Of a stretch of 64,000 bases of DNA, positions 1 through 64,000 are shown in pieces. Position 1 is the first letter of the stretch; each line of letters begins with the position of its first letter. The translations under genes were made by a program, and so were the position numbers. Origin of the DNA: Gammaproteobacteria bacterium (GTDB taxonomy: Bacteria > Pseudomonadota > Gammaproteobacteria > SZUA-152); the NCBI GenBank assembly GCA_032250735.1, contig JAVVEP010000001.1, positions 62,001-126,000 of the forward strand, in the 5' to 3' direction. The notes beneath the pieces were generated by a model. The model did not search any database. It was given only the letters and a program-made list of their open reading frames with translations, and was not told the DNA's origin.

Positions 1-915
1 TCACGCCGCCTGGGGCGTAGTCTGGGCATCAATAATATTCCGCCCAAGTTCTGCTCCTATTCCTGCCAGTATTGTCAGGTGGGGATCACCCACGGAAAAA
101 TCGTCGAGCCACGGGAGTTTTACACCCCGGAGGCAATCTATCAGGCGGTTAGTGCGCAGCTGCAAAGTGCGCAGCATGCCGAGGACCCCGTCGACTACCT
201 GACCTTCGTCCCGGATGGTGAGCCGACCCTGGATGCCATGCTCGGCCAGGCGATCGATCGGTTGCGGCCGTTAAATATTCCCATTGCGGTGATCTCAAAT
301 GCCTCCCTGCTCTGGCGTAAAGAGGTGCGCGCGGCGCTGGCGCGGGCGGACTGGGTCTCGGTGAAGGTCGACAGTGTTGCCGAGGCGGTGTGGCGACAGA
401 TCAATCGTCCCCATGCGTCGCTACAGCTCAACGCGGTGCTGGACGGCATCCGCCGCTTTGCCCGGCAATTCCGTGGTGAGCTGGTATCGGAGACCATGCT
501 GGTTCGCGGCATCAATGACCATCCGCAGGCGCTGGCCGGGGTGGCCGATTTTCTGCAGCAGCTGGGTGTCGCCAGGGCCTATCTCGCAATCCCCACGCGG
601 CCCCCAGCCGAGCCCGGGATACGCGGGCCGGGCGAGCAGGCCGTGAACCAGGCCTACCAGATCCTGGCCAGTCGTCTGCCCCGGGTGGAATATCTCATCG
701 GTTACGAGGGCGATGCCTTTGCCTACAGCGGTGATGTGCGACAGGATCTGCTCAGCATTACCGCCGTGCATCCCATGCGGGCCTCGGCGGTCAGGGCGTT
801 GCTGTCGCGCGCCGGGGCGGACTGGTCCGTGGTGGAGGGGCTGATTGCCGAGCACCGGCTCAGGCAGGTGGGTTATCTCGGCGAAGACTATTTTGTGAGG
901 GCATTCGCCCCATAG
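1..915 (+). CDS. Radical SAM protein, 5' end cut by the window
   Basis: The reading frame is open from the first base, so the start lies upstream. Frame 1 gives a CxxxCxxC cluster motif at window codons 18, 22 and 25 (C-S-Y-S-C-Q-Y-C), the [4Fe-4S] ligand set of radical SAM enzymes, inside a segment reading GINNIPPKFCSYSC. The later text (FVPDGEPTLD, then a VISNAS strand and an ETMLVRGIND segment) fits the barrel of the COG0731-like Fe-S oxidoreductases. The last 60 or so residues look like a small helical, possibly winged-helix, domain. An internal GTG at 79 would omit the cluster Cys residues and is not the start. The substrate is unknown. The next gene runs on the opposite strand. Confidence 0.8.
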   Translation, partial: SRRLGRSLGINNIPPKFCSYSCQYCQVGITHGKIVEPREFYTPEAIYQAVSAQLQSAQHAEDPVDYLTFVPDGEPTLDAMLGQAIDRLRPLNIPIAVISNASLLWRKEVRAALARADWVSVKVDSVAEAVWRQINRPHASLQLNAVLDGIRRFARQFRGELVSETMLVRGINDHPQALAGVADFLQQLGVARAYLAIPTRPPAEPGIRGPGEQAVNQAYQILASRLPRVEYLIGYEGDAFAYSGDVRQDLLSITAVHPMRASAVRALLSRAGADWSVVEGLIAEHRLRQVGYLGEDYFVRAFAP

Positions 916-977
916 CACGGGGCCTAACCGGAACCGGAGACTGCCCCGTTTTTTCCTGCGGCCCGGCCGCCGCCAGC

Positions 978-1628
978 TCAATACTGCTGGCGGATTTCTG
1001 CCTCCACCAGTTCCTGTAACGGTTCATAACCAAAACGCACCAGGGGCTTGCCGTTGACGAAGAAGCCGGGGGTCTTGGTGACCTGCAGCTGCCGGGCATC
1101 CTCCATATCCTGCTGGATGCGGTGGGCGATCGTCGGGCTCTGCATGTCCGCCCTGGCCTTATTCAGATCAAGCCCCACACCACCGAGCAGGGTCCACAAC
1201 CGTTCGGGTTGCGGATTGCCGTGCGAGGCCCAGGCGGGCTGTGACTCATAGCTTGCCTCCAGGGTCTCCCAGAAGCGGTTTTGCAGCCGCGCCGCCTCCA
1301 GGATCTTAATCACGTAGTCCGAGCCCTGGTGAAACGGCGTATAGCGCAGCACCAGATTGATCCTGCCGGGATGGGCGGACATCAGGTGCTTCACAAAGGG
1401 ATGAAAGGCCTTGCAGGTTTCACAGGCGGGATCAAAAAATTCCACGATGGTCACCCTGGCGTTTTTATTGCCGATGGTCGGCGAATAATCGCGGATCAGT
1501 AAGGCGGCATTTTTGTCGGCCGTGGCACTGAGCTCCTCGGCCTGCTGTTCATTGTAGATAATGATGGCCACGGCGAAGACGATCAGCAGCAGCGCCGCGG
1601 CGATGGGAACCTGGAGGTGTTTTTTCAT
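978..1628 (-). CDS. DsbA-like periplasmic thioredoxin-fold protein
   Basis: A 216-aa protein with an N-terminal hydrophobic anchor (residues about 7-24), followed by a DsbA/Thioredoxin_4 fold. The strand VTIVEFFDPACETCKAFHP carries a CETC redox pair, and the conserved cis-proline region appears as TKTPGFFVNGKPL. It probably handles disulfide exchange in the periplasm. Its ATG overlaps the stop of the DsbB-like gene by 4 bp, so the pair is translationally coupled and likely works as oxidase plus thiol carrier. It is the last gene of the lpxL-waaA-dsbB-dsbA operon. It could be an oxidant or a reductant/isomerase; the sequence does not decide. Confidence 0.85.
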   Translation of the reverse strand: MKKHLQVPIAAALLLIVFAVAIIIYNEQQAEELSATADKNAALLIRDYSPTIGNKNARVTIVEFFDPACETCKAFHPFVKHLMSAHPGRINLVLRYTPFHQGSDYVIKILEAARLQNRFWETLEASYESQPAWASHGNPQPERLWTLLGGVGLDLNKARADMQSPTIAHRIQQDMEDARQLQVTKTPGFFVNGKPLVRFGYEPLQELVEAEIRQQY

Positions 1629-2131
1629 GATGGCGTCCTGTTGTGCGGGGTGTGGGGGTGCCGGGTCTCGTTTCGGAACATCACCAGCAACGCAATGATC
1701 GTGGTGTAGGCCAGGATGGAGAGCATGGGGATGGTGACAAAGCCAAATAGCTGCAGATTGATCTCGGCGCAGGAGGCGTCCTGATCACAGGGCTGCAGAC
1801 TTTCCGGTATGAAGCCCGAATGGAGCAGATAGTGGTAGACGGCAAATAGCCAGCCGATGATCGCCAGGGGCAGGGCATAACGCACTACGCGCGGGTCCAC
1901 GGGGAACATGCCCGCCAGCAGGATGATAACCAGGGGATACATGAAGATGCGCTGATACCAGCAGAGTATGCAGGGCTTCATGCCCATCACCTCGCCAAGG
2001 AACAGGCTGCCCAGGGTGGCGATCGCCGCCAGCAGCCAGGCGCCGAATAACAGGTTCCAGCCGGGCTGGGCGTGGTCATCGGCTCGTCTGTCGGGCGCCT
2101 TGTCGGTGCGCGGATTCATATCGGGAGTCAT
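1625..2131 (-). CDS. dsbB: Disulfide bond formation protein B (DsbB/BdbC-like)
   Basis: A 168-aa membrane protein with four hydrophobic segments. The first periplasmic loop has the CxxC pair (KPCILCWYQR) and the second loop a further Cys pair (PCDQDASC), the arrangement used by DsbB-family quinone-linked thiol oxidases. An N-terminal polar extension of about 25 residues is rich in Asp, Arg and His; an internal Met at residue 5 is an alternative start. It overlaps waaA upstream and the DsbA-like gene downstream by 4 bp each. The shorter, BdbC-like layout makes the exact subfamily uncertain. Confidence 0.85.
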   Translation of the reverse strand: MTPDMNPRTDKAPDRRADDHAQPGWNLLFGAWLLAAIATLGSLFLGEVMGMKPCILCWYQRIFMYPLVIILLAGMFPVDPRVVRYALPLAIIGWLFAVYHYLLHSGFIPESLQPCDQDASCAEINLQLFGFVTIPMLSILAYTTIIALLVMFRNETRHPHTPHNRTPS

Positions 2132-3387
2132 GATGGGGAGTCTTGCCCGGTGGCAAGCCCGCCGAGCTCGACAATCGCCCGCAGGTATGCCTCCAGCACC
2201 GCGCCCTGGCGTGACATCAGCTCTGCGGCCCGGGCGCCATACAGGGCGGCCTTGTCGGGGTGAGTCAGCCAGTCGTTCAGCAGGCCGGACAATGCCTGAG
2301 CATCGGCGACCTGTATGGCGGCATCGGCCTGCAGCAACAGCTGCGCCTCATCGGTGAAGTTTTTCATGTGTGGCCCGAACACGATGGGCCTGCCCAGTCG
2401 CGCCGGTTCCAGGATGTTGTGGCCGCCGTGGGCAATGAGCGAGCCGCCCATGAAGACGCAGTCTGCGCCGGCCATCAGGGCTTCCAGTTCACCTAGCGTG
2501 TCGGCGAGGTAGATCCGGGTGTCGGCGGTGACGGCATCACCACGGCTGCGTACGGCGATCGGCCGGGCGTCGATCTGGTGGAGGATCTCCTCCCGGCGCT
2601 GGGGATGGCGTGGCGCGATGACCAGCAGCCGGCCCCGGGTTTGGGTCTGTTGCCAGGTCTGGGCAAGCTGGCGTTCCTCATCGTGGTGGGTGGAGGCGGC
2701 GAGCACATAAGGGCGGCCGAGGTCGATGGCCTGCACGCGGGTGCCGGCGGTGCCGGAGAACTTGATATTGCCGAGCATGCGCACCCGTTCGGCAGGCGCG
2801 CCTAACGCAATGTAGGCCGCTGCGTCATCCGCCGAACGCGCCAGAATCGCGCTGACACTTTTCAGGCTGAGGGCGTAGAGCGCCCTTATCCAGCCGGCGG
2901 CATGACGGGTGCGCGAGGAGAGTCGGCCGTTGACGATAATGAGGGGGATGTGATGCACGGCGATACCGGCAAACAGGTTGGGCCACAGCTCGGTTTCCAT
3001 GATCAGTGCGGCGCGGGGATTTACCGCGCGCAGGAATCGCCGGGTGGCACCGGGCCAATCCATGGGTAGGTAAAAGTGTTGCACCTCGGCGGGCAGTCGC
3101 TGCCGCGCGATGCCGGCGCCGGTGGCGGTGACGGTGGTTACCACCACCGGCAGCTGTGGGAAGCGTTCGCGCAGGGCCGCTATTAACGGTTGGGCGGCGA
3201 TGACCTCGCCGACGGAGGCGGCGTGTAACCATAGCGGCCGATCGGTGCGGCGTGGCAGGCAGACCCCGAGCCGTTGGCGAAACAGGCGCAGTTGTCCGGC
3301 GCGGGCCGCCTGCCAGGCGTTGAAGACGAGGATCAGTGGCGCCAGCAGGCGCAGCACTAAGCGATAACGCAACAGTCCCTGCTTCAC
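2128..3387 (-). CDS. waaA: 3-deoxy-D-manno-octulosonic acid (Kdo) transferase
   Basis: A 419-aa GT-B glycosyltransferase that transfers Kdo from CMP-Kdo to lipid IVA at the inner membrane. The N-terminal membrane anchor is followed by LWLHAASVGEVIAAQPLI, containing the family's conserved Ser-Val-Gly-Glu segment. The middle has LIMETELWPN and the C-terminal half FMGGSLIAHGGHNILEPA, all diagnostic of WaaA. The length is normal. The start overlaps the stop of lpxL by 4 bp. Placement next to lpxL and two genes from tolC gives a coherent outer-membrane biogenesis cluster. Confidence 0.97.
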   Translation of the reverse strand: MKQGLLRYRLVLRLLAPLILVFNAWQAARAGQLRLFRQRLGVCLPRRTDRPLWLHAASVGEVIAAQPLIAALRERFPQLPVVVTTVTATGAGIARQRLPAEVQHFYLPMDWPGATRRFLRAVNPRAALIMETELWPNLFAGIAVHHIPLIIVNGRLSSRTRHAAGWIRALYALSLKSVSAILARSADDAAAYIALGAPAERVRMLGNIKFSGTAGTRVQAIDLGRPYVLAASTHHDEERQLAQTWQQTQTRGRLLVIAPRHPQRREEILHQIDARPIAVRSRGDAVTADTRIYLADTLGELEALMAGADCVFMGGSLIAHGGHNILEPARLGRPIVFGPHMKNFTDEAQLLLQADAAIQVADAQALSGLLNDWLTHPDKAALYGARAAELMSRQGAVLEAYLRAIVELGGLATGQDSPS

Positions 3388-4385
3388 GTCGCACCTTCCT
3401 TGTTGTGCGGCCCTTGTGGGGCGCGGTGCCGGCGTTTTTTGTCCGCCCAGCCATACAGGCCGGGTTCACCCTCGGGACGCGTCTTGAAGCGCCGGTGCAG
3501 CCACAGGTATTGCTCGGGGGTGCGGCGGATCTGCTCCTCAAACAGGGCGTTGATGCGGGTGGCGTCGGCTAGCAGATCGCTGGCGGAATCGCCGCTGGGG
3601 AAATTCTCCAGTGCGGGCAGAATGGTCAGCTGATAGCCGCGTCCGTCCGCCCGACGCAGCGGGAAAAAGGGCACCACCCTGGCGCCGGAGACCTTTGCCA
3701 GGCGCATGGGGGACTCCAGGCTGGCGGCGCTGACGCCCATGAAGGGGGCGAACAGACTCTGCCTGGGCCCGAAGTCCTGGTCGGGCGCATACCAGCAGGC
3801 CTGGTTTTTTTTGAGGGCGCGCAATAGGCTGCGCACATCGTGACGCAGGATGGCGGCGTGGAAATGCCGTTTGATGTTGTGGCGCATGACGATCTCAAAC
3901 GGGAGATTCCGCTGTCGCCTGTACATCACGGCCAGGGGTTGTTGCGGCGCCAGTAGACGGGCGCCGAGTTCCAGGCAGGTAAAGTGGGCGGTCAGCAAGA
4001 TGACGCCGTGGCCCTCGGCCAGCGCGGCCTGCAGATGTTCCAGTCCGTCAATGTGGCGCAGTCCGGCCAGCCTTTTGTCGCTGCCCCACCAGGCCAGCGG
4101 GGTTTCCAGAAACGAGATGCCCACCGAGCGAAACACGCGCCGACACAGCTGCTCGCGCTCGGCCTGGCCGAGTTCGGGAAAGACCAGCGCAAGATTGGTC
4201 CGGGTGATGTGGCGTCGCTTGGGGGCCAGGCGATACAGCAGGGCGCCCAGCGGGATCCCGAGTTTCACCAGCAGGGGGTAAGGCAGGTGGATGAGCAGCC
4301 ACAGCAACGACAGGCCAAGCCAGGTCGGCCAGTAGCGGGGGTGCAGACTGCGAAGGAATTGGGATGTGGGCGAGGGCTGTTTCAC
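3384..4385 (-). CDS. lpxL: Lipid A biosynthesis acyltransferase (LpxL/HtrB type)
   Basis: A 333-aa inner-membrane protein of the LpxL/LpxM late acyltransferase family, which adds a secondary acyl chain to Kdo2-lipid IVA. One N-terminal membrane segment (about residues 18-40) precedes the catalytic HX4E motif, seen as TAHFTCLELG. Later family features include the CWYAPDQDFGPRQSLFAPF block and the C-terminal PEQYLWLHRRFKTRPEGE. It is the first gene of the four-gene overlapping operon. LpxL versus LpxM, and the acyl donor, cannot be settled by eye. Confidence 0.92.
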   Translation of the reverse strand: MKQPSPTSQFLRSLHPRYWPTWLGLSLLWLLIHLPYPLLVKLGIPLGALLYRLAPKRRHITRTNLALVFPELGQAEREQLCRRVFRSVGISFLETPLAWWGSDKRLAGLRHIDGLEHLQAALAEGHGVILLTAHFTCLELGARLLAPQQPLAVMYRRQRNLPFEIVMRHNIKRHFHAAILRHDVRSLLRALKKNQACWYAPDQDFGPRQSLFAPFMGVSAASLESPMRLAKVSGARVVPFFPLRRADGRGYQLTILPALENFPSGDSASDLLADATRINALFEEQIRRTPEQYLWLHRRFKTRPEGEPGLYGWADKKRRHRAPQGPHNKEGAT

Positions 4386-4494
4386 GTACCAGAAACCGTT
4401 GGGGTCGGCCCGCTATTATGCCATGGCCCGGGGGTGACGGGCAGCTGGTGTCGGTGTGCGGCGCCCGGCTGCTGCGGAATGTCGATGCGGGCGT

Positions 4495-5838
4495 TTAGCG
4501 CAGCCAGTCGCTGACGGTCTTCAGGTTCTGGGTGGTCAGAGAGCCGGCGGCCTGCTGCAGGCGCAGGGTGTCCAACAGGTAGTTGTAGCGTGACTGGGAG
4601 TAGTCACGCTGCGCACTGAACAGGTTGCGGCGGGCCACCAGCACGTCCACCGTGGTGCGGGTGCCGACCTCGTAACCGGCCTCGGCGGCGCGTAGCGCGC
4701 TCTGGCTGGAGACCAGCGCCTGCTTCAGGGCCTTGACGCGGCTGATGCCGGAGATCACGCCGCGATAGGCGTTGCGCACGGTGCGCTGGGTGGAGCGTCG
4801 GGCCTGCTCCAGGGCCTGTCGGCTTTGTTTGAGGAATTCACGGGCCTGGGTGATGCTGGACTGGGTGCGGCCACCACTGTACAAGGCCAGATTGAGCGAT
4901 AGCGTGGCGGTGGTGCTGTCGGTGTCGGTGCCCGCGATAAAGCGGTCGCTGTCGGTATCGCTATGCACCAGCGACAGGTCGACCGTGGGGTAGTGGTCAG
5001 AGCGCTGTGCGTTGACGTTTTCCTCGGCCTGTTCGGTGGCCTGCATGGCCGCCAGGAGGTCGGGGTTTTGCGTCAGGGCCAGCTCGGTCCAGTCCTGCAG
5101 ATCGATGGGGGTGGGCGGCACCAGCGGCATGTCCTCGCTGAGGGTGTCGAGGCTGTCGTGATAGCGGCCGGTGATCTCGCGCAGGCTTTCGCCGGCGGCG
5201 TCGAGGAGGTTCTGGGCCTCGATGGCCTGGGCGACGGAGATATCGTAGGCGGCGCGGGATTCATGCACATCGGTGATCGCCACCAGGCCGACATCAAACC
5301 GCTGCTGGGTCTGGTCCAGCTGGCGGGCATTGGAGCGTTTTTCGGCCTCGGCGAACTGCAGATTATCCTGCGCGGACAGCACGTTGAAATAGGCGCTGGC
5401 GACATCCACGATCAGCGCCTGTTCGGCACCGCGGAATACGGCCTCGGCCTGGGCGACGGCGCTTTTGGCGCTACGACGCTGGACAAAGCTGCCATGCTCG
5501 TAGATCGGCTGCCGCAAGGCCAGCGAGTAGCTGTTGTAGGCATCGATCGATGAATCGAAGTCTTCCGTGTGGCTGGCGCTGGCGCGCAGTGACGGCAAAA
5601 AGTTGGCCCGGCTCTGTGGCAACGCCTCCTGGGCGGCCGCCAGGCCGGCCTCTGCCGCCTTGTATTGCGGGTCATTACCCACCGCCAGGCTATGAATGGC
5701 CATCAGCGATTCGCTGTGCGCGCTGCTGGCGATGAGGCAGAGGGTCAGCCCAAGGCCGAGATTAGCGAGGCGGTTGCAAGGGGTGGTGTGGCTACTGGAA
5801 GTGGGCATTGTGTCAGTTGATCCGTTGAGGTATCGCAT
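4495..5838 (-). CDS. tolC: TolC-family outer-membrane efflux/secretion channel
   Basis: A 447-aa protein with a signal sequence ending near AHS-ESL. The mature part is two repeated outer-membrane-factor domains of long alternating helices rich in Gln, Ala and Ser. The second repeat contains NLALYSGGRTQSSITQAR and EVGTRTTVDVLVARR, typical of TolC. The chosen ATG has AGGA seven bases upstream; an in-frame ATG ten codons later (5808) is less well supported. The order pcm-tolC-waaA is common in gammaproteobacteria. No periplasmic adaptor or inner-membrane pump is next to it, so it may serve several pumps. Confidence 0.93.
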   Translation of the reverse strand: MRYLNGSTDTMPTSSSHTTPCNRLANLGLGLTLCLIASSAHSESLMAIHSLAVGNDPQYKAAEAGLAAAQEALPQSRANFLPSLRASASHTEDFDSSIDAYNSYSLALRQPIYEHGSFVQRRSAKSAVAQAEAVFRGAEQALIVDVASAYFNVLSAQDNLQFAEAEKRSNARQLDQTQQRFDVGLVAITDVHESRAAYDISVAQAIEAQNLLDAAGESLREITGRYHDSLDTLSEDMPLVPPTPIDLQDWTELALTQNPDLLAAMQATEQAEENVNAQRSDHYPTVDLSLVHSDTDSDRFIAGTDTDSTTATLSLNLALYSGGRTQSSITQAREFLKQSRQALEQARRSTQRTVRNAYRGVISGISRVKALKQALVSSQSALRAAEAGYEVGTRTTVDVLVARRNLFSAQRDYSQSRYNYLLDTLRLQQAAGSLTTQNLKTVSDWLR

Positions 5839-5982
5839 GCTGAATCCTGTGGGCTAACGTCATTGCTGGATTGTCGCGGGCGTCGTGTATGAGGCCGATG
5901 AAACGATAGTGTGGCTATACGTGTGATTAAGTGTGGCCTAATTTCGCGGCGATGTGAAAGCGGTTGTTTTCAGGTCCGTGGC

Positions 5983-6654
5983 CTAAAAGACAAAGGCCTG
6001 CGGCTGCTCGGCGTTGATGAGGGCCGGGAAGTCGGTCTCGTACAGGCATTCACTGGACCACTGCCTGTCATCAATCCGGGTGATGAGCCGCACCTGCATC
6101 ACCGGCGACTGGCCGACAATCGCCACCATGCGCCCGCCGATGCGCAACTGTTGCTGGAAGCTCTCGGGCAGGATCGGCAGGGAGCCGGTAATGGCGATCA
6201 CATCATAGGGGCCATTTTGATCCCAGCCCCGCGCCGCATCGTCGTGTATCAGGGTGACATTGTGGATGCCGTGGGCATCCAGTTTTGCCTGCGCGGCGGC
6301 CAGCATCGCGGCATCGATTTCGATGCTCTGCACGGTGCCGCCCAGCCTGGCGAGCAGGGCGGTGAAATACCCGCTGCCGCTGCCGATCTCCAGGATCGAA
6401 TCGTCGGGCTGGATATTCAGGGCCTGCAGCAGACGCGCCTCCATGATGGGCTTCATCATCAGCTGGCCGTTGGGCAGGGGCACGTTGAGGTCGGCAAAGG
6501 CCAGCTCACGATAATTGGCGGGGACAAAGGCCTCACGCGGGGTATCGGCAATCGTCTTCAGCACACGTTGGTCGAGCACCTCCGCCGGGCGGATCTGCTG
6601 CTCGATCATGTTGAAACGGGCTTGGTCGGAATCCGATGTGATGCGGGTCGTCAT
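5983..6654 (-). CDS. pcm: Protein-L-isoaspartate O-methyltransferase (PCMT) family protein
   Basis: A 223-aa SAM-dependent methyltransferase. Motif I is DSILEIGSGSGYFTALLA and is followed by an acidic strand (VQSIEID). The N-terminus RFNMIEQQIRPAEVLD matches the proteobacterial PCMT-like proteins encoded beside tolC. The open frame extends to 6720, but the family-typical N-terminus begins at the Met at 6654, which I chose. These tolC-linked proteins often differ from canonical Pcm in the substrate loop, so repair of isoaspartate is the family function rather than something shown here. Its promoter region faces that of thiC. Confidence 0.88.
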   Translation of the reverse strand: MTTRITSDSDQARFNMIEQQIRPAEVLDQRVLKTIADTPREAFVPANYRELAFADLNVPLPNGQLMMKPIMEARLLQALNIQPDDSILEIGSGSGYFTALLARLGGTVQSIEIDAAMLAAAQAKLDAHGIHNVTLIHDDAARGWDQNGPYDVIAITGSLPILPESFQQQLRIGGRMVAIVGQSPVMQVRLITRIDDRQWSSECLYETDFPALINAEQPQAFVF

Positions 6655-6932
6655 AGTTTCTTTGGCCAAATTGCGTGTTAAATGACGGGCTAGATTACGG
6701 GGTTTACCGGAGAGAGGCAAGGGATTGGAAGGCCTGCAGGGCGGGGCGGGCGGGCTGGCGCAGGCATCAAAGCTCCCCTGTTTCTTATCGGGTCATGCCT
6801 GACCGGCGGCCCCTGTTGGCGAAACTGTCGGCAGACGAAAGGCCCCACTTTGTTGCAGTTGATGTGTGTTGATGGGCGGGCGATGATGTGGGCCTGGGGT
6901 CGGTGAGCCAAATAACGCTATAATCACCAGAC

Positions 6933-6993
6933 CTGAGAGCCTGTGTAAGAATGCCGGTCTACTACGGCCGTCGATTTTTCACAGGCTCTGAAG
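6933..6993. repeat. Palindromic repeat with the TTTTTCACAG core
   Basis: An imperfect inverted repeat: the left arm (6933-6954, GAGAGCCTGTGTAAGAATGC) pairs with the right arm (6971-6993, TTTTTCACAGGCTCTGAAG). It lies just before the TPP riboswitch. Related half-copies occur at 9817-9840, 43713-43729 and 49508-49546. It may also act as a transcription stop before the riboswitch, but it is not followed by a T-tract. Confidence 0.6.
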
Positions 6994-6994
6994 C

Positions 6995-7093
6995 TAGGGG
7001 TGTCGTGTCTCTGTGTTGCATCACTGAACAGGAAACAGACTGAGAAATACCCTTTGAACCTGATCCGGCTGACACCGGCGTAGGGAAGCAAGG
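6995..7093 (+). promoter_or_regulatory. TPP riboswitch (THI element) of thiC
   Basis: The conserved thi-box segments are present in order: a 5' AGGGGTGTC, then CTGAGAAATACCCTTTGAACC (pyrophosphate and pyrimidine sensing helices), then TGATCCGG and the closing CGTAGGGAAGC. Thiamin pyrophosphate binding would reduce thiC expression. A further hairpin (CCGTTCT ... AGAGAACGG, about 7094-7119) follows and could be part of the expression platform. A TATAAT at 6919-6924 is a possible -10 box. thiC starts about 78 bases after the aptamer. Confidence 0.96.
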
Positions 7094-7167
7094 CCGTTCT
7101 TTCGGTTACAGAGAACGGCGGCGGTTTCCGCGTCCGTGGTCGACCAACACTGTGTTGAGGACCGTAA

Positions 7168-9063
<1,896 letters not shown>

Positions 9064-9066
<3 letters not shown>

Positions 9067-9250
9067 GAGGCTGTCGGATTTAGGATGAATTGGCTGCGGA
9101 AGCGGGAGTGCGGCCCAAATTTCCCCAATGTTTCGTTACATAGAACCACTATGCGCCTCAACATTGGGAAAATTTGGGCTCACTCTCCCACTCCCTCGCT
9201 ACAATCCACCTAAGCCCGACAGCCTCCTAGGAGGCTGTCGGGCTTAGGGT
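9064..9250. repeat. Large inverted repeat next to the thiC stop codon
   Basis: The left arm (9064-9133) starts TAGGAGGCTGTCGGATTTAGG. It pairs with the right arm (9160-9229), which ends CCTAAGCCCGACAGCCTCCTA, around a loop of about 26 bases. The arms are about 70 bp and imperfect; the ends and the innermost block (CCCAAATTT..CCCAATGTT) match best. A second direct copy of the end sequence follows at once (9228-9250). This looks like a miniature transposable or REP-like element. It may also stop thiC transcription. Confidence 0.7.
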
Positions 9251-9305
9251 GGTGTGAAATACCGCGCGCTACGAGGCAACGCCAATCACTTTTAAGGAGA
9301 TGGCA

Positions 9306-9812
9306 ATGAAGGTCGAAATGAAACGCTTATTGGCAATGGTGCTGCTGACGGGTTTCCTGGCGGTTGCGGGTGGTGCCCAGGCGGCAACACCGCAGGTCAA
9401 TATCGAGGACACGGTGGTGAAGATGCCGCTGGCCGACGGCGTGGGTTTTGCCGATGCCGTTGAATCCATGAAGTTGCGCGCCAACATCCATAACATGAAG
9501 TTGGTGGCGGAGTTGCCGCTCTCCAAACAGGTTGAGTCCATGGGGCAGAAGGCGCGCCACATGGCCATTTACCAGTTTTGCGACCCGTTGACGGCGCAGC
9601 GCATGGTGGAGGCCAACATCCATTTTGCCGCCTATTTGCCCTGCCGTATCGCACTGGTGGAAGACGAAAAGGGTCAGGGCTGGCTGGTGATGATGAACCT
9701 GGACATGATGCTGCAGGGCGCAACCCTCACCCAGGAGCTTAAGCTCCGCGCGGGCAAGGTGCGTGATGTGCTGATGGACATCATGCAGGCCGGTGCCAAC
9801 GGTGATCTTTGA
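9306..9812 (+). CDS. Secreted DUF302-domain protein
   Basis: A 168-aa protein with a clear signal peptide (LLAMVLLTGFLAVAGGAQA-A). The mature domain fits DUF302 (TTHA1732-like): VVKMPLADGVGFADAVESMK, a FCDPLTAQRMVEANIHFAAYLPCRIALVED core and a final helix. The in-frame ATG at 9300 sits two bases from the AAGGAG ribosome site; the ATG at 9306 has the proper eight-base spacing and was chosen. DUF302 proteins are common in sulfur oxidisers but have no settled function. A cytosolic paralogue lies at 44276-44668. Confidence 0.8.
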   Translation: MKVEMKRLLAMVLLTGFLAVAGGAQAATPQVNIEDTVVKMPLADGVGFADAVESMKLRANIHNMKLVAELPLSKQVESMGQKARHMAIYQFCDPLTAQRMVEANIHFAAYLPCRIALVEDEKGQGWLVMMNLDMMLQGATLTQELKLRAGKVRDVLMDIMQAGANGDL

Positions 9813-9816
9813 GTTG

Positions 9817-9840
9817 TCAGAGCTTGTGAAAGAACCGACG
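9817..9840. repeat. Half-copy of the TTTTTCACAG repeat family
   Basis: TCAGAGCTTGTGAAAGAACC is the reverse complement type of the repeat at 6975-6991 (TTTTTCACAGGCTCTGA). It sits just after the stop of the DUF302 gene and before the ChaN-like gene. Confidence 0.5.
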
Positions 9841-9876
9841 ACACACACGCTGTGTGCATGAAAAAAGGCGGTTGAG

Positions 9877-10893
9877 ATGAAAAAGTGCTTGCTGGTGTTG
9901 CTGGTCCTGGTCGGTCTTGCAGCGTGTAACAGTCTGCCGACAAAAACCTCCCAGCCACCACTACTGCTGGCCGACCATGTGCTGGCGGAGAGGATCTGGG
10001 ATGTGAGCGCCCAGCAGTTCATTAGTCAGCAGCAGCTTGTAGAAAAGATAGTGAGCAGCGAATTTCTGTTGCTGGGCGAAACCCATGACAACCCGCTGCA
10101 TCACCGCTACCAGGCCTGGGTGATCGACGAGCTGTACGCGCACAGGCGTTCCGCCATGGTGGCCTTTGAGATGATCAGCCGGCAGCAGGGAAACCTGCTT
10201 GCCGATCAGGGCTACGATTCATTGGCCTCCCTGCTGGCCTTGCTGAAACAGGTGCCCAGCAACTGGCAATACGAGCCGCACTATATTCCCCTGTTTGAGA
10301 GCGCGATCAGGGCCGGTTTTGAGATCCGTGCCGCCAGCCTGGATCGCGAACGCATAATGGCCATCGGCAAGCAGGGCGAGCAGGAGATCCCGGCGCCGAT
10401 CAAAACCGCGCTGGACTACAACACCCTGACGGCCGGTCAGGAGGCAGCCCTGCGCCAGGAGATCGTCGATTCCCATTGCGGGATGGAGCACGAGGGAATG
10501 GTGAAGGCGATGATGCTGACGCAGCGGGTCAAGGACGCGGTGATGATGGACAGTTTGCTGAACGCTGGAGAGATCGATACCCGGGTGCTGGTGGCAGGCT
10601 CAGGACATACGCGCAAGGATTGGGGTGTGCCAAAGTATCTCGCCCAGGCCCGGCCGAAGGCACGGATCGTGGCGATGGCCTGGATGGAGGTGGTGCCTGA
10701 GGCCATGGAGGTGGCGGATTATGCGCAACGTTGGGGGGATGGGGCGCTGCCCTTTGATTATGTCTGGTTTACGCCACGGGTGGATCGGCCCGATCCCTGC
10801 GAACAGTTTCGTCAGCACATGAAAAATCGCCCCCCTGCCGCATTGCAGCCGGAAACAGTGCAACCGGAAACAAAAGGCGAAGCCGGGGCATAA
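9877..10893 (+). CDS. ChaN-family lipoprotein (haem/iron-related)
   Basis: A 338-aa lipoprotein: the signal sequence ends in the lipobox LAAC (Cys17). The mature domain is the Cofac_haem_bdg/ChaN type, recognised by FLLLGETHDNPLHHRYQAWV near the N-terminus and VLVAGSGHTRKDWGVPKYL in the C-terminal half. ChaN of Campylobacter binds haem; the family is thought to take part in iron handling. About 20 extra residues rich in Pro, Glu and Thr form the C-terminus. It follows the DUF302 gene by 64 bp and may be co-transcribed with it. Confidence 0.82.
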   Translation: MKKCLLVLLVLVGLAACNSLPTKTSQPPLLLADHVLAERIWDVSAQQFISQQQLVEKIVSSEFLLLGETHDNPLHHRYQAWVIDELYAHRRSAMVAFEMISRQQGNLLADQGYDSLASLLALLKQVPSNWQYEPHYIPLFESAIRAGFEIRAASLDRERIMAIGKQGEQEIPAPIKTALDYNTLTAGQEAALRQEIVDSHCGMEHEGMVKAMMLTQRVKDAVMMDSLLNAGEIDTRVLVAGSGHTRKDWGVPKYLAQARPKARIVAMAWMEVVPEAMEVADYAQRWGDGALPFDYVWFTPRVDRPDPCEQFRQHMKNRPPAALQPETVQPETKGEAGA

Positions 10894-10924
10894 AGATCGC
10901 GCGTAGCTGTGGTCTGGCGATCAG

Positions 10925-10979
10925 TATCGCCCGGTAACTATCGTCTGGGAACTATCGCCCTGTGACTATCACCCATAAC
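10925..10979. repeat. Four degenerate 14-bp tandem repeats
   Basis: Units are TATCGCCCGGTAAC, TATCGTCTGGGAAC, TATCGCCCTGTGAC and TATCACCCATAAC (last one 13 bp). They lie between the convergent ends of the ChaN-like gene and the cyclic-nucleotide-binding gene. No function is evident. Confidence 0.7.
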
Positions 10980-11006
10980 TACAGATAGCCACAACCCGGC
11001 GCGGGC

Positions 11007-11468
11007 CTAGAGGGGCGTGTTCCACAACATCTGTTTCAGTAACTGGTCGGTGTCGCTTAGCGCATTGGCCACCAGTCGCGCAATCGTGCGCATCACGACG
11101 AAGCCGGCTTCGGGATGGCTTTGCAGATAGGCCATGAATTTTTCGCCATCGATGCGAATGGCCTCGACCTCGCCGACGCAGCGTACCGAGGCGGTGCGCC
11201 GGCGGCCCGTAATCCAGCTGATCTCTCCGAACAGTTCCTTGTCGTGCTCGGAGATGATGGATTCGCTGCTGGTGATGCCGCTGCTGCTGGTGATGATCTC
11301 TACCCGTCCCCGGCAGAGAATAAACAGATCGCGCGATTGCAGATCATTCTCCGCAATAAAGGTATCGCCGCTCTCCAGTTCCAGTTTGGTGCAGAAGCCG
11401 CTGATTTCCTGCAAGGCCTGGCCCGTGAGTTCCTTGAATAATTGAACCTGTTCCAGCTCGGTCATCAT
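11007..11468 (-). CDS. Cyclic-nucleotide-binding-domain protein
   Basis: A 153-aa protein made almost only of one cNMP-binding (CAP_ED) jelly-roll. The visible order is LFKELTGQALQEISGFC, GDTFIAENDLQSRDLFILCRGRVEI, then a phosphate-binding-cassette-like segment KELFGEISWITGRRRTASVRC and the final helices. There is no DNA-binding helix-turn-helix, so it is not a Crp/Fnr regulator. The cassette reads FGEISWITGRRRTA, close to the canonical FGE..L....R.A, so nucleotide binding is plausible but not certain. Confidence 0.85.
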   Translation of the reverse strand: MMTELEQVQLFKELTGQALQEISGFCTKLELESGDTFIAENDLQSRDLFILCRGRVEIITSSSGITSSESIISEHDKELFGEISWITGRRRTASVRCVGEVEAIRIDGEKFMAYLQSHPEAGFVVMRTIARLVANALSDTDQLLKQMLWNTPL

Positions 11469-11498
11469 GTGGCAGCGCTCCTTAATTGGGCTGGTCGG

Positions 11499-11780
11499 TT
11501 ATTCATAGGTGCAGAGGTAGGCAGTGTCGACATCGACCTTGAGCTGGAAGCGCTGATTGGCTTCAACAATAAAGTGGTCATTTTGATGGTAGCTTGTCCA
11601 TTCGCTGCTATTTGGCAGTTTTACCCGTAGCGTGCCGGAGACCACGGTCATGGTTTCCTTCTGGCTGGTATTAAACTCATACTCGCCCGGCGCCATCACG
11701 CCCACTGTGGCGGGCAGGGATTCGGTCTGGAACCCTATGGACCTGACGCGGCCATCAAAATATTCGTTATTGGTCAGCAT
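11499..11780 (-). CDS. ppnP: Pyrimidine/purine nucleoside phosphorylase PpnP
   Basis: A 93-aa single-domain cupin (former DUF1255/YaiE). Matching segments are [47 protein letters not shown] and [19 protein letters not shown]. PpnP splits several nucleosides with phosphate. The frame opens at 11792 (MEST), but GGAG lies at the right distance only from the Met at 11780, which matches the family start. It is separated from the cyclic-nucleotide-binding gene by 30 bases on the same strand. Confidence 0.95.
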
Positions 11781-11913
11781 GGTGGACTCCAAAAAAGGCT
11801 AACTAGGGGTTGATAAACAATAAGGCTACGGTCGACAAGTATACGCAAAAGTATATCCCGCTTCGATCCCGTCGTCGCCGATCACCGTAAAGGCAGGTTG
11901 CCGGTAGGGGGAA

Positions 11914-12471
11914 TTATAGGATCCGCTGTGCCCGCCAGTAATGCGCCGACCAGTAATCCGAGTGCAGGGATGATTGCATAACGCCCCGTGAGCTGGAGGC
12001 GTGGATGAATTTGCCATTGTTGATATAGATCCCAACGTGGCGTTTTGTGCGACCGGTCTTGAAGAACACCAGGTCCCCGAATTGCAGGGACTGTTTTGCC
12101 ACCGCCTTGCCCGTTTGTGCAAGCCGTTCGGTCGAGCGCGGTAGTGATGTGTCGAACACGTCCCGATAGGTGACGTGCACAAAGCCTGAACAATCAATGC
12201 CGGACCTGCTGAGGCCTCCCAGTTTATAGGGTGCATTGGCCCAGGATCTAAAATGTTGTGACAGGGCGTCATACAGGGCGGCATGTTGCGGGTTGGCCTT
12301 GGTTGAGGTTCCAGTGCCTGGCGCGGAGAAACTGTCCGTGGGTTTGCCGGGTGTCGAGCTGCAACCGATCATCGTCAGGGCGGCCCCGATCAGCAGCATC
12401 AGCCAGCCCGCCGAAAATCCCGCCGTGGAGCGGGTATGTTGGGTGTGTGAATCGAGTGATCGAAAAGACAT
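11914..12471 (-). CDS. NlpC/P60 family lipoprotein (peptidoglycan endopeptidase)
   Basis: A 185-aa protein with an N-terminal membrane segment ending in a lipobox (LTMIGC), then a Ser/Thr/Pro-rich linker and an NlpC/P60 papain-like domain. The catalytic Cys lies in GIDCSGFVHVTY, the His in RHVGIYINNGKFIHAS. It resembles Spr/MepS-type cell-wall hydrolases that cut peptide crosslinks during growth. It is a single gene between ppnP and the divergent MgtC gene. Confidence 0.92.
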   Translation of the reverse strand: MSFRSLDSHTQHTRSTAGFSAGWLMLLIGAALTMIGCSSTPGKPTDSFSAPGTGTSTKANPQHAALYDALSQHFRSWANAPYKLGGLSRSGIDCSGFVHVTYRDVFDTSLPRSTERLAQTGKAVAKQSLQFGDLVFFKTGRTKRHVGIYINNGKFIHASSSRGVMQSSLHSDYWSAHYWRAQRIL

Positions 12472-12691
12472 CGGTTTCCTGTCCAGAGTTTGTTTGATGC
12501 TACCCGATGTTTCGTCCAGTGGCTGCGATTATTTAGCGGTCAGGGCTGGGTGGGGTGCGTTTTGTGAACGCGGGCTGATTATCAAGGGCTGGCGGTGGGT
12601 AATGGGTGTCGCAGTCTGCTCCTGTCATCGCTATTCTGAAGTCAATCAAAGTCAGTTAAGATTGGCGGGTGCGTTTCTAATGGGATTGTAA

Positions 12692-13384
12692 ATGATGGAA
12701 CTTGATTATGGCCTGATTACCTCGCGTTTGATGTTGGCCCTGCTGGCCGGTGGCGCCATTGGCATGGAGCGCGCATTGCATGGCCGCGAGGCCGGGTTTA
12801 GAACCCATGCCCTGGTGTGTGTGTCTTCCAGTCTATTGATGGTGTTGATGGTTTATCAGTGGGAGCTGGTGCCGCAACAGTTTCTGGATACGGTGCGAGC
12901 CGACCCCTCCCGTATGGCGCAGGGCATTATGACCGGCATCGGTTTTCTGGGCGCCGGGGTGATTATCAAGGAAGGCCTGACCGTGCGCGGCCTGACGACG
13001 GCGGCCTCCATCTGGATGACGGCCTCCATCGGCATTGTGATGGGCATGGGGCTCTATTACCCGGCATTTCTGGCAACCGGCATGACCATCGTCACCCTGT
13101 CACTTTTCCGCTGGATAGAGAATCGGCTGCCTTCGCAGATCTATGCCAGGTTTACCGTGCGATTTATTCGGGCCCGGTATCGCGTGGATGAAGAGGCCTT
13201 GCGACAGCTCATCGCGCAACACAATATTCGTGCCTTTGCGTCGAGTTATCAGCTGGATAACGAAGGCAAGGATTTTGAATATGAGATGACGATCCGTTCA
13301 AAAGATCCGGCGAATTTTCGCAAGCTGGCGCAGAGTCTGCTGGAGATGGAAGATGTGCATGAATTCAAAATCGTCCCCGGTTGA
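12692..13384 (+). CDS. MgtC/SapB family membrane protein
   Basis: A 230-aa protein with about five membrane helices in the first 145 residues, including the family-defining GGAIGMERALHGREAGFRTHALVC and GIMTGIGFLGAGVIIKEGLTVRGLTTAASIW. A cytosolic ACT-like C-terminal domain (residues 150-230) follows. MgtC proteins are tied to magnesium limitation and to regulation of ATP synthase in pathogens; the role in an autotroph is unknown. Two start codons stand side by side (12692 and 12695). It is 35 bases before the MscS gene. Confidence 0.92.
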   Translation: MMELDYGLITSRLMLALLAGGAIGMERALHGREAGFRTHALVCVSSSLLMVLMVYQWELVPQQFLDTVRADPSRMAQGIMTGIGFLGAGVIIKEGLTVRGLTTAASIWMTASIGIVMGMGLYYPAFLATGMTIVTLSLFRWIENRLPSQIYARFTVRFIRARYRVDEEALRQLIAQHNIRAFASSYQLDNEGKDFEYEMTIRSKDPANFRKLAQSLLEMEDVHEFKIVPG

Positions 13385-13419
13385 TACCGCATTGTTCACG
13401 CTGACGGGGTCGCGCTGAG

Positions 13420-14517
13420 GTGGACAACAGCCTGAGTGAGCTGATGGCCGTCCTGTCGAAGGCGTTCGCCTTTTTGAACGATTACCCGCTGGGTATGGCG
13501 GCACTGGTGTTTGTGCTGGCCGTGTTGCTGGCTAATGTGGTCGCCTTTCTGGTGACGAGAATTGTTGCCTATGTGGCCAATCGTACCCGCGTCCAGTGGG
13601 ATAATCAGATTGTGGCGATCATCCATCGGCCGCTGTACTGGAGCGTGATCTGTGTCGGGGGAATGCTGTCGCTGATCCCGATTGAACTGCCTGCCGAAAT
13701 CCCGGTCATTATCCGCTCATTCATTGTTACCGTACTGATTGTCATCTGGTCGGGCTTTGCGATGAAGCTGGTCCGCATTGTGTTGCAGGCAATGGGCAAT
13801 AGCACAAAACCGGCATCACTGGTGCGTCCACAGACGCGCCCGCTGTTTGAGAACCTGGCCTTCCTCGTGATCATGGCGATGGCCATTTATATGATATTTC
13901 GTTCCTGGCATGTCGATATGACCGCCTGGCTGGCATCCGCCGGTATCGTGGGTATTGCCATCGGTTTTGCGGCCAAGGACACGCTTGCCAATCTCTTTTC
14001 GGGGGTGTTTATTCTTGCCGATGCGCCGTACAAGATTGGCGACTATGTCGTGCTGGATAGCGGTGAACGTGGCAAGGTGACCAATATCGGTATTCGCAGC
14101 ACGCGCCTGCAGACCCGTGACGATGTGGAGATCACCATTCCCAATGCCATCATGGGTAATTCGCGTATTACCAATGAATCGGGCGGCCCCTATGAAAAAT
14201 TCCGCATTCGCACCAGCGTGGGGGTGGCCTATGGTTCGGATATTGATCAGGTGAAGGCCATCCTGCTGGAAGTCGCCCTGACAGAACCTACGGTCTGTGA
14301 CGAGCCTGAACCGCGGGTGCGATTCCGGGCGTTTGGTGCCTCCAGTCTGGATCTGGATCTGTTGTGCTGGGTGGATAATCCGGAACAGCGTGGTCGGGTG
14401 CTGGACATACTGTATACGACGATTTACAAGCGCTTTAATGCCGAAGGGATCGAGATTCCCTATAGCAAGCAGGATGTCTTTATCAAGGAAATGCCGGACC
14501 GTTCGGGCCCGGCATAA
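13420..14517 (+). CDS. MscS-family mechanosensitive ion channel
   Basis: A 365-aa protein starting with GTG, with GAGG just upstream. There are about four to five membrane helices; the pore helix and beta domain appear as SAGIVGIAIGFAAKDTLANLFSGVFILADAPYKIGDYV, then a VTNIGIRSTRLQTRDDVEITIPN segment and a C-terminal alpha/beta domain. It would release solutes after osmotic down-shock. It probably forms a two-gene unit with the MgtC gene. Confidence 0.95.
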   Translation: MDNSLSELMAVLSKAFAFLNDYPLGMAALVFVLAVLLANVVAFLVTRIVAYVANRTRVQWDNQIVAIIHRPLYWSVICVGGMLSLIPIELPAEIPVIIRSFIVTVLIVIWSGFAMKLVRIVLQAMGNSTKPASLVRPQTRPLFENLAFLVIMAMAIYMIFRSWHVDMTAWLASAGIVGIAIGFAAKDTLANLFSGVFILADAPYKIGDYVVLDSGERGKVTNIGIRSTRLQTRDDVEITIPNAIMGNSRITNESGGPYEKFRIRTSVGVAYGSDIDQVKAILLEVALTEPTVCDEPEPRVRFRAFGASSLDLDLLCWVDNPEQRGRVLDILYTTIYKRFNAEGIEIPYSKQDVFIKEMPDRSGPA

Positions 14518-14544
14518 AAAACATTTTCCGTTGATGGATGGCGG

Positions 14545-15840
14545 TCAGGGCAACAGCTCGTTGATCTGCTGGATGACCTGTGGCGTATCCCAGTGGATGC
14601 CGGCGTTTACCCCGTAGCGGATTTTGCCATCCGTTCCGATCACAAAGGTGGATGGAAATGCCACCACCTTCCATTGTCCCGTGAGCTGGCCGCCAGGGTC
14701 GAGCAATACCGGGAAGTCGACATCGACCTGCTGCAGAAAGTCCCGAATCGTCTCGGCGGTCTCGGCATAATTGACGGAAATCAGTTCAAAGGGTTTTCCC
14801 TGCATGGCCTGTTTCAGGCGGTTCAGGGAAGGGATCTCTTCTACGCAGGGCGGGCACCAGCTGGCCCAGAAATTGATAACGGTCACTCTGCCCTGATAAT
14901 CCTTGATATCAAAAAGCCGCTCCGATGCATCCCGCAGGTGGATGGGGCCGGGTTCAACGATGCCGGCATAGGGACGAAGCTGGGTGTTGAGCCCGCTGCG
15001 GGGAGTGCTTTTGGTGGTGGCTAACGGCAGTGCGGCGGGTGGCGCGCCGTGTTGGCGGAGTTGTTGGGCGGCCCGCAAGATCATCGCGGGTGCATTTTCA
15101 AAGCTCTGTAGCGTGTTGGGCGAGGTGTCCTTTCGGTAAAATACCGACATCACATCCTTGAGCAGTTCGGCATACACCACAGCGTTTTTTAATTCCTCAA
15201 GCACCGCCGGCAGATGCCAGCGGTTGGCGTTATTGGCCGCCTGAAAGATGTACATCGGCATATTGCTGGCGGCCAGTTCGGGAATGAACTCAGGCTCAAG
15301 GCCGAGTTCGGGCACCTGACTAAAAAAGGAGGGGGAGTATAAGACGCTGCCCAACAGGCCGGTCGGTTTTGGTGTTTGCGACTGCCAGGCATGTATGCCC
15401 CGTATGGCCGGAATCGCGCCATAGGAACTGCTGATGACCAGCACCTCGGCGCGATCGCCGTCGTGCTCAATCAGCCCATTGATCAGGTCGGCGACCAGCT
15501 GACCCGGTATCTTGCGCAGCGATGACGCGCCCTTGGTGAGAAACAGGGCTTCGGTTAGATCAACCAGCCACACCTCAACGCCCTGACTGGCTAACGCCGT
15601 CGCCGTCTGTTGATGTCGGATATCGATGCCGAAGCCCGGTGCAATCCACAGCACGCGAAGTCGGATGTCCGGGCCGGGGCTTTTGAAAACCTCGAAGACG
15701 ATATCATCACCCGTTGCCGTGGTGAGCGTTTGCGCCACGCCGCTGTGTTGCGCGTTGGCCATAGAACCAAGGCTGAGCAGCAGGCCAAGCAGACCGATGG
15801 CGCTGAGGAAGAAGGGTTTAAAGGGGAGGGGCGAAATCAT
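14545..15840 (-). CDS. Hydrolase-like domain fused to a TlpA/ResA thioredoxin
   Basis: A 431-aa exported protein with a signal peptide (to about residue 30). Residues 35-270 look like an alpha/beta-hydrolase fold: LRVLWIAPGFGIDIRHQQTA, VEVWLVDLTEA, and a nucleophile-elbow-like VLVISSSYGAIPAIRG. Residues 295-431 are a TlpA-type thioredoxin with a WCPPC redox pair (VINFWASWCPPCVEEIPSL), the strand LISVNYAET and a cis-Pro region AFPSTFVIG. Fusion of a hydrolase-like module to a periplasmic thiol reductase is unusual. The hydrolase triad is not clear (the elbow reads S-S-S-Y-G), so that part may only bind. Confidence 0.8.
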   Translation of the reverse strand: MISPLPFKPFFLSAIGLLGLLLSLGSMANAQHSGVAQTLTTATGDDIVFEVFKSPGPDIRLRVLWIAPGFGIDIRHQQTATALASQGVEVWLVDLTEALFLTKGASSLRKIPGQLVADLINGLIEHDGDRAEVLVISSSYGAIPAIRGIHAWQSQTPKPTGLLGSVLYSPSFFSQVPELGLEPEFIPELAASNMPMYIFQAANNANRWHLPAVLEELKNAVVYAELLKDVMSVFYRKDTSPNTLQSFENAPAMILRAAQQLRQHGAPPAALPLATTKSTPRSGLNTQLRPYAGIVEPGPIHLRDASERLFDIKDYQGRVTVINFWASWCPPCVEEIPSLNRLKQAMQGKPFELISVNYAETAETIRDFLQQVDVDFPVLLDPGGQLTGQWKVVAFPSTFVIGTDGKIRYGVNAGIHWDTPQVIQQINELLP

Positions 15841-15889
15841 GGATGCCTAAATTATGTACAACAATGGCATGATAGAAAAGCGCGGGTCA

Positions 15890-15925
15890 AAAAAAAGGAC
15901 CCTGCATGGCAGGATCCTTTTTTAG
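15890..15925. terminator. Bidirectional intrinsic terminator
   Basis: AAAAAAGGACCCTGCATGGCAGGATCCTTTTTT forms a hairpin with A and T tracts on either side. It follows the cold-shock gene (minus strand) and precedes the hydrolase/TlpA gene. Confidence 0.85.
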
Positions 15926-15941
15926 GCAAATGCTAGTGGCG

Positions 15942-16145
15942 TTATTCAGGAACAACGTTGCCTGCTGCCGGGCCTTTAGGGCCTTGTTCGACATCGTAGC
16001 TGACCTTCTGTCCTTCAGCCAGAGTTTTGAAGCCACCACCCTGGATAGCGCTGAAGTGTACGAAAAGGTCGTCGCCACCATCATCAGGAGAGATGAAGCC
16101 GAAGCCTTTGCTTTCGTTGAACCATTTTACTGTGCCTGTAGCCAT
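15942..16145 (-). CDS. Cold-shock domain protein
   Basis: A 67-aa single cold-shock domain with RNP1 (KGFGFI) and RNP2 (DLFVHF). It binds single-stranded nucleic acid and likely acts as an RNA chaperone. It is nearly identical over the first half to the second copy at 18039-18242 and differs mainly at the C-terminus ([15 protein letters not shown]). A short leader precedes it and a strong terminator follows, so it is a single-gene transcript. Confidence 0.97.
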
Positions 16146-16264
16146 AACTTTTTACCTTTCAATTTAACAAAAAAACCTTACTTTAGAAGATGCTGAATGC
16201 CTTAGGAAATCAACACCATGCACTGCTCAGCGCCAGAGTATAACGCCTAATGGCGAATAATGCT

Positions 16265-17779
16265 TTATTTTGTGAGATTTGCAAGCCCTTTGGCGACTAT
16301 TTGACAAACCTGGCGGAATTGCTGGTAGGCGGCATCATCCAGTCTGCAATCGGCGCTGCGGCGATCGGCATAAAACAGCCCTACCGGCTTGCCGCCGACA
16401 TGGATCGACATGGTAAAGAAGGTGTTGGTCTTGATCAGCAGCTTGAAGGGGCCGGGGACCAGGGGCCAGAATTTCTCACGGTTATCGTCACTCACCCACA
16501 GACTGACCTGTTTTTCCAGCAGGCGAGTAAATAGATGCCCCTGATCCAGGCCAATCTCGAAGCGGCTAAAGCTGGGGTCGTTGTCGCTGCCAATGCAGTA
16601 GCTGGCGACAAGTTTGTCGGGATGTTTGCGTAGCTGGGCAAACACGGCTCGGTTGAGGCCGATGCCATCGTGCATGCAATGTACCGCCATGCGCATCAAT
16701 TCACTGAAATTCAGGTGGCCAATGCCCTGGTGTAGCTCACGCAGCGCGGCCTTAAAGAGCTCAGGTTGAGGCGTGAGGCAGACCTGGGCGCTGCTGGCCG
16801 GCGGTTGGGGGGAGGTCGTCGAGGCCTCTGGCGGGGTGACGGCCGCCTCAATCTCGGCCCTGGCATCGGGAAATTCGTCTTCAATGATCAGTTCATCGCC
16901 ACCGGGCAGCATGGGCAGCAATGCGGCGGGGTGGCGGGTCTCATAAAAGGGGGCCTGAAGGGCGCTGCGGATGGCATTTTTGTGCACGTGGGTGATGGTT
17001 TCATCCAGCGAGCCGCCAAGGTAGTCGGCAATCTGTGGCATCACCCGTTCGGCCTTTTCCCAATACCAGCCGCGTTCGGTGCTGCGGGCGAGCTGCACTG
17101 CCAGCATCACCCCGCGCACGCGGGGTGTGTTGGCGTTTTCGGGGCGCAGGGCCTCACTCACCAGGCCGGGCAATTGCCAGCGCTCGGCAATCGCCCGGCT
17201 GAAGTGTTCCAGGCTTTCACCAAAGGCGATGTATTGCGCCTCATCGGTGGGTAGGCCGTCTTTTAGCATGAGCCGGCGGAACTGGTGCATGCGCTCCGGT
17301 GCGGTGACCCATAGCGCCATCTCGGCAATATCGTGCAACAGGGCGGCCAGCAGCACCTCTTCCGGGGCGTGGTCTTTTTTGATATGCGCCCAGTCCCAGG
17401 CCTGAAACGCGGCGTGAAAGGCGCGGCAGGCGGCGCGGATATAGCCCTGCCGGGCATACCCGCTGAGCGTGCTTTCCAGCTGAGGCTGGCCGAGTGGGAG
17501 CCGTTTTGCGCGGTCAATGCCCAGCAGCATGGTCGCCTGCGCCATGCTGGAGATCTCGGCCCGCAGGGGTTTGCCCGAGCTGGCCTGTAGCTGTTTCAGG
17601 GTGTGCAGCGCCAGTCCGGGGTCACGCAGGATGATGTCGCCATAGGCCTCAAAGGTCCGGCCGCCGTCGATGCTGACCTTGCGGAAAGCGCGCGCCGAAT
17701 AGCCAAAGATCGGCAGTGGCTGGGCGGTAAGTTCCTCGATGGAAATGACAGCATTGGTACTCACGTTGTGTCTCGTCAT
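16265..17779 (-). CDS. HDOD-domain signalling protein with C-terminal GAF-like region
   Basis: A 504-aa cytosolic protein. Residues about 20-240 form an HDOD domain (LRDPGLALHTLKQLQ, AQATMLLGIDRAKRL, LLAALLHDIAEMALWV). A Pro/Ser/Thr-rich linker (about 305-330) leads to a C-terminal domain of about 165 residues that looks GAF-like (GIGLNRAVFAQLRKHPDKLVASYCIG, SIHVGGKPVGLFYADRRS). HDOD proteins usually lack catalysis and act as regulatory scaffolds in motility, stress or nucleotide signalling. The partner is unknown. Confidence 0.82.
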   Translation of the reverse strand: MTRHNVSTNAVISIEELTAQPLPIFGYSARAFRKVSIDGGRTFEAYGDIILRDPGLALHTLKQLQASSGKPLRAEISSMAQATMLLGIDRAKRLPLGQPQLESTLSGYARQGYIRAACRAFHAAFQAWDWAHIKKDHAPEEVLLAALLHDIAEMALWVTAPERMHQFRRLMLKDGLPTDEAQYIAFGESLEHFSRAIAERWQLPGLVSEALRPENANTPRVRGVMLAVQLARSTERGWYWEKAERVMPQIADYLGGSLDETITHVHKNAIRSALQAPFYETRHPAALLPMLPGGDELIIEDEFPDARAEIEAAVTPPEASTTSPQPPASSAQVCLTPQPELFKAALRELHQGIGHLNFSELMRMAVHCMHDGIGLNRAVFAQLRKHPDKLVASYCIGSDNDPSFSRFEIGLDQGHLFTRLLEKQVSLWVSDDNREKFWPLVPGPFKLLIKTNTFFTMSIHVGGKPVGLFYADRRSADCRLDDAAYQQFRQVCQIVAKGLANLTK

Positions 17780-17954
17780 CCTTCTGTCCGCCAGAAATGA
17801 CGGACTATAGGAAAATTTCGGCGCAACCGGGGTGAGACTTTAGCCGCGTGGGCAAAGGCTTGGAGGCTGGAGGGGTGAGAGGCCCTGACTGCTGGACGGT
17901 GTGGGCTGGCTGTTCAGGCTCAGAGGACATTGATGTGGATGGGAAGAATCGCCG

Positions 17955-17988
17955 GCAAAAAAAATCCCGCACGAGGCGGGATTTTCAG
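17955..17988 (-). terminator. Intrinsic terminator of the second cold-shock gene
   Basis: On the minus strand an AATCCCGCCTCGTGCGGGATT hairpin is followed by a run of seven T. A second hairpin (CCGGATCG ... CGATCCGG, 17992-18015) lies between it and the gene. Confidence 0.88.
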
Positions 17989-18038
17989 CAACCGGATCGG
18001 TCTGGGCCGATCCGGTGCGCCGCAAGGTTCGCGGAAAG

Positions 18039-18242
18039 TTAGTCAGCCATTACATTGGCAGCCTGCAGACCCTTGGGGCCGTTCTGCAATTCGTAGGTGA
18101 CCTTCTGGTTTTCTGCCAGGGTCTTGAAGCCGCCGCCAGAAATAGCACTGAAGTGCACAAAAACGTCATCGCCACCGTCGTCCTGGGCAATGAAGCCGAA
18201 GCCCTTGGATTCGTTAAACCACTTTACTGTACCTGTTGCCAT
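18039..18242 (-). CDS. Cold-shock domain protein (second copy)
   Basis: A 67-aa cold-shock domain with RNP1 KGFGFI and RNP2 DVFVHF; ends [16 protein letters not shown]. It is a paralogue of the protein at 15942-16145, with the same first 18 residues, and the two flank the HDOD gene. The leader upstream (18243 to about 18370) is A/T-rich and could be a structured cold-responsive 5' region, although this is not shown by the sequence. A double-hairpin terminator follows. Confidence 0.97.
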
Positions 18243-18510
18243 AATCTAGTCCTACCTTATATTCGTCTTGCTTGTTCAAAAGTTGTTAATGCTGCAGGTC
18301 GTGCTTGGTGGTAGACGGGTCGGACAGTTAGCGGGGCTTTAAAGCTAAGGTACAACTTCAACTTAAGGTTCAAGCAATGCTAATTAGGGCGGCCTAATCT
18401 GCCGCAAATAGGCTGCAGCGTCGGCGATAGTAACCGATCCGATGGGTTATGCCAATCTTTGTTCCGGGGGCAGGGTATCGGCTGACACGGTCTGGCCAGG
18501 GCATGGGGGC

Positions 18511-18768
18511 TTAGCTTTCGAACAGCTCGTCCAGCTCCCCATCCATGTGCATTTCGGTCAGCTCGCTGAAGCCGCCGATCCATTTTCCGTCAATGCTGAT
18601 CTGCGGCACGGTGCGGGCGCTGTTGGTGAGTCGGGCCATCTCGCGTAGCGCAGCCTGGTCTTGATCAATGCGGACCTCTTGGTAGCTGATATGCCACTTA
18701 TCCAGGAGTTGTTTGGTCTTGACACAGATAGGGCAAGTCCCGGTGCTGTAGATTTTGATGCGCGCCAT
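18511..18768 (-). CDS. grxC: Glutaredoxin (GrxC type)
   Basis: An 85-aa dithiol-style glutaredoxin with active site CPIC (STGTCPICVKTKQLL), the TVPQISIDGKWIGGFSELTEM glutathione-binding part and a normal length. The frame opens at 18963, but the first 65 codons have no glutaredoxin character; the Met at 18768 is preceded by GGAAAC and was chosen. It reduces protein and low-molecular-weight disulfides with glutathione. The monothiol class is represented by grxD at 63121. Confidence 0.93.
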   Translation of the reverse strand: MARIKIYSTGTCPICVKTKQLLDKWHISYQEVRIDQDQAALREMARLTNSARTVPQISIDGKWIGGFSELTEMHMDGELDELFES

Positions 18769-19085
18769 GCGGGTTTCCGTCGAGTCGTGTGGGAACAAAA
18801 TTATGCAGATTTGGCGTCCTGCCGTAAACCTGCGGCGCCAGCCACGGCTGACCCCTCGTCCGCTCATCATTGACGTTGCCGGCCCAGATTGAGCATCGGC
18901 GACAAACCCCTGGTCCGTCGCCGCCGTGCAGTGCACTGTGTTCAAAAGGATGCAGAAATGCATGTTTTGTGATGCTGGCCACGCTTTAGTATATGGCCGG
19001 TACTGCCGCTAAACACTATATTCTTCGCAGCAGCCGGTTGGACAGGCCGGCTTTGGGTATTCCATCAACATGAAGGCAGCAACCA
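18769..19085. other. Intergenic region between divergent grxC and GAF genes
   Basis: This 317-bp stretch should hold both promoters. I see only a small ATGCAGAAATGCAT palindrome near 18952 and no RNA gene or further reading frame. Confidence 0.5.
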
Positions 19086-19670
19086 ATGGATAAGGCACTT
19101 CTAGAACAGAAACTGAATCAGCTGCGTAAAAAGCAGCAGCTGATGGAAAAGGCCTGGCTTGAGGCTGGCAATCGAAAGCTGATCCAGTTTTTTGTGGACA
19201 TCATGCCCAGGGCTTTAGGGGCAGAGCGTTGCAGTATCTTTATCCTCGATCCGGTGGATGAGAAGGCCTGGCTGCAATGCGGTACGGGGCTGGGCGAAAA
19301 ACAGCTACAGGTGCCGACCAAAAATTCCATCGTCGGCCGAGTGATGTCGACCGGCCAATATGTCATCGAGGACGATCTGGAAGATCAGGTGGGCGCGCAT
19401 GACATCGTGGCCGTGAAAACCGGGTTTGTTACCCGCAATGCACTGTGTGTGCCGGTGCATGGCGTGACGACGAAAAAGGTCGTCGGCGCAATTCAGGTAC
19501 TGAACAAGGGGCGTGGCAACTTCGATGATGCCGACCGTGAGACCCTGGAAAAACTGGCCTTTCATCTGGAAATGAATATTGAAAATATCTTCCTGCGTCA
19601 GGAGCTGGCAAAGATCTCAGTGGAGATGGGCCAGAAGATCAAAAAGCTGGAATCCCGACTGGGCCTCTAA
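19086..19670 (+). CDS. GAF-domain protein flanked by coiled coils
   Basis: A 194-aa cytosolic protein. Residues 1-30 form a Lys/Gln-rich coiled coil, residues about 30-165 a GAF domain (GAERCSIFILDPVDEKAWLQCGTG, SIVGRVMSTGQYVIEDDLEDQ, LCVPVHGVTTKKVVGAIQVLNK) and residues 165-194 a second short coil. There is no output domain, so it likely senses a ligand and works through a partner or as a dimer. The ligand is unknown. Confidence 0.85.
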   Translation: MDKALLEQKLNQLRKKQQLMEKAWLEAGNRKLIQFFVDIMPRALGAERCSIFILDPVDEKAWLQCGTGLGEKQLQVPTKNSIVGRVMSTGQYVIEDDLEDQVGAHDIVAVKTGFVTRNALCVPVHGVTTKKVVGAIQVLNKGRGNFDDADRETLEKLAFHLEMNIENIFLRQELAKISVEMGQKIKKLESRLGL

Positions 19671-19888
19671 ACCCACTGTCACTTATGGCCTCGGCTCTGC
19701 CGAGGCGCTGAAGTCCCCGTACGTTATCTGCCGCGATCTCCGCTGCAGCGCTTGATGCATCGCGATCAATCAGCCGAGTCGCACACAACAACGGCAACGC
19801 CACTTTCTTTCGGCGTAAGCTATCGTGGTGTATTTCGTGAGTGTTACTGTTCTGCATTGAAAGTGGAACGGAGAGGGTGGGTATCAGC

Positions 19889-20452
19889 ATGCGTTTGAGA
19901 ATTTTCGGCAGCGCCTTGTTTGTGATGTTTGCCCTGTGCGCGCAGGCCGCGGATGAGGTCGTCGTGCCCGCATACGAAGACGAGCTGATGCGCCTGCGCG
20001 TCTTGCCCCGGTCGGTGGAACAGATGGCGGCCTTTTTCGAGGCGCGGGGGTTTCCGGCAGTGATGATCGACGAACTTTCCCGATATTGTTTTTTTACCGT
20101 GGTGCTCAAAAATAAAAGTCGGGATGTTGTCTGGCTGGATATGAGTCAGTGGCGTTTTGTGGCCGGCGAGCAGGAGCTAACGCGTATTCCCCGAAATCGG
20201 TGGCCGGAGCAGTGGGCGGCAATGCAGATTCCCCTGTCGGCCCAGTCGACCTTTCGGTGGACGCTGTTGCCCGAGCGGCTGGACTTTCAGGCCGACGAGA
20301 GCGAGGGTGGCAATGTCATTGTGGAGAGGACGGATCGGCCATTTTCATTGCTTGCCCGCTTTGCGCTCGGCCCGGCAGGTGACAAGGGTATGCGTGTTGC
20401 GCGCATCGACAATCTCGCCTGCGGCCCTGTACCCGGGGAGAAAAGGCCATGA
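19889..20452 (+). CDS. Exported protein of unknown function
   Basis: A 187-aa protein with a signal peptide (IFGSALFVMFALCAQA-A). The mature part looks beta-rich with VVLKNKSRDVVWLDMSQWRFV and a PLSAQSTFRWTLLPERLDF segment, reminiscent of an immunoglobulin-like fold. No family is recognised. The frame also opens at 19841 but the Met at 19889 begins the signal peptide. Its stop overlaps the next gene (a TlpA-like thiol reductase) by 4 bp, so the two are coupled and the reductase may act on it or with it. Confidence 0.7.
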   Translation: MRLRIFGSALFVMFALCAQAADEVVVPAYEDELMRLRVLPRSVEQMAAFFEARGFPAVMIDELSRYCFFTVVLKNKSRDVVWLDMSQWRFVAGEQELTRIPRNRWPEQWAAMQIPLSAQSTFRWTLLPERLDFQADESEGGNVIVERTDRPFSLLARFALGPAGDKGMRVARIDNLACGPVPGEKRP

Positions 20453-20997
20453 ACCTGACACGCTGTGGGTTGCTAGGGATCTGCCTGTTGCTGGGCGGAC
20501 TGGCCGTTGCCGACGAGCGCCCGCCACACACTGCCACCGGCATCACGCCGCCCAAAGGTGTCCTGCCTGTCACGGGTCGCGAGACGCCGCCGCTGGTGCT
20601 GGAGGATATCGATGGCCAGCGTTTTGATCTCGGGGAGCAGAGAGGCCAATGGGTGTTTGTGCACTTCTGGGCAAGCTGGTGCGGACCCTGCCGGCGGGAG
20701 ATCCCGGCGATCCAGCGCATGGTGGAAAAGATGCAGGGCGAGCGCCTGGCGCTGGCGATAGTGAATACCGCAGAAAGCGAAGACACGGTGTTTACCTTCC
20801 TGGGCATGCTGGGCCCGGACCTGGTGCCGCTCATGGATCGCGACGGTCTGGTGACCGAGGCCTGGCAGCCCCGAGGCCTGCCCGCGACCTATCTGGTGGA
20901 TCCCGGGGGTGTGATCCGGTTCCAGGTGCTGGGTGGCCAGGAGTGGGACAATGCTGCCTATCTCGGTTTTCTGAAGGCCATTATCGCAGGCCGATAA
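20449..20997 (+). CDS. TlpA/ResA-like thiol-disulfide reductase
   Basis: A 182-aa exported thioredoxin-fold protein. A signal peptide (LLGICLLLGGLAVA) leads to the AhpC/TSA-Redoxin-type domain with WCGPC (VFVHFWASWCGPCRREIPA) and the cis-Pro loop GLPATYLVD. The extra strand and helix between the redox pair and the cis-Pro loop are of the TlpA kind. Such proteins reduce haem-apocytochrome or other periplasmic cysteines. Coupled with the upstream exported protein. Confidence 0.88.
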   Translation: MNLTRCGLLGICLLLGGLAVADERPPHTATGITPPKGVLPVTGRETPPLVLEDIDGQRFDLGEQRGQWVFVHFWASWCGPCRREIPAIQRMVEKMQGERLALAIVNTAESEDTVFTFLGMLGPDLVPLMDRDGLVTEAWQPRGLPATYLVDPGGVIRFQVLGGQEWDNAAYLGFLKAIIAGR

Positions 20998-21045
20998 TGG
21001 CGTGAGATAAATGCTGCAGGCAGGGGCGACTGTCCGCAGCAGTCG

Positions 21046-23790
21046 CTATTTGGCGGCTTTCTTCTTGACCGTCTTTTTCTTCACGGATTTTTTCGTGGTG
21101 GCCTTTTTCTTGACGACTTTCTTCTTGGCTGTCTTTTTCTTCACGGCCGTCTTTTTTGCGGCCTTGGAGATCGCCCACTGGTTATCGATGTAGTGGGCCG
21201 TCCAGCCGGTGGGCTTGCCCTCCTTGTCTTCGGTCATCACATACTGTTCTTTGCTCTTACGGCTGAAGCGGATGATGCTGGGCCTGCCCTTGTCATCCTC
21301 CACCGGCGCATCACAAAGGTAGTCATGCTTCGGGTCCAGCTCGGCGCGATGCGGCAGCAGTTCCCTGACCAGCGGCGCACGGGTTTCACGCGAGCGGGGA
21401 AAGGCGCTGGAGGCGAGAAAGATGCCGGCGGCGCCATCGCGTAACACAAAATAGCCTTCCGATTTCTCGCACGGCAGTTCCTTCATGTGTACCGGGTCGG
21501 ATTTGGGCGGCGCGACCTCGCCATTGCGCAGCAGCTTGCGGGTGTTTTTGCACTCGGTATTGGTGCAGCCAAAGTATTTGCCAAAGCGGCCGGTTTTTAG
21601 CTGCATCTCGGCACCGCACTTGTCACATTCAATGATCGGTCCGTCGTAGCCCTTGATGCGGAATTTACCGGTTTCGACCTCGTGGCCGCTACAGTCGGGA
21701 CTGTTGCCGCAGATGTGCAGTTTACGGTGCTCATCGATCAGGTAACTGTCCATGGCGGTACCGCAGAGGGGGCAGCGATGCCGCTCCATCAGTGCGCGGG
21801 CCTCGCTCTCCTCATCGGCATCTGCGTCCACGGCCTCATCGCCGGGGATCAGGTTCATGGTGGTTTTGCAACGCTCTTTCGGCGGCAGCGCATAACCGGA
21901 GCAACCGAGGAACACACCGGTCGAGCCGGCGCGAATCTGCATGGGCCGTCCACAGCTGGAGCAGGCGATGTCGGTGGTGATGGGATCATTGCCCCGCATG
22001 CCACCCTCATCCTGATCGGCAGCCGCGAGCTTGGATTTGAAGTCCTCGTAAAACTCATCCAGCACGTTTTTCCAGTTGCTGGTGCCTGCCGCAATGGCAT
22101 CGAGCTTCTCTTCCATCTTGGCGGTAAAGCTGTAGTCCATCAGCTCTTCAAAATTCTCGACCAGCCGCTCGGTCACGATCTCGCCGATCTTTTCGGCGTA
22201 AAACCGCCGATTTTGCACGGTGACATAGCCGCGGTCCTGAATCGTGGAGATGATGGCGGCATAGGTGGACGGACGGCCGATGCCGCGTTTTTCCAGTTCG
22301 CGCACCAACGATGCCTCGCTGTAGCGAGGCGGCGGCTTGGTGAAGTGCTGCGAGGGGTCCAGCCTGACCAGTGACAGCACATCGCCTTCAGCGACCGCGG
22401 GCAGGATCACGTCGTCGGCATTTTTTTGCTGTGGCGGCAGCACCCTTGTCCAGCCATCAAAACGCACCACACGGCCCTTGGCGCGCAGCTCAAAGCCGGC
22501 GGCATCGATCTTCAAGGTGGTGACGTCAAACTGGGCGGCCGGCATCTGGCAGGCCACAAACTGGCGCCAGATGAGTTCGTAAAGGCGCACGGCATCCTTG
22601 TCGACATTTTGCAGGTCGGACATCATGGTGCGCACATTGGAGGGGCGTATCGCCTCATGCGCCTCCTGCGCGCCTTCGCGGCTGCTGTAGGAGATGGGTT
22701 TTTCCGGCAGATACTGTTTGCCGTATTTGTCGCCGATATAGTCGCGCACCGCAGCGACGGCCTCGCTGCTGAGATTGGTGGAGTCGGTTCGCATGTAGGT
22801 GATGTAACCGGCCTCGTACAGGCGTTGGGCCATCATCATGGTCTTTTTGACGCCGAAACTGAGCCGCGTACTGGCGGCCTGTTGCAGGGTCGAGGTGATG
22901 AACGGTGCCTTCGGTTTGCTCGATGAGGGGCGCAGTTCGCGTTTCACGACCCGGTAATCGGCGCGCTGCAGGATCGCTAGGGCGGCATCCGTGAGTCCCT
23001 TGTTGGGGGGGCGAAAGGTCTTGTCATTCTGCTTGACGACCTGCAGGCGCAGGGCCTCGCTGTGCTTGGTGCGGAGGTCGGCAAACACCTCCCAGTATTC
23101 TTCCGGATCGAAGGCGTGAATTTCCCGCTCACGTTCCACCACCAGGCGTACGGCGACGGACTGCACGCGACCGGCAGAAAGGCCGCGGGCCAGTTTCTTC
23201 CACAGCAGAGGTGACAGCATATAACCGACCACGCGATCGAGGAAACGTCGGGCCTGCTGTGCATGGACCTGGTCGGTATCGAGCGTGCCAGGTTTGGAAA
23301 AGGCCTCCTGGATGGCGTTTTGGGTGATCTCGTTAAACACCACGCGCTTGTAGGGCACATCGTTGCCGATCGCCTGGGTGAGATGCCAGGCGATGGCCTC
23401 TCCTTCGCGATCAAGATCGGTCGCGAGATAGATGGCATCAGCCGTCTTGGCGAGCTTCTGCAATTCCGCGACCACCTTTTCCTTGCCGGGCATGATCTCG
23501 TAGTGGGCCTCCCAGTCGTGTTCCGGGTCGATCCCCATGCGGGCAATGAGCGCCTTGGCGGCGCGTTCCTGCTTGCGTTTTTCGCGCAACGCCGGGCTCA
23601 GCTTGCGGGACTCGGCCGCCAGTTTGCCGCGTGCCTTGGCGTCCATTTTGGAGGCACCGGAGGCGCCGCCGCTGGTGGGCAAATCACGGATATGACCCAC
23701 GCTGGATTTCACGATGAAATCCTTGCCCAGGTACTTATTGATAGTCTTGGCTTTGGCCGGCGACTCGACGATGACCAGTGATTTTCCCAT
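21046..23790 (-). CDS. topA: DNA topoisomerase I
   Basis: A 914-aa type IA topoisomerase. The Toprim domain begins at once ([19 protein letters not shown]), the catalytic Tyr is residue 332 in [11 protein letters not shown], and three zinc-ribbon modules follow residue 600 ([21 protein letters not shown]...[17 protein letters not shown]...CTNTECKN). The last 35 or so residues are almost only Lys with Ala, Thr and Val, a histone-H1-like tail that should raise DNA affinity. It removes negative supercoils. The gene stands alone, with a 240-bp A/T-rich upstream region. Confidence 0.98.
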
Positions 23791-24032
23791 AATTCTCTTT
23801 TAATTCAGATGGTTGCGTTTTATTTTTCGGTTTTTGACCGGGTCTATATTAGGAATACTTGCATCCTCCCCCCGCTGTCAAGGGAAAGAAGTCGGCCATA
23901 TGACATTTTTATTGAGGGTTTGTCTACTGCGGCGGGATAAAAGGCAGGGCGCTGACCTGGCCCTCCGTGGCCGGTTGCGGAGACAAAACCCGGCACCTTC
24001 AAGGGGTGGTGTGGTAGTGGGAAAAATGCGGG

Positions 24033-24242
24033 CTAGTCGTCGAGTCGGATGCCGACTTTGAGCGTCACCTGAAAATGCCCGACCATCCCGTCCTGCAGGT
24101 GGCCGCGTGTCTTCGTCACCTCAAACCAGTCCATGTTCCTGAGGGTTTTTGAGGCGCGCTCGATCGCATTGTGTATGGCATCGTCGGTGCTGGTGGTGGA
24201 TGAACCGACCAGCTCGATCAGTTTGTAGGTGTGATTTGACAT
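24033..24242 (-). CDS. Dodecin family flavin-binding protein
   Basis: A 69-aa protein with the dodecin pattern: YKLIELVGSSTTSTDDAIHNAIERASKT, then a NMDWFEVTKTRGHLQDG segment and the final strand VGHFQVTLKVGIRL. The Trp in the DWFEV segment stacks flavin in known dodecins. It forms a hollow dodecamer that stores flavin or related ligands. It starts 45 bases or so after a good purine-rich site and faces away from the FHA gene. Confidence 0.93.
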   Translation of the reverse strand: MSNHTYKLIELVGSSTTSTDDAIHNAIERASKTLRNMDWFEVTKTRGHLQDGMVGHFQVTLKVGIRLDD

Positions 24243-24396
24243 GTGTTACTCCTCCCGCCGTTGTGCGGCGCATAAAAACCGCCTGAAAACAGTGTAGCAG
24301 CCGGGGCGTGAAATTCGTCTTCATTGCGTGTAGCCTTTGACTGCGTCGCGTTTCTGGCAGCGATTGATCCAGCGGTAGTCGCCAAGAGGTGGTGGT

Positions 24397-24783
24397 ATGG
24401 CAGCATTGATTCAATTCAAGGGTAACGTCGACGGCATGACCCTGCGGCTGGAAAGCCAGCTGTCGCGTATCGGCCGTGGGCCGGATAGCGATATCACCCT
24501 TAATGACGAGCTGGTGAGCAAAAGCCACGCGGTGATTGAGGCCCGCTCTGTCTCCGGCCAGCCGGGCGTGTTTGATTATTTTATTGAGGACTGCGGCAGC
24601 ACCAATGGCACTTTCGTCAATGATCAACGTCTGGAGCAGGCTCAGCTGCGCCATGATGATGTGATCCGCATCGGGCTTAGCCATTTCCGCTTTGTAGATG
24701 ACGCGAACGATGACCTAGCGGCCACCACCCGAATCCATAAGACCTGGATTCCGGGTGTGTATGTCGCCAAACGCGGAAAATAG
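24397..24783 (+). CDS. FHA-domain protein
   Basis: A 128-aa protein that is mostly one forkhead-associated domain: LSRIGRGPDSDITLNDELVSKSHAVIE and DCGSTNGTFVNDQRL hold the phosphothreonine-binding Arg, Ser and Asn residues. About 25 residues follow (TTRIHKTWIPGVYVAKRGK). No kinase or secretion gene is adjacent, so its phosphorylated partner is unknown. Confidence 0.9.
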   Translation: MAALIQFKGNVDGMTLRLESQLSRIGRGPDSDITLNDELVSKSHAVIEARSVSGQPGVFDYFIEDCGSTNGTFVNDQRLEQAQLRHDDVIRIGLSHFRFVDDANDDLAATTRIHKTWIPGVYVAKRGK

Positions 24784-24974
24784 CAGGGCGGATGCGCGAC
24801 CCGCAGAGATGTTCGAAACGGCGATCGTTCATGCGCTGTCGGCGGACTATGACTGCGGCGCACTGTGGATCGGTTGTACGGCGGATGACCTGTGGATGGA
24901 TGTGGAGTGCGGTAGACGTTTGGGCAGGTGCCGGTATAGCACGGGTTCTTACTCGGGCTGTGGCCTTTGCCCCG

Positions 24975-25292
24975 TCAGGTATAATAGTCCACCCCGGTCT
25001 GCTGCTCCGACCCGGCCTCATCCTCAGGCCCCAGCTCTCCCTGGCGGACGGCGTTGCGGCGATCATGGGTGTCGCGCGTGTCCAGGATCACCGGCATGGC
25101 CTGCTGGCGCCGATGCTTTTTGCGGCGCTCATCCTGGCGGCGCGCACTGCGGGGCGGTGTCTGGGTGACATCCTCATGCGCGGTGAGGGCCTGCGCCCTG
25201 GGGTAGGGTTCAACGGGGTTGACGGTGCGGTCGGTGGACTTGCTGGCGATCTTGATGGCGGCATCGTCGCGCGGCATGTTGACGGAGGTCAT
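24975..25292 (-). CDS. Small highly charged protein of unknown function
   Basis: A 105-aa hydrophilic protein, probably disordered at the start (many Thr, Asp, Pro). The middle has a strongly basic stretch (ARRQDERRKKHRRQQAMPVI) followed by LDTRDTHDRRNAVRQGE, and the last residues are GVDYYT. An AAAGG ribosome site precedes the ATG. The overlapping plus-strand frames have no such signal. I do not recognise a named family; the basic segment could contact nucleic acid. Confidence 0.55.
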   Translation of the reverse strand: MTSVNMPRDDAAIKIASKSTDRTVNPVEPYPRAQALTAHEDVTQTPPRSARRQDERRKKHRRQQAMPVILDTRDTHDRRNAVRQGELGPEDEAGSEQQTGVDYYT

Positions 25293-25448
25293 GGGCTGGC
25301 TACCTTTATATTTTCAACCCGCAAATTATAGCCACTATTGGCGAAAAATCGCCCTGCGGCAGGACACCCCGGGGAGCGCTTTGCTATAGTCGCCCCCTCC
25401 GGGCCTGCGGTGATTATTTTTTTAACGATGATGGATAAGGGATCGAAC

Positions 25449-26207
25449 ATGCGTCTTGGTTTTCAGCTGGTGGTAACGGTCGTCTGTGCAGGCCTGATGT
25501 TGGCGGCGGTCGCCGCGGAAAAATCAAAAACGGGTTCGATTCAGGGCCAGGTCAATTTTTGTGACGCGGGCGGCGTGGAGGGCATGCAGGTGTACATCCC
25601 CGGTCTGCCCTACGTGGTGATCACCGGTGAGGACGGGCGTTTTGCACTGCCGAACCTGCCACAGGGGAAATACGACATTCACTATCGCCTCGGTGAGCGT
25701 TTGCTGAATCGCAACCCCGGCGTGAGCGTGCCCGCCGGCGCGCTGATCGATCTCTCGGTGATCCGTTTTTGCGATCCTGTGGTGGCGAAGGCCAGGCCGG
25801 GATCGGAGCAGCCGGGGACGCTGTTGGCGCCGCCGGTCGTGCGCTGCGAGGCCGGCAGCACCGATCCGTCCTGTGTGGACGCCGACGGCGATGGCGTGCC
25901 CGCCAGTCGGGACTGTGATGATAGCGATGCCGCTATTTACCCGGGGGCCGTCGAGCGCTGTGACGGGCGGGACAACAACTGCAATGGCCAGGTCGATGAA
26001 AATGCCCTGGTGATGGTGCTGCGTGGCGAGGGTATCTGCCAGGCGGGACAGGTGGCGATCGCGCGCTGTAAGGATGGCTATAGCGATTGTGACGGCCAGG
26101 TTGCCAACGGTTGTGAGGTGGATATCAACAACGACACCGAACACTGCGGCGGCTGTAACGAGAACTGCACGCCGACGGAAATCTGCGTGGCCGGCGGCTG
26201 CGAGTAA
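25449..26207 (+). CDS. Secreted protein with carboxypeptidase-regulatory-like and MopE-like metal-binding domains
   Basis: A 252-aa exported protein. After the signal peptide (to about AAVAA), residues 27-105 resemble a carboxypeptidase-regulatory beta-sandwich (SIQGQVNFCDAGGVEG, GEDGRFALPNLPQGKYDIHY). Residues 140-185 have the MopE-type motif DADGDGVPASRDCDDSDAAI..PG..E.CDG.DNNCNGQVDEN, with Asp residues in calcium-like spacing. The C-terminus is Cys-rich (CGGCNENCTPTEICVAGGC). The frame opens at 25338, but AAGGGA is well spaced before the ATG at 25449. It likely binds metal outside the cell; no partner gene is obvious. Confidence 0.8.
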   Translation: MRLGFQLVVTVVCAGLMLAAVAAEKSKTGSIQGQVNFCDAGGVEGMQVYIPGLPYVVITGEDGRFALPNLPQGKYDIHYRLGERLLNRNPGVSVPAGALIDLSVIRFCDPVVAKARPGSEQPGTLLAPPVVRCEAGSTDPSCVDADGDGVPASRDCDDSDAAIYPGAVERCDGRDNNCNGQVDENALVMVLRGEGICQAGQVAIARCKDGYSDCDGQVANGCEVDINNDTEHCGGCNENCTPTEICVAGGCE

Positions 26208-26324
26208 GGCGCCAGGGGAGTAGACGTCGCGGGCGTGATGGCGCAGGGCTTGCTCCAAACTGTGGCGTATCGGTGATGGCGCTGGCAGAGAAAACCACCC
26301 TGTGACACCGGGCTGCTGACAGGT

Positions 26325-28061
26325 CTAACTCAGCTCATCGGCAATGCCGGGGTTGCCCTTCATGTTCTTGATCTTTGGCATGTTGAGGTGATCGACCTTG
26401 ACCGTCTTCATGTCCTGTAGATATTCGGCAACCACATCCCACATCGGCTTGCCCTGCACATCCTTGCCGACGCTGGCCCAGCTGGCGACCTTGTATTTCT
26501 TGCCGGCCTCAATCTTTACACCTTTCACCTCCATGTCATTGATGCGCTTGCCCTTGTCGGCGATGGGGTCGATGCTGTAATCCAGCCCTCCCACGCGCAC
26601 CATATCGCCGCCTTGCTGGTAATAGGGATCGGTGTTGAAACGGTTGTCGGCGATGTCTTCCAGAATCTCCTTGAGGCTGGCGCCGGTCATCTCGTTGACG
26701 ACGGTGGCCGGATAGGTAATGGCCGTCTGCGACATGACATCCTCCATGGTGATGTCCTGTCCGGGCAGGATATTCGTGCCCCAGCGGAAGCCCGGAGAAA
26801 AGGCGATCTCGGTGCCCTTTTCGCGCAGCAGGGAATCGACGATAAGCTGGTCGAAGGTGCCATTGAAGGTGCCGCGGCGATACAGCAGGTCGTCGGACAC
26901 GGCGAGTTTTTGATTGAGTTTCTGCAGGAAGGGCGCGCGCACGTTTTTGACGTGCTCCGCCATGGCCCGATCCGGCTCGATGAGGTTGCTGAAGATGGGC
27001 ACCAGCCGGTAGTGATAATCGCGCACCTTGCCGTTGCGGACCTCCAGTTCCAGCAGCGACAGGAACTTGCCGTTGGAGCCCGAGTTGATCACCAGGGTCT
27101 GGCCGTTGCGGTTCTTTACGGGCTTGGCGACGGGGATGGCATCGTGGGTGTGGCCGCCGAGGATGGCGTCCACGCCGGTGATGCGGCTGGCCATCTTCAG
27201 GTCGATATCCATGCCGTTGTGGGACAGCATCACCACCACCTGGGCACCCTCGTCGCGGGCTCGGTCCACCATTTTCTGGGCGCGCTCTTCGTTGATGCCG
27301 AATTGCCAATCGGCCACCATATGGCGGGGATTGGCGATGGGGGTGTAGGGGAAGGCCTGGCCGATGATGGCGACGCGGGTGCCGTTCACCTCTTTGATCA
27401 CATAGGGCTCGAAAATCGGGTCCTCAAATTCATAGTCCACCACGTTCTGGGCCACGAAATCGAGCTTGCCCGCGAAGTCGTTTTCGATGACCTCCTTCAC
27501 CCTGTCCATGCCATAGGTGAATTCCCAGTGAGCGGTCATCACGTCCACCCCCATCAACAGCGAGGCGTCAATCATGTCCTGGGCATTGGTCCACAGGGCC
27601 GTGGCCGAACCTTGCCAGCTGTCACCCCCATCCAGCAACAGCGCGCCGGGACGGCTGGCGCGCAGCTGCTTCACCAGGGTGGTCATGTTGGCATAGCCGC
27701 CCATGGCACCGTATTTCTGGGCCAGCTCGGAAAAATCCATATAGGCCAGGGCATAGGCCTCGGGTGAGTTGCGGGGGATGTTGAATTTTTCCAGAAAATA
27801 GCTGCCGACCAGATGGGGTATCTCGCCGGTCATGGCGCCGGTGCCGATGTGGGTGTCCGGTTCGCGATAATAGATGGGTAATAGCTGCGCATGGCTGTCG
27901 GTGAAGTGCATCAGCGAGACATTGCCAAAGGCCGGCAGATCGTACAGGTGTTTGGCCTCGTTGGTCGGTGTCGTCAGTTTGGCGGCGCTGGCCGTACCCC
28001 AGAATCCGGCCGCGTAGGCGGTGGCCAGCATGTGCATAAATTCGCGACGTGAGATGTTCAT
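26325..28061 (-). CDS. soxB: Thiosulfohydrolase SoxB
   Basis: A 578-aa periplasmic enzyme with a twin-arginine signal (SRREFMHMLATAYAAGF). The dimanganese metallophosphatase motifs are intact: LMHFTDSHAQLLP (D55, H57), LLDGGDSWQGSA, MLSHNGMDID and ILGGHTHDAI; the 5'-nucleotidase-like C-terminal domain follows (EIAFSPGFRWGTNILPG). SoxB removes sulfate from thiosulfate bound on SoxY. No other sox gene lies in the window, so soxXA and soxYZ must be elsewhere, as in sulfur oxidisers with split sox loci. This is the clearest evidence for a sulfur-oxidising lifestyle. Confidence 0.95.
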   Translation of the reverse strand: MNISRREFMHMLATAYAAGFWGTASAAKLTTPTNEAKHLYDLPAFGNVSLMHFTDSHAQLLPIYYREPDTHIGTGAMTGEIPHLVGSYFLEKFNIPRNSPEAYALAYMDFSELAQKYGAMGGYANMTTLVKQLRASRPGALLLDGGDSWQGSATALWTNAQDMIDASLLMGVDVMTAHWEFTYGMDRVKEVIENDFAGKLDFVAQNVVDYEFEDPIFEPYVIKEVNGTRVAIIGQAFPYTPIANPRHMVADWQFGINEERAQKMVDRARDEGAQVVVMLSHNGMDIDLKMASRITGVDAILGGHTHDAIPVAKPVKNRNGQTLVINSGSNGKFLSLLELEVRNGKVRDYHYRLVPIFSNLIEPDRAMAEHVKNVRAPFLQKLNQKLAVSDDLLYRRGTFNGTFDQLIVDSLLREKGTEIAFSPGFRWGTNILPGQDITMEDVMSQTAITYPATVVNEMTGASLKEILEDIADNRFNTDPYYQQGGDMVRVGGLDYSIDPIADKGKRINDMEVKGVKIEAGKKYKVASWASVGKDVQGKPMWDVVAEYLQDMKTVKVDHLNMPKIKNMKGNPGIADELS

Positions 28062-28293
28062 AGTGTCCCTTTCAGTAAAACAATCATCTGACCGCCCTCT
28101 GCGTGATCCATGCGTGATCCGTGGATGGGTAATGGCCGTGGTCTACCGGTTTTACCGGAAGTGGTGAGTCAATCCATTGTCGGCAAGGTGCGCGTCAAAC
28201 TGTAGGGTGGATTGAGCCAACCGAGGCTCTGGTCCTCAGGCAATACATGAAAAAGGTTACGGTGTTGACGGTGGGCGTGAGCGTTTGGCGGGC

Positions 28294-28326
28294 ACAAAAA
28301 AGGCGGGGTGAGCCGCCTTTTTTGTG
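28294..28326. terminator. Bidirectional intrinsic terminator
   Basis: The palindrome ACAAAAAAGGCGG ... CCGCCTTTTTTGTG lies right after the minus-strand gene 28341-28631 and upstream of soxB, so soxB has its own transcript. Confidence 0.88.
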
Positions 28327-28340
28327 TCCTGAGGTGCTGC

Positions 28341-28631
28341 CTAGAAGGTGACACCGACGGCATTAAAACCGCCATCGGCATTCTTTTCGTAGTTCACCAT
28401 CAGGCTGCCGGCAAAACCCTTCAGGCCGGTGATGATTTCCTCGCTGGCGACGAAGGTGATGGGGCTGCTGGACTGCGCGTCACGGATGGTGAAGGTGTGT
28501 GTGGCGGCGTCCACCGACATCAGGTTGCCCATGTGGGTGCTGGGGCCCATGGCGTCGCAGGCCAGTGCGGCGCTGGCGCCAAACAGGGTGCCGAGTAGCA
28601 GGGTGGTGGCCAGGATGGTGTGTTTGTTCAT
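28341..28631 (-). CDS. Small exported protein of unknown function
   Basis: A 96-aa protein with a signal peptide (LATTLLLGTLFGASAALA-C). The mature part has one Cys and a small beta-rich domain (NLMSVDAATHTFTIRDAQSSSPITFVAS), similar in pattern to small OB-like periplasmic proteins. The frame opens at 28724, but AAGGAG is ideally spaced before the ATG at 28631. It is on the same strand as soxB, with a terminator between them. Its upstream region contains three 16-bp repeats. Confidence 0.75.
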   Translation of the reverse strand: MNKHTILATTLLLGTLFGASAALACDAMGPSTHMGNLMSVDAATHTFTIRDAQSSSPITFVASEEIITGLKGFAGSLMVNYEKNADGGFNAVGVTF

Positions 28632-28712
28632 CTGCGGTATCTCCTTGGGTGGTGTGGTGACTGTTGTCGTGGGTTTGTCGGGATTGTCGATAATCCGATA
28701 AAGATCATCAAG

Positions 28713-28760
28713 ATTTATTTTCAAAGTTGTTTATTTCCAAACTTGTTTATTTTCAAAGTA
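28713..28760. repeat. Three 16-bp tandem repeats
   Basis: The units ATTTATTTTCAAAGTT, GTTTATTTCCAAACTT and GTTTATTTTCAAAGTA stand head to tail about 82-129 bases upstream of the small exported protein gene. They are A/T-rich in a GC-rich neighbourhood and look like an operator array. Confidence 0.75.
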
Positions 28761-28975
28761 TGGCCATGTCATTCCCGCCTCGCAAGGAGGTGGACGCGCC
28801 TGCCGGATAATGCCGGGTTCTCCGTTTTGTGACGCCGGTCACAACACTCCCTTGTGTGTGTTTGCTACCGCGCCGATAAAAAGGGCGAAAGGATAGCCCC
28901 CAGGGGAACCTCGCCGTCAGGTGAAAACGTCTACGGGTTATCCGACCTCAAGAACAACTGCATGGAGATGTCGCG

Positions 28976-29209
28976 GTGAAAATAGAGAAGCTCGAACGTG
29001 CGCTAAACCATATGTCCAACAAGGCCCTGATGAAGTTTGTGAAACGCTGTGTGTGTCGTACCCTGCCGGGCGCGGGCGATGCGGCGGGTGAATCGCGCGA
29101 GGCGCTGGACATGGTGTACGTGGAATGTAGTCGCCGTGGTAAAGAACGGCTTTACGATACGGCGTATGCCTCGGTGGCGCATCATCCGGAGCGCTGCGAT
29201 ATCTATTAG
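28976..29209 (+). CDS. Small basic protein of unknown function
   Basis: A 77-aa protein starting with GTG, with GGAGATG nine bases upstream. It is helical and basic at first (KIEKLERALNHMSNKALMKFVKRCVCRTLPG) and ends YASVAHHPERCDIY. No family is recognised. It lies convergent to cbbR, between the soxB/exported-protein block and the carbon-fixation genes, and stands alone. Confidence 0.6.
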   Translation: MKIEKLERALNHMSNKALMKFVKRCVCRTLPGAGDAAGESREALDMVYVECSRRGKERLYDTAYASVAHHPERCDIY

Positions 29210-29235
29210 TAGTGATGAGGCAGTGAGTGACCGGA

Positions 29236-30150
29236 TCAATCCCTGGGGGCCGAGTGCAGCAGCGCGTTAGCCTCCTCCAGTAAAAACTGTTTGAACGCCT
29301 GTGCCACGCCGGACAGGCGCTTGCCCTTGCGGTGCATCACGTACCAGTAGCGGACGATGGGAAAATCCTCCACGTCCAGGATCACCAGTTTCTTCAGGGC
29401 CAGTTCCATGTCGAGCGTGTCGCGCGACAGCAGCCCCAGCCCCAGCCCCGCCTGCACCGATTGCTTGATGGCCTCGTTACTGGCGATCTCCATGCCGGTA
29501 TTGAGCCGCACCCCGTGCTGTTCAAAAAAGCGTTCGATGGCCCCGCGGGTACCGGAGCCGCGTTCGCGGGTCAGAAAGATTTCATCCTCCATGCGCGACA
29601 TCGGAATATTGCGTTGCTGCGCCAGCGGGTGGTCCGGGGGCGCGATGATGACCAGGGGATTTTCCATAAAGATACCGGCCTCGATATCCATCTCCTTGGG
29701 GGGCTGTCCCATCACCACCAGATCCACCTCGTTTTTATCCATCTGCGCCAGCAGGGTTTCCCGGTTGGTGACATCCAGGCTCACCGTGATATCGGGAAAC
29801 CGGTCATGGAAGGTACCGAGCAGGGTCGGCACGAAGTAGTTGGCGGTGGAGGCAACGGAGATAGTGAGCCGGCCCCGGTGTGAACCCTTGAGCTCATTGA
29901 TCACCTCCTCGGCCTCGGACAGCAGCTGCCCGATGGCCCGGCTGTAGTGATAGATCTCCTGCCCCGCCTCGGTGAGATAGATCTGTTTGCCGAGCTGCTC
30001 GAACAGCGGCAGCCCCACCTGTTCCTCCATGAGCTTGACCTGCATGGACACGGCCGGCTGGCTGAGATGCAGGGCCTTGGCGGCCTGGGTAAAGCTCAGG
30101 TGGCTGGCAACGGACTCAAAGACGCGAAACTGACGCAGGGTAAAGTGCAT
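29236..30150 (-). CDS. cbbR: LysR-type regulator CbbR of RuBisCO genes
   Basis: A 304-aa LysR-type regulator. The winged helix-turn-helix covers residues 1-60 (LRQFRVFESVASHLSFTQAAKALHLSQPAVSMQVKLMEEQ) and an effector-binding domain follows (LTISVASTANYFVPTLLGTFHDRFPDI). The sequence and the divergent position next to cbbL are those of CbbR, which activates Calvin-cycle genes in response to metabolites such as RuBP or NADPH. Candidate operators are in the shared intergenic region and upstream of cbbM. Confidence 0.93.
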   Translation of the reverse strand: MHFTLRQFRVFESVASHLSFTQAAKALHLSQPAVSMQVKLMEEQVGLPLFEQLGKQIYLTEAGQEIYHYSRAIGQLLSEAEEVINELKGSHRGRLTISVASTANYFVPTLLGTFHDRFPDITVSLDVTNRETLLAQMDKNEVDLVVMGQPPKEMDIEAGIFMENPLVIIAPPDHPLAQQRNIPMSRMEDEIFLTRERGSGTRGAIERFFEQHGVRLNTGMEIASNEAIKQSVQAGLGLGLLSRDTLDMELALKKLVILDVEDFPIVRYWYVMHRKGKRLSGVAQAFKQFLLEEANALLHSAPRD

Positions 30151-30172
30151 GACATGGGGCCTTATCTAGAAG

Positions 30173-30201
30173 CTGAATCCGTGGCTTAACCGCGGATTTA
30201 G
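30173..30201. repeat. Palindrome AATCCGNGGCTTAACCGCGGATT
   Basis: A 29-bp palindromic repeat just upstream of cbbR. A nearly identical copy in the opposite orientation occurs at 58166-58196 (25 of 27 bases alike). It lies beside, not within, the proposed CbbR operator. Confidence 0.65.
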
Positions 30202-30202
30202 A

Positions 30203-30250
30203 CATAAGTAAAAGATTATGGTACCGATCATAAATATTTAATTTACTTAT
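30203..30250. promoter_or_regulatory. Candidate CbbR operator region of cbbL
   Basis: CATAAGTAAAAGATTATGG (30203-30221) matches 17 of 19 bases of the palindrome at 36747-36765 upstream of cbbM. A second half-site in reverse (TTTACTTAT, 30242-30250) mirrors ATAAGTAAA at 30204-30212. The pair fits a two-site LysR operator between cbbR and cbbL. Confidence 0.7.
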
Positions 30251-30403
30251 TTCAACAACCCGGTAGGATTATCCGCAGTAATTGACTCGGGTAAATACCA
30301 TAGTGTTTTACCTGGATTTGTAACGGGGCCTGTCGGGTGTTTGTCCTACACTTCATTGTCCCCAGGTAGATTTTGATCGTTAACTTTTCCGGAGGAATTC
30401 AAG

Positions 30404-31825
30404 ATGGCTAAAAAGAGCTATAGCGCGGGTGTCAAAGAGTACCGCGAAACGTATTGGGAACCCAACTACACACCCAAGGACACCGATATTCTGGCGTGTT
30501 TCAAGATCACCCCACAGGAAGGTATTCCGCGTGAAGAGCTGGCGGCCGCGGTTGCCGCTGAATCCTCCACCGGCACCTGGACCACGGTGTGGACCGATCT
30601 GCTGACCGACCTGGATTACTACAAGGGCCGCGCCTACGCGATCGAAGACGTGCCGGGTGATGACACCTGTTTCTACGCCTTTGTCGCCTACCCCATTGAC
30701 CTGTTCGAAGAGGGTTCGGTGGTCAACGTGCTGACCTCGCTGGTGGGTAATGTGTTCGGCTTCAAGGCCCTGCGCGCCCTGCGTCTGGAAGATATCCGCT
30801 TCCCCATCGCCTACGTGATGACCTGCAATGGACCGCCCCAGGGTATCCAGGTTGAGCGCGACATCATGAACAAATACGGCCGTCCGCTGCTGGGTTGCAC
30901 CATCAAGCCCAAACTGGGTCTGTCGGCCAAGAACTACGGCCGCGCCTGTTATGAAGGCCTGCGCGGCGGTCTGGACTTCACCAAGGACGACGAAAACGTC
31001 AACTCCCAGCCGTTCATGCGCTGGCGTCACCGTTTCGACTTCGTGATGGAGGCCATCCACAAGGCCGAGGCCGAGACCGGCGAGCGCAAGGGTCACTACC
31101 TGAATGTGACGGCCCCGACCGCTGACGAGATGATGCGTCGCGCCGAATATGCCAAAGAGATTGGCGCGCCGATCATCATGCACGACTACCTGACCGGCGG
31201 TCTGTCCGCCAACACCCAGCTGGCGCAATGGTGCCAGAGCAACGGCATGCTGCTGCACATTCACCGTGCCATGCACGCGGTGCTGGATCGTAACCCCCAC
31301 CACGGTATCCACTTCCGTGTATTGACCAAGGTGTTGCGCCTGTCCGGCGGTGATCACCTGCACTCCGGCACCGTGGTCGGCAAGCTGGAAGGCGACCGTG
31401 AGGCGACCCTGGGCTGGATCGACACCATGCGCGACTCCTTTATCAAGGAAGATCGTTCACGCGGCCTGTTCTTCGATCAGGACTGGGGCTCGATGCCGGG
31501 CGTATTGCCGGTGGCCTCCGGTGGTATCCACGTATGGCATATGCCGGCGCTGGTCAACATCTTCGGTGACGATTCCGTGCTGCAGTTCGGTGGTGGCACC
31601 CTGGGTCATCCATGGGGTAATGCTGCCGGTGCAGCGGCCAACCGTGTTGCGGTCGAGGCCTGTGTTGAGGCGCGTAACTCCGGTCGCGAACTGGAAAAAG
31701 AGGGTAAAGACATCCTTACCACCGCGGCGAAACACAGCCCCGAACTGAAGATGGCAATGGAGACCTGGAAAGAAATCAAATTCGAATTCGATACGGTCGA
31801 CAAGCTGGACGTTGCGCATAAATAG
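30404..31825 (+). CDS. cbbL: RuBisCO form I large subunit
   Basis: A 473-aa form IA-type large subunit. The carbamylated Lys is K194 in [20 protein letters not shown], the loop with the first active-site Lys is [11 protein letters not shown], and the C-terminal barrel has [11 protein letters not shown] and [20 protein letters not shown] (loop 6). It fixes CO2 on ribulose bisphosphate with CbbS. A strong GGAGGA site precedes the ATG. No carboxysome genes follow in the window; cbbQ and cbbO do, which is typical of the non-carboxysomal type. Confidence 0.99.
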
Positions 31826-31844
31826 GCAGGGCAAAGCTACAAGG

Positions 31845-31890
31845 GCAAAGATACAAGTAAGTTTGTGTGCTGTTTTTACTTGTATCTTGC
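31845..31890 (+). promoter_or_regulatory. Stem-loop between cbbL and cbbS
   Basis: GCAAAGATACAAGTAA (31845-31860) pairs with TTACTTGTATCTTGC (31876-31890), with one bulged A, and a T-tract follows. It lies in the 155-base cbbL-cbbS gap and may protect the cbbL message or attenuate transcription. Confidence 0.75.
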
Positions 31891-31980
31891 ATTTTTCCAC
31901 TTTTCTCCTGATTCCAGAGCGCCAGCAATTGCGCACGGCATCTTTTGAATATTGAAATACTTAATTGGAGCGACAAGATC

Positions 31981-32337
31981 ATGAGTGAAATGCAAGACTA
32001 CAAATCAAGCCTGGCCAATACCGCGAGCCGCAAGTTTGAAACCTTTTCATACCTGCCGGCACTGACAAAAGAGCAGATCCGTACCCAGATCGAATACATT
32101 GTCAGCAAAGGCTGGAACCCTGGCATTGAGCATACTGAACCGGAAAATGCGATGAGCAATTACTGGTACATGTGGAAGCTACCGATGTTTGGCGAAACCG
32201 ATGTGGACGTCATTCTGTCCGAAGTGGAGGCTTGTCATAAGGCGCATCCGAAAAACCACGTGCGTCTGCTCGGGTTTGACAATTACGCGCAATCTGCAGG
32301 CGCTTCAATGGTGATCTATCGCGGTGAGTCTGTATAA
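31981..32337 (+). CDS. cbbS: RuBisCO form I small subunit
   Basis: A 118-aa small subunit with the family core [31 protein letters not shown] and [20 protein letters not shown], then [22 protein letters not shown]. The frame opens 12 codons earlier, but the Met at 31981 begins the conserved part and has GGAG upstream. It caps the large-subunit octamer. A terminator follows 20 bases after the stop. Confidence 0.97.
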
Positions 32338-32358
32338 AGACTGACGATAGCATCGACA

Positions 32359-32402
32359 TAAAAAGCCCCTGGTCGCATCATGTCGGGCAGGGGCTTTTTT
32401 AT
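32359..32402 (+). terminator. Terminator or attenuator after cbbS
   Basis: AAAAAGCCCCT ... AGGGGCTTTTTT, a strong hairpin with T-tract. The following genes are on the same strand, so partial read-through would give much less CbbQ/CbbO than RuBisCO. Confidence 0.87.
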
Positions 32403-32485
32403 AGGCAGGAATGTGCTGCGGGCGCTGTTGCCAGAAGAAAGGCCTCGGTCACTAACCTGTCCCGCTAACACGACGAGATTTTCAA

Positions 32486-32797
32486 ATGGCAAAACCCGAT
32501 AAATACGTTGGCATCAACAATGATATCAACGGCGGCATGACCACGATCGGCAAGATCATTCGCGATGCGTGGGTGTTTGGCTTGATTCCGGAAACAGAGA
32601 CCTGCGAAGGCTGGAATCTGGCCGGGGTGGATGCCCTGTTACAGAAGGTAAATGCCGAATGGGACAAATATGGTTGCCTGATGAGCCATCTACCACCCGA
32701 GCTACGTGAGCGACACGAGAAATTTCATGGCGCGGCCATTCACAATGCGCGGGCCGCCGGCTGGAGTGGTGAGGTCGAAACCGATGATGAGAAATAG
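32486..32797 (+). CDS. 103-aa protein of the cbb operon, function unknown
   Basis: A small soluble acidic protein. Visible pattern: NDINGGMTTIGKIIRDAWVFGLIPETETCEGWNLAGVDALLQKVNAEWDKYGCLMSHLPPELRERHEKFHGAAIHNAR shortened here to its marks: a Gly-rich start, a Trp-Asn-Leu segment, an HLPPELRERH helix and a C-terminal acidic tail. cbbQ1 begins 10 bases after its stop. Ammonia oxidisers have a similarly sized unknown gene, cbbN, in their cbb operon; I cannot confirm homology. It could be a RuBisCO assembly factor or an adaptor for CbbQO. Confidence 0.72.
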   Translation: MAKPDKYVGINNDINGGMTTIGKIIRDAWVFGLIPETETCEGWNLAGVDALLQKVNAEWDKYGCLMSHLPPELRERHEKFHGAAIHNARAAGWSGEVETDDEK

Positions 32798-32807
32798 AGG
32801 ATAACGT

Positions 32808-33617
32808 ATGTCTGTTGTCGATATTGCACAATACAAGATTCAGAAACAGCCCTACTATGCAGCGGTGGGCGATGAAATCGCGCTGTACGAAGCGGCCTAT
32901 GCGGCGCGTATGCCGATGATGCTGAAAGGTCCGACGGGCTGTGGCAAGTCGCGTTTCGTCGAATACATGGCCTGGAAACTGGGCAAGCCGCTGATCACCG
33001 TGGCCTGCAACGAAGACATGACGGCCTCGGATCTGGTTGGCCGTTTTCTGTTAGACAAGGAAGGCACCAAGTGGCAGGACGGCCCGCTCACCACCGCCGC
33101 CCGTCTCGGCGCGATCTGTTATCTCGATGAAGTGGTGGAGGCGCGGCAGGATACCACGGTGGTAATCCACCCCTTGACCGATCATCGCCGAACATTGCCG
33201 CTGGATAAAAAGGGTGAGCTGATTGAGGCGCATCCCGACTTCCAGTTAGTGATCTCCTATAACCCGGGTTACCAGAGCCTGATGAAGGATCTCAAGCAGT
33301 CCACCAAGCAGCGCTTCGGCGGGCTGGATTTTGATTATCCGGGCGAGGCGATTGAAGTGGATATCGTCGCTAGCGAATCCGGTGTGGACAAGGACACCGC
33401 CGCCAAGCTGGTGCAGATCGCCCATCGCGCCCGCAACCTCAAGGGCCATGGTCTGGATGAAGGCATCTCCACGCGCCTGCTGGTCTATTCCGGTCAGCTC
33501 ATTCACAAGGGTGTCAGCCCGATCGCGGCCTGCAGCATGACCATGGTGACGCCCCTGACGGACGACCCCGATATGCGTGACACCCTCAATGCCGCCGTGC
33601 AGACATTTTTTGCTTAA
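32808..33617 (+). CDS. cbbQ: RuBisCO activase subunit CbbQ (form I operon)
   Basis: A 269-aa MoxR-class AAA+ ATPase. Walker A is GPTGCGKS (residues 41-48), the Walker B region [14 protein letters not shown], and sensor 1 lies in [10 protein letters not shown]. CbbQ forms a hexamer that, with CbbO, removes tight sugar phosphates from inhibited RuBisCO. GAGGATAACGT precedes the ATG. Its paralogue at 38470 is closely similar across the ATPase core. Confidence 0.96.
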
Positions 33618-33625
33618 AGGCAGAG

Positions 33626-33703
33626 AAAAGATAAAAGGGAAAAGATGAAAGTCGGGCAAAAAATTTAGCGCCTTACTCTTTTATCTTTGCCCTTTATTCT
33701 TTT
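33626..33703. repeat. A-rich inverted repeat between cbbQ1 and cbbO1
   Basis: AAAAGATAAAAGGGAAAAG (33626-33644, arm to 33651) pairs imperfectly with the stretch CTCTTTTATCTTTGCCC onward (33676-33703). Both arms are purine-only or pyrimidine-only. The sequence shares GGGCAAAGATA with the stem-loop between cbbL and cbbS. It fills the 98-base gap before cbbO1. Confidence 0.7.
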
Positions 33704-33715
33704 ATTTGAATTCTT

Positions 33716-36055
33716 ATGGCGATAAAACTCGAAGATTACGAACAGTACCTGGAAGGCATTGCCCCCGAAATCCGTGACGTGCTGGAAGGCACCTTTGTGG
33801 AGGCGGCGCATGTGATGTCGCCCGCCGGATTGCAGACCTATCTGGAAGGCGCCAGGAGCCTCGCCGGGCTGGGGCGGGGCAAGGATCTGGTGATCTCCTA
33901 TCTGCAGGATATGCCCCTGGTCGCCAAGGAGTGTGGTGAGGATATCATCGGCGACTGCGTGACGGCGGCGATGAAACTGTCATCCATGACCTCGGGTGAG
34001 GTCATCTCACTGCTGTTCAACAGTTTGCCGACGGCATCGCGGCGTCTGGGTGATGCGGCACTGTTGCGGGGTTATCTCACCCTGATCCATCAGCTCGCGA
34101 GCACGGCGTCACGTGGCTTGCGGCCGATGCTCAATCACATGGACGAACTGCTTTCCAAACTGACCCTCAGCGGTCTGCGCCGTTGGGCGAATTTTGGCGC
34201 ACAGGCCTATCGACGGGACTTCAATAATCTGACCTCGTATTTCAATCTGGAGTCGCAGGACAGTCGTGCTGTGTTGCAGAAGGAACGACGCGGCACCCTG
34301 TTCATCGATGTCCAGCGCAAACTGAATTTTTACCTGCGCGCCCTGTGGGGGCGGGATTTCTTCCTGCGCCCGACCGGTGCGGACTACACGGATTTCCGTC
34401 CCTATATCGAGGCGCATATTGTGCACATGCCGGACGCCGTTGACGGCATTGGCGAGCTGCCGGGGCTGGAGCTGTATCGCGCCACGGCCGCTCACATGGC
34501 CGCCCATCTCTGCTACACCGAGCGACGCATTTCCGCGGAGCAGCTGAGTCCGGCACAGATGTTTTTCATCGGCTTTGTGGAAGATGCACGCATCGAATAC
34601 AAGGCCATCAAGGCCTTTCCCGGCCTGAAAAAACTCTGGCGCACGCTGCTCAGCATCCAGTATGAGGATGCCCCGGAACACCCCACCATGCAGGCCCTGG
34701 AGGAGATCGCCCTGATGTTGCTGGATGCCGACGTCAGCGGCGCTGATGAAGAGGTCAATGCCCTGGTGGCCCGCTTCCATGCGCAGATCGCTGAGCAGCA
34801 GGACAACAATCAGTTTTCCTGGCACATGGGCATGGAATTATTCAATCTGTTTTCCGCCCGCCGCGAGGTGCCGAGCCTGCGCATCCTGGAAAGGATCCGT
34901 ATCCCTTATCGCGATGACAATCGCTTCGTCTGGGAATTTGAGGAGTTTGCCTGGGATCAGGGCGTTGATTATCTGGCGGCCAGCCAGCGTCAGGTGCGAC
35001 GGACCGTGAGCGCCATCGAAATGGCCAACGAGGTGGACTGCGAGCTGGCGGGTGATGACGCGCAGGAGATCTGGACCTGCGAGACCGAGTTGTACCCCTA
35101 TGAAGATGACCTGCAGACCACCAAAAGCTTCAATGAAATGTGGGGCAGGGAACGGGTCTCGGAACCCTTTCATTATCAGGAATGGGATTATCAGGTGCAG
35201 CTGCATCGTCCTGACTGGACGACGGTCTATGAGCGCCGTCAGGCGAAGGGCGACCCGGCCATCGTGGAGAATATTCTCACCGAATACAAACCCATCGCCC
35301 ATCGCATTAAACAGATTATCGATCTGTTGACCCCGGAAGGCGTGCAGCGCATCCGTAACATGGAAGACGGTGATGAGATCGACATCAATGCCGCCATCGA
35401 CGCCATGGTTGCCATCCGCATGGGTGAACAGCCGAATCCGCGCATTACCATGCGCAATGTATTGAAGACCCGCGATCTGGCCGTGGTGGTATTGATGGAC
35501 CTGTCGGAATCCACCAATGAGACGGTGGCCGGCTCCGATAAAACCATTCTGCAGTTGACGCGGGAGGCGGCAACCCTGGTGTCGACGGCCATCAACGGCA
35601 TCGGTGATCCCTTCGCCCTGCACGGCTTTGCCTCGGATGGCCGTCATGACGTGCAGTACTATCGTTTTAAGGACTTCAATCAGCACTTCGACGATGAGGC
35701 GAGATCGCGCCTTGCCGGCATGCAAGGTGGGCTGTCCACCCGCATGGGCGCGGCCATGCGTCATGCCGCGGCCCATCTGCTGAAACAACCCGAGCGTCGC
35801 AAGTTGTTATTGATCGTTACCGATGGCGAACCGGCGGATATCGACGAGCGGGATCCGCAGCATCTGCGCCATGACACCAGAAAGGCCGTGGAGGAACTCC
35901 ATAGCCGGGGCGTCCTGAGTTACTGCCTCACCCTGGATCCGCAGGCGGACAACTATGTGAAACGCATCTTCGGTGAAAACAACTACACCATCATTGACAA
36001 CGTGCAGCGCTTGCCCGAAAAATTGCCGCAGCTGTTTGCCTCGCTGACCTCATAA
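33716..36055 (+). CDS. cbbO: RuBisCO activase adaptor CbbO (form I operon)
   Basis: A 779-aa protein with a large helical N-terminal part and a C-terminal von Willebrand A domain. The MIDAS motif is intact: VVLMDLSESTNETVAGSDKT (D595, S597, S599). CbbO binds the CbbQ hexamer and uses its vWA domain to contact RuBisCO. I see no obvious ribosome site before the ATG; the A-rich repeat occupies that region. A second complete CbbO follows cbbM. Confidence 0.95.
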   Translation: MAIKLEDYEQYLEGIAPEIRDVLEGTFVEAAHVMSPAGLQTYLEGARSLAGLGRGKDLVISYLQDMPLVAKECGEDIIGDCVTAAMKLSSMTSGEVISLLFNSLPTASRRLGDAALLRGYLTLIHQLASTASRGLRPMLNHMDELLSKLTLSGLRRWANFGAQAYRRDFNNLTSYFNLESQDSRAVLQKERRGTLFIDVQRKLNFYLRALWGRDFFLRPTGADYTDFRPYIEAHIVHMPDAVDGIGELPGLELYRATAAHMAAHLCYTERRISAEQLSPAQMFFIGFVEDARIEYKAIKAFPGLKKLWRTLLSIQYEDAPEHPTMQALEEIALMLLDADVSGADEEVNALVARFHAQIAEQQDNNQFSWHMGMELFNLFSARREVPSLRILERIRIPYRDDNRFVWEFEEFAWDQGVDYLAASQRQVRRTVSAIEMANEVDCELAGDDAQEIWTCETELYPYEDDLQTTKSFNEMWGRERVSEPFHYQEWDYQVQLHRPDWTTVYERRQAKGDPAIVENILTEYKPIAHRIKQIIDLLTPEGVQRIRNMEDGDEIDINAAIDAMVAIRMGEQPNPRITMRNVLKTRDLAVVVLMDLSESTNETVAGSDKTILQLTREAATLVSTAINGIGDPFALHGFASDGRHDVQYYRFKDFNQHFDDEARSRLAGMQGGLSTRMGAAMRHAAAHLLKQPERRKLLLIVTDGEPADIDERDPQHLRHDTRKAVEELHSRGVLSYCLTLDPQADNYVKRIFGENNYTIIDNVQRLPEKLPQLFASLTS

Positions 36056-36220
36056 TGAGACAGGGTCCATTCAGCTTTTTTGCCCCGGGCCGTTGAAGTA
36101 GTTGAGTCGACGTAGCGGGCAACCGCTACCGACAGCACTGCGAATGCAGGCGATCGCAGCAAAGCGAAACATGAGGAGCCCGCCCGCCTGAGTCCGATGG
36201 GTCTCCCGGAGGTGATGCTG

Positions 36221-36637
36221 ATGAATTGGCGCCTTGATGACATCCCCGTCTATGAGCTGACCGAGACCACCGTTTCCGCCGCCGATTTCAATCGGGTGCA
36301 GCTTGCCTTCCACCGCATCGAGCAGACGCTGCACATTCCCCTGACCGGCCTGCGCAGCCTGGAGTTGATCCTGGAGCGCGAGGCCTGGATTGTGGTCGAT
36401 CATGATGCGAATGACCTGCCGATACTGGCCTGGACAGATTTTCAGAGCGGGCACCGCAGCAGCCTGCACCAGCCCGTCCCCTGTACCCTGAAGACCTACC
36501 ATATGCACGCCCGGGTGATCCTCGAACAGGTGCATGACTTCATGGCCCGGGAACTGGCGGCACGGATTGCGGAACGCCAGAAGGCCTGCGAACTAGAAAA
36601 TGTCGTGCCCCTGATTCCCCCCCGGAAAAGGCCGTAA
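36221..36637 (+). CDS. 138-aa protein between the two cbb operons, function unknown
   Basis: A soluble protein: MNWRLDDIPVYELTETTV start, a LELILEREAWIVVDHDANDLPILAWTDF core and a long C-terminal helix (HARVILEQVHDFMARELAARIAERQ). The frame opens at 36197, but the CGGAGG site has correct spacing only for the ATG at 36221. It is probably the last gene of the form I operon, 165 bases after cbbO1. I do not recognise a family. The alternating strand-and-helix pattern suggests a small alpha/beta fold. Confidence 0.65.
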   Translation: MNWRLDDIPVYELTETTVSAADFNRVQLAFHRIEQTLHIPLTGLRSLELILEREAWIVVDHDANDLPILAWTDFQSGHRSSLHQPVPCTLKTYHMHARVILEQVHDFMARELAARIAERQKACELENVVPLIPPRKRP

Positions 36638-36746
36638 TCCTCCTCCCGCCTGCCGCCATCTGTGTGGCGTACCTATTCCGACGTGTTTGCTCGGTTAATC
36701 CCCGCAATATTTGTAAGCCATTATTTTGTAAAGAGTTATTGTTTCC

Positions 36747-36765
36747 ATAAGTAAATGCTTATGGC
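36747..36765. promoter_or_regulatory. Candidate CbbR operator of cbbM
   Basis: CATAAGTAAATGCTTATGG, a near-perfect palindrome, matches the site upstream of cbbL at 17 of 19 bases. It lies about 166 bases before the cbbM start, in an A/T-rich region fitting a promoter. Confidence 0.7.
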
Positions 36766-36930
36766 AACTATGAAATTAAATGATTTCTGTTTATAGAAAT
36801 CTCCGCGTAGGATCCGTCTCCCACATCGATACAGATACATTTGTTAGGGTTTTTGACAGGCTTGGCGCCTGTGAGAGCCGCGCTCAGACAGTATCTGTTG
36901 ACCCGAATTCTAACTGTACAGGAGATGGAA

Positions 36931-38310
36931 ATGGATCAATCAGCGCGTTATTCAGACCTGAGTCTGAAAGAAGAAGACCTGGTTGCCGGCGGCAAGCACA
37001 TCCTGGTGGCCTACACCATGACGCCTGCCGATGGTCACGGTTACCTGGAAACGGCGGCCCACTTTGCCGCGGAATCGTCCACCGGCACCAACGTGGAGGT
37101 CTGCACCACGGATGACTTCACCAAGGGCGTGGATGCGCTGGTCTACGAGATCGACGAAGCCAATGGCATCATGAAGATCGCCTACCCGAACGAGCTGTTC
37201 GACCGCAACGTGATCGACGGCCGCGCCATGATCGTGTCTTTCCTGACCCTGGCCATCGGTAACAACCAGGGCATGGGCGACGTGAAATGCGCGCAAATGT
37301 TTGATTTCTTCATGCCGCCGAAAATGCTGCAGATCTTTGATGGTCCGGCAATGGACATCTCGGACATGTGGCGCATCCTGGGCCGGCCGATGAAAGACGG
37401 TGGTTACATCGCCGGCACGATCATCAAGCCCAAACTGGGACTGCGTCCCGAGCCATTTGCCGATGCAGCCTACCAGTTCTGGTTGGGTGGCGACTTCATC
37501 AAGAATGACGAGCCGCAGGGCAACCAGGTCTTCTGCCCGATGAAGAAGGTCATTCCGCTGGTGGCGGATGCCATGAAGCGCGCGCAGGACGAGACTGGCG
37601 AGGCCAAGCTGTTCTCCGCCAACATCACGGCCGATGACTATCATGAAATGTGCGCACGCGCAGACTACATTCTGGAAACCTTTGGTGAAAATGCCTCGCA
37701 CGTTGCCTTCCTGGTCGACGGTTATGTCGGTGGCCCCGGCATGGTGACCACGGCACGTCGTCAATATCCCGGACAGTATCTGCATTACCACCGTGCCGGT
37801 CATGGCGCGATCACCTCGCCTTCTTCCAAGCGTGGTTACACCGCCTACATTCTGGCCAAGATGTCACGTCTGATGGGTGCCTCGGGTATCCACGTGGGCA
37901 CCATGGGCTACGGCAAGATGGAAGGTGGCCAGGAAGACAAACTGATCGCCTACATGATTGAGCGTGATGAATGTCAGGGACCGGTTTACTACCAGAAATG
38001 GTATGGCATGAAACCGACCACTCCCATTATCTCCGGCGGTATGAACGCACTGCGTCTGCCCGGCTTCTTTGAAAATCTGGGTCACGGTAACGTCATCAAC
38101 ACCTCGGGTGGCGGTGCTTACGGCCATATCGATTCTCCAGCCGCCGGTGCAAAATCATTGCATCAGGCGTTTGACTGCTGGAAGCAGGGTGCGGATCCGA
38201 TCGAATACGCGAAAGAGCACAAGGAATTTGCGCGCGCCTTCGAGTCCTTCCCGGGCGATGCCGACAAGATCTATCCCGGCTGGCGCGAAAAGCTGGGCGT
38301 GCACAAGTAA
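36931..38310 (+). CDS. cbbM: RuBisCO form II
   Basis: A 459-aa form II RuBisCO, the usual size. The carbamylated Lys is K191 in [21 protein letters not shown], the first active-site loop is [18 protein letters not shown] and loop 6 is [17 protein letters not shown]. It works without a small subunit and suits high-CO2, low-O2 conditions. The long frame opens at 36841, but AGGAG stands directly before the ATG at 36931, which matches the family start. Confidence 0.99.
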
Positions 38311-38343
38311 ACCGTTTCGTTTATCGGCCTGCCCGTGCAACAC

Positions 38344-38375
38344 AAACCCTCGCCAGTTGGCGGGGGTTTTTTTTC
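38344..38375 (+). terminator. Terminator or attenuator after cbbM
   Basis: CCCTCGCCAGTTGGCGGGGG followed by eight T. It resembles the post-cbbS stop and would lower expression of cbbQ2 and cbbO2 relative to cbbM. Confidence 0.87.
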
Positions 38376-38400
38376 CCTGCCAATGAAACAACCCAGGCGA

Positions 38401-38440
38401 TTTATTTTTACGCCGGCCTCGCGCACGGCGTAAAAATAAA
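38401..38440. repeat. Perfect 15-bp palindrome before cbbQ2
   Basis: TTTATTTTTACGCCG (38401-38415) and CGGCGTAAAAATAAA (38426-38440) are exact inverted repeats around a 10-base loop, 20 bases before cbbQ2. It could be an mRNA stability element or a protein-binding site. Confidence 0.85.
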
Positions 38441-38469
38441 CAAACCTGTTAACCCAAACGGTGAATGCG

Positions 38470-39273
38470 ATGAGTGACAGCAACCAGTATAACGTCGAGA
38501 CAGAACCCTATTACCAGCCACAGGGCAAGGAGCTTGCGCTTTACGAGGCCGCCTATGCCGCACGCCTGCCGGTGATGATCAAGGGCCCCACCGGATGTGG
38601 TAAGTCCCGTTTTGTAGAACACATGGCCTGGAGGCTGGGCAAGCCGCTGATCACCGTCGCCTGTAATGAAGACATGACGGCCTCGGATCTGGTCGGGCGT
38701 TATCTGCTGGACACTAACGGCACCCGCTGGCTGGACGGCCCACTGACCGTGGCCGCCCGCATCGGCGCCATCTGTTATCTGGATGAGATTGTTGAGGCGC
38801 GCCAGGACACCACCGTGGTGATCCATCCGCTCACTGATCATCGCCGCACCCTGCCGCTGGATAAAAAGGGCGAGCTGGTGGAGGCGCATGCGGACTTCCA
38901 GTTGGTGATTTCGTACAACCCGGGTTATCAGAGCCTGATGAAGGACCTGAAACAGTCCACCAAACAGCGGTTTACGGCGCTGGATTTTGACTATCCCGAC
39001 AGCAAGACCGAAGTCGCCATCATTGCCAAAGAGGCGGGTATTGATGAGGAAAACGCCGGAAAACTGGTGAAAATCGCGCATACTGCCCGCAACCTGAAAG
39101 GTCACGGTCTCGATGAGGGAATCTCCACCCGCCTGTTGGTGTATGCCGCCATGCTGATGAACAAGGGCATCGCCGCCGAGGATGCCTGTCGCATGGCCCT
39201 GGTGCGGCCCATTACCGATGATGCCGATATCCGCAGCACGCTGGATCACGCCATTGATGCCGTTTTTGCATAA
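38470..39273 (+). CDS. cbbQ: RuBisCO activase subunit CbbQ (form II operon)
   Basis: A 267-aa MoxR-class AAA+ ATPase with [22 protein letters not shown] and [10 protein letters not shown], highly similar to the first CbbQ. The frame also has a GTG three codons earlier (38461); neither has a clear ribosome site, so the ATG was taken. In Acidithiobacillus ferrooxidans the cbbM-linked CbbQO acts on form II RuBisCO, and the same pairing is likely here. Confidence 0.95.
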   Translation: MSDSNQYNVETEPYYQPQGKELALYEAAYAARLPVMIKGPTGCGKSRFVEHMAWRLGKPLITVACNEDMTASDLVGRYLLDTNGTRWLDGPLTVAARIGAICYLDEIVEARQDTTVVIHPLTDHRRTLPLDKKGELVEAHADFQLVISYNPGYQSLMKDLKQSTKQRFTALDFDYPDSKTEVAIIAKEAGIDEENAGKLVKIAHTARNLKGHGLDEGISTRLLVYAAMLMNKGIAAEDACRMALVRPITDDADIRSTLDHAIDAVFA

Positions 39274-39338
39274 CGATCAGCGGCACAGTTTGTATGCTGG
39301 CTATTTTGCGTTAGTCATTAACTGCTCTGCACAAGCCT

Positions 39339-41645
39339 ATGACGATCACTGAAGCCGAACTGGACGCCTTCCGCGCACAGCTGAAATGCAATTTCAAAGA
39401 CCTGGACAAGGTGTTTGGCGACTGCATGGAGGAGGCGCTGACCTGCCTTTCCGGGCAGGGCGTCAAGGATTATATCGAGGGCGCCTCCCTGATCTGTATG
39501 ATCGGGCGCGGCTTTGAGCCGGTGCTGGTGTATCTCGAAGAGATGCCGCAGGTGGCCTCCGCGCTGGGTGAGGGCACGCTGTCGCTGGTGTCGCAAACGG
39601 TGTGGAAGATGTCGCGTTCACCCAATGGCAAGGCGATCCCCCCCTTTGTGCAGACCATTGCCGAAGCGGCCCGCAGGCTTGGCAGTGAAAAATCACTGCA
39701 AGGCTATATCGACCTGCTGCTCGATATGATGGAGCGCACCACGGGTTCCATTCACGGCTTTCATACCACCATTCCCAGTCCCGGCCTGCCAGAGCTGCTG
39801 GAGCAGATCCCCTATCTGTTAAGTCAGCTCTCACTGGAGGGGCTGAAAAACTGGATGGATTACGGGATCCGCAACTATGAAAGCCACCCTGACCGGCAGC
39901 GGGATTTTTTCTCCCTGCAGTCCGCCGACAGTCGCGCCATCCTGCAGCGGGAACGTCACGGCACCCTGTTTATGGACAACGAGCGCCGGCTTGACCTGTA
40001 CCTGAAGGCGCTATGGCAGACCAGGCAGCGTCTGCTGCCGTATTCCTCCGCCTTTGATGAGCTGCGTAAACCGCTGCCGTATTTTGACGCGCTGGGTATG
40101 CGGGTACCGGATGTGTATGACGATTTCTCACCGCCATCGGCCGCGTCTTCAGAAAGCAAGGCAGGCCCGGGTGTAAAGGGTATCGACCGTTATCGCGCCC
40201 TGCTGGCGCACATGGCCGCGCATCAGCGCTGGTCCACAAAAATCATCGCCGACAATTACAGCCCATTTCAGCGGGTCGCTATTGAACTGCTGGAAGACTG
40301 CCGGGTGGAATACCTCGCCATGCGTGACTATCCGGGGCTGCGTAAATTATTCATTGCCCTGCATCCGCGCCCCGTAGAGGATGCCTGTCAGACGGAAGTG
40401 GAGTCGTGTATTCGCCACCGTCTGGCCATGTTGTCGTATGCCATTCTGGATGAGGGGCACGGCTATGTGAATGTGGATGTGCTGGACTTCACCGCGCGCT
40501 TTCATGCGCTAATGGTGTCAGCGCCGAGGCCGGAAGACATCACCACCGCCGAGGTGGCCAGGCTGGCGGTAGCCTTTATCGCCCGTACCCGTCGCCAGTC
40601 AGACCAGTTGCCGAAGGTGCATTTTCAGGATACCGAAGTGAGTTATCGTGATGACAATCGTCATCTGTGGCTGTATATCGAAGAGAGCGATGACGAGCAA
40701 CAGTTTGACAAGGAACGGAAGGCGCAACAGGCAGAAGAGGAAAATAAAGGTCTGCCGCCACGGCATTACCCCGAGTGGGACTACAAGACCAGGAGCTATC
40801 GTCCGGACTGGGTGAGCCTCTACGAAAGCCTGCACCCCGCGGGCAATGCGGCGGACATTGATGCCTTGTTGACAAAGCATGCGGCCCTGGCCAAGCGCCT
40901 GAAACAGATTCTCGACATGCTCAAACCGCAACACTATGTGCGGGTGCGTTACCAGGAAGAGGGCAGCGAGCTGGATCTGGATGTGGCGATCCGTTCGTTG
41001 ATCGACCTGAAAAGTGGCAGCACGCCGGATGTGCGTATCAACATGAGCCACAAACACGATGGCCGTGATATTGCCGTCATGTTGCTGTTAGACCTTTCCG
41101 CCTCCCTGGCGGATACGGCGGAAGGCAGTGAGCAGACCATTCTGCAATTGAGCCAGGAAGCGGTGGCCCTGCTGGGCTGGTCTATCGAACACCTGGGTGA
41201 TTCGTTTGCCATAGCCGGCTTCTCTTCCAATACGCGTCACGAAGTGCGCTATCAGCACATCAAAGGCTACAGTGAAAACTGGAACGATGCGGTCAAGGCG
41301 CGCCTGGCGGCAATGGAAGCGGGTTATTCCACGCGCATGGGCGCCGCCCTGCGCCATGCGGCACATTATCTCGGCGCGCAACAGGCCGATAAAAAATTGT
41401 TGCTGGTGCTGACCGACGGCGAGCCGTCCGATATCGACGTGAGTGATGGGCGGCTGCTTATCGAAGATGCGCACAAGGCGGTGCAGGAGCTGGACCAGCT
41501 GGGTATCTACACGCATTGCGTGAACCTGGATCCGCAGGCGGATGACTATGTGACCGACATCTTTGGCAAGAATTACACGGTGATCGATCATGTGGAACGC
41601 CTGCCCGAAAAACTGCCCAGCCTGTTTGTGGCGCTCACCCGATGA
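39339..41645 (+). CDS. cbbO: RuBisCO activase adaptor CbbO (form II operon)
   Basis: A 768-aa CbbO with a helical N-terminal region and a C-terminal vWA domain (MLLLDLSASLADTAEGSEQT; MIDAS D585, S587, S589). It is clearly different from the first CbbO in the N-terminal half (about residues 130-400), which fits recognition of a different RuBisCO, while the C-terminal domain is close. It ends the form II operon. Confidence 0.95.
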   Translation: MTITEAELDAFRAQLKCNFKDLDKVFGDCMEEALTCLSGQGVKDYIEGASLICMIGRGFEPVLVYLEEMPQVASALGEGTLSLVSQTVWKMSRSPNGKAIPPFVQTIAEAARRLGSEKSLQGYIDLLLDMMERTTGSIHGFHTTIPSPGLPELLEQIPYLLSQLSLEGLKNWMDYGIRNYESHPDRQRDFFSLQSADSRAILQRERHGTLFMDNERRLDLYLKALWQTRQRLLPYSSAFDELRKPLPYFDALGMRVPDVYDDFSPPSAASSESKAGPGVKGIDRYRALLAHMAAHQRWSTKIIADNYSPFQRVAIELLEDCRVEYLAMRDYPGLRKLFIALHPRPVEDACQTEVESCIRHRLAMLSYAILDEGHGYVNVDVLDFTARFHALMVSAPRPEDITTAEVARLAVAFIARTRRQSDQLPKVHFQDTEVSYRDDNRHLWLYIEESDDEQQFDKERKAQQAEEENKGLPPRHYPEWDYKTRSYRPDWVSLYESLHPAGNAADIDALLTKHAALAKRLKQILDMLKPQHYVRVRYQEEGSELDLDVAIRSLIDLKSGSTPDVRINMSHKHDGRDIAVMLLLDLSASLADTAEGSEQTILQLSQEAVALLGWSIEHLGDSFAIAGFSSNTRHEVRYQHIKGYSENWNDAVKARLAAMEAGYSTRMGAALRHAAHYLGAQQADKKLLLVLTDGEPSDIDVSDGRLLIEDAHKAVQELDQLGIYTHCVNLDPQADDYVTDIFGKNYTVIDHVERLPEKLPSLFVALTR

Positions 41646-41647
41646 TG

Positions 41648-42064
41648 TTATTGACGGTTGCCTGACGTGTCCGTCGGCAATTCGTGTAGGCGCTCATGCA
41701 GCCAGCGGATGGCAGCGTCGGTATCCAGAAATACCTTGATGGGTTTTTTGCTCAGCGCCGAGATGAAATAGTTTTGCGTTTCCACCAGCATGCGGGTCCG
41801 GCTATGGTGAACCACGATGGCCAGCGCGCTCATCCGGTCGTAGTGCGCCAGCGCGTCCATTGCCGCGAAGGATAGCGAGTAGGAGTGGATGCGATTGGAG
41901 AGGATGCCAAACGGACCGCGGATGGCCGTGTCGGCAACATGAATCAACTCGTCGACCATCGCGGCATCCACTTCAATGCCATCCTGGATTTCAAACGCCA
42001 GGATGTTGTCGTCCCGCTGCTGAACAGTGCAGTAGCCAAATTTGTATTCTTTTACGATATCCAT
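41648..42064 (-). CDS. SpoIIAA/STAS-like protein of unknown function
   Basis: A 138-aa cytosolic protein. The order EYKFGYCTVQQRDDNILAFEI, DAAMVDELIHVADTA, FGILSNRIHSYSLSFAAM, LAIVVHHSRTRML and IKVFLDTDAAIRWLHERL alternates strands and helices like SpoIIAA-like (DUF3478/STAS) proteins, which often bind lipids or partners. It ends 2 bases from the cbbO2 stop on the opposite strand and diverges from the phosphatase gene. Function is not evident. Confidence 0.65.
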   Translation of the reverse strand: MDIVKEYKFGYCTVQQRDDNILAFEIQDGIEVDAAMVDELIHVADTAIRGPFGILSNRIHSYSLSFAAMDALAHYDRMSALAIVVHHSRTRMLVETQNYFISALSKKPIKVFLDTDAAIRWLHERLHELPTDTSGNRQ

Positions 42065-42207
42065 ATGCTTGACGATGTCTGGCCGAGGTCTGCGGCGTTC
42101 ATCGTACCCTCCAGTGAATGTCCGTATTCATCCTGAGTCAGAGTCTAGCGTGATTGGCAGGCATGGTGAAATACCCTTATGCCGAGGTCTTGAGTGGGAG
42201 TTATCGT

Positions 42208-42801
42208 ATGCGCGACACGGTTATCGATCTGATTCGACACGGCGAGCCCGAGGGCGGCCGCTGTTTTCGTGGTCACCGGGTGGATGACCCACTCAGTGAG
42301 CGGGGCTGGGAACAGATGTGGGCGGCGATGCCTGCGACGCCGCCATGGACGCAGATTGTCAGTTCGCCACTGCAACGCTGTCGGCAGTTTGCAGAGGCCC
42401 TGCACGCGCGGCACGGCATCGCCGTTAGCGTGGATGACCGCCTTAAAGAGGTGGGTTTTGGTGAATGGGAGGGAAAGTCGCCGGCCCTGATCCAGCAACA
42501 GGATGCAGAGGCATACGCCGCCTTTTATCGTGATCCCGTCAGGTATCGCCCCGCCGGTGCCGAACCCTGGGAAGAATTTTCGACACGGGTATCGGCCGCG
42601 CTGGATGCCCTCGTACAGGATTTTCCCGGCCGGCAGGTGCTGGTGGTTGCGCATGCGGGCGTGGTGCGGGCGGTGGTCGCCAGGGTGTTGAATGCCGACG
42701 CGGGCGCGGCCTATCGCATCAGGGTCGATAACGCCGGGCTGACCCGGCTTCGTCATGATGGCCAGCGCTATGCTCTGGAATACCTGAATCGCGTCGCCTG
42801 A
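42208..42801 (+). CDS. Histidine phosphatase family protein
   Basis: A 197-aa phosphoglycerate-mutase-like phosphatase. The catalytic motif is LIRHGEPEGG, then VSSPLQRCRQFAEAL, the acid-base Glu in KEVGFGEWEGKS and the second His in VVAHAGVVRAVV. It is most like CobC/alpha-ribazole phosphatase in size, but a cobalamin context is missing. The frame opens at 42154; a GGGAG site supports the Met at 42208. Confidence 0.88.
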   Translation: MRDTVIDLIRHGEPEGGRCFRGHRVDDPLSERGWEQMWAAMPATPPWTQIVSSPLQRCRQFAEALHARHGIAVSVDDRLKEVGFGEWEGKSPALIQQQDAEAYAAFYRDPVRYRPAGAEPWEEFSTRVSAALDALVQDFPGRQVLVVAHAGVVRAVVARVLNADAGAAYRIRVDNAGLTRLRHDGQRYALEYLNRVA

Positions 42802-42991
42802 ATCGTATAACCTGAGATGCCGGGCCCCGCGCTTGCGCAAACGCTGGCTTTGCAGGCCATTGCCTGCATGACATCATGGGCCCGCTGTGCGATGACAAAA
42901 ACTTTTGCGGAGTGAATACCCTTGGGTGCGGCGGCTGCCCAGGCCTGGTAGCAGCACTTTGCGCCGGTAAAACCCACAATGAGGATGAGCG

Positions 42992-43636
42992 ATGATTGAG
43001 ATTATTCCCAACTGGCACCCGATATTGGTGCATTTTACGGTGGGCCTGTTACTCACCGCCGTGCTGCTGTTTGTGGTGGCCCGCCTGGTGGGCAATGTCG
43101 CACTGCGTCGTCAGTGGGAGATCGTCGCCCAGTGGAATCTGTGGCTGGGCGCGGCGGTGACCGTGCTGACCGTGATCGCGGGCATCGTTGCCTATAACAG
43201 TGTCGCGCACGATACGCCTTCCCATGCGGCGATGACCGAGCATCGCAACTGGGCGCTGCTGACCGCTGTGCTGTTTCTGGTGCTGGCGGTCTGGTCGGCG
43301 CTACGGGCGCGGGCGAAGCGGACAATCAACGGCCCGCTGCTGGCGGGCCTACTGCTGGCCGGCGGGCTGCTATTGACCACCGCCTGGCATGGCGGGGAGA
43401 TCGTGTACCGTTACGGTCTGGGCGTAATGTCCTTGCCCAAGACCGACAGCCACGGCCATGCCGATGCGCACGACGGGCAGGCCGGGGGCGATGATCATCA
43501 TGGCTCGCTTTCGTCCGCGCCTGACGCCAGACCCTCAGCGGAGGAAGAGGTGATCGATTGCGAGCTGCCGACGACCCCGCCCGTCACGACAGAACCCCAT
43601 GAGCATGCGGACGGCCACAGCGATCATCCGCATTAG
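42992..43636 (+). CDS. DUF2231-like membrane protein with His-rich tail
   Basis: A 214-aa protein with four membrane helices in residues 8-145 (NWHPILVHFTVGLLLTAVLLFVVARL start is typical of DUF2231). Conserved His residues lie in WHPILVHF and TAWHGGEIVYRYG. The C-terminal 70 residues are rich in His, Asp and Glu (SHGHADAHDGQAGGDDHH; ending HADGHSDHPH), which suggests metal binding. It precedes a c-type cytochrome and the copper genes, so a role in membrane redox or metal handling is plausible. Confidence 0.78.
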   Translation: MIEIIPNWHPILVHFTVGLLLTAVLLFVVARLVGNVALRRQWEIVAQWNLWLGAAVTVLTVIAGIVAYNSVAHDTPSHAAMTEHRNWALLTAVLFLVLAVWSALRARAKRTINGPLLAGLLLAGGLLLTTAWHGGEIVYRYGLGVMSLPKTDSHGHADAHDGQAGGDDHHGSLSSAPDARPSAEEEVIDCELPTTPPVTTEPHEHADGHSDHPH

Positions 43637-43707
43637 GCGGTTCTTGCCGGGAAAATGGGGCCGGGAAAATGGCGGGTCTTTTTCGGGATGAAATATAGGG
43701 GGTCGAT

Positions 43708-44160
43708 ATGCGTTTTTCACAGACTCTGACCGCAAGCCTTTTGCTGCTGACCCTGTCGGCCTGTGATGGGCGGGAGGAGATCGGCGGCCTGCCCGTGCCG
43801 GCGGCGCCGCCACGACAGCAGGATGCCGAGCAGCAGGCGCTGGGTCAGCGGGTATTTCAGAGCCACTGCGCGCGCTGTCACGGGGCGGGCGCCGAGGGCG
43901 CGCCAAACTGGCACCAGCCGGATGCCGACGGCCATTTCCCCGCGCCCCCGCTGAATGGCTCGGGCCATGCCTGGCACCATTCCCGGGAGCGGCTGGCGGC
44001 CCTGATCAGGGAGGGTAGCCCCAATGGGCAGGGCAAAATGCCGGCGTGGAAGGATACACTCAACGAGCAGGAGGTGGCGGCGGTGATCGCCTGGTTTCAG
44101 TCGCTCTGGCCGCAACCCGTCTATGAGGCCTGGTATGAGATGCAGCAACGCGGCCGGTAG
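43708..44160 (+). CDS. Lipoprotein c-type cytochrome
   Basis: A 150-aa monohaem cytochrome c. A lipobox (LTLSAC) follows the signal sequence, and the haem motif is CARCH (HCARCHGAGAEGAP). A Met in GKMPAWKD is the likely sixth ligand. It should be anchored at the periplasmic face. The start codon region matches 17 bases of a repeat family (43713-43729). It lies 71 bases after the DUF2231 gene and may carry electrons with it. Confidence 0.88.
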   Translation: MRFSQTLTASLLLLTLSACDGREEIGGLPVPAAPPRQQDAEQQALGQRVFQSHCARCHGAGAEGAPNWHQPDADGHFPAPPLNGSGHAWHHSRERLAALIREGSPNGQGKMPAWKDTLNEQEVAAVIAWFQSLWPQPVYEAWYEMQQRGR

Positions 44161-44275
44161 CGGCCGGTCTGCGGTTGAGAAGAGGGCGGGAAGGCGACAG
44201 TCTTGCGGCATCTATAATAGCGATTACCCGCGGCCTGTTTGAAGGCCGCCAAACAAGACACTGAGGAGAAGAAAG

Positions 44276-44668
44276 ATGTATGGATTTCATGTAAGCGTGG
44301 CCGGCGGTTTTGATGAGGTGGTCGACAAGGTCACCGAGGCCCTGAAGACAGAGGGTTTTGGCGTGCTCACCACCATCGATGTAAAGGCCACCCTGAAGGC
44401 CAAGATCGATGTGGATCGTCGGCCCTATACCATTCTCGGCGCCTGTAATCCGGTGCTGGCCAACCAGGCCATCAACGCCGAGCCGGACATCGGCCTGCTG
44501 CTGCCCTGCAATGTACTGGTGCGCGAGGAAGAGGACGACTCCATCACGGTGGCCTTTATGGATCCGGCCGCGGTGCTGGGCCTGGTGGAGGGCGCCGAGG
44601 TGCAGCCGCTGGCCATGCAGGTGCGCGGCAAGCTGGAGAAGGTGCGGGACCTGTTGGCCAGCGCCTGA
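44276..44668 (+). CDS. DUF302-domain protein
   Basis: A 130-aa cytosolic DUF302 protein (YGFHVSVAGGFDEVVDKVTEALKTEGFGVLTTIDV; YTILGACNPVLANQAINAEPDIGLLLPCNVLV; AVLGLVEGAEVQPLA). A GAGGAG site precedes the ATG. It has no signal peptide, unlike its relative at 9306. The family binds no proven ligand, but these genes often sit next to metal or sulfur genes. Here a copper chaperone and pump follow. Confidence 0.93.
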   Translation: MYGFHVSVAGGFDEVVDKVTEALKTEGFGVLTTIDVKATLKAKIDVDRRPYTILGACNPVLANQAINAEPDIGLLLPCNVLVREEEDDSITVAFMDPAAVLGLVEGAEVQPLAMQVRGKLEKVRDLLASA

Positions 44669-44739
44669 CGCGCGGCCTCACGGTCAGGTGTAGTGTGAGC
44701 GGAACGATAATGGTGGAATGATAAAAAGGGGTTACTGCG

Positions 44740-44955
44740 ATGACGGAAACAAGCACCCGGTTTTATGTGCAGGGCATGAAGTGCGACGGCTGTATCGCCA
44801 CGGCCAATGAGGCCCTGAAAACCCTGCCCGGCTTCGTCGCCGCGCAGTTCGACCTGGCCGCCGGCGAGGCAGTAGTGCAGGGTGATGTGGACCCGCAGGC
44901 CGTGTGCCAGGCGCTAACGGAAAAAGGCTACCCCGCGGTGGTGAAGAGTGGCTAA
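44740..44955 (+). CDS. Heavy-metal-associated (CopZ-like) chaperone
   Basis: A 71-aa HMA ferredoxin-like domain with the metal site in QGMKCDGCIATANEAL (M-x-C-x-x-C). The rest (GFVAAQFDLAAGEAVVQGDVDPQAVCQALTEKGYPAVV) shows the usual beta-alpha-beta pattern. It should carry Cu(I) to the P-type ATPase encoded 43 bases downstream. Confidence 0.92.
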   Translation: MTETSTRFYVQGMKCDGCIATANEALKTLPGFVAAQFDLAAGEAVVQGDVDPQAVCQALTEKGYPAVVKSG

Positions 44956-44997
44956 TCCCTTCGCCGCTAAACACTTCGCCATGCGTACCGCCAGGCA

Positions 44998-47280
44998 GTG
45001 AATATGCCCGACACCGGCGACAAAGGCCCGCAGCAGACTGCGGTGCGACTGTCCATTGGCGGCATGAGCTGCGCCGGCTGCGTCGCCACGGTGGAGCGTG
45101 CCCTGCAGTCCGTGCCGGGGGTGACGGAGGCGACGGTCAATTTTGCCGAGCACACCGCCACGGTGAAGACCGAGACGTCCACCGAGCCGCTCATCCAGGC
45201 CGTGGTGGCGGCGGGTTATCAGGCCGCCGAGTTGCGGGGCGCGGCGGATGAATCCGAAAAGGCGCTGGCGGAACTGGCCGAGTATCGTACCCGCCTGCTA
45301 CAGGCGGGGGTGGCCGGGCTGGTGGGCCTGCCCCTGTTGGTCAGCGGCTGGCTGGGCGCGATGCCGCCCCTGACGGGGTGGGGCTGGTGGTTCTGGCTGG
45401 CGGTCGCCGTGCTCAGTCTTGCGGTGATGGTCTATTCCGGCGGTCGCTTTTACCGTGGCGCCTGGACCTCCTTTCTCAATCACAATGCCAATATGGATAC
45501 CCTGATCGCCCTGGGCACCGGTGCGGCCTGGGTGTTCTCGGTGATCGTCCTGTTGCTCCCTAGTCTGGTGCCTGCATCGGCACAACACGTCTATTTTGAG
45601 GCGGCGGCCATCATTATCGCGCTGATCAATTTTGGCTCGGCGCTGGAGATGCGCGCCCGCGGCAAGACCTCGCAGGCCATTCAGCGGCTGATCGGGCTGG
45701 CGCCGAAAACCGCGCGGGTGCTGCGCGATGGTCAGGAGCGCGATGTGCCAATCGAGGAGATTGGCCTGAACGAAACCCTGCGGGTGCGCCCCGGCGAAAA
45801 GATCGCGGTGGACGGGGTGATCATCGAGGGCCATTCCACGGTGGATGAATCCATGCTCACCGGCGAGCCCATGCCGGTGAGCAAGGCGGAAGATGACGAG
45901 GTGATCGGCGGCACCATCAATAAATCCGGCAGCTTTTTGTTTCAGGCCCGGCGCATCGGTAAGGACACCGCCCTGGCGCGCATTATCGAGCTGGTGCGAC
46001 AGGCGCAGAACACCAAACCCGCTATCGGCCGTCTGGCGGACAGGATCGCCTCGGTCTTCGTGCCCCTGGTGATGATCGTCGCGGTGCTCACCTGTCTGGC
46101 CTGGTTCAACTTTGCAGAGGCGCTGGGGATCAGCGCGGAGGCGCGTCTGAGCTACATGCTGGTGACCACCATGACGGTGCTGATTATCGCCTGCCCCTGC
46201 GCGCTGGGTCTGGCGACCCCGATTTCGATCATGGTGGGGGTGGGCAAGGCGGCGGAATACGGGGTGCTGATCCGCCAGGGGGACGCCCTGCAGCGGGCGG
46301 GACAGATTACCACCGTGGTGCTGGACAAGACCGGCACGGTGACCGAAGGCCGGCCGACCGTCACCCGGCTATTGCCGGTGGGCGAGTGGGACGAGGAGGG
46401 CCTGTTGCGCCTGGCGGCCAGTATCGAGGCGGGATCGGAACATCCCCTGGCCGAGGCGGTGCTGGCGGCGGCCCGGCAGCGGGGGCTGCAATGGGTCGCG
46501 GCGGAGAATTTCAGCGCGGTTGCCGGTCACGGGGTCAGTGCGGTCATTGAGGGGCAGCGGGTGCTGTTTGGCAATGGCCGGTTCATGCAGGATAACCAGA
46601 TCATGTTAGGCGCGCAGGCCGCGGAAGTGGACAGGCTGGCCGCCCAGGCGCAAACGCCCATGCTGCTGGCGGTGGAGGGTAAGCTGGCCGGTATTGTGGC
46701 GGTGGCCGATCCGGTCAAGGCCGATTCCCGCGCGGCCATCCGCCGCCTGCAGGCCGAGGGTATCCGCGTGGTGATGCTGACCGGGGATAACCGCATCACC
46801 GCCGAGGCGGTGGCGCGTGAGGTGGGGGTGGACGAGGTTATCGCCGAGGTGTTGCCGGCGGACAAGGCCGACAGGGTGGCGGAGCTGCAGGCGGCGGGCG
46901 CCGTGGTGGGGATGGTGGGCGACGGCATCAATGATGCGCCGGCGCTGGCCAGGGCCGATGTGGGTTTTGCCATCGGCAGCGGCACTGACATCGCCATCGA
47001 GAGCGCCGACATCACCCTGATGCGCGGTTCACTGCACGGCGTGGCCGACGCCATTACGGTGTCGCGCGCCACGGTACGCAATATCAAACAGAACCTGTTC
47101 GGCGCCTTTGTCTATAACGTGGTGGGCATCCCGGTGGCGGCGGGGGTCCTGTATCCCGTGCTGGGGCTGCTGCTGAATCCCATCGTCGCCGGCGCGGCGA
47201 TGGCCATGTCCTCGGTCACCGTGGTGACTAACGCCAATCGGTTGCGCCTTTTCCGCCCGGGAGGCGCTGAGAGCCGGTGA
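44998..47280 (+). CDS. copA: Copper-transporting P-type ATPase
   Basis: A 760-aa P1B ATPase. One N-terminal HMA domain has GGMSCAGC (C25, C28); the transmembrane metal site is CPC (residues 399-401, [15 protein letters not shown]), the actuator has TGEP, the phosphorylated Asp is D443 (DKTGT), HP is SEHPLAEA and the hinge is [19 protein letters not shown] plus a final [12 protein letters not shown]-type helix marks Cu(I) export. GTG at 44998 and ATG at 45004 are alternative starts. Its stop overlaps a 26-codon gene by 4 bp. Confidence 0.97.
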
Positions 47281-47357
47281 ATGAAGTCCTCGTCAATCTG
47301 GGCGGCCTGCTGCTGATCGGTTTTTTTGTCTGGTGGTTCTGGTTGGCCGGTCGCTAA
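47277..47357 (+). CDS. 26-aa single-span membrane microprotein coupled to copA
   Basis: A GTG that overlaps the copA stop (GTGA) opens a 26-codon frame: [20 protein letters not shown] then WLAGR. It is one hydrophobic helix ending in a WWFW cluster and a basic residue. Longer proteins with the same VNLGGL..IGF.VWWFW anchor followed by a cupredoxin domain are, from memory, often encoded after copper ATPases; here the frame stops after the anchor. It could regulate or stabilise the pump. Confidence 0.6.
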
Positions 47358-47455
47358 CAATATCGCAACCGATAGTTACCGTCCGCTAAAGTGACTACCG
47401 CAGGGACCGCTATAGCCTGATGGAAATCCGTTAAACCATCACGAGAACAGACCCT

Positions 47456-47743
47456 GTGCCCGATTCCGAAAACCGTATTCGCCCCTCAAATTCCGATAAC
47501 CCCGATCTCGACTGGAGCCAGGTGCGCGAGTCGGTAATGATGCTCGACCTGGTTATCGCCCAGATCGCCGGATCCCTGCAGGACGGGGATGAATCGGTGG
47601 CCAGTCCAAGTACACCGTCGAGTCTGATCAACGGATGTTTGACTATATCCTGAGTGGCCGCAGTGTCGAAGAGGCGCTGGAGATGGCCCGGCAGGCCGAG
47701 CAGTCCGCCCGCAACGCAGAGGTAGACGTGGAATTATTTTAAC
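47456..47743 (+). pseudogene. Remnant of a helical protein with an internal deletion and frameshift
   Basis: The first frame (GTG 47456) gives DLDWSQVRESVMMLDLVIAQIAGSLQDGDESV, which looks like an authentic helical protein. From about 47600 it turns into nonsense. Another frame continues there as GQSKYTVESDQRMFDYILSGRSVEEALEMARQAEQ and ends with VELF-stop at 47741-47743, again authentic-looking. Together they read like the two ends of one gene whose middle was lost, leaving a frameshift. The family resembles chemotaxis-type accessory proteins, but this is a weak guess. Confidence 0.6.
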
Positions 47744-47796
47744 CTCTGTGCTATCCGAAAACCGCTAATTGAAGTGAACGCAACAAAAAGACAGGC

Positions 47797-49356
47797 ATGG
47801 CATCGATGACGAAAAAGGCGGTAGAGGGCTCCAGTGGTGAGCCGGTATTGCAGCAGGACAGGATCTGTGTGGACCTGTCGACCTTTAGCCAGGGGCCGGT
47901 GATGGTGTTTCGGTGGGGCAATGAGCAACACTGGCCCGTTGAGTTCGTCACCCCCAATGTCGCCCTGGTGCTGGGTTATACCGAGGCCGAGTTTTGCGCG
48001 GGCCATATCCGGTACGACGCCATTATCCATCCTGACGACCGGCAACGGGTGGCTGACGAGGTCGCGCATTTTTCCGCTGTGGGCGCCACGCAGTTTCGGC
48101 ATGAGGACTACCGCATGGTGGCCAGGGACGGCACGCAGTGCTGGGTCGAGGACCACACCCAGATTGTGCGGGATGCTGCGGGCCGTATCAGCCACTATCA
48201 GGGCTATGTGCTGGACGTATCGGTGCGCAAAAAGGCCGAGCAGACCCTGCGTGAGAGTGAGCTGCGCTTTCGGGGCATCGCCGAGAGTATGTCGGACTGG
48301 ATCTGGGAAGTGGATGCCCAGGGCGTGTACACCTACTGCTCGGGACGGGTGGAGGACATCCTCGGTTATCGCCCCGAGGAGATCATTGGCCGCACCCCCT
48401 TCGACTTTATGCCAGCGGATGAGGCGGAGAAGATCGCCAACGCCTTCGCGGAGATTGTCGCCGGCCAGGCCCCCATCAAGGATCTGGAAAACTGGAACCT
48501 GACCAGGGAGGGGCATCGGGTGTGCCTGCTGACCAATGGGGTGCCGCTGTTTGACGAGGCGGGCAATCTGGCCGGGTACCGGGGTGTGGATTCCGATATC
48601 ACGGCGCGCAAGATCGCGGAGGAACAGCTGATCCAGGCCAAGTTGGTCGCCGAGAGCGCTAGTCAGGCCAAGTCGGAATTCCTCTCGCGCATGAGCCATG
48701 AGCTGCGCACGCCCCTCAATGCCATCCTGGGGTTTACCGAGCTGATGATGGAGCTGGATGACGACCCACTGACGGATGAACAGCGGGAGTCCCTGGGCAT
48801 CATTCAGGGCGCGGGCCAGCACCTGCTCAGCCTGATCAACGAGGTACTGGACCTGGCCAGGATCGACGCGGGCAAGCTACAGCTCAGCTGCAAGGATGTC
48901 GCCTGGCGCAAGGTGCTCGCACAGAGTGTGGAATTTATCCTGCCCTCGCTGCAGAAACAGGGCCTGAGCCTGGTGGACGAGACCTCCCCGCAGGGACCGC
49001 TGCTGGTGCGGGCCGATGAGCTGCGGCTGCGTCAGGTGCTGCTCAACCTGCTGTCCAATGCGGTGAAATACAACCGTCCCCAGGGCCGCGTGATCCTGCG
49101 CTCGGTGCTGAGTGCGACGGGTGTCCTGCGCATCGAGGTGACCGACACCGGCGAAGGCCTGACCGAGGCACAGCTGGCCGAGCTGTTTCAGCCCTTCAAT
49201 CGCCTGCCCAAGGAAGGCGGCGCCATCGATGGCGTGGGTATCGGGCTGGTGATTTCCCAGCGCCTGATGGAATTGATGGGCGGCGTCATCGGGGTGCAGT
49301 GCACCCCCGGTGAAGGTTGTACCTTCTGGCTGGAACTGCCCACCGCTGCCGATTGA
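47797..49356 (+). CDS. PAS-PAS sensor histidine kinase
   Basis: A 519-aa soluble kinase. Two PAS domains (about residues 28-145 and 150-275, the second with SGRVEDILGYRPEEIIGRTPFDF) lead to HisKA (AKSEFLSRMSHELRTPLNAILGF, phospho-His in SHELRTP) and a HATPase (N box LLNLLSNAVKYN, DTGEGL, GVGIGLVIS). No membrane segment is seen, so it senses a cytosolic cue, and no response regulator is next to it. The PAS domains could bind haem or flavin; residues do not decide. Confidence 0.93.
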   Translation: MASMTKKAVEGSSGEPVLQQDRICVDLSTFSQGPVMVFRWGNEQHWPVEFVTPNVALVLGYTEAEFCAGHIRYDAIIHPDDRQRVADEVAHFSAVGATQFRHEDYRMVARDGTQCWVEDHTQIVRDAAGRISHYQGYVLDVSVRKKAEQTLRESELRFRGIAESMSDWIWEVDAQGVYTYCSGRVEDILGYRPEEIIGRTPFDFMPADEAEKIANAFAEIVAGQAPIKDLENWNLTREGHRVCLLTNGVPLFDEAGNLAGYRGVDSDITARKIAEEQLIQAKLVAESASQAKSEFLSRMSHELRTPLNAILGFTELMMELDDDPLTDEQRESLGIIQGAGQHLLSLINEVLDLARIDAGKLQLSCKDVAWRKVLAQSVEFILPSLQKQGLSLVDETSPQGPLLVRADELRLRQVLLNLLSNAVKYNRPQGRVILRSVLSATGVLRIEVTDTGEGLTEAQLAELFQPFNRLPKEGGAIDGVGIGLVISQRLMELMGGVIGVQCTPGEGCTFWLELPTAAD

Positions 49357-49400
49357 GGCACGACATCCGCTGAAGACACCTAACAACCGGGTTCAAAAAA

Positions 49401-49440
49401 CCGGGGGTCAGATCACGGCTTAAAGGGCTCTGACCCCTTA
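49401..49440. repeat. REP-like palindrome GGGGTCAGA ... TCTGACCCC
   Basis: GGGGGTCAGATCACGGCTTAAAGGGCTCTGACCCC, with an AAAACCGG hairpin just before it. It is the usual form of REP-type repeats linked with single-strand transposases (RAYT), none of which is in this window. It may also terminate the kinase gene. Confidence 0.65.
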
Positions 49441-49507
49441 AGCTGCTCTTAAGCTTCTATGGATTATTGAGTGGTGCACTTGCTACCTGAATTCGCCGCT
49501 GCTTAAG

Positions 49508-49548
49508 CGCCCTAGCTACGGCCGACGGTTTTTTCACAGACTCTGAAG
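49508..49548. repeat. Half-copy of the TTTTTCACAG repeat
   Basis: TACGGCCGACGGTTTTTTCACAGACTCTGAAG is a close match of the repeat arm at 6961-6993. The 315-bp gap 49357-49671 otherwise holds only the REP-like palindrome and the ilvD leader. Confidence 0.6.
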
Positions 49549-49671
49549 ACAACGAACCACAGTATTAGCAGGGTTGCGCCCCGCTTTGCTATTATGTCAG
49601 GCTGATTGCCACGTGCTGACTGTACGCCTTGTTTGTTGTACTGCTTAATATATCGTACCGAGAGGACTCCC

Positions 49672-51525
49672 ATGCCCGTATACCGTTCCCGAACCACTAC
49701 CCATGGCCGCAACATGGCCGGTGCCCGTGCCCTGTGGCGCGCCACCGGCATGAAGGATGGCGACTTTGACAAGCCTATTGTCGCCATCGCCAATTCGTTT
49801 ACCCAGTTTGTGCCTGGGCATGTGCACCTGAAGGACATGGGCCAGCTGGTGGCGCGCGAGGTGGAGAAGGCCGGCGGCGTGGCCAAGGAATTCAACACCA
49901 TCGCGGTGGATGACGGCATTGCCATGGGTCACAGCGGCATGCTGTATTCGCTGCCCTCCCGCGAGATCATCGCCGACTCGGTGGAGTACATGGTCAACGC
50001 CCATTGTGCCGATGCCCTGGTCTGCATCTCCAACTGCGACAAGATCACCCCCGGTATGTTGAATGCGGCGATGCGCCTGAACATCCCCACGGTGTTTGTG
50101 TCCGGCGGGCCGATGGAATCGGGCAAGTCGGTGATTGGGGGCCAGGAGGTACACCTGGATCTGGTGGACGCCATGGTGTCCGCCGTTGATCCCAAGGCCG
50201 ATGACGCGACCGTGATGCAGATGGAACGCTCCGCCTGCCCCACCTGCGGCTCCTGTTCCGGCATGTTCACCGCCAATTCCATGAACTGTCTCACCGAGGC
50301 GCTGGGTCTGTCGTTGCCGGGTAACGGCTCGATGCTGGCTACGCACGCCGATCGCGAACGCCTGTTCAAGGAGGCGGGGCATCTCGTCGTCAAGCTGGCC
50401 AAGGCCTGGTACGAAGGCGACGATGCCTCGGTGCTGCCGCGCTCCATCGCCAGCTTCGCGGCCTTCGAAAACGCCATGTGCCTGGACATCGCCATGGGCG
50501 GCTCGACCAATACGATTTTGCATCTGCTGGCGGCGGCGCAGGAAGGCGGCGTGCCGTTCACCATGGACGATATCGACCGGCTGTCGCGCAAGGTGCCGCA
50601 CCTGTGCAAGGTAGCCCCGTCGACGCAGAAATATCACATGGAAGACGTGCATCGCGCCGGCGGCGTGATGGGCATTCTCGGCGAGCTGGACCGCGCCGGC
50701 CTGCTCAACAACGAGCTGCCGATGATTCACGCCAAGAGTCTGAAAGTGGCCCTGGAACAGTGGGACGTGATGCAGACCCAGGACGAAAAGGTGAAAACCT
50801 TTTTCCGCGCCGGCCCCGGCAATGTGCCGACCCAGACCGCCTTCAGTCAGGACAAACGCTGGCCGGATCTCGATACCGATCGTGAGAACGGCTGTATCCA
50901 CAACATCGAACACGCCTTCAGTACCGAGGGTGGCCTGGCGGTGTTGTACGGCAATATCGCCGAGGACGGTTGCGTGGTGAAGACCGCGGGCGTGGACGAG
51001 TCCATCCTCAAGTTCTCCGGTCCGGCGCGTATCTTCGAGAGTCAGGATACGGCAGTGGAAGGCATCCTCGGTGACAAAATCGTCGCCGGCGACGTGGTGA
51101 TCATTCGCTACGAAGGCCCGCGCGGCGGGCCGGGCATGCAGGAGATGCTGTATCCCACCAGTTACATCAAATCGAAAGGCCTGGGCAAGGTCTGCGCCCT
51201 GTTGACCGACGGGCGTTTTTCCGGCGGCACCTCGGGCCTGTCCATCGGCCATGCCTCGCCGGAGGCCGCCGAGGGCGGCGCCATCGGGCTGGTGGAAGAG
51301 GGCGATACCATCGAGATCGACATCCCCAATCGCAGCATTCGTGTCGCGATCTCCGATGGAGAGCTGGCGGCGCGTCGGACGGCGATGGAGGCCCGGGGTC
51401 CCAAGGCCTGGAAGCCGGTCAATCGTGATCGTCAGGTATCGGCCGCCCTGCGTGCCTATGCGGCGATGACCACCTCGGCCTCGAAGGGCGCGGTGCGGGA
51501 TGTGAGTCAGGTGGAGAAGGGTTGA
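49672..51525 (+). CDS. ilvD: Dihydroxy-acid dehydratase
   Basis: A 617-aa IlvD/Edd-family dehydratase of valine and isoleucine synthesis. The Fe-S cluster Cys residues appear in [13 protein letters not shown] and [18 protein letters not shown]; the C-terminal [20 protein letters not shown] is also typical. It has the [4Fe-4S]-type length. The open frame begins at 49606, but GAGAGGA supports the Met at 49672. Followed by a strong terminator, so it is a single-gene unit. Confidence 0.98.
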
Positions 51526-51566
51526 TGTTGGCGTAACGGCGACCCGACAGGACCACGGCGCTTTAG

Positions 51567-51609
51567 CAAAAAAGGCCCGCGACGGAGAGACACCGTCGCG
51601 GGCCTTTTG
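51567..51609. terminator. Bidirectional terminator of ilvD
   Basis: AAAAAAGGCCCGCGACGG ... CCGTCGCGGGCCTTTT, a 14-bp stem with T-tract. It also serves the opposite-strand SH3-protein gene, which ends at 51634. Confidence 0.9.
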
Positions 51610-51633
51610 TTGGGTGGGACTTACCTCAGTAAG

Positions 51634-52302
51634 CTACAGGGCCCCCCAGCCCGATTTCTTGCGGCGTCGCAGGCTGGGCAGGAAAACCCCCAGCAGGACG
51701 CTGAAAAAGACGGTGATCGCACCGTTGATAAACCATTCCCGGTCTGAGCTGTCACCCAGCATCTGATTTTCCTGGCGTAGCAGGTCATGCTCGCTCTCCA
51801 GTTTCAGCAGGTCCTTTTTCAGCTGCTGATTTTCGTTTTCCAGTTGCAGGGGTTTGGCGGCGACCCGGCGCAGATGGGTCAGTTCTTCCAGCTGTTTTTT
51901 GTTTTCGCGGGACAGTGTTTGCTGCTCTTTGCTCAGGTTGCCCTCTTTATCTCGCAGCGCGCCAAGCTCGGTGGTGAGTTGTTCATTGCGGGTTTTCAGC
52001 TTGGCCAGTTCCTGATTGGCGGCCTCCAGCAGGAGTTTTGCCGTGGGCTTGGCGGTGATGTACTGGTTCAGTACCCAGCCCTCGGTGCCATCCGGGCCGC
52101 GGACCCTGCTGTAGTCTTCCGCCGTCTCGAGGACCTCGAGTTTGGTGTTGCTGGGCCAGGTGCGCAGGATCTGATGCTGGGTGCTTTGTCCCGAGCGCAT
52201 GGTAATGATCAGGGTGTCGACCACGTAGCGTACCTCCGCTGAGGCGGTGGCAGCCAGGCACAACATGCAGAAGGCGAAAAACAGGCGAGATCGTTTAATC
52301 AT
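51634..52302 (-). CDS. TIGR04211-type SH3-domain membrane protein
   Basis: A 222-aa protein: signal peptide (LFFAFCMLCLAATASA), a bacterial SH3 domain (residues 24-85, YVVDTLIITMRSGQSTQHQILRTW and GWVLNQYI), a long coiled coil (90-185, rich in Glu, Lys, Leu, Gln) and a C-terminal membrane anchor (GAITVFFSVLLGVFLPSL) with a basic tail (RRRKK). This is the layout of the YgiM-like family, which probably binds peptidoglycan. The role is unknown. Confidence 0.9.
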   Translation of the reverse strand: MIKRSRLFFAFCMLCLAATASAEVRYVVDTLIITMRSGQSTQHQILRTWPSNTKLEVLETAEDYSRVRGPDGTEGWVLNQYITAKPTAKLLLEAANQELAKLKTRNEQLTTELGALRDKEGNLSKEQQTLSRENKKQLEELTHLRRVAAKPLQLENENQQLKKDLLKLESEHDLLRQENQMLGDSSDREWFINGAITVFFSVLLGVFLPSLRRRKKSGWGAL

Positions 52303-52305
52303 GAT

Positions 52306-52434
52306 TTATTGGGGTACGGCAAGGTACCAGTCCTTGTTGGTGGTTCGGGTCAGTTTGGCCACGGGTTTTCCCACCAGCGACGATAGCTGGGCAGGGCCGT
52401 GACAGGGTCGGCCATTGGACGTCCCTGTATACAT
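52306..52434 (-). CDS. Possible 42-aa small protein ahead of the SH3 gene
   Basis: A short frame, MYTGTSNGRPCHGPAQLSSL to KDWYLAVPQ, stops three bases before the SH3 gene start, which lacks its own ribosome site. This spacing fits translational coupling. It has no strong ribosome site itself and no known family. It may be a leader peptide or chance. The remainder of the 52303-52787 gap has a CCTGGTTGATAACCAGG hairpin (about 52715-52731) and the cytochrome c4 promoter. Confidence 0.3.
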   Translation of the reverse strand: MYTGTSNGRPCHGPAQLSSLVGKPVAKLTRTTNKDWYLAVPQ

Positions 52435-52787
52435 GTAATTGTCAGGAGATCAGACACTTGTGGGCAGATCATACTCCATTGTGGCAAGAGCTCAAATGGG
52501 CCGGCCGCTACTCTTAATCACGGGTTATGAGCGGGGACGAGTCTGGGTGCTTTATCCACAATGGTTTAAGACGTTGGCGCGGGGGGAGGGGTTCCGTGTC
52601 CCCGTCTCCGGCGCTGGAATTGACGCGAGGGAACGGATTGATATACTTGGGCGCTGAGTTTTGGGAGGGGCGGTGATATCCGAATGTCACCCTACACAAG
52701 AGCCCGATCGGGCCCCTGGTTGATAACCAGGCTTAAAACATAAAACACAGCACAGATAATAAATTAGAAAACAGGGGAAATACGTCG

Positions 52788-53447
52788 ATGATGAAAAGAA
52801 TCGGTCTATGGGCAGCACTCATCACGATGATGGCGGCTGTAGGGAGCGTGGGTGCAGAGACGACGATCGCCGGTGGTATGGTGCCGGGCGAGGGCGATGC
52901 GAAGGCCGGCAAGGAAAAATCCGAGCTGTGTCAGGGTTGCCACGGCGCCGATGGCATCAGTATTGATCCAGCCACATACCCGAACCTGGCGGGTCAGTTT
53001 GCCGGTTATATCTTCAAGCAGGTCCAGGACTTTCAGTTGGGCAATCGCCAGGATGACACCATGAGCGCCATGGCGGCGATGGTGGCCAGCCGTGAAGACC
53101 TGCAGGACATCGCCAGCTATTTTGCCAGCCAGAAACCGATGCAGGGTCAGCCTTCCGGTAATACCATCGCCAAGACCGGCGCCAAGATCTTTGAAAATGG
53201 CAACAAAGAGCTGGGTACCTATGCCGCCTGTGTGCGTTGCCACGGTGAAAACGGCAAGGGCAAGGGCAAGGACAACTCGCTGTTCCCGGTGATCGGCGGC
53301 CAGCAGAAGGCCTACCTCATCAAGCAGCTGAATGACTTCAAGGCCGACCGGCGGGCGAACGATCCGGCGGGCATGATGGCCATGGTCGCCAAAGGCCTGA
53401 GTGACAAAGAGATTGAGGCTGTGGCGGAGTATGTCTCTGGTCTGTAA
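52788..53447 (+). CDS. Diheme cytochrome c4
   Basis: A 219-aa periplasmic cytochrome with a signal peptide (to about VGA-ET) and two homologous haem domains, CQGCH (LCQGCHGADG) and CVRCH (ACVRCHGENGKGKGKD). Met ligands are likely in the TMSAMAAMV and PAGMMAMVAKGL segments. c4 cytochromes pass electrons to terminal oxidases, useful for sulfur oxidation. It stands alone, followed by a terminator. Confidence 0.95.
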   Translation: MMKRIGLWAALITMMAAVGSVGAETTIAGGMVPGEGDAKAGKEKSELCQGCHGADGISIDPATYPNLAGQFAGYIFKQVQDFQLGNRQDDTMSAMAAMVASREDLQDIASYFASQKPMQGQPSGNTIAKTGAKIFENGNKELGTYAACVRCHGENGKGKGKDNSLFPVIGGQQKAYLIKQLNDFKADRRANDPAGMMAMVAKGLSDKEIEAVAEYVSGL

Positions 53448-53533
53448 TGCCGGCGGTTAACGAGGGTCGGTAAAGCCCGTCACAATCGTATGTTCGCGGC
53501 ACAGTCGATAAATAGTAGACAGATAGCAGATAT

Positions 53534-53572
53534 AAAAAACGCGCCCCCTGATGCAGGGTGGCGCGTTTTTTT
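53534..53572. terminator. Bidirectional terminator
   Basis: AAAAAACGCGCC ... GGCGCGTTTTTTT hairpin between the converging cytochrome c4 and ABC ATPase genes. Confidence 0.88.
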
Positions 53573-53643
53573 GTGTCCTGGCCTTCGGCAACAGGCTGCC
53601 GATAAAACGAGAGAGAGGGCGGTTGCCGTGCTGCGCGGATGCC

Positions 53644-54690
53644 TCAGTCTGTGGTGAAGGCCACCACATGGTGCATCTCGGCGCGGATGCCGACCCGCTC
53701 GCCGATGGCGTGGTCGTGATGACTGGGAAACAGCGATAAGACCTGGTGGCCCGATGGCAGCTCCAGTGTGTACAGGACATCGGCGCCCTTGAAGGCCTTC
53801 TGGATGATGAGTCCGCTGAGGCTGCTCTGTGGGTCGGGCACGATGTCGTCCGGGCGGATCAGGACTTCCACACGGGTGCCCGGGGGCCACTTGTAGGCGC
53901 GGTCGCCCCGCAGCAGACCCAGCTCGGTATTGACGGTATCGGTGTTGACCATACTGCCCTGCAGGAAGGTGCCCTGGCCGATGAAGTTGGCGACGAAGCG
54001 GTCATTCGGTTCATGGTAGAGATTGAAGGGGGTGTCCCACTGCAGGATCCGGCCCCCGTTCATGACGCCGACCTGGTCGCCAAGGGCAAAGGCCTCGTCT
54101 TGATGATGGGTGACGAGGATGCCGGTGGTGCCTTCATGTTTGAGGATATCGCGCACCTCCACGCTGAGGCGTTCGCGGGTATCCACGTCGAGGTTGGAAA
54201 AGGGTTCGTCGAGCAGGATCGCCTCCGGCTGCGCCGCCAGGGCGCGGGCCAGCGCGACCCGCTGTTGCTGGCCACCGGAGAGCTCATGCGGATAACGGTT
54301 CCTGAAGGCCTGCAGGCCGACCGTGTCGAGCATGCGATCCACCGTTTTGCGACGCTGCTCCGCCGAATTCTTGCGCAGCGCAAAACCGATGTTGTCCTCC
54401 ACGGTCATGTGGGGGAACAGGGCGTAGTCCTGAAACACCATGCCGAGCCGACGCTTTTCCGGGGCCAGGGCGTAACCGGGGCGCGACAGGGTCTTACCGT
54501 CCATACGAATCTCGCCGCTATAGATGGGCTCGAAACCGGCGATGGCGCGCAGGGCCGTGGTCTTGCCACAGCCGCTGGGCCCCAGCAGGCAGACCAGGCT
54601 GCCGCGATTGACGTGCATCGACAGGCCGCTGACCACGGTCTGGCCACGGTAACGGCATTCGATATCGCGTAGCTCGAGCAGGGGGATCAT
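53644..54690 (-). CDS. ABC transporter ATP-binding protein (iron-type, FbpC-like)
   Basis: A 348-aa ATPase. Walker A is GPSGCGKTT, the Q loop VFQDYALFPHMTVEDNI, signature LSGGQQQR, Walker B ILLDEPFSNLD and H loop VTHHQDEA. A C-terminal TOBE domain starts about residue 250 (RVEVLIRPDDIVPDP). The sequence resembles the FbpC/PotA class that drives import of ferric iron or polyamines. No permease or binding protein is next to it. A Fur-like sequence lies just upstream of the start. Confidence 0.88.
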   Translation of the reverse strand: MIPLLELRDIECRYRGQTVVSGLSMHVNRGSLVCLLGPSGCGKTTALRAIAGFEPIYSGEIRMDGKTLSRPGYALAPEKRRLGMVFQDYALFPHMTVEDNIGFALRKNSAEQRRKTVDRMLDTVGLQAFRNRYPHELSGGQQQRVALARALAAQPEAILLDEPFSNLDVDTRERLSVEVRDILKHEGTTGILVTHHQDEAFALGDQVGVMNGGRILQWDTPFNLYHEPNDRFVANFIGQGTFLQGSMVNTDTVNTELGLLRGDRAYKWPPGTRVEVLIRPDDIVPDPQSSLSGLIIQKAFKGADVLYTLELPSGHQVLSLFPSHHDHAIGERVGIRAEMHHVVAFTTD

Positions 54691-54716
54691 GCGTGGGACA
54701 TTCGGTCAGTGGCGGC

Positions 54717-54735
54717 GTGAGTGAGAATCATTCCG
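54717..54735 (-). promoter_or_regulatory. Possible Fur box upstream of the ABC ATPase
   Basis: GTGAGTGAGAATCATTCCG agrees with the 19-bp Fur consensus (GATAATGATAATCATTATC) at about 12 positions. It lies 27 bases before the start, where repression would occur. A moderate match only. Confidence 0.35.
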
Positions 54736-54815
54736 GATATGATACCAGATCACCTGCGCTGGGGCGGGGCAAAATCGTCATCAGGGTGGGTGCTCTCAGC
54801 AGGCCGGCTCGGGTA

Positions 54816-55718
54816 TCAACCGATGAGAAATTCCAGTAGGGCCTTTTGCGAATGCAGGCGATTTTCGGCCTCGTCCCAGACCACGCTCTGTGCCCCGTCG
54901 ATCACCTCGGCGGCGACCTCTTCGCCCCGATGGGCGGGCAGGCAGTGCATAAACAGGGCATCGGGCTGGGCCAGCGCCATCAGTTGCGCAGTGACCTGGT
55001 AGTCGGCAAACACCTGCGCGCGGGCGGCCTGCTCGTCTTCCTGCCCCATGCTGGCCCACACGTCGGTGACCACCAGGTCCGCGCCGCGTATCGCCTCGCG
55101 GGCGGTGTCCACCAGGCGGGCGTGACCTTCACCGGCGGCGAGGATCTGCGTATCGGGCAGATAGCCGGCGGGACTGGCGATGGCCAGCTGGAAATCAAAC
55201 TGCCGGGCGGCGTTGATGTAGGAGTGACACATGTTGTTGCCGTCGCCAATCCAGGCCACGCGTTTACCCGCGATGTCGCCGCGATGTTCAAAGTAGGTCT
55301 GCATGTCCGCCAGCAACTGACAGGGATGGTATTCGTTGGTCAGCGCATTGATCACCGGCACCCGCGAGTGGCAGGCGAAGCGTTCGATGATGTCGTGCTC
55401 GAAGGTGCGGATCATCACCGCGTCCACCATGCGTGACAGCACCTGGGCCGAATCCTCGATGGGCTCGCCGCGGCCGAGCTGGGTGTCGCGTGAGGAGAGG
55501 AAGATCGCATGCCCGCCAAACTGGGCCATGCCCGACTCAAACGAAACGCGGGTACGGGTGGAGGACTTCTCGAAGATCATACCCAGCACCTTATTCTTCA
55601 GCGGCTCAAAAATCTCGCCCGCCCTATGCTTGGCCTTCAGTTCTATGGCGCGCTGGATCAGACGCCGTAATTCCTCGCGGCTTAAATCGTTCAGGGTAAG
55701 GAAATGACGCACAGGCAT
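54816..55718 (-). CDS. argF: Ornithine carbamoyltransferase
   Basis: A 300-aa enzyme making citrulline for arginine. The carbamoyl-phosphate motif is [13 protein letters not shown], the ornithine-binding region [13 protein letters not shown] and the final [11 protein letters not shown] is characteristic. The length is normal. It follows argD by 31 bases on the same strand, so argD-argF forms a two-gene arginine unit. Confidence 0.97.
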
Positions 55719-55749
55719 AGTTCGCTAGTCTCGCTCTATCAATGGGCGT

Positions 55750-56940
55750 TTAGTGGCTGGAAAGAAACTGGCAGATGAGCGGAGTGAGCTGGTCAACCAG
55801 CTGCTGCGCCTGCTCATCGGTCATCACCAGAGGCGGCAGCAGGCGCACGACATTATTCGCCGTGACATTGATCAGCAGGCCTTGCGCCAGCGCCAGGGAC
55901 ACCAGCGCCGCACAGGGGCGATCCAGCTCGATGCCCAGCATCAGGCCCCGGCCACGTACGGCGGTGACACCGGCCACCCCGGCGAGCCGTTCGCTAAACC
56001 GGTCCAGCAGTTGCTGGCCGAGTGCCGCGGCGTGGGCACACAGCTGGCCCTTTTCGAGGGTCTCGATCACGCTCAGGCCGACCCGGCAGACCAGGGGATT
56101 GCCACCATAGGTGGAGCCGTGCTGGCCGGGCTGAAAAATCTGTGCCGCCTCCCCCCGCGCCAGGCAGGCGCCGATGGGGACGCCATTGCCCAGCGCCTTG
56201 GCCAGGGTCATCACATCGGGCACGGCATTGCCCTGCAGGGCAACGTGCTGGTGGGCGAACCAGTGACCGGTACGGCCCATGCCCGTCTGGATCTCATCCA
56301 GCATCATCAGCCAGTGGTGCTCGTCACACAGGGCGCGGATACCGGGCAGGTAGTCGTCATCCGGAATCCGGATACCGCCTTCGCCCTGTATCGGTTCCAC
56401 CAGCACGGCCACCACGTTCTGGTTGTTCTTGGCAACCGCGGCGATGGCATCGAGGTCGTTATACGGCACCCGCAGGAAGCCACTGACCAGCGGTTCAAAA
56501 CCGGCCTGTACCTTGCGGTTGCCGGTGGCGCTCAGGGTGGCCAGGGTGCGGCCGTGAAAACTGCCCTCCATCACCACAATCGTGGGCTGCGTGATGTCCC
56601 GCTGGTGGCCATACAGCCGGGCGAGCTTGATGGCGGCCTCGTTGGCCTCGGCACCGGAGTTGCTGAAAAAGGCGCGCTCCATGCCGGCCAGCGCGGTGAG
56701 TCTTTCGGCCAGCGCCTGCTGCTGGGCAATGTGGTAGATGTTGGAGGTGTGTACCAGCTGCGACGCCTGCTGGCAAAGGGCCTCGGTGATCGCCGGGTGG
56801 GCATGTCCCAGGCCGCACACGGCGATACCGCTGAGGGCGTCCAGATAGCGTTTGCCCTCGGTATCCCACAGCCAGACGCCCTCACCCTTTTCAAAGGTCA
56901 CGGGGAGGGGTGCATAGTTTTTCATGAGTGCATCTGACAT
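55750..56940 (-). CDS. argD: Acetylornithine aminotransferase
   Basis: A 396-aa class III aminotransferase using PLP. The phosphate-binding region is FFSNSGAEANEAAIKLAR, the Asp in the LMMLDEIQTGMGRTGHWFA strand pairs with the pyridine, and the catalytic Lys is in TLAKALGNGVPIGA. It converts N-acetylglutamate semialdehyde to acetylornithine. The frame opens at 57060, but that extension is not conserved; the Met at 56940 is chosen, with MKN five residues later as an alternative. Confidence 0.96.
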   Translation of the reverse strand: MSDALMKNYAPLPVTFEKGEGVWLWDTEGKRYLDALSGIAVCGLGHAHPAITEALCQQASQLVHTSNIYHIAQQQALAERLTALAGMERAFFSNSGAEANEAAIKLARLYGHQRDITQPTIVVMEGSFHGRTLATLSATGNRKVQAGFEPLVSGFLRVPYNDLDAIAAVAKNNQNVVAVLVEPIQGEGGIRIPDDDYLPGIRALCDEHHWLMMLDEIQTGMGRTGHWFAHQHVALQGNAVPDVMTLAKALGNGVPIGACLARGEAAQIFQPGQHGSTYGGNPLVCRVGLSVIETLEKGQLCAHAAALGQQLLDRFSERLAGVAGVTAVRGRGLMLGIELDRPCAALVSLALAQGLLINVTANNVVRLLPPLVMTDEQAQQLVDQLTPLICQFLSSH

Positions 56941-56997
56941 GTGGCATCGTCCAGGTAGATTTAACGGCCAGAATAACCGTCTGACTAAATAACCCGA

Positions 56998-57030
56998 AAA
57001 TAAAAAGGCAGTCCCCAATAGAGACTGCCG
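56998..57030 (-). terminator. Minus-strand intrinsic terminator upstream of argD
   Basis: On the minus strand GGCAGTC ... GACTGCC is followed by TTTTTA. It lies after the foldback element and shields argD from upstream transcription. Confidence 0.75.
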
Positions 57031-57077
57031 TTCAGTATCGGGACAAAATTCTATCCACAATCAGCGGGGGAGGCAAC

Positions 57078-57351
57078 ACTAGTACCCTGTAACACGCATA
57101 ATGACGCATTCAGAGCCCCCGAGCGGCGTTAGGGCAAGGCGCAGCGCGCAGGCAAGGGCCCATTCCCTTGTCAAGCGCTGCAACGCCGCACTGGCGTCGC
57201 TCGGGGGCTCCCTTCGGGCGAGGCGATAAGCGGTCACCTGCAGCGTTACTTGCCCTTGAGGTAGAATGGCTACCCCGGCGGGCAAGTGCCTTGCATCTGA
57301 CCGCTTCTCGCCTCGCTGAAGGTGTCATTATGCGTGTTACAGGGTACTAGT
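57078..57351. mobile_element. 274-bp foldback element with perfect 28-bp terminal inverted repeats
   Basis: The ends (57078-57105 and 57324-57351) are exact reverse complements; each begins ACTAGTACCCTGTAACACGC. Inside, two hairpins occur: 57113-57210 (outer stem GAGCCCCCGAGCG / CGCTCGGGGGCTC) and 57212-57321 (CTTCGGGCGAGGCG with matching CGCCTCGCTGAAG; inner ACTTGCCC/GGGCAAGT). The element should fold as a three-way junction. CTAG on both sides could be a target duplication. It encodes no transposase, so it resembles a MITE. Confidence 0.85.
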
Positions 57352-57362
57352 GGCCGGGCCAT

Positions 57363-57387
57363 AAAAAAGGCCCGGTTTCCCGGGCCT
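57363..57387. terminator. Terminator after the PuuD-like gene
   Basis: AGGCCCGGGAAACCGGGCCT on the minus strand, followed by TTTTTT. It lies between the gene ending at 57419 and the foldback element. Confidence 0.88.
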
Positions 57388-57418
57388 CTGATGTTGGTAA
57401 TTCATGCTGCGTTTTGGA

Positions 57419-57907
57419 TTACATCACGCCGTGTGATTGTGCGGCCATAAAGAACAGCATCGGCACGGACAGCAGGGTGTTGGTGCGGGAGGCCAGAAAG
57501 GCGGTGCGTTTGGCCTTGGCGATCTCGTCGGCGCTGGCCTCGACCATGCCCAGAATCCTTTTCTGATTGGGCCAGATGATACCCCAGACGTTCAACAGCA
57601 TGATGGTGCCCAGCCAGGCGCCGATACCGATGTTGACGAAACCACTCTGCAGGGTGAAGGCGGAGACGAGATTGGGGCCTAACAGGCCGGCGCCGGCAAG
57701 CCAGGTGACCAGGGCTGACCAGCGGAACCACAGCAGGGCGCGGGGGGCGATATATTTGCCGATGGCGGCAGGGCCGGGGCCGTCTTTATCGGCCAGGGCG
57801 GCGCCCATGGCGGGGACTTGCACGAAGTTGAAATAATACAACAGGCCAATCCAGGTGATACCTGCCATGAAGTGAATCCAGCGTTCAACAAATTGTACGT
57901 ATTCCAT
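57419..57907 (-). CDS. PuuD/urate-hydroxylase-like membrane protein
   Basis: A 162-aa protein with four membrane helices (VERWIHFMAGITWIGLLYYFNFVQVPAM; ALLWFRWSALVTWLAGAGLL; IGAWLGTIMLLNVWGIIWPNQ; last helix LSVPMLFFMAAQS). It matches the membrane half of PuuD-type urate hydroxylase (COG3748), but the cytochrome domain of PuuD is absent. A His in IHFMAGITW could bind haem. In other sulfur oxidisers such stand-alone proteins have no known role. Confidence 0.8.
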   Translation of the reverse strand: MEYVQFVERWIHFMAGITWIGLLYYFNFVQVPAMGAALADKDGPGPAAIGKYIAPRALLWFRWSALVTWLAGAGLLGPNLVSAFTLQSGFVNIGIGAWLGTIMLLNVWGIIWPNQKRILGMVEASADEIAKAKRTAFLASRTNTLLSVPMLFFMAAQSHGVM

Positions 57908-57978
57908 TATTTTTACCTTTTTATCGAGATTAACGTTTGTCGAAATAGTAGAGGGTGGTTCTGCATAGCCACCGGGCC

Positions 57979-58077
57979 TTAGCTGCCAGACAGGCTCCTG
58001 GCGACAAAGACCAGGATGACGGTCAGTACGAAACCGGAAATGAGGGTGCCAAGGATGGAGTCGAGGGGGTTTTTCAT
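57979..58077 (-). CDS. 32-aa single-span membrane protein
   Basis: A frame MKNPLDSILGTLISGFVLTV followed by ILVFVARSLSGS; AAAGGA stands at good spacing before the ATG. One hydrophobic helix is flanked by a short polar start and a basic residue, a pattern fitting a small membrane subunit. It lies 71 bases upstream of the PuuD-like gene in the same direction, so the pair may form one complex. Confidence 0.65.
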   Translation of the reverse strand: MKNPLDSILGTLISGFVLTVILVFVARSLSGS

Positions 58078-58165
58078 TTGCTAGTTCCTTTCTTTTTTCA
58101 GGGGTAAATACTTGAGTTTTTTAGTTGGAGATAGCCTAGAGCAAAGCCTGTTTGAATGCAATATT

Positions 58166-58196
58166 CCTGAATCCGCGGTTAAGCCAGGGATTCAGG
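58166..58196. repeat. Second copy of the AATCCGCGG palindrome
   Basis: CCTGAATCCGCGGTTAAGCC then AGGGATTCAGG. Same repeat as at 30173-30201, opposite orientation. The 58078-58394 gap otherwise holds a promoter region and the terminator below. Confidence 0.65.
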
Positions 58197-58320
58197 ATAT
58201 TATAAACTACTTATCTTCGCGGACCAGCCGGTTAGCGTGGACAGTATCGACGTGATTGGCGGCGGATGAACGGCTGACGGTGGCGACACCGGGTGGTGGG
58301 GGATGGCGCGCGGCAGGGAC

Positions 58321-58365
58321 AAAAAAGGGAGGGTGACAGCCTGGCGGCCATCACCCTCCCTTTTT
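58321..58365. terminator. Terminator of the rhodanese gene
   Basis: AAAAAAGGGAGGGTGA ... TCACCCTCCCTTTTT, bidirectional, 30 bases past the rhodanese stop. Confidence 0.88.
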
Positions 58366-58394
58366 ACTTTGCTGATAAAGGAAAAAAGCGGGAT

Positions 58395-59111
58395 TTATTG
58401 CGGCATATACACGGTCAGGCCCAGAGACTGCCAGGCCTGCATGCCACCGCGGTAGTAGTGGATTTTTTCGGGTGGATAGCCGAGTGATAGTAGGTTATGG
58501 ATGGCCGTGGGGGACTGGCCACACCACATGCCGTTGCAGTACAGCATGACCTCCTGCGCGTGTGAAAAATCCCAGGGGCTGTTGGCGGCACTGCTGGCAC
58601 CGCTGAACAGGCCCTTGATGCTGTCCAGAAAGGAGCCGCCACCGGCCGCTTTCTTCTTCACATCCAGCTTGACCAGTATCTCCGCCAGGGCCTCGGCCGA
58701 TTTTTCCGGATTGAATTCGGTAAAGGGGATATTGATCGAGCCGGGGATGGTGCCCTTTTGAAACCAGGAGGGCGTGCGGGCATCTATCAGCAGGCCTGTG
58801 CCGGCCTCCAGTTTCTTGTCAATGAACTCCAGTAGCTCCAGTTCGCCAACGGTTTCCACGCCTGGCGCCACCCGCAGTGGCTGGATGCAGAAGGGCGGGC
58901 ACTTGCGCGATGTCTTGGTGAAACCGCCGGTGAGCACATTGTCCGGATCCTGTATGCGCTGGATCGTGATCAGGTCGCTGCCCTGGTGAACGGCCACGGA
59001 GTCGATATCCTGGGTGATCTTGACATCCAGTGCCAGGGTGCTGGTGCTGGCCATGCCCATCATCAGGGCCACTGAGCAGCCCAACAGGGTGTGATGGTAT
59101 CTATGTTTCAT
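58395..59111 (-). CDS. Periplasmic rhodanese-like protein
   Basis: A 238-aa exported protein with signal peptide (LLGCSVALMMGMASTSTLA). The rhodanese domain covers about residues 90-235: LLIDARTPSWFQKGTIPGSINIPFTEF and the active-site loop MLYCNGMWCGQSPTAIHNLL (catalytic Cys in YCNGMWC), then YYRGGMQAWQSLGL. It probably transfers sulfane sulfur in the periplasm. The frame opens at 59162 but AAGGA supports the Met at 59111. It follows a secreted protein of unknown function. Confidence 0.88.
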   Translation of the reverse strand: MKHRYHHTLLGCSVALMMGMASTSTLALDVKITQDIDSVAVHQGSDLITIQRIQDPDNVLTGGFTKTSRKCPPFCIQPLRVAPGVETVGELELLEFIDKKLEAGTGLLIDARTPSWFQKGTIPGSINIPFTEFNPEKSAEALAEILVKLDVKKKAAGGGSFLDSIKGLFSGASSAANSPWDFSHAQEVMLYCNGMWCGQSPTAIHNLLSLGYPPEKIHYYRGGMQAWQSLGLTVYMPQ

Positions 59112-59158
59112 AAGATTTTCCTTGCAGGGTGTTGAGAATGAAATAGCGTCATGGGCGT

Positions 59159-59626
59159 TCACTTTTTGAAGTAGAGGTCCATTACTCTTTTTTGCACATG
59201 TGAAAGCCGTTGGTCCGGGGTCGAGGTGGCTGCGCGGTAGTCATCAAAGATGCGGGCCTGATCCTCCAGACTGAGTTTTTCGTAAAATTTATAGGTGGAG
59301 GGCTTTTTGTCTTTTATCAGCGCCGCCATTTTTTCCAGCGCCTGATAGTAGGCGTCATCGTGCTGATCGGTGGTCACAATGCTGGAAGAGGACGCCGCTT
59401 CGGCAGACAGTGCATCCAGATAATTGCTGCCCACTGCCGGGGTAGCGGTGGTTTTGTTGCCGCTGTTACTGGATTCGGCCTCTAGCGAGCGAAGGTAATC
59501 GTCGTCGGCCGCAAAGCCCGGGAAGCTAACGGTAACTAGCAGGCACAGCAGGGGTGCTGACAGGCCGGATAGGTGAAGCTGCGCAAGGGGATGCTCGCAG
59601 GTCTTTTTCGGGGCGGCATTATTCAA
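59159..59626 (-). CDS. Exported protein of unknown function, upstream of the rhodanese
   Basis: About 155 aa if started at the TTG at 59626, which has AGGGA upstream and leads straight into a signal peptide (SAPLLCLLVTVSFPGFA-ADDD). The mature part begins DDDYLRSLEAESSNSGN, has a Ser/Ala/Thr-rich middle and a final helical region (YYQALEKMAALIKDKKPSTYKFYEKLSLEDQARIFDDYR). The frame opens as far as 59842, but that stretch is not protein-like. The stop is 47 bases before the rhodanese gene, likely one operon. No family is recognised; start is uncertain. Confidence 0.65.
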   Translation of the reverse strand: MNNAAPKKTCEHPLAQLHLSGLSAPLLCLLVTVSFPGFAADDDYLRSLEAESSNSGNKTTATPAVGSNYLDALSAEAASSSSIVTTDQHDDAYYQALEKMAALIKDKKPSTYKFYEKLSLEDQARIFDDYRAATSTPDQRLSHVQKRVMDLYFKK

Positions 59627-59855
59627 CGTGTAGATCCCTGACGATCGAGTTTGATGGTGCGAAACAGGTTTTGATGGTGCGAAATAAGTACAGATGGTTG
59701 TATGTATCGTCAGGGATGCGAAAAACCTTAGTGATAATAACCATGAATGGGCGCGTCGGGGCTGGGCTGACGGGGCGGTAATGACGATCTGGCGGAGGAT
59801 GGTGCCCGCAATGTGTGTGGATAATGCCCAGTGTTTTTCCACGGTTCGTTGCGGG

Positions 59856-60932
59856 CTACAGTCTCTCCACCCGGTTACCGCCGGCCCGTTTGGCGGTGTA
59901 CATGGCCATATCCGCCCGTTTGATCAGGCTGGTGACATCCTCGCCGGGGTGATATTCCACAACGCCGTAGCTGGCGGAAGGCAGCGGCGCGGTGTTCAGG
60001 GTCTCGTGGGAAAACAGGCTGCGTAGATTTTCGGCCAGTCGGGTGGCCTTTGCCTGATCGGTGTTGGGACACAGGATCATAAATTCTTCCCCGCCCCAGC
60101 GGAAAACGGTATCGGTTTTGCGCGCATTTTCGGTGAGCAGGTGTGCATATTTCACCAGGATGTCATCGCCCGCGGCATGGCCTCGCTCATCATTGATGGC
60201 CTTGAAGCCATCAATGTCGAGAAAGATCACGGAAAACGGCGTGTTGTAGCGTTGCTGGTTGTTGATGGCGGCAGACAGCAGTTCAAAGGATTTGGCGCGA
60301 TTGTAGACATTGGTCAGGGGGTCGGTGACGGACCTGGACTCCAGTGCCGCATGCGAGTCCTCGAGTTCGCTGAGCGTGGTCTGTAGCCGGTTAAAAATCG
60401 CCGCGCGGCTGGATTCGTAGTAGCAAAGGAACAGCACGATCACAATGGTGCTGGCGACCAGGTTGGTAAAGCCCAGTTCGGTGATTTTCGAGCCTACTAA
60501 CAGGTAGTAGTAGCTGAATACGCCGCCGCAAAACAGCAGCGCCAGGAGCAGCCCGATATTTTTCCCATAGATCAGGAAGGCGGCGATGATGAAGCAATAG
60601 ACCCACACAAAGGCGGCGCTCTCCGCCTTGGAGACGAGGAAGAACAGGGCGAGGATCGTAAACAGCATGCCGATGAACAGGGCCGATGCCCGGGCGATGT
60701 TGCGGTGGCGTTTCAGGTGCCAGAGGATGTAGGTCGAGAACACCGCAAAGCTGAAGTCGATGGCCGCCAGCGGGTAGTGGTGATTGATGAAAATGTTGAA
60801 AAAGGTAAAAAAGCCCAGGGCGAAAATGGCGACGATCAGGAAATAGCCGATAAAAACGGCCGAGTGGAAGGCTTGCACATCGTGGCCCTCGTCGAGTTCA
60901 CCAATGAGAAATTTCCTGAGTCGTCCTGACAT
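59856..60932 (-). CDS. Membrane-bound diguanylate cyclase
   Basis: A 358-aa protein with about six membrane helices (residues 25-195) and a C-terminal GGDEF domain with active site RWGGEEFMIL. The start LFLDIDGFKAINDERGHAAGDD is intact, so it should make cyclic di-GMP. No RxxD inhibitory site is obvious upstream of GGEEF. The helical sensor domain resembles 5TM/7TM receptors without a recognised ligand. It is divergent from the amidotransferase gene. Confidence 0.93.
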   Translation of the reverse strand: MSGRLRKFLIGELDEGHDVQAFHSAVFIGYFLIVAIFALGFFTFFNIFINHHYPLAAIDFSFAVFSTYILWHLKRHRNIARASALFIGMLFTILALFFLVSKAESAAFVWVYCFIIAAFLIYGKNIGLLLALLFCGGVFSYYYLLVGSKITELGFTNLVASTIVIVLFLCYYESSRAAIFNRLQTTLSELEDSHAALESRSVTDPLTNVYNRAKSFELLSAAINNQQRYNTPFSVIFLDIDGFKAINDERGHAAGDDILVKYAHLLTENARKTDTVFRWGGEEFMILCPNTDQAKATRLAENLRSLFSHETLNTAPLPSASYGVVEYHPGEDVTSLIKRADMAMYTAKRAGGNRVERL

Positions 60933-61170
60933 ATGCGATCGTCCTGTCTTATGCTTATTGTTGTTATGTAAACGAAATAACCCCTGTTCGCCATGCCCAT
61001 GAGGCTCCGCTGAGGGAATTGGTTGCCTGATGCGTGCGAGTATGGGGACAGCAGAAGTGGCTGTCTAATAATTGTGTGGACCATTTTTATATCGTCTTTT
61101 TATGGCGTCTTTCACGCTAGAATGGCAGCCAGGTTTTTCCTTCGGCAACTCACTAACAGGGCTCTGATCT

Positions 61171-63000
61171 ATGTGCGGTATTTGCGGCGAATTACGCTTT
61201 GACGGTAGTGCCCCGGAGGCGGCGACCCTGTCGCGGATGAACGAAAAGCTGGCGCGACGGGGTCCCGATGATGAGGGCGTCTACATCAGCGGGCCGCTGG
61301 GTTTCGGGCATCGTCGCCTGTCGGTGATCGACCTTTCGAGCCGTTCCCATCAGCCGATGGTGGATGAGGCGCTGGGTCTGTCACTGGTGTTTAACGGGGC
61401 GATTTACAATTACCGGGCCCTGCGCGACGAGTTGATCGAGGCCGGCTATGCCTTTTTCTCCGAGGGCGACACCGAGGTTATCATCAAGGCCTTTCATCGC
61501 TGGGGCGAGGCGTGCGTGGAGCGCCTGCACGGCATGTTTGCCTTCGCGATCTGGAGCGAGCAACGCCAGCAGCTGTTTCTGGCGCGGGATCGTCTGGGCA
61601 TCAAGCCGCTGTATTACTGTTTGCCGGGGGATTCATCGGGCGGCGAGCCGTCCGCAAAAGTCGGCTTTCGTTTTGCCTCCAATATACAGGCTCTGCTGGC
61701 GGCGGGTGGAGTGGATACCGACATCAATCCGGTGGGCCTGCATCATCAGCTGACCCTGCATGCGGTGATCCCTGCGCCGCACACCATCCTCCAGGGGGTC
61801 TCCAAACTGGCCCCCGGTCACAGCCTGCTGATCGGGGCGGATGCGGCGCAGCAAAAGATCGAGCCCCGCCAATACTGGCAGCTGTCCGCCACGCGCCCGG
61901 CCGAACCCCGGCACGAGATCGAGTGGACCCAGCTGATCCACGATGCCCTGCGCAAGGCGGTGGAGCGGCGGTTGTCGGTGGCGGATGTGCCGGTAGGTGT
62001 GCTGCTCTCCGGCGGGCTCGATTCCAGTCTGCTGGTGGGGCTGCTGGCCGAGGCGGGGGTGAAGGATCTGCGCACCTTCTCCATCGGCTTCGAGGATATC
62101 GGCAGCGAGGCGGGCAGCGAGTTTGAGTATTCGGACGCGGTGGCCGAGCGTTTCGATACCCGGCACCGCAAAATTCACATTCCCAATGCCGAGGTGTTGC
62201 CGCATCTGCCGGATGCCATACGCAACATGGCCGAGCCGATGGTGGGACAGGACGCGGTGGCCTTTTACCTGCTGGCCGAGCAGGTCGCCAAAGAGGTGAA
62301 GGTGGTGCAGAGCGGCCAGGGGGCCGATGAGGTATTCGGTGGTTATTTCTGGTATCCGCAGATGGATGCCGACACCGGCACCGACCTGGAGCGCTTCCGG
62401 CGGCACTATTTTGACCGCCCGCACAGCGAGTTTCTTGATAGCGTGACGCCGCGCTATCGGGGGGAAGACCACACCTCCCGGCTGGTGCACGAGCGCCTCG
62501 CGCTGGGCGGGGCCGACACCTTTCTCGACCGCGTGCTGCGTTTCGATGTCACCACGCTGATCGTGGATGATCCGGTGAAACGGGTGGATAACATGACCAT
62601 GGCCTGGGGGCTGGAGGCCCGGGTGCCGTTCCTGGATCACGAGCTGGTGGAGCTGGCGATGCAGGTGCCGCCCGAGCTGAAACTCAAGTCCGGTGGCAAA
62701 CACCTGCTCAAATCCATCGCCCGCGGGCTGATCCCCGATGCAGTGATCGATCGTCCCAAGGGCTACTTTCCCATGCCGGCGCTGAAATATGTGCGCGGCG
62801 ATTTTCTGCGCTTCATGTCCGAGGTGCTCAATTCCGAGGCCTGCCGGCAGCGGGAGCTGTTCAACCGGGATTACATCGACAAACTGTTGGCCGAACCGGA
62901 CCGCTACTTCACCAAATTGCAGGGCAGCAAGCTATGGCACATGGCGCTGCTGGAACTGTGGCTGCAGCTGAATGTCGATACGGTGACCGGTGGCAGCTAA
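61171..63000 (+). CDS. Glutamine-dependent amidotransferase, asparagine synthase family (AsnO-like)
   Basis: A 609-aa protein. N-terminal Ntn glutaminase starts MCGICGELRFDG with nucleophile Cys2, then the asparagine synthase domain from about residue 235 with the PP-loop LLSGGLDSSLLVGLL. The similarity to MCGICGELRFDG-type starts suggests the amidotransferase that makes the osmolyte N-acetylglutaminylglutamine amide. That system normally has an acetyltransferase next to it, absent here, so asparagine synthase is the alternative. Confidence 0.85.
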   Translation: MCGICGELRFDGSAPEAATLSRMNEKLARRGPDDEGVYISGPLGFGHRRLSVIDLSSRSHQPMVDEALGLSLVFNGAIYNYRALRDELIEAGYAFFSEGDTEVIIKAFHRWGEACVERLHGMFAFAIWSEQRQQLFLARDRLGIKPLYYCLPGDSSGGEPSAKVGFRFASNIQALLAAGGVDTDINPVGLHHQLTLHAVIPAPHTILQGVSKLAPGHSLLIGADAAQQKIEPRQYWQLSATRPAEPRHEIEWTQLIHDALRKAVERRLSVADVPVGVLLSGGLDSSLLVGLLAEAGVKDLRTFSIGFEDIGSEAGSEFEYSDAVAERFDTRHRKIHIPNAEVLPHLPDAIRNMAEPMVGQDAVAFYLLAEQVAKEVKVVQSGQGADEVFGGYFWYPQMDADTGTDLERFRRHYFDRPHSEFLDSVTPRYRGEDHTSRLVHERLALGGADTFLDRVLRFDVTTLIVDDPVKRVDNMTMAWGLEARVPFLDHELVELAMQVPPELKLKSGGKHLLKSIARGLIPDAVIDRPKGYFPMPALKYVRGDFLRFMSEVLNSEACRQRELFNRDYIDKLLAEPDRYFTKLQGSKLWHMALLELWLQLNVDTVTGGS

Positions 63001-63120
63001 TACCATACTTTATTGCTCAGGAATTATGGGTTACACTTTAGATCTGGTTTAATTGCCCCATATCGGGGACAGCAGCATCAATATCTTTTTATGACATTCA
63101 GCAGTGAGGTGATGAACGCA

Positions 63121-63459
63121 ATGGACGTATTGGAACGTATCAAAGAGCAGGTGGAGAGCCACCCGGTAGTGATTTACATGAAGGGCACGCCCCAGTTGCC
63201 GCAGTGTGGCTTCTCCTCGCGCACCGCCCAGGCGCTGCAGGCCTGCGAGCAGGAGTTCGCCTACGTGAACGTGCTGGCGGATCCGGAGATTTTTGAGAAT
63301 CTGCCGCGTTATGCCGACTGGCCGACCTTCCCGCAGGTGTATGTGGGCGGTGAACTGATTGGCGGTTGTGATATCACCCTGGAGCTGTTTCAGCAGGGTG
63401 AGCTGAAAAGGATGGTGACCGAGGCAAATGCCGCGGCGGCCAAGTCGGCCGAGGGTTAA
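63121..63459 (+). CDS. grxD: Monothiol glutaredoxin Grx4 type
   Basis: A 112-aa monothiol glutaredoxin. The active site is CGFS (LPQCGFSSRTAQAL); WPTFPQVYVGGELIGGCDI is the glutathione-binding region. It carries or transfers Fe-S clusters. The frame opens at 63013, but GAGGTG and the family start support the Met at 63121. Followed at once by a terminator. Confidence 0.95.
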   Translation: MDVLERIKEQVESHPVVIYMKGTPQLPQCGFSSRTAQALQACEQEFAYVNVLADPEIFENLPRYADWPTFPQVYVGGELIGGCDITLELFQQGELKRMVTEANAAAAKSAEG

Positions 63460-63501
63460 TCCACCAACCGGCGTCTGCGGGCGAGTGTGAAAATCGTGGT
63501 A

Positions 63502-63533
63502 CAAAAAAAGCGGCCGTGATGGCCGCTTTTTTA
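63502..63533. terminator. Bidirectional terminator between grxD and rnt
   Basis: AAAAAAAGCGGCCG ... CGGCCGCTTTTTT hairpin with A and T tracts. Confidence 0.88.
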
Positions 63534-63610
63534 TTGTTTGGGATTTTCGGTCGTCCAGGCCGACCTCATCCCTTCATGCATGGCGCCGGAGGCCCGCGAC
63601 GACGCGAGCA

Positions 63611-64000
63611 TCAAAAGGGACTGCCTCCTAGCGTCTTCCAGCGGTTGACGATGATGCAAAACAGTTCGGCGGTCTTTTCCGTGTCGTAGACGGCGGAGTG
63701 GGCCGCATTGCTGTCCCATTCGATGCCGGCTGCGGCGATGGCCCGGGCCAGCACGGTCTGGCCATAGGCCAGCCCCCCGAGGGTGGCGGTATCGAAGGTG
63801 CTGAACTGGTGGAAGGGATTGTGCTTGATGCCGGTGCGCGCCACGGCGGCCTTGACGAAGGCGAGGTCAAAGGACGGATTGTGGCCGACCAGGATGGCGC
63901 GGGAACAATTGCTGCCCTTGAGGATATTGCGAATGGGCTCAAAGATCTTTTTCAGCGCCCGGCCCTCGGGCTCGGCAATGCGCAGTGGGTGGTGCGGGTC
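63611..64000 (-). CDS. rnt: Ribonuclease T, 5' part beyond the window
   Basis: The minus-strand frame is open from the window end. Translation begins [20 protein letters not shown] and continues with the DEDDh motif Exo [13 protein letters not shown], then [24 protein letters not shown] and the Exo III His/Asp in [15 protein letters not shown]. This is the C-terminal two-thirds of RNase T, the 3' exonuclease that trims tRNA and other stable RNA ends. The first 75 or so residues, with the initial acidic motif, lie outside. Confidence 0.93.

Follow-up and report, generated by a model that had tools for sequence, protein, structure and literature searches.

The window, by which we mean the whole 64,000-nucleotide stretch of DNA analysed here, carries a gene for a class-III aminotransferase, argD-like by name inference, which adjoins an ornithine carbamoyltransferase gene (PF02729/PF00185) and has a short element with inverted ends just upstream of its promoter (Table 1). 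The TA on the left of the element lies three bases upstream of the -35 hexamer of that promoter. The argD leader (57007-57076), in which a terminator-like stem-loop lies between the promoter and the start codon, has similar sequence in relatives and looks, from its letters, like an attenuator. The first-pass annotation had placed the element between two terminators; the one on the argD side was found by the terminator scan (57029-57007, minus strand), and the second, seen by eye and missing from the scan output, reads GGCCCGG-GAAA-CCGGGCC-TTTTTT along the minus strand at about 57369-57387. In a related genome (G001), both neighbour genes are on one contig, and the orthologous intergenic region retains the promoter and both terminator-like sequences and has no element.

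Table 1. Features at the argD-like locus (window coordinates).
Feature	Position	Strand	Basis or remark
Class-III aminotransferase gene, argD-like by name inference	55750..56940	-	PF00202; scanned as 55750-56943
Terminator-like stem-loop between promoter and argD	57007..57029	-	Terminator scan; attenuator-like
Promoter-like TTGCCT-17-TAGAAT upstream of argD	57048..57076	-	Same hexamers and spacing readable in the element-free locus of G001
Left target-duplication TA	57080..57081	.	Within CTAG 57079-57082; TA assigned via relatives with unequal flanks
Element, 266 bp	57082..57347	+	Ends GTACCCTG...CAGGGTAC
Left terminal inverted repeat	57082..57113	+	24 bp perfect (57082-57105), two mismatches by 57113
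Hairpin A	57113..57210	+	Conserved motif in forward sense on + strand
Linker CCCTTCGGGC joining the hairpins	57210..57219	+	CCCTYCGGG invariant in 23 aligned elements
Hairpin B	57218..57316	-	Diverged copy of the hairpin A motif, forward sense on - strand
Right terminal inverted repeat	57316..57347	-	
Right target-duplication TA	57348..57349	.	Within CTAG 57347-57350
Gene for a 162-aa protein, other side of the element	57419..57907	-	Partial Urate_ox_N match, PF06181

The inverted-repeat scan gave an outer repeat of 37 nt with 95% identity (57077-57113/57316-57352) and, nested inside it as first described, two inner repeats (57113-57135/57188-57210 and 57218-57242/57292-57316). The ends of the element are 32-bp inverted repeats with two mismatches, the outer 24 bp (GTACCC...ATGAC) being perfect. 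The exact 28-bp ends reported earlier are a true 28-nt match that takes in the CTAG site and a flanking letter, so that 24 bp of perfect repeat lie inside the element; the CTAG on both borders is seen directly in the sequence. One motif, GCAAGGCGC-nnnn-CGCAGG-(stem-loop)-CAAG-nnnn-GCAACGCCGC, is common to hairpin A and to hairpin B read as its reverse complement. A covariance model of the hairpin, R1, matches A at 57115-57207 (E 2.5e-19) and B at 57313-57222 (E 4.8e-18), both of them training sequences of the model. With terminal inverted repeats, a length below 300 bp, no transposase gene and no open frame of at least 80 aa inside it in the list of open reading frames, the element has the makeup of a MITE, and the MITE-like character proposed from the first is borne out by its numerous related copies, most of which lie at CTAG or YTAR sites, and by insertion sequences with ends of a similar kind.

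Folded as RNA, the 274 bases from the first-pass annotation are predicted to form a three-way junction at -200.6 kcal/mol (z -16). The mean of 200 dinucleotide shuffles was -109.7 (sd 5.6) and none was as low as the element, a stability far beyond chance expectation that upholds the earlier claim of strong structure; the wording that almost every base is in a stem was somewhat strong, 42 of the 274 bases being unpaired in a fold that is otherwise mostly paired. The junction is also supported by covariation. An alignment of 23 elements gave a consensus structure of 87 pairs, in which 94.6% of alignment cells are paired (67.6% in shuffles) and 72 pairs have double changes (54.9 in shuffles). The covariation score is 0.708, compared to 0.209 when shuffled and 0.11-0.15 with partners slid, a comparison that favours the real over the slid versions since the structure was predicted from the same alignment, and that counts related sequences repeatedly. 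Invariant letters are concentrated in the motif, bulges included, and in the linker, and most stem letters are variable, so the family appears under this consensus to keep its three-armed fold although most letters have changed. In helix 1, formed by the outer ends, all 23 of 23 pairs have double changes. In long palindromes generally, double changes may also arise by arm-to-arm copying in DNA. No Rfam 15 family matched above its gathering score, all matches at or beside the element and at 18 related loci staying below threshold.

In the outer stems, with the motif excluded and read in the forward-motif sense, we counted 133 G-T and 23 A-C pairs in 61 A and 66 B hairpins of 70 elements (70:12 in A, 63:11 in B). 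These elements were chosen without the covariance model, but from loci fetched by BLAST, pattern and model searches. Clustering at 70% identity left 46 elements with 98:16 (56 vs 5 by hairpin), and the bias is strongest close to the motif, with 70:0 within 10 bp and a weak 28:16 farther out; the T stands on the 5' arm in 76 of the 98 G-T pairs, whole stem considered. With the motif included, whole hairpins give 111:87 and 106:100 and the bias is not significant, and the transposon ends, at 50:52, have no wobble bias. Because G-T is tolerated near the motif but A-C is not, the motif-proximal stem looks like a strand folded alone, the top strand for hairpin A and the opposite strand for hairpin B, while the distal stems and the ends look like DNA palindromes. 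The bias is compatible with RNA and single-stranded DNA alike and does not tell them apart, and a fixed, recognised T-G pair could be part of its cause.

The complete element is single-copy in its own genome. Its end, allowing at most two mismatches, was found in 1 of 186 genomes, which is its own, and no contig of the genome and viral collections, which perhaps do not include the source genome, has the exact 18-nt end. Parts of the element are more widespread: positions 57-113 turn up again within the own genome and its genus, and a neighbouring genus has positions 54-238. Whole copies elsewhere share the plan of inverted ends, two hairpins, a CCCTYCGGG-like linker and a three-way junction, and some family members are shorter and keep a single hairpin. 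The suggestion that perfect ends mean recent movement is not borne out by this, given that the exact ends are single-copy; the proposed search for copies in related genomes did yield many relatives, recognised by the core. Taken literally, no other genome has the same ends (0 exact matches, the 1 of 186 being the own genome), an outcome that the first-pass annotation had held to count against it, but such a test looks at the wrong part, since it is the core and the fold, rather than the ends, that mark a member of the family.

Within the own genome, 26 hairpin matches are spread over 19 loci. Of these loci, 18 are bounded by inverted arms of several kinds with 17-20 of 20 letters matching, and 13 of the 18 are flanked by TA at either end (the nineteenth, L274, was read at a wrong offset). 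R1 matches 126 of 369 gammaproteobacterial genomes, about a third, and 98 of 271 genera, numbers that are a floor given strict filters and the few candidates scored per genome. The motif pattern was found in at least 118 stretches of named genomes and in no viral contig; the genera among the matches listed include Stutzerimonas, Pseudomonas, Marinobacter, Alcanivorax, Gilvimarinus, Microbulbifer, Sedimenticola and Thiohalomonas, together with single records labelled Rhodocyclales, Zetaproteobacteria and Bifidobacterium that are metagenome bins with perhaps wrong labels. Full-length BLAST of the element returned nothing from phages and partial matches only from 12 plasmid records, one of them from Azotobacter. 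On a Comamonas plasmid (L109 2482-2572), a lone motif hairpin lies just past the 3' end of an annotated ruvA, and no inverted ends were found around it.

In 91 loci (a set without the loci before L108, L110, L111, L113, some twenty of L141-L218, and L220-L257), R1 made 161 matches, and we examined 90 of these, each the better hairpin of a pair or a single one. By a loose test 75 of the 90 lie between inverted ends, not all independently (L139 and L196 have the same ends), and 63 of the 75 span 250-290 bp. Random anchors passed the same loose test in 44 of 300 cases and a stricter one, by which the 90 hairpins were not scored, in 5 of 300. Open frames of at least 450 nt span 49 of 64 insertion points compared to 97% of 3540 random points, which is only suggestive of gene avoidance in GC-rich DNA with its long chance frames. 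Some members deviate from the common plan: in the pseudomonad members L263, L266 and L108, a second hairpin type (AAGTTTGG...CCAAA) replaces one motif hairpin, and a separate repeat, AGCGCCTACTG..., lies inside or beside L014, L020 and L065, with a second part, GGGCRCCTRCTTTTGG, in two of them.

The ends that surround this core fall into several classes (GTACTCC..., GTGTAGTGTCC..., GGGTCTGTTGACG..., GGAAGCACTGATCGATTC and others), and in pseudomonads the GGGTCTGTTGACG... ends reach 50 forward and 44 reverse occurrences in one genome. TA stands outside the arms in 54 of 70 non-redundant elements, 11 of which were set aside with the TA taken as internal (GTAC). The inferred sites of the other 43 are CTAG (25), CTAA (7), TTAA (5), TTAG (3), CTAT (1), TTAC (1) and GTAA (1), so that 40 of 43 are YTAR. 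Among ten other dinucleotides used as a control on the 70 elements, AT (22), CG (23) and GC (33) also scored and the seven that are not self-complementary gave 0-2. Because self-complementary letters in perfect arms pass the test by themselves, the case for TA is made by its position and by sites whose outer letters differ, as in copies with CTA on the left and TAA or TAC on the right, or TTA on the left and TAG on the right; copies in the own genome have the unequal-letter sites CTAC and TTAG. Since CTAA, TTAG and the unequal flanks misfit a four-base duplication, the duplicated letters are, across the family, most plausibly TA, set within a favoured YTAR/CTAG site. The CTAG duplication expected at first is thus right about the site, most relatives being at CTAG or YTAR, and seemingly wrong about the duplicated letters. 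For the window copy alone, CTAG is palindromic and a TA and a CTAG duplication are indistinguishable; its flanks are consistent with TA.

Ends also seem to be exchanged. The core of L013 is 79-85% identical to those of six members with GTACTC or GTGGTC ends, while its end is 41-55% identical to theirs and starts GTACATCG, as in the insertion sequence at L093; from sequence comparison this looks like one clear case of end replacement on a conserved core, and the variety of ends on one plan suggests more such exchanges. Tandem members at L260 share one TA. A 54-bp mini-element at L261 (240-330) consists of two GGGTCTG ends alone, with no hairpins, and closely spaced pairs of opposite GGGTCTG-type ends recur in several pseudomonad genomes.

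No insertion sequence with the exact ends of the element was found in the own genome, in 186 genomes or in the genome and viral collections, and the own genome has no DDE_3 match. The search for such a partner, as first proposed, did however turn up IS630-family elements with ends of the same kind. One of these is a 1495-bp DDE_3 element (L298) with ends GTACCGCTGCACAGGAGTTATGAC, which match each other in 22 of 24 letters and have 15 of 24 letters (GTACC...ATGAC kind, counted by eye) in common with the window element; L299 and L302 are DDE_3 elements with similar but less perfect ends. In a related genome, a DDE_3 (IS630-family) element of 1246 bp (L093) lies in CTAG with perfect ends TA|GTACATCGACCAGTTTATATTGAC. 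Its transposase is split across two reading frames, like that of IS630 elements that use frameshifting. L095, a DDE_3 element that seems to be truncated, has one end, TA|GTGTAGTGTCC, that equals a MITE end class. The hairpin was seen at 0 of 39 DDE_3 loci, and no such insertion sequence was therefore observed to include the core. Five of seven pseudomonad genomes with GGGTCTG-ended members have no DDE_3 match, which, like the lack of one in the own genome, speaks against the IS630 link. The stretches analysed yielded no insertion sequence with GGGTCTG ends, the DDE_3 fragment locus L303 having just nine letters, TAGGGTCTG, before other sequence follows. An early degenerate end pattern, poorly designed, matched in 2 of 24 genomes.

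Two Azotobacter plasmids (L338 1501-2903; L108 around 2716) have IS630 sequence abutting a family member at CTAG, annotated in one of the records. The annotated transposase gene starts about 45 bp from the member, and the apparent imperfect ends of the insertion sequence (14 of 20 letters) begin at the CTAG of the member, as if the IS630 sequence had used the border of the member as a target.

We consider it probable, at roughly three in four, that the element is a non-autonomous MITE with ends of the IS630/Tc1-mariner type, moved in trans, around a conserved two-hairpin core common to many end types. A transposase made elsewhere, probably of the IS630 kind to judge by the ends, would bind the inverted ends and move the element by cut-and-paste into TA, preferably within CTAG or YTAR, and the copy in the window would have landed just upstream of the argD promoter. 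The core is two inverted copies of one conserved imperfect hairpin, closing a three-way junction with the ends, and the same two-hairpin chassis is found across the Gammaproteobacteria combined with many different ends. We infer that what preserves the core is a role in single-stranded, folded form, in the simplest case as RNA of read-through transcripts, in which the first hairpin met from either side would read forward. A bolder version, to which we lean less than halfway, makes the chassis itself a selfish unit that works as one folded strand of RNA or DNA, whichever way it is read, and that has repeatedly acquired the ends of different transposases.

A passive core would be a rival account of the same MITE: an ordinary IS630-type element whose stems are kept complementary by replication slippage or arm-to-arm copying, with no selection on the structure. 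The outer ends, which need no RNA function, do covary and do lack a wobble bias, and the bias fades in the distal stems. Yet in a set of 46 hairpins from one bacterial family the letters that vary least, AA, AAC and CAAG, sit in the imperfect features that such copying would be expected to erase, the model built on these features matches in 98 genera, and G-T pairs alone are found next to the motif, which makes an unselected structure rather unlikely in our view.

The remaining accounts are far less probable. REPINs and REP doublets are tied to RAYT genes, and a Y1 (RAYT) transposase that moves or processes a REP/BIME-like element, recognising its hairpins as single-stranded DNA, would accommodate the imperfect hairpins, the strand preference and the inverted pairs; the AAGGCG...CGCCGCA of the motif also resembles the E. 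coli REP, and 23 of 24 genomes of the bacterial family have Y1 transposase genes. However, the hairpin was found at none of the 28 Y1 loci tested of 30 fetched (L327 and L328 were left out, and many more Y1 matches are listed), and long inverted ends with a TA duplication are not known as REP features, so we reject this as very improbable. Conserved structure with little sequence conservation, bulged bases and strand preference would likewise suit a single-strand recombination site of the integron attC kind. Sites of that kind have the boxes GTTRRRY and RYYYAAC in the proper sense, which, judged by eye, the element does not have; with its inverted ends and TA sites counting further against it, this candidate was rejected as more improbable still. 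A resident, immobile cis-acting RNA of the argD region, be it terminator, attenuator or riboswitch, might be expected next to the argD promoter and its attenuator-like terminator, but the G001 locus has the promoter and terminators and no element, and relatives lie at many other loci; it too was rejected and is the least probable of all.

Bacterial MITEs are commonly viewed as remnants of insertion sequences with a middle of little importance. In the hairpin family, it is the middle that is conserved, in 98 of the 271 sampled genera, while the ends vary. If the chassis is indeed selfish, it would ride on whatever transposase is present, much as SINEs ride on the machinery of LINEs in eukaryotes. 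Either way, the family offers a testable, covariation-supported structure and a large set of structured, apparently mobile repeats with no above-threshold Rfam match.

MITEs as a kind are already known; what appears to be new is an IS630-type MITE family with a conserved three-way-junction chassis. We found no published description of the hairpin family in the open-access literature, the scope of the search being set without ISfinder and subscription papers, and it is not described in the portions at hand of PMC3189936, PMC4853749, PMC10969869, PMC2718517 and PMC2229807. REPINs and REP doublets resemble the element in their inverted pairs of imperfect hairpins (PMC3116915) and differ in their RAYT-type link, of which no sign was found here (the hairpin lies at 0 of 28 Y1 loci). 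MITEPsy1 of Pseudomonas syringae is a small MITE that was shown to move and that inserts at CTAG or YTAA, but it is 100 bp long, with IS5-family-like ends and a four-base duplication, according to the part of PMC3189936 consulted. The Correia or NEMIS elements, described from Neisseria, are MITEs with TA at their 24-bp ends, of 107 or 155 bp, whose transcripts are proposed to be cleaved by RNase III; unlike for the element, arms or a linker are not reported there, and in the sections of the review at hand bacterial repeats other than CIR have neither arms nor linker and form only a stem-loop by pairing of their ends (PMC2229807). CIR of Caulobacter and Brucella, about 110 bp with a GANTC motif at a loop, is described in the same sections as having two long inverted repeats that give two arms and a linker as here, but it has no terminal inverted repeats (PMC2229807), whereas the third stem of the element is made by its transposon ends; having inverted ends, the element is not a member of CIR. 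RUP of Streptococcus pneumoniae is like the element gene-free with inverted ends at TA, and the IS630-Spn1 transposase is its proposed mover, the differences being its size, 107 bp with 9-bp ends compared to 266 bp with 32-bp ends, and, as for all such repeats other than CIR in that review, its lack of arms and linker (PMC2229807, as far as those sections go). Among the systems covered there, RUP is thus the nearest in mechanism and CIR the nearest in shape.
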